A program made the position numbers and the translations under genes. Positions 1 to 8,145 of a stretch of DNA of 8,145 nt are shown in pieces. Each line of letters opens with the position of its first letter. Position 1 is the first letter of the stretch. This DNA is from Candidatus Desantisiibacteriota bacterium (GTDB taxonomy: Bacteria; JACRDZ01): assembly GCA_016209155.1 (NCBI GenBank), contig JACQWU010000078.1, positions 1 through 8,145 on the forward strand. The letters run 5' to 3'. Under the pieces are notes generated by a model, which was given only the letters and a program-made list of their open reading frames with translations, was not told the DNA's origin and did not search any database.

Positions 1-468
1 TGTCATAAAAATCATAATGCTCCGTATAAAAAACTGTTAATAAATGAAGGAAAAGATTTATGTTATTTATCAGCATGCCACACTAAATTTGAACAAAAAG
101 AATTTATACATAAACCTGTGGATGACGGTAAATGCACTTCCTGCCATGATCCCCATTCATCATTAAATAAAAAACTTCTGATAATCAAGGAGGATGTGAT
201 AATAAATACTATTTATAGATTATGCTATCAATGTCATAAACCTTTTGAAAATAAACCGGGAATACATAAACCTGTTGCGGAGGGAAAATGCGATCTATGT
301 CATAATATCCACTCATCTGATAATGAATCTCTGCTCTTAAATGCTGAGAGACAATTATGTGAAAGCTGCCATCTGGATAAAAGTAAAGTAAAAGAACATG
401 CCAGGGGAATAGAGGGAAATAAACACTGCACAGAATGCCATGATGCGCATTATCCGAGACAAAAGTAA
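1..468 (+). CDS. Multiheme cytochrome c, doubled-CXXCH type (5'-truncated)
   Basis: This is the C-terminal 155 residues of a gene that begins before the window; the frame is open from base 1 to TAA at 466-468. The first two visible residues, CH, are probably the end of a heme motif. Then come CX4CH (61-81), CTSCH (133-147), CYQCH (223-237), CDLCH (289-303), CESCH (358-372) and CTECH (427-441), so six complete covalent heme sites are visible. The blocks repeat: IHKPVDDGKCTSCHDPHSS recurs as IHKPVAEGKCDLCHNIHSS, with extra histidines after each motif that could be distal heme ligands. This is the doubled-CXXCH pattern of periplasmic or extracellular electron-transfer proteins. No membrane segment follows the last heme, so this end is likely soluble. 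The electron donor and acceptor cannot be told from the fragment. Internal GTG and ATG codons exist, but heme motifs lie upstream of them, so they are not the true start. Confidence 0.88.
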   Translation, partial: CHKNHNAPYKKLLINEGKDLCYLSACHTKFEQKEFIHKPVDDGKCTSCHDPHSSLNKKLLIIKEDVIINTIYRLCYQCHKPFENKPGIHKPVAEGKCDLCHNIHSSDNESLLLNAERQLCESCHLDKSKVKEHARGIEGNKHCTECHDAHYPRQK

Positions 469-486
469 AACTAATTTTCACCATAT

Positions 487-512
487 GTAGAGACGCAATG
501 CCTTGCGTCTCC
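487..512. repeat. Perfect hairpin repeat (GAGACGCAA stem)
   Basis: A 9-bp perfect stem, GAGACGCAA at 490-498 and TTGCGTCTC at 503-511, encloses a four-base loop, TGCC. GTA precedes it. It is much more GC-rich than its surroundings and sits 21 bases after the cytochrome stop. No T-run follows, so it is not a classic intrinsic terminator, although it could slow transcription or protect the 3' end of the cytochrome mRNA. Its form resembles the dispersed GTAGAGACGC-type palindromes (REP-like) that I recall from many environmental genomes; that family assignment is from memory. Confidence 0.65.
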
Positions 513-533
513 GATAGAATTAAATTTATGATA

Positions 534-563
534 TTGACATGCAAGATTTATTTGATATATAGT
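534..563 (+). promoter_or_regulatory. Likely sigma70-type promoter of trpB-trpA-purF
   Basis: A perfect -35 box, TTGACA, lies at 534-539. Two overlapping -10 candidates follow: TATATA at 556-561 (16-base spacer) and TATAGT at 558-563 (18-base spacer). The initiation site would fall near 568-572, leaving a leader of about 45-50 bases before trpB. No tryptophan-rich leader peptide or attenuator-like hairpin pair is visible in that leader, so control would have to act at initiation or by a means I cannot see. Confidence 0.6.
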
Positions 564-572
564 AACTATATA
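556..572. promoter_or_regulatory. 17-bp perfect palindrome over the trpB -10 region, candidate operator
   Basis: TATATAGT and ACTATATA form a perfect inverted repeat around a single central A. The palindrome covers the predicted -10 box and the expected start of transcription, where a bound repressor would block RNA polymerase. Its core, TAGTaACTA, resembles the half-sites of the enterobacterial TrpR operator (TAGTTAACTA) but is one base shorter in the centre. Because the region is very AT-rich, a chance palindrome remains possible. Confidence 0.4.
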
Positions 573-617
573 CCAACGTGGAGATAAAGACTTTAAATTA
601 AAATTGAAGGAAAATTT

Positions 618-1802
618 ATGTTACCAGATAAAAAAGGACATTATGGTATTTTTGGCGGTAAATTTGTACCGGAAACTTTAATGTCAGCGCTTGAAATATT
701 GGAGCAGGCTTATAATAAAATCAAAAATACCAAAGAATTTAAAAAAGAATTTAATTATTATTTAAAGGAATATGCAGGCCGTCCTAATCCTCTTTATCTG
801 GCCGAGAGATTTACAAAAAAATTGAATGGTGCAAAAATATATTTAAAAAGAGAAGACTTAAATCACACAGGCGCGCATAAAATAAATAATACTCTCGGAC
901 AGATAATTTTAGCCCGCTATATGGGAAAAACAAGAATAATTGCTGAAACAGGCGCAGGACAGCATGGTGTTGCAACAGCAACCGTATCCGCCATGTTTGG
1001 GCTTAAATGTGTTGTTTATATGGGAGAAGAAGATATTAAACGCCAGGAATTAAATGTTTTAAGAATGAAATTTTTAGGAACAGAAGTTGTTCCTGTTTCT
1101 TCAGGATCAAAAACATTAAAAGATGCTATGAATGAAGCGATAAGGGACTGGGTAACAAATGTTGAAGACACATATTATTTGATTGGTTCTGTAGCAGGAC
1201 CTCATCCATATCCTATGATAGTCAGGGATTTTCAGTCAGTGATAGGTAAAGAAACAAAAAAACAAATTTTAGATAAAGAAAAACGCTTTCCCGATTATCT
1301 CGTTGCATGTGTGGGCGGCGGAAGTAATGCAATGGGTTTATTTTATCCATTTTTAAAAACAAACATTAAATTTATCGGTGTGGAAGCTGCCGGACATGGC
1401 ATAGAATCAGGCCAGCATGCGGCTACTTTAAGTGCAGGGTCGCCTGGTATTTTACATGGTTCGTTAAGCTACCTCCTGCAGGATGAAAATGGACAGATAA
1501 AAATCGCGCATTCTATTTCTGCGGGACTTGATTACCCCGGGGTTGGACCGGAACATAGTTATTTTAAAGATATAAACCGCGCAGATTATGTATCCATTAC
1601 GGACAATGAAGCGCTTGAAGCATTCCATCTGCTTTCACAAACAGAGGGAATTATACCTGCTCTGGAATCTGCCCATGCACTCGCATATGTAATGAAACTT
1701 GCGCCTCAGCTTTCAAAAGATAAAATTATTGTAGTATGTCTTTCCGGACGCGGGGATAAAGATGTTGATGCAGTAGGACGTAAAATTAAAAATCTGTATT
1801 GA
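618..1802 (+). CDS. trpB: Tryptophan synthase beta chain
   Basis: This PLP enzyme condenses indole with L-serine to give L-tryptophan, as the beta subunit of the cytoplasmic alpha2-beta2 tryptophan synthase; indole arrives through a tunnel from TrpA. The 394 residues match the usual length (about 397 in enterobacteria). Landmarks are GRPNPLY (55-61), the PLP lysine K88 in HTGAHKIN, the catalytic glutamate E110 in ETGAGQHG, the PLP-phosphate loop GGGSNAMG (233-240), D305 in [11 protein letters not shown], and SGRGDKD (376-382) near the C-terminus. This is the ordinary TrpB1 form that pairs with TrpA. The ATG start has a good ribosome site, GAAGGA at 606-611, six bases upstream. It is the first gene of the trpB-trpA-purF run and follows a TTGACA promoter. 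No trpF or trpC is visible upstream; the preceding gene is an unrelated cytochrome, so the rest of the trp pathway must lie elsewhere. Confidence 0.97.
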
Positions 1803-1860
1803 TTCTTAATCTTTAAACTAAAAGTCAGTCAATTTGAGTAAATATGCAGTGGATAAATTA

Positions 1861-2673
1861 ATGATAACTGAATTACAAAAAAAATTACAGAGTCTAAAAG
1901 ACAGCGGAAAAAAATTTTTCATACCTTATATAACAGCAGGATATCCTTCGCTTGCTATAACCGAAAAGCTGGTTATATCTATGGAACAGGCGGGAGCCGA
2001 TGCAATTGAGCTTGGGATACCATTTTCAGATCCACTGGCTGACGGGCCTATAATTCAGCTTTCATCTTATGAAGCTCTTCTTAAAGGTGTAACACTTTCC
2101 GGCATATTCGAATTTGTAGGCAATCTGCGCAATAAAACAAAAATACCTATAATATTTATGACTTACTATAATCCTGTATATAAATATGGCATAGAACAAT
2201 TTTCGATTACAGCTGAAAAATACGGTGTAAGCGGAGTGATTGTTCCGGATTTGCCTCCTGAGGAGGCATCTCTGCTCATTAAATCAGCAAAAGATCATAA
2301 TCTTGCCGTAACGTTTCTTTTCACTCCGACAAGCAATGAAAAAAGAATTAAACTTATAACTTCAAAAAGTACGGGTTTTATTTATTACGTTTCTCTTGCA
2401 GGTGTAACCGGCACAAGAGATAAACTGGCGATATCCATACAACAAAAAATAGAAGACGCCCGTAAATTCACTGACAAGCCTATAGCTGTAGGGTTTGGGA
2501 TATCCACACCCATGCAGGCTAAAGAAGTTGCCGCATTTGCTGATGGAGTAATAGTTGGAAGCGCGATCGTAAAAAAAATTACAGAGAATGTTGATAAACC
2601 TGATATAATTGAAAATATAAAAAAATTTGTTATGGAAATAAGCAATGAGATACATAGTCTAAATAAAGGATAA
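1861..2673 (+). CDS. trpA: Tryptophan synthase alpha chain
   Basis: This TIM-barrel subunit cleaves indole-3-glycerol phosphate to indole and glyceraldehyde 3-phosphate and passes indole to TrpB. With the ATG at 1861 the protein has 270 residues, close to the family's usual 268. The catalytic acids are then E50 (IELGIPFSDP) and D61 (PLADGPIIQ), one off the classical E49/D60 numbering. Other landmarks are GVIVPDLPPEE, TPTSNEKRI, the YYVSLAGVTGTR loop, and the phosphate-binding GFGIST and GVIVGSA segments. The frame is open upstream to a TTG at 1834, which would add nine residues, but no ribosome site precedes that TTG. The ATG has a weak GTGGA (1849-1853) seven bases before it. Family length and residue numbering favour 1861. 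It follows trpB after 58 bases without a terminator and ends three bases before purF, so the three genes are probably co-transcribed. Confidence 0.93.
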   Translation: MITELQKKLQSLKDSGKKFFIPYITAGYPSLAITEKLVISMEQAGADAIELGIPFSDPLADGPIIQLSSYEALLKGVTLSGIFEFVGNLRNKTKIPIIFMTYYNPVYKYGIEQFSITAEKYGVSGVIVPDLPPEEASLLIKSAKDHNLAVTFLFTPTSNEKRIKLITSKSTGFIYYVSLAGVTGTRDKLAISIQQKIEDARKFTDKPIAVGFGISTPMQAKEVAAFADGVIVGSAIVKKITENVDKPDIIENIKKFVMEISNEIHSLNKG

Positions 2674-2676
2674 TAA

Positions 2677-4128
2677 ATGGAAAATCTTCCATGGGATTGG
2701 GATAAACCGAAGGAATATTGCGGAGTTTTTGGAGTTTACGGACATGAACGCGCGGCACAGCTTACTTATCTTGGTATTTATGCTCTTCAGCACAGGGGGC
2801 AGGAAAGCGCTGGGATAGCTGTATCCGACGGAAAACATATGTGTTTTCACCGCGGGATGGGACTTGTAAATGATGTCTTTAATGAAAAGATCATTGATAA
2901 ACTTCCCGGATATATGTCTTCAGGTCATGTGCGTTATTCAACAACAGGATCAAGCAATGTTGCGAATGCTCAACCTTTTGTTGTCCAATACGCAAAAGGC
3001 GCTCTGACAATTGCGCATAACGGCAATTTAATCAATGCCGCAAAAATAAAAGGAGAACTTGAAAAAGAAGGCGCAATTTTTCAATCTTCAATGGATAGTG
3101 AAGTTATTGTCCATTTGATAGCCCGTTCACGTAAGGAAAAACTTGAAGACGCCGTTGTAGAAGCATTAAAAATTGTAAAAGGCTCTTATTCGCTGATAAT
3201 AATGAATGAAAATAAAATGATTGTTGCCCGCGATCCCCATGGCTTCAGACCGCTTTGTCTCGGGAAACTGAATAATGCATATATTATTAGTTCCGAAACC
3301 TGCGCTCTGGACCTTATTGAAGCTAAATTTGAAAGAGAAATAGCTCCCGGCGAATTACTTGTGATAGACAGCAATGGATTAAAATCAACTAATCCGTTTC
3401 AACCCATTCAACATTCTCACTGTGTATTTGAGTATATATATTTTGCAAGACCGGACAGCACAGTATTCGGACAGAATGTTCATCTGGTGAGAAAAGCTCT
3501 CGGAAAAGCACTGGCGCGTGAATCAAAGGTTTCTGCCGATATGGTCATTGGGATACCTGATTCAGGCCAGAGTGCAGCGCTCGGCTACAGTGAAGAATCC
3601 AGGCTCCCGTTTGATTACGGCCTTATCCGCAACCACTATGTCGGAAGAACATTTATTCAACCTACTCAGATACTTCGCAATGTAGGTGTAGGAATAAAAT
3701 TAAATCCTGTTAAGGAAGTTCTACGCGGTAAACGTATTGTTCTAATAGACGATTCACTTGTCAGGGGAACTACAAGCCGTAAAATTGTAAAATTTCTGCG
3801 GGAAGCGGGTACAAAAGAAATTCATTTCAGAGTTTCGTCCCCGCCAATTAAGCATCCCTGCTTCTACGGGATTGATACTCCTTTTCAAAAAGATCTTATT
3901 GCTTCAAATCACGAAATAGAAAGTATTAGGCAGTATATAAATGTTGAAAGTCTCCGATATTTAAGCATAGAAGGAATGTTAAAAGCTACGGGACCAAAAG
4001 CTCACAACTTCTGTCTTGCTTGTTTTGACGGCAATTACCCCGTAAAACCTGATAACGATACAAACTGCCATACCATAGAAAAAGAAGAATTGATTAGAGA
4101 ACTGACTGAAGAACAGTTGGAATTGTAA
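2677..4128 (+). CDS. purF: Amidophosphoribosyltransferase (glutamine PRPP amidotransferase), Fe-S type
   Basis: PurF catalyses the first committed step of purine synthesis: PRPP plus glutamine gives 5-phosphoribosylamine, glutamate and pyrophosphate. The 483 residues are the family's usual length. Residues 1-14 look like a propeptide removed by self-cleavage to expose the nucleophile C15 (EYCGVFGV). The Ntn glutaminase half has HRGQESAGI, RYSTTG (86-91) and HNGN (114-117). The phosphoribosyltransferase half carries the PRPP loop at 354-366, with the acidic pair D358-D359 followed by SLVRGTT. Four cysteines, C249, C395, C446 and C449 (FCLACFDG), match the 4Fe-4S ligands of the Bacillus-type enzyme, which is oxygen-sensitive; the E. 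coli type lacks both propeptide and cluster. The ribosome site AAAGGA (2665-2670) lies in the last codons of trpA, six bases before the ATG. Placement directly behind trpBA is unusual; both pathways draw on PRPP. No clear terminator follows its stop. Confidence 0.96.
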   Translation: MENLPWDWDKPKEYCGVFGVYGHERAAQLTYLGIYALQHRGQESAGIAVSDGKHMCFHRGMGLVNDVFNEKIIDKLPGYMSSGHVRYSTTGSSNVANAQPFVVQYAKGALTIAHNGNLINAAKIKGELEKEGAIFQSSMDSEVIVHLIARSRKEKLEDAVVEALKIVKGSYSLIIMNENKMIVARDPHGFRPLCLGKLNNAYIISSETCALDLIEAKFEREIAPGELLVIDSNGLKSTNPFQPIQHSHCVFEYIYFARPDSTVFGQNVHLVRKALGKALARESKVSADMVIGIPDSGQSAALGYSEESRLPFDYGLIRNHYVGRTFIQPTQILRNVGVGIKLNPVKEVLRGKRIVLIDDSLVRGTTSRKIVKFLREAGTKEIHFRVSSPPIKHPCFYGIDTPFQKDLIASNHEIESIRQYINVESLRYLSIEGMLKATGPKAHNFCLACFDGNYPVKPDNDTNCHTIEKEELIRELTEEQLEL

Positions 4129-4134
4129 AAAATA

Positions 4135-4414
4135 TTACAGTACTTTCTTTAAATATTGCCCCGTATATGAATTTGGATTATTAACTATTTCTTCCGGAGT
4201 AGTTAACCTATCAATCAGATAGAAACACAAAAAAAAACTATTTTTTGGCACACTTCACCTGTTATTTATTCTTTGTTTTTTAATTTTAATATTCCAGATC
4301 ACGCATATAATTATCAATAAAGATATAAAAACGATTACACTTAAAAAATCAAGGGCTTTCTTCTACGGCCATATTGAGAACCTCTGATATATTCCTGCAC
4401 ATATATCGTCTTAT
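4135..4414 (-). pseudogene. Decayed second copy of uvrA (two surviving fragments)
   Basis: This fills most of the 356-base gap after purF. Fragment 1 (4135-4200) reads on the minus strand as the last 21 residues of Uvr[10 protein letters not shown] to QYLKKVL, followed by TAA. The protein sequence is identical to residues 917-937 of the intact uvrA in this window, and every base difference is synonymous. Fragment 2 (4340-4414) matches codons for about residues 775-798, including NISEVLNM and VEE. It has one inserted base (a T in the run at 4357-4359) that brings a TGA in frame, and one base missing from the A-run near 4342-4348. Between the fragments, 139 bases replace the 354 bases found in the intact gene and show no clear match to it. 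The remnant's stop lies six bases from the purF stop, so this copy was once convergent with purF. It cannot make a working protein. Confidence 0.85.
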
Positions 4415-4422
4415 TAAAAAAA

Positions 4423-4453
4423 TTAGCATTTTTATTTAGTAATGTGGTATAAT
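4423..4453 (+). promoter_or_regulatory. Extended -10 promoter for the small gene pair
   Basis: A perfect TATAAT at 4448-4453 is preceded by TGG (4445-4447), giving the TGN-TATAAT extended -10 form, which can work with a poor -35. The best -35 candidate is TTAGCA at 4423-4428, with a long 19-base spacer. Transcription would start near 4460, about 25 bases before the GTG at 4485. The promoter lies just beyond the end of the uvrA remnant, so the pair appears to be transcribed on its own. Confidence 0.6.
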
Positions 4454-4484
4454 TTTGTTGATAGAATAATTTAAAGGGAATATA

Positions 4485-4805
4485 GTGGGGATTAAAGAAT
4501 TTACAAAAGAATTAAGTGAAGATGGTGATGACAGACTAAGGGTGAAAATAAATATTGGAAAAGGTGTCGTTACGGATATAGTTATCCAATATGAGTCAAA
4601 AATAAAGGATAAATGGTATCCAATTGTTAGATATGATTGTTCCCATGGTTTTTTTCATCGTGATATATTATTAAATACAAAAGGCGAAAAAGTTAAACAT
4701 CCGATTCTCATCTCAAATCTCATGGACGCATTAACGTATGCGGAACAGGATATAAAAGATCGTTGGGAATGGTATAAAGAAAAATTTAGAAAAGGACTGA
4801 AATAA
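4485..4805 (+). CDS. Small conserved-looking protein, possible toxin of a toxin-antitoxin-type pair
   Basis: This encodes 106 residues with no signal peptide or membrane segment, so it is probably cytoplasmic. The start is GTG, supported by a strong AAAGGGA ribosome site (4473-4479). The middle has a striking run of polar and aromatic residues: Q35-Y36-E37, W44, R49-Y50-D51, H54 and H58-R59-D60, followed by a helical, tryptophan-rich C-terminal part (91-106). From memory it resembles small uncharacterised DUF proteins with a YExxxxxxWYPIVRYD...H...HRD core, which are often encoded next to a second very small gene and have been compared with TumE-like (DUF6516) toxins. I could not confirm this. 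The clustered H, R and D residues would suit a nuclease-like active site, which is inference. It overlaps the next gene by one base (TAATG), so translation is probably coupled. It may equally be a non-toxic accessory protein. Confidence 0.8.
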   Translation: MGIKEFTKELSEDGDDRLRVKINIGKGVVTDIVIQYESKIKDKWYPIVRYDCSHGFFHRDILLNTKGEKVKHPILISNLMDALTYAEQDIKDRWEWYKEKFRKGLK

Positions 4806-5020
4806 TGACAAAAAAAGAAAACATAGAAAGAAATATTGGTATGACTTTTAATTTTATAAAACATTTAGTTGAACATCCGGAAATAATTAATACCTTACCA
4901 GATGGTGCTGAAATAACTTTTATTGATAAAGATATGCCTTTCAAAGCAAAAGAATATCCAAAAAGAAAAAAAATTGCAAGATATAGAATAGAACATATAT
5001 TTGAACCGATTAAAGCATAA
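4805..5020 (+). CDS. Very small protein, possible partner (antitoxin-like) of the preceding gene
   Basis: This encodes 71 residues, rich in lysine and glutamate. Its ATG overlaps the upstream stop codon by one base, and AAAGGA (4791-4796) lies eight bases before it. The N-terminal half looks helical (IERNIGMTFNFIKHLVEHPE, residues 7-26), followed by TLPDGAEITFIDKDMPF, a pattern I associate from memory with DUF5647-like small proteins (HPE...lPdGAEi.Fi). The C-terminal part is basic (KEYPKRKKIARYR). There is no recognised DNA-binding fold, signal peptide or membrane segment. The size, order and coupling suggest it forms a complex with the 106-residue protein, perhaps neutralising it, but the sequence does not prove that. 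It runs convergently toward uvrA and stops 26 bases before the left inverted repeat. Confidence 0.75.
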   Translation: MTKKENIERNIGMTFNFIKHLVEHPEIINTLPDGAEITFIDKDMPFKAKEYPKRKKIARYRIEHIFEPIKA

Positions 5021-5046
5021 ATTCTAATAAAATATACTGCTTCCAA

Positions 5047-5092
5047 AATGGCTAATATACTTCAGCCTTAAGCCTAAATACCTAAATAATTA
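5047..5092. repeat. Left copy of the 46-bp inverted repeat bracketing uvrA
   Basis: This stretch is the reverse complement of 7930-7975 with 44 of 46 bases identical; the mismatches pair with 7938 and 7952. It runs from AATGGCTAATATAC through CTTCAGCC to CCTAAATAATTA. It contains short iterations (AGCCT twice, CCTAAATA twice) and overlaps the last codon of uvrA, so the uvrA stop is inside the repeat. Only weak self-pairing (GGCT with AGCC) is visible, so it is at best a poor terminator between the convergent small gene pair and uvrA. Confidence 0.85.
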
Positions 5093-7903
5093 TAACACCT
5101 TCTTCAAATATTGCCCTGTATATGAGTTTGGATTATTAACTATTTCTTCCGGAGTGCCGCATCCGACTATGTATCCGCCCATGTCTCCTCCTTCGGGACC
5201 AAGGTCAATAATATAATCAGCGGTTTTAATCACATCCAGATTATGCTCTATTACTATGATTGTATTGCCTGCATCGGTCAGCTTGTTTAACACTTCCAAA
5301 AGTTTTGATATATCGGCAAAATGTAGACCCGTAGTAGGTTCATCCAGAAGATAAAGAGTCCTTCCCGTGCTTCTTTTCGCAAGTTCGTTTGAGAGCTTCA
5401 CTCTCTGCGCTTCTCCTCCGGAAAGTGTGGTGGCCGACTGTCCGAGCCTAATATATCCAAGCCCGACTTCATTTATGGTATTGAGTTTGGTTCTTATTTT
5501 TGGAATATGCTTAAAAAAATCAAGGGCTTCTTCAACGGTCATGTTTAGAACCTCTGATATATTTTTTCCTTTATATCTTATTTCCAGAGTTTCACGGTTA
5601 TACCTGCTGCTTTTACATACTTCACACGGTACGTATACATCGGGTAAAAAATGCATTTCAATTTTAATTATCCCGTCACCCTGACAGGATTCGCATCGTC
5701 CGCCTTTTACGTTAAAAGAGAATCTGCCTTCTTTATAACCGCGCATTTTTGATTCAGGCACTTGAGCAAACAGATTTCGAATTTCCGTAAAAACTCCCGT
5801 ATAAGTTGCGGGATTAGACCGCGGAGTCCTGCCGATTGGAGACTGATCAACATCAATGACCTTATCAAGAAGCTCTTTCCCGAGAATCTTATCATGCGCG
5901 CCTATCTGCACACGTGAAAAGTAAAGATGATACATAAAAGAATTATATAAAATATCATTTATAAGAGTGCTTTTACCTGAGCCGGAAACGCCTGTAACAC
6001 AGGTAAATAATCCGATAGGAATTTTCACATCAATATTTTTAAGATTATTTTGATGCGCGCCTTTTATCTCCAGAAATTTCCCTTGCGCCTTACGTCTTTT
6101 TGCCGGTGTTTCTATAAATAGTTTTCGTGACAAGTACTGTCCTGTTAATGATTCCTTGCATTTCAGCAAATCAACAGGAGTTCCTGCAAATACAAGATAT
6201 CCTCCTTTTTCACCTGCGCCGGGACCAAGATCGAGGACATAATCTGCTTCCAGAATTGTTTCTTCATCGTGTTCTACCACAAGTACTGTATTTCCTATAT
6301 CTCTTAACTCTCTGATAGTATTAAGAAGTTTTGTGTTATCACGCTGATGCAGTCCAATACTTGGTTCATCAAGTATATACAAAACTCCTACCAGCTTCGA
6401 ACCTATCTGAGTCGCAAGCCTTATACGCTGTGATTCTCCTCCTGAAAGACTGCCCGCGCTGCGATCCAGAGTTATATAATTTAAACCAACATTATTAAGA
6501 AATCCGAGCCTGTTTTTAATCTCTTTTGTAATCTGCTTTGCGATTATTTGTTCTTTTTCTGACAGTTTCAGATTTATAAAAAACTGCATTAATTCCTTAA
6601 TCGACATTCTGGTGACTTCAATAATATTTTTCCCCGCGATAGTAACTGAAAGCGCTTCGGGTTTTAATCTATTCCCTTTACATGCGGGACAAAGACATAC
6701 TCCCATGTAGTTATCAAATTCATCCCTTATAGCCTGCGACTCGGTTTCTTTATATCGCCGTTCCATATTACCTATAACGCCTTCAAATTTAGTATAATGT
6801 TCATGGCTAATATCTTCTTTTTCAAAAACAAATTTTATTTTTTCCGCCCCCGCACCGTGAAGCAGAACATTCTGAATTTTTTCAGAAAGATCTATCCATG
6901 GAGTATTCAGGCTGAATTTATAATGATAGGCAACAGCTTTAAGCATTTGATTAAAATAATATGCAGTGCCTCTGCTCCAGGGCTTTATTGCACCCTGATT
7001 TAAGGATAAATTTTTATCCGGAACAATTCTGTCAACATCAAAATACATTTTGTCTCCAAGACCGCTGCATTCAGTACATGCGCCAAACGGGCTATTAAAA
7101 GAGAACATCCGGGGGGATATCTCTCCGAGACTTATTCCGCATACAGCACAGGCATATTTCTCGCTGAAAAGAATTTCTTTGCTTTCATGTATAATAATTA
7201 CTATTCCCTCCCCCATGATCAATGCTTTCTCAACAGATTCGGAAATACGGCTCCTGTTTTCAGCTTTTACCATTAGTCTGTCAATAACTACTTCAAGTGT
7301 ATGTTTTTTAGTTTTTTCCATCTTGATTTCATCTTCTTCAAGATCATATACTTTGCCGTCAATTCTTACTCGCAAATAGCCCTGTTTATGTATCTCTTCA
7401 AGTATCTTGCGGTATTCCCCCTTACGTCCTGTTATAAGAGGTGCCAGGATTTGAATGCGCGAATTTTCCGGCATTTCTAAAACTTTATCTACAATCTCCT
7501 GTGAACTCTGCTGAGATATCTCACGTCCGCATTTATAACAATGTGGTTTTCCAATACGCGCAAAAAGAAGACGTAAATAATCGTAAATTTCTGTAACAGT
7601 ACCGACTGTAGAACGCGGATTTTTACTGGTGCTTTTTTGTTCAATGGAAATAGCTGGTGAAAGTCCGCTTATAAATTCAACTTCCGGTTTTTCCATCTGC
7701 CCGAGAAACTGCCGGGCATAAGCAGAAAGTGACTCCACATATCTGCGCTGTCCTTCTGCGTAAATAGTATCAAAAGCAAGCGATGATTTTCCAGATCCGC
7801 TCAGCCCCGTAATAACCACAAGTTTATTACGCGGAATAGTAACATCTATGTGTTTTAAATTATGCTGGCTTGCGCCTTTTATAATTATATTTTCTTCTGA
7901 CAA
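5090..7903 (-). CDS. uvrA: Excinuclease ABC subunit UvrA
   Basis: UvrA is the damage-sensing ABC ATPase of nucleotide excision repair; as a dimer it scans DNA with UvrB and loads UvrB at lesions. The 937 residues match the family (about 940). The first ATPase half has Walker [10 protein letters not shown] (33-41), signature LSGGE (486-490) and Walker [11 protein letters not shown] (D512, E513). The second has Walker [10 protein letters not shown] (638-646), LSGGEAQR near 827 and Walker [11 protein letters not shown] near 852-861. Zinc sites are C252/C255/C276/C279 and C737/C740/C760/C763. The last block reads [11 protein letters not shown] where most homologs have KGKRYN, a minor variation. 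The start is TTG at 7901-7903 with AGGAG (complement of 7911-7915) seven bases upstream, and it gives the usual MSEE-IIIKGA beginning. No LexA-type SOS box is visible. The gene is bracketed by a 46-bp inverted repeat, and a broken second copy lies at 4135-4414. Confidence 0.97.
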
Positions 7904-7910
7904 AATATGT

Positions 7911-7915
7911 CTCCT
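7911..7915 (-). promoter_or_regulatory. Ribosome binding site fixing the TTG start of uvrA
   Basis: On the minus strand this reads AGGAG, a strong Shine-Dalgarno core, with seven bases before the TTG at 7903-7901. There is no in-frame ATG nearby that would keep the conserved N-terminal [11 protein letters not shown] segment, so the rare TTG is the best start. Confidence 0.75.
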
Positions 7916-7929
7916 GTTTTACTTTAATG

Positions 7930-7975
7930 TAATTATTCAGGTATTTAGGCTGAAGGCTGAAGTATATTAGCCATT
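7930..7975. repeat. Right copy of the 46-bp inverted repeat bracketing uvrA
   Basis: This is the partner of 5047-5092 in opposite orientation (44/46). It lies 26 bases upstream of the uvrA start, in the leader or promoter zone of uvrA. It contains two tandem GGCTGAA heptamers (7948-7954 and 7955-7961). On the minus strand it reads CTAATATACTT, holding a -10-like TATACT (complement of 7961-7966), so it could supply part of the uvrA promoter. No convincing -35 is seen at the expected spacing. Confidence 0.85.
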
Positions 7976-8013
7976 ACATAATGCTAAAATTTTTACGTTA
8001 CCACATAGGTTTT

Positions 8014-8050
8014 ACCTAAAAGCCTTACACCTTCAGTCTATTCACCTAAA
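8014..8050. repeat. Degenerate third copy of the GGCTGAA/TTCAGCC repeat
   Basis: This segment, ACCTAAAAGCCTTACACC followed by TTCAGTCTATTCACCTAAA, resembles the left copy (TTCAGCCTTAAGCCTAAATACCTAAA) with several changes. It lies in the same orientation as the left copy and opposite to the right copy, so 7938-8050 could fold into a long imperfect hairpin. It sits just past the end of the putative gene at 8052-8145. It may be an independent member of a dispersed family, or the far end of one roughly 120-base element. The match is by eye and inexact. Confidence 0.45.
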
Positions 8051-8051
8051 T

Positions 8052-8145
8052 TTAAATCACAAATACATTTTTTGGCATAAATGCATTTTTTATTAATTTT
8101 ATTCTTTTTTTTTCATCTGCTTCAAAATCGCGTATTGCCACAATA
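8052..8145 (-). CDS. Possible 3' end of an unidentified gene (truncated by window edge)
   Basis: The minus strand is open for 30 codons from the window edge to a TAA at 8054-8052. The peptide is lysine- and acid-rich (IVAIRDFEADEKKRIKLIKN followed by AFMPKNVFVI), like an ordinary soluble protein tail. Nothing in it identifies a family. It would be codirectional with uvrA and about 150 bases upstream of it, with the repeats between. Being so short and AT-rich, it could be a chance open stretch. Confidence 0.35.
   Translation of the reverse strand, partial: IVAIRDFEADEKKRIKLIKNAFMPKNVFVI

Follow-up and report, generated by a model that had tools for sequence, protein, structure and literature searches.

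Past mobility of the intervening sequences that carry S23 genes has been proposed since the early 1990s. In Coxiella burnetii, the intervening sequence (IVS) of the 23S rRNA, which holds an S23/IVP open reading frame, has a length of 428 nt; mobility of IVSs has been hypothesised, and their origin was still unclear as of 2016 (PMC4990558). We found no paper in the open-access literature that links four-helix-bundle (IVP) genes to intergenic transposable elements. Here, we propose that two inverted repeats flanking a bacterial uvrA gene stem from two independent insertions of a small transposable element of IVP ancestry, each repeat being an arm of one of these relics; we assign a probability of roughly 0.85 to this reading.

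The stretch of DNA analysed (the window) is 8145 nt long and lies at the start of a 14,713-nt scaffold, where it is followed by an N gap at 8146-8151. The source assembly amounts to 3.08 Mb, with a completeness of 79% and a contamination of 2.28%. A repeat search of the window detected a 46-nt inverted pair (5047-5092 and 7930-7975) that is 96% complementary (44/46), which is far beyond chance expectation in 8 kb. The left copy spans the uvrA stop codon (5090-5092), and the right copy is separated from the start codon by 26 bases. An earlier note on this DNA had described the pair in exactly this placement, together with a dead uvrA near the intact gene and the lack of a transposase. We could confirm all three observations: the dead gene is represented by two blocks that match the uvrA 3' end at 89%, and no transposase gene is present within the 8145-nt window. 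The same note suggested that uvrA may be a cassette delimited by the 46-bp repeats that was acquired or passively moved and took the place of the dead uvrA. The features of the locus are the following:

4129..4412, - strand: decayed uvrA 3' fragment, convergent with purF (blocks 4129-4200 and ~4340-4394; 89% to the window uvrA)
4485-4805, + strand: DUF7718 gene (Pfam E=3e-32)
4805-5020, + strand: DUF5647 gene (Pfam E=7e-7)
5047..5093, + strand: lone A-type arm of a truncated palindromic element (arm profile match 5052-5085, +; tip ..AATAATTA)
5090..7903, - strand: uvrA, excinuclease ABC subunit A, intact, 937 aa (TTG start; NCBIfam UvrA equivalogs)
7929..8060, - strand: complete palindromic (MITE-like) element (A arm 7930-7975, loop, B arm 8016-8049; hairpin fold)

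The tandem DUF7718 and DUF5647 genes, with the dead uvrA fragment on one side and the lone arm on the other, resemble a small module of two genes. At 490-511, the window contains a different short palindrome, GAGACGCAATGCcTTGCGTCTC. A similar copy is present farther down the scaffold (L155), and the two apparently represent another dispersed hairpin family.

The earlier note had suggested a search for further copies of the 46-mer, and the repeat is indeed dispersed. Its core, CTTCAGCCTTCAGCCTAAATACCT, was found 53 times in the 3.08-Mb assembly when up to 3 mismatches were allowed, compared to 0 hits for a reversed control pattern. Using an arm profile, we detected 111 arms, mostly as head-to-head -/+ pairs, in 61 clusters; these counts cover the stretches fetched around repeat copies (398 kb). 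The element is an imperfect palindrome of about 100-130 nt. When complete, it carries two distinguishable arms, B (..CCTAAAAGCCTTCCACCTTCAGTCTATTCACCTGAATA) and A (..CTAATATCCTTCAGCCTTCAGCCTAAATACCTGAATA), which are separated by a loop of 2 to 113 nt, while 19 of the 61 clusters are lone arms. Short, non-coding, ending in inverted repeats (the A and B arms) and present in many copies (61 clusters), the family has the structure of miniature inverted-repeat transposable elements (MITEs).

The two uvrA-flanking copies belong to separate members of this family. On the right, the A arm (profile match 7936-7970, minus) is accompanied by its own B arm (8016-8049, plus), and the element, with tips GTAATT.. 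and ..AAATCAC, folds as one hairpin (-38.1 kcal/mol, z -3.96). On the left, the tip ..AATAATTA of the lone A arm overlaps and contains the uvrA stop codon (TTA on the + strand), and the arm profile search found no B arm beside it. The 46-mers are therefore facing arms of different elements, in the order +...-, which is opposite to the -...+ order within one element, and do not form the outer ends of a single unit. Any two palindromic elements that flank a gene present inverted repeats facing each other, and this calls for caution in genome reading, as palindromic mobile elements on both sides of any gene mimic a cassette with inverted ends. The two arms of the window are the most similar of 3240 arm pairs (44/46), which would favor the cassette. 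However, the right arm also agrees with an unlinked copy on contig C68 at 43/46 positions, only one base less, so that no special link between the window arms is needed.

The tight framing of uvrA had also been read as a sign of a cassette, but the repeat is placed likewise wherever we found it. The arm core lies at a median distance of 4 nt from stop codons (43 genes; 31 at <=7 nt) and 20.5 nt from start codons (40 genes); the respective distances for uvrA are 4 and 32 nt. Genes were called by a simple longest-ORF rule for this comparison, and the stretches were chosen for holding the repeat, so the distances describe the repeat and not a genome average. Nor is uvrA alone in having a copy on either side, as the same arrangement was seen for at least three further genes (contigs C20, C52 and C342). 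The element tip GTAAC/GTTAC contains TAA, and at uvrA this TAA serves as the stop codon. We conclude that the tight frame of uvrA follows the placement rule of the family and does not mark cassette ends.

The history of uvrA was investigated as well. In a tree of 59 UvrA proteins, the window uvrA and a second intact uvrA from the same assembly are sisters (SH-aLRT 100), and both fall into a weakly supported group including same-phylum sequences. The gene looks native, with no sign of a foreign donor. The second uvrA (contig C290, L119; 6701-9511, minus) shares 83% aa and 77% nt identity with the window copy and could be a true paralogue or derive from a contig of a related strain. It is located 20 nt upstream of a TldD/PmbA-like gene, and no arms were found near it in the 33 kb that were read out of 38 kb. 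The dead uvrA consists of a 72-nt block (4129-4200) and a 55-nt block (~4340-4394), each matching the window uvrA at 89% and separated from the other by an internal deletion. The fragment is closer to the window uvrA than to the C290 copy; at 89%, compared to 77% nt for the second uvrA, it fits a local uvrA duplicate that has since decayed rather than an old gene that was replaced by an imported one. The neighbourhoods of uvrA differ in the two same-phylum genomes examined, and conserved position therefore says nothing on movement. A dead partial copy was also observed for purF (C214:360-560), a fragment with two in-frame stops and 54% aa identity over 67 residues.

Even with a dead uvrA fragment nearby and a second uvrA elsewhere, a passive cassette is highly improbable in our view: its presumed ends are wrongly oriented and belong to two elements, its framing is that of the whole family, and the sister of the window uvrA is a paralogue in the same assembly that lacks arms in the 33 kb. 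Of the recombination at a dispersed repeat that the earlier note envisaged, the dispersal holds and recombination is possible in principle, whereas the idea of a mobile or replaced uvrA framed by it is not supported.

We further searched for the element in other genomes. Among 290 genomes, nearly all from other phyla, the core was present only in the window's genome and in G228, a member of another phylum, which has 149 core sites and a GC content of 59% in the fetched stretches. Within the phylum of G228 (95 genomes), the core is confined to one genus, where 12 of 15 genomes carry it; it was found in none of three genomes from the window's own phylum (0/3). Across about 380 other genomes overall, the repeat is thus carried only by this one genus. 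We rejected plasmids and phages as vehicles, as the intact element matched nothing there. Two viral contigs from IMG/VR (L296 and L297) contain intergenic hairpins with very similar arms, CTTCAGCCTTCAGTCTAACTACCT, in which no tips were seen.

In this genus, intact elements were identified in G319 (L262) and G310 (L263). Here, an open frame of about 119 aa lies between the same arms. It was assigned to PF05635 23S_rRNA_IVP (E=5e-33) and to the TIGR02436 four helix bundle protein family (E=3e-33), so that both loci show the layout of an IVS, with a PF05635/TIGR02436 protein between terminal inverted repeats. Shorter copies retain the first and last codons of the IVP gene and lack the middle, with graded deletions. 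The fused N/C-terminal IVP fragment alone was below Pfam detection, and the match was obtained with the intact ORF. In the window's genome, the element loops on contigs C38 and C1 match the 3' end of the IVP gene (0/300 shuffles each), and these two are the only tested loops that retain clear IVP sequence. For the loop of the element at uvrA, the comparison with the IVP gene was not significant at the 3' end and borderline at the 5' end. No intact element with these arms was found in the window's 79%-complete assembly. The intact IVP genes present in the window's genome and in G228 were rejected as parents, as they have other flanking repeats.

The intact element in G319 and G310 is inserted between a putative tRNA gene and a putative hotdog-type gene, and the same site is empty in G228, G318, G314 and G317. 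The occupied site in G319 reads GCGCAGGA - GTAG..element..GTTAC - GCGCAGGA, whereas the empty site in G318 contains GCGCAGGA once, which reveals an 8-bp target duplication at orthologous sites. Among 41 elements of this genus, 12 have direct repeats of >=7/8 at their tips, compared to 0.8 expected from re-paired flanks. In the window's genome, we detected one exact 8-mer (C304) and a mean of 5.44 of 8 matching positions versus 5.22 by chance, a small excess as expected of older copies. No target duplication was seen at the two uvrA-flanking copies.

These data bear on two further explanations. The repeats are intergenic imperfect palindromes of two related inverted arms, and six Y1_Tnp genes exist in the genome, as would suit REP/REPIN sequences spread by a RAYT (Y1) transposase. 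However, arms adjoin none of the six Y1_Tnp genes (0/6), and on this ground a RAYT/REPIN origin was rejected. The intact relatives of the repeats moreover hold an IVP gene and make 8-bp duplications, while to our knowledge REPINs make none; we give this origin hardly any credence. Alternatively, the hairpins could be non-mobile, conserved regulatory structures (terminators or mRNA stabilisers) selected at gene ends. The strong folds (mean z -4.2 over 41 copies) and the constant placement at stop codons would agree with this. Not expected from such structures, however, are the identity across unlinked sites, the absence from same-phylum genomes, the remnants of the IVP gene, and the target duplications with empty sites in the other genus, which leaves a purely regulatory nature very unlikely. 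A later regulatory role of the hairpins is compatible with a mobile origin.

The intact arm-IVP-arm elements, the graded internal deletions and the IVP remnants on C38 and C1 identify the uvrA-flanking copies as MITE-like relics of a mobile IVP element that arose by internal deletion. Under our preferred reading of two independent relic insertions, the complete ancestor is the form that is still intact in the other genus. It is about 440 nt long and consists of tip GTAACTAYTCAGG, arm B, an IVP (S23) gene, arm A and tip CCTGARTAGTTAC, with an 8-bp target duplication on either side. What is left of it in the window's genome are internally deleted, MITE-like hairpins of about 100-130 nt, some of them reduced to one arm, which are packed between genes. 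We infer that transposition took place within this genome, and that at uvrA it would have left a complete hairpin just upstream and a lone arm at the stop codon, with no gene brought to the locus by the element. The tight frame would then reflect where insertions are tolerated, namely immediately after stop codons and, ahead of start codons, at a distance that spares the ribosome site. Within the genomes searched, both arms and IVP remnants are restricted to two phyla that differ strongly in base composition, which suggests that the element was transferred laterally between them.

In the most likely scenario, a transposase encoded elsewhere acted in trans on the GTAA tips of the IVP element and of its deletion derivatives, making 8-bp duplications. 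Both features, the tips and the duplications, are typical of IS66. It is conceivable that an IS66-type transposase mobilised the IVP element as a mobile insertion cassette, and its derivatives as MITEs sharing IS66 tips, although we consider this doubtful. The window's genome contains two IS66 fragments, and an exact copy of the tip GTAACTATTCAG (reverse strand, L294:1298-1309) is located about 210 nt upstream of one of them, an IS66-type transposase gene; this 12-mer occurs only 3 times in 398 kb, each at an element. However, no second putative IS end was seen, and this one may instead belong to a truncated element. Additionally, eight element-carrying genomes of the other genus have no IS66 genes. 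IS66 was therefore rejected as a general mover, and the lead was kept for the window's genome only.

IVP genes with other flanking repeats may extend this picture. In four genomes, inverted short-period repeats of unrelated sequence directly flank 7 of 16 IVP genes but none of the uvrA control loci (0/27), which hints at a wider class of IVP elements. As a tentative idea, IVP genes might define a broad class of small transposable elements with their own heptad-like inverted arms, an 8-bp duplication and an IVP protein in the mobility machinery. The 23S rRNA IVSs would then represent a specialised branch of this class, and MITE-like swarms like the one at uvrA another. PF05635 genes bracketed by unrelated inverted short-period repeats were observed at L217 (C29), L215, L218, L220, L224, L227 and L231; at L217, the four-helix-bundle gene directly follows a probable cas2 gene.

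Compared to the known systems, the intact element resembles the 23S rRNA IVSs in its size of about 430-440 nt, in terminal inverted repeats that form a long stem, in having a PF05635 protein as its sole gene, and in its patchy distribution. It differs from them in being located between protein or tRNA genes, outside the 23S rRNA gene, and in having 8-bp duplications, dozens of dispersed deletion derivatives and distinct A and B arms. The origin of IVSs becomes directly testable with an IVP element that stands on its own, has both occupied and empty sites, shows an 8-bp duplication and has left deletion derivatives in two phyla. It resembles REP, BIME and REPIN sequences in its intergenic location near stop codons and in the inverted pairing of two related types of arm, but it has no adjoining Y1/RAYT gene, is derived from a protein-coding element and makes 8-bp duplications. 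GTAA tips and the 8-bp duplication are in common with insertion sequences of the IS66 family, which are absent from the genomes with intact copies. Like MITEs, the derivatives are short, multicopy sequences without a transposase that have inverted terminal repeats, originate by internal deletion and, in the other genus, show a target duplication; unlike in MITEs, the parent carries an IVP gene and no recognised transposase. Mobile insertion cassettes (MICs), in turn, likewise have a passenger gene between terminal repeats and no transposase. The copies in the window are thus MITE-like by structure, and the intact form functions in the manner of a MIC.
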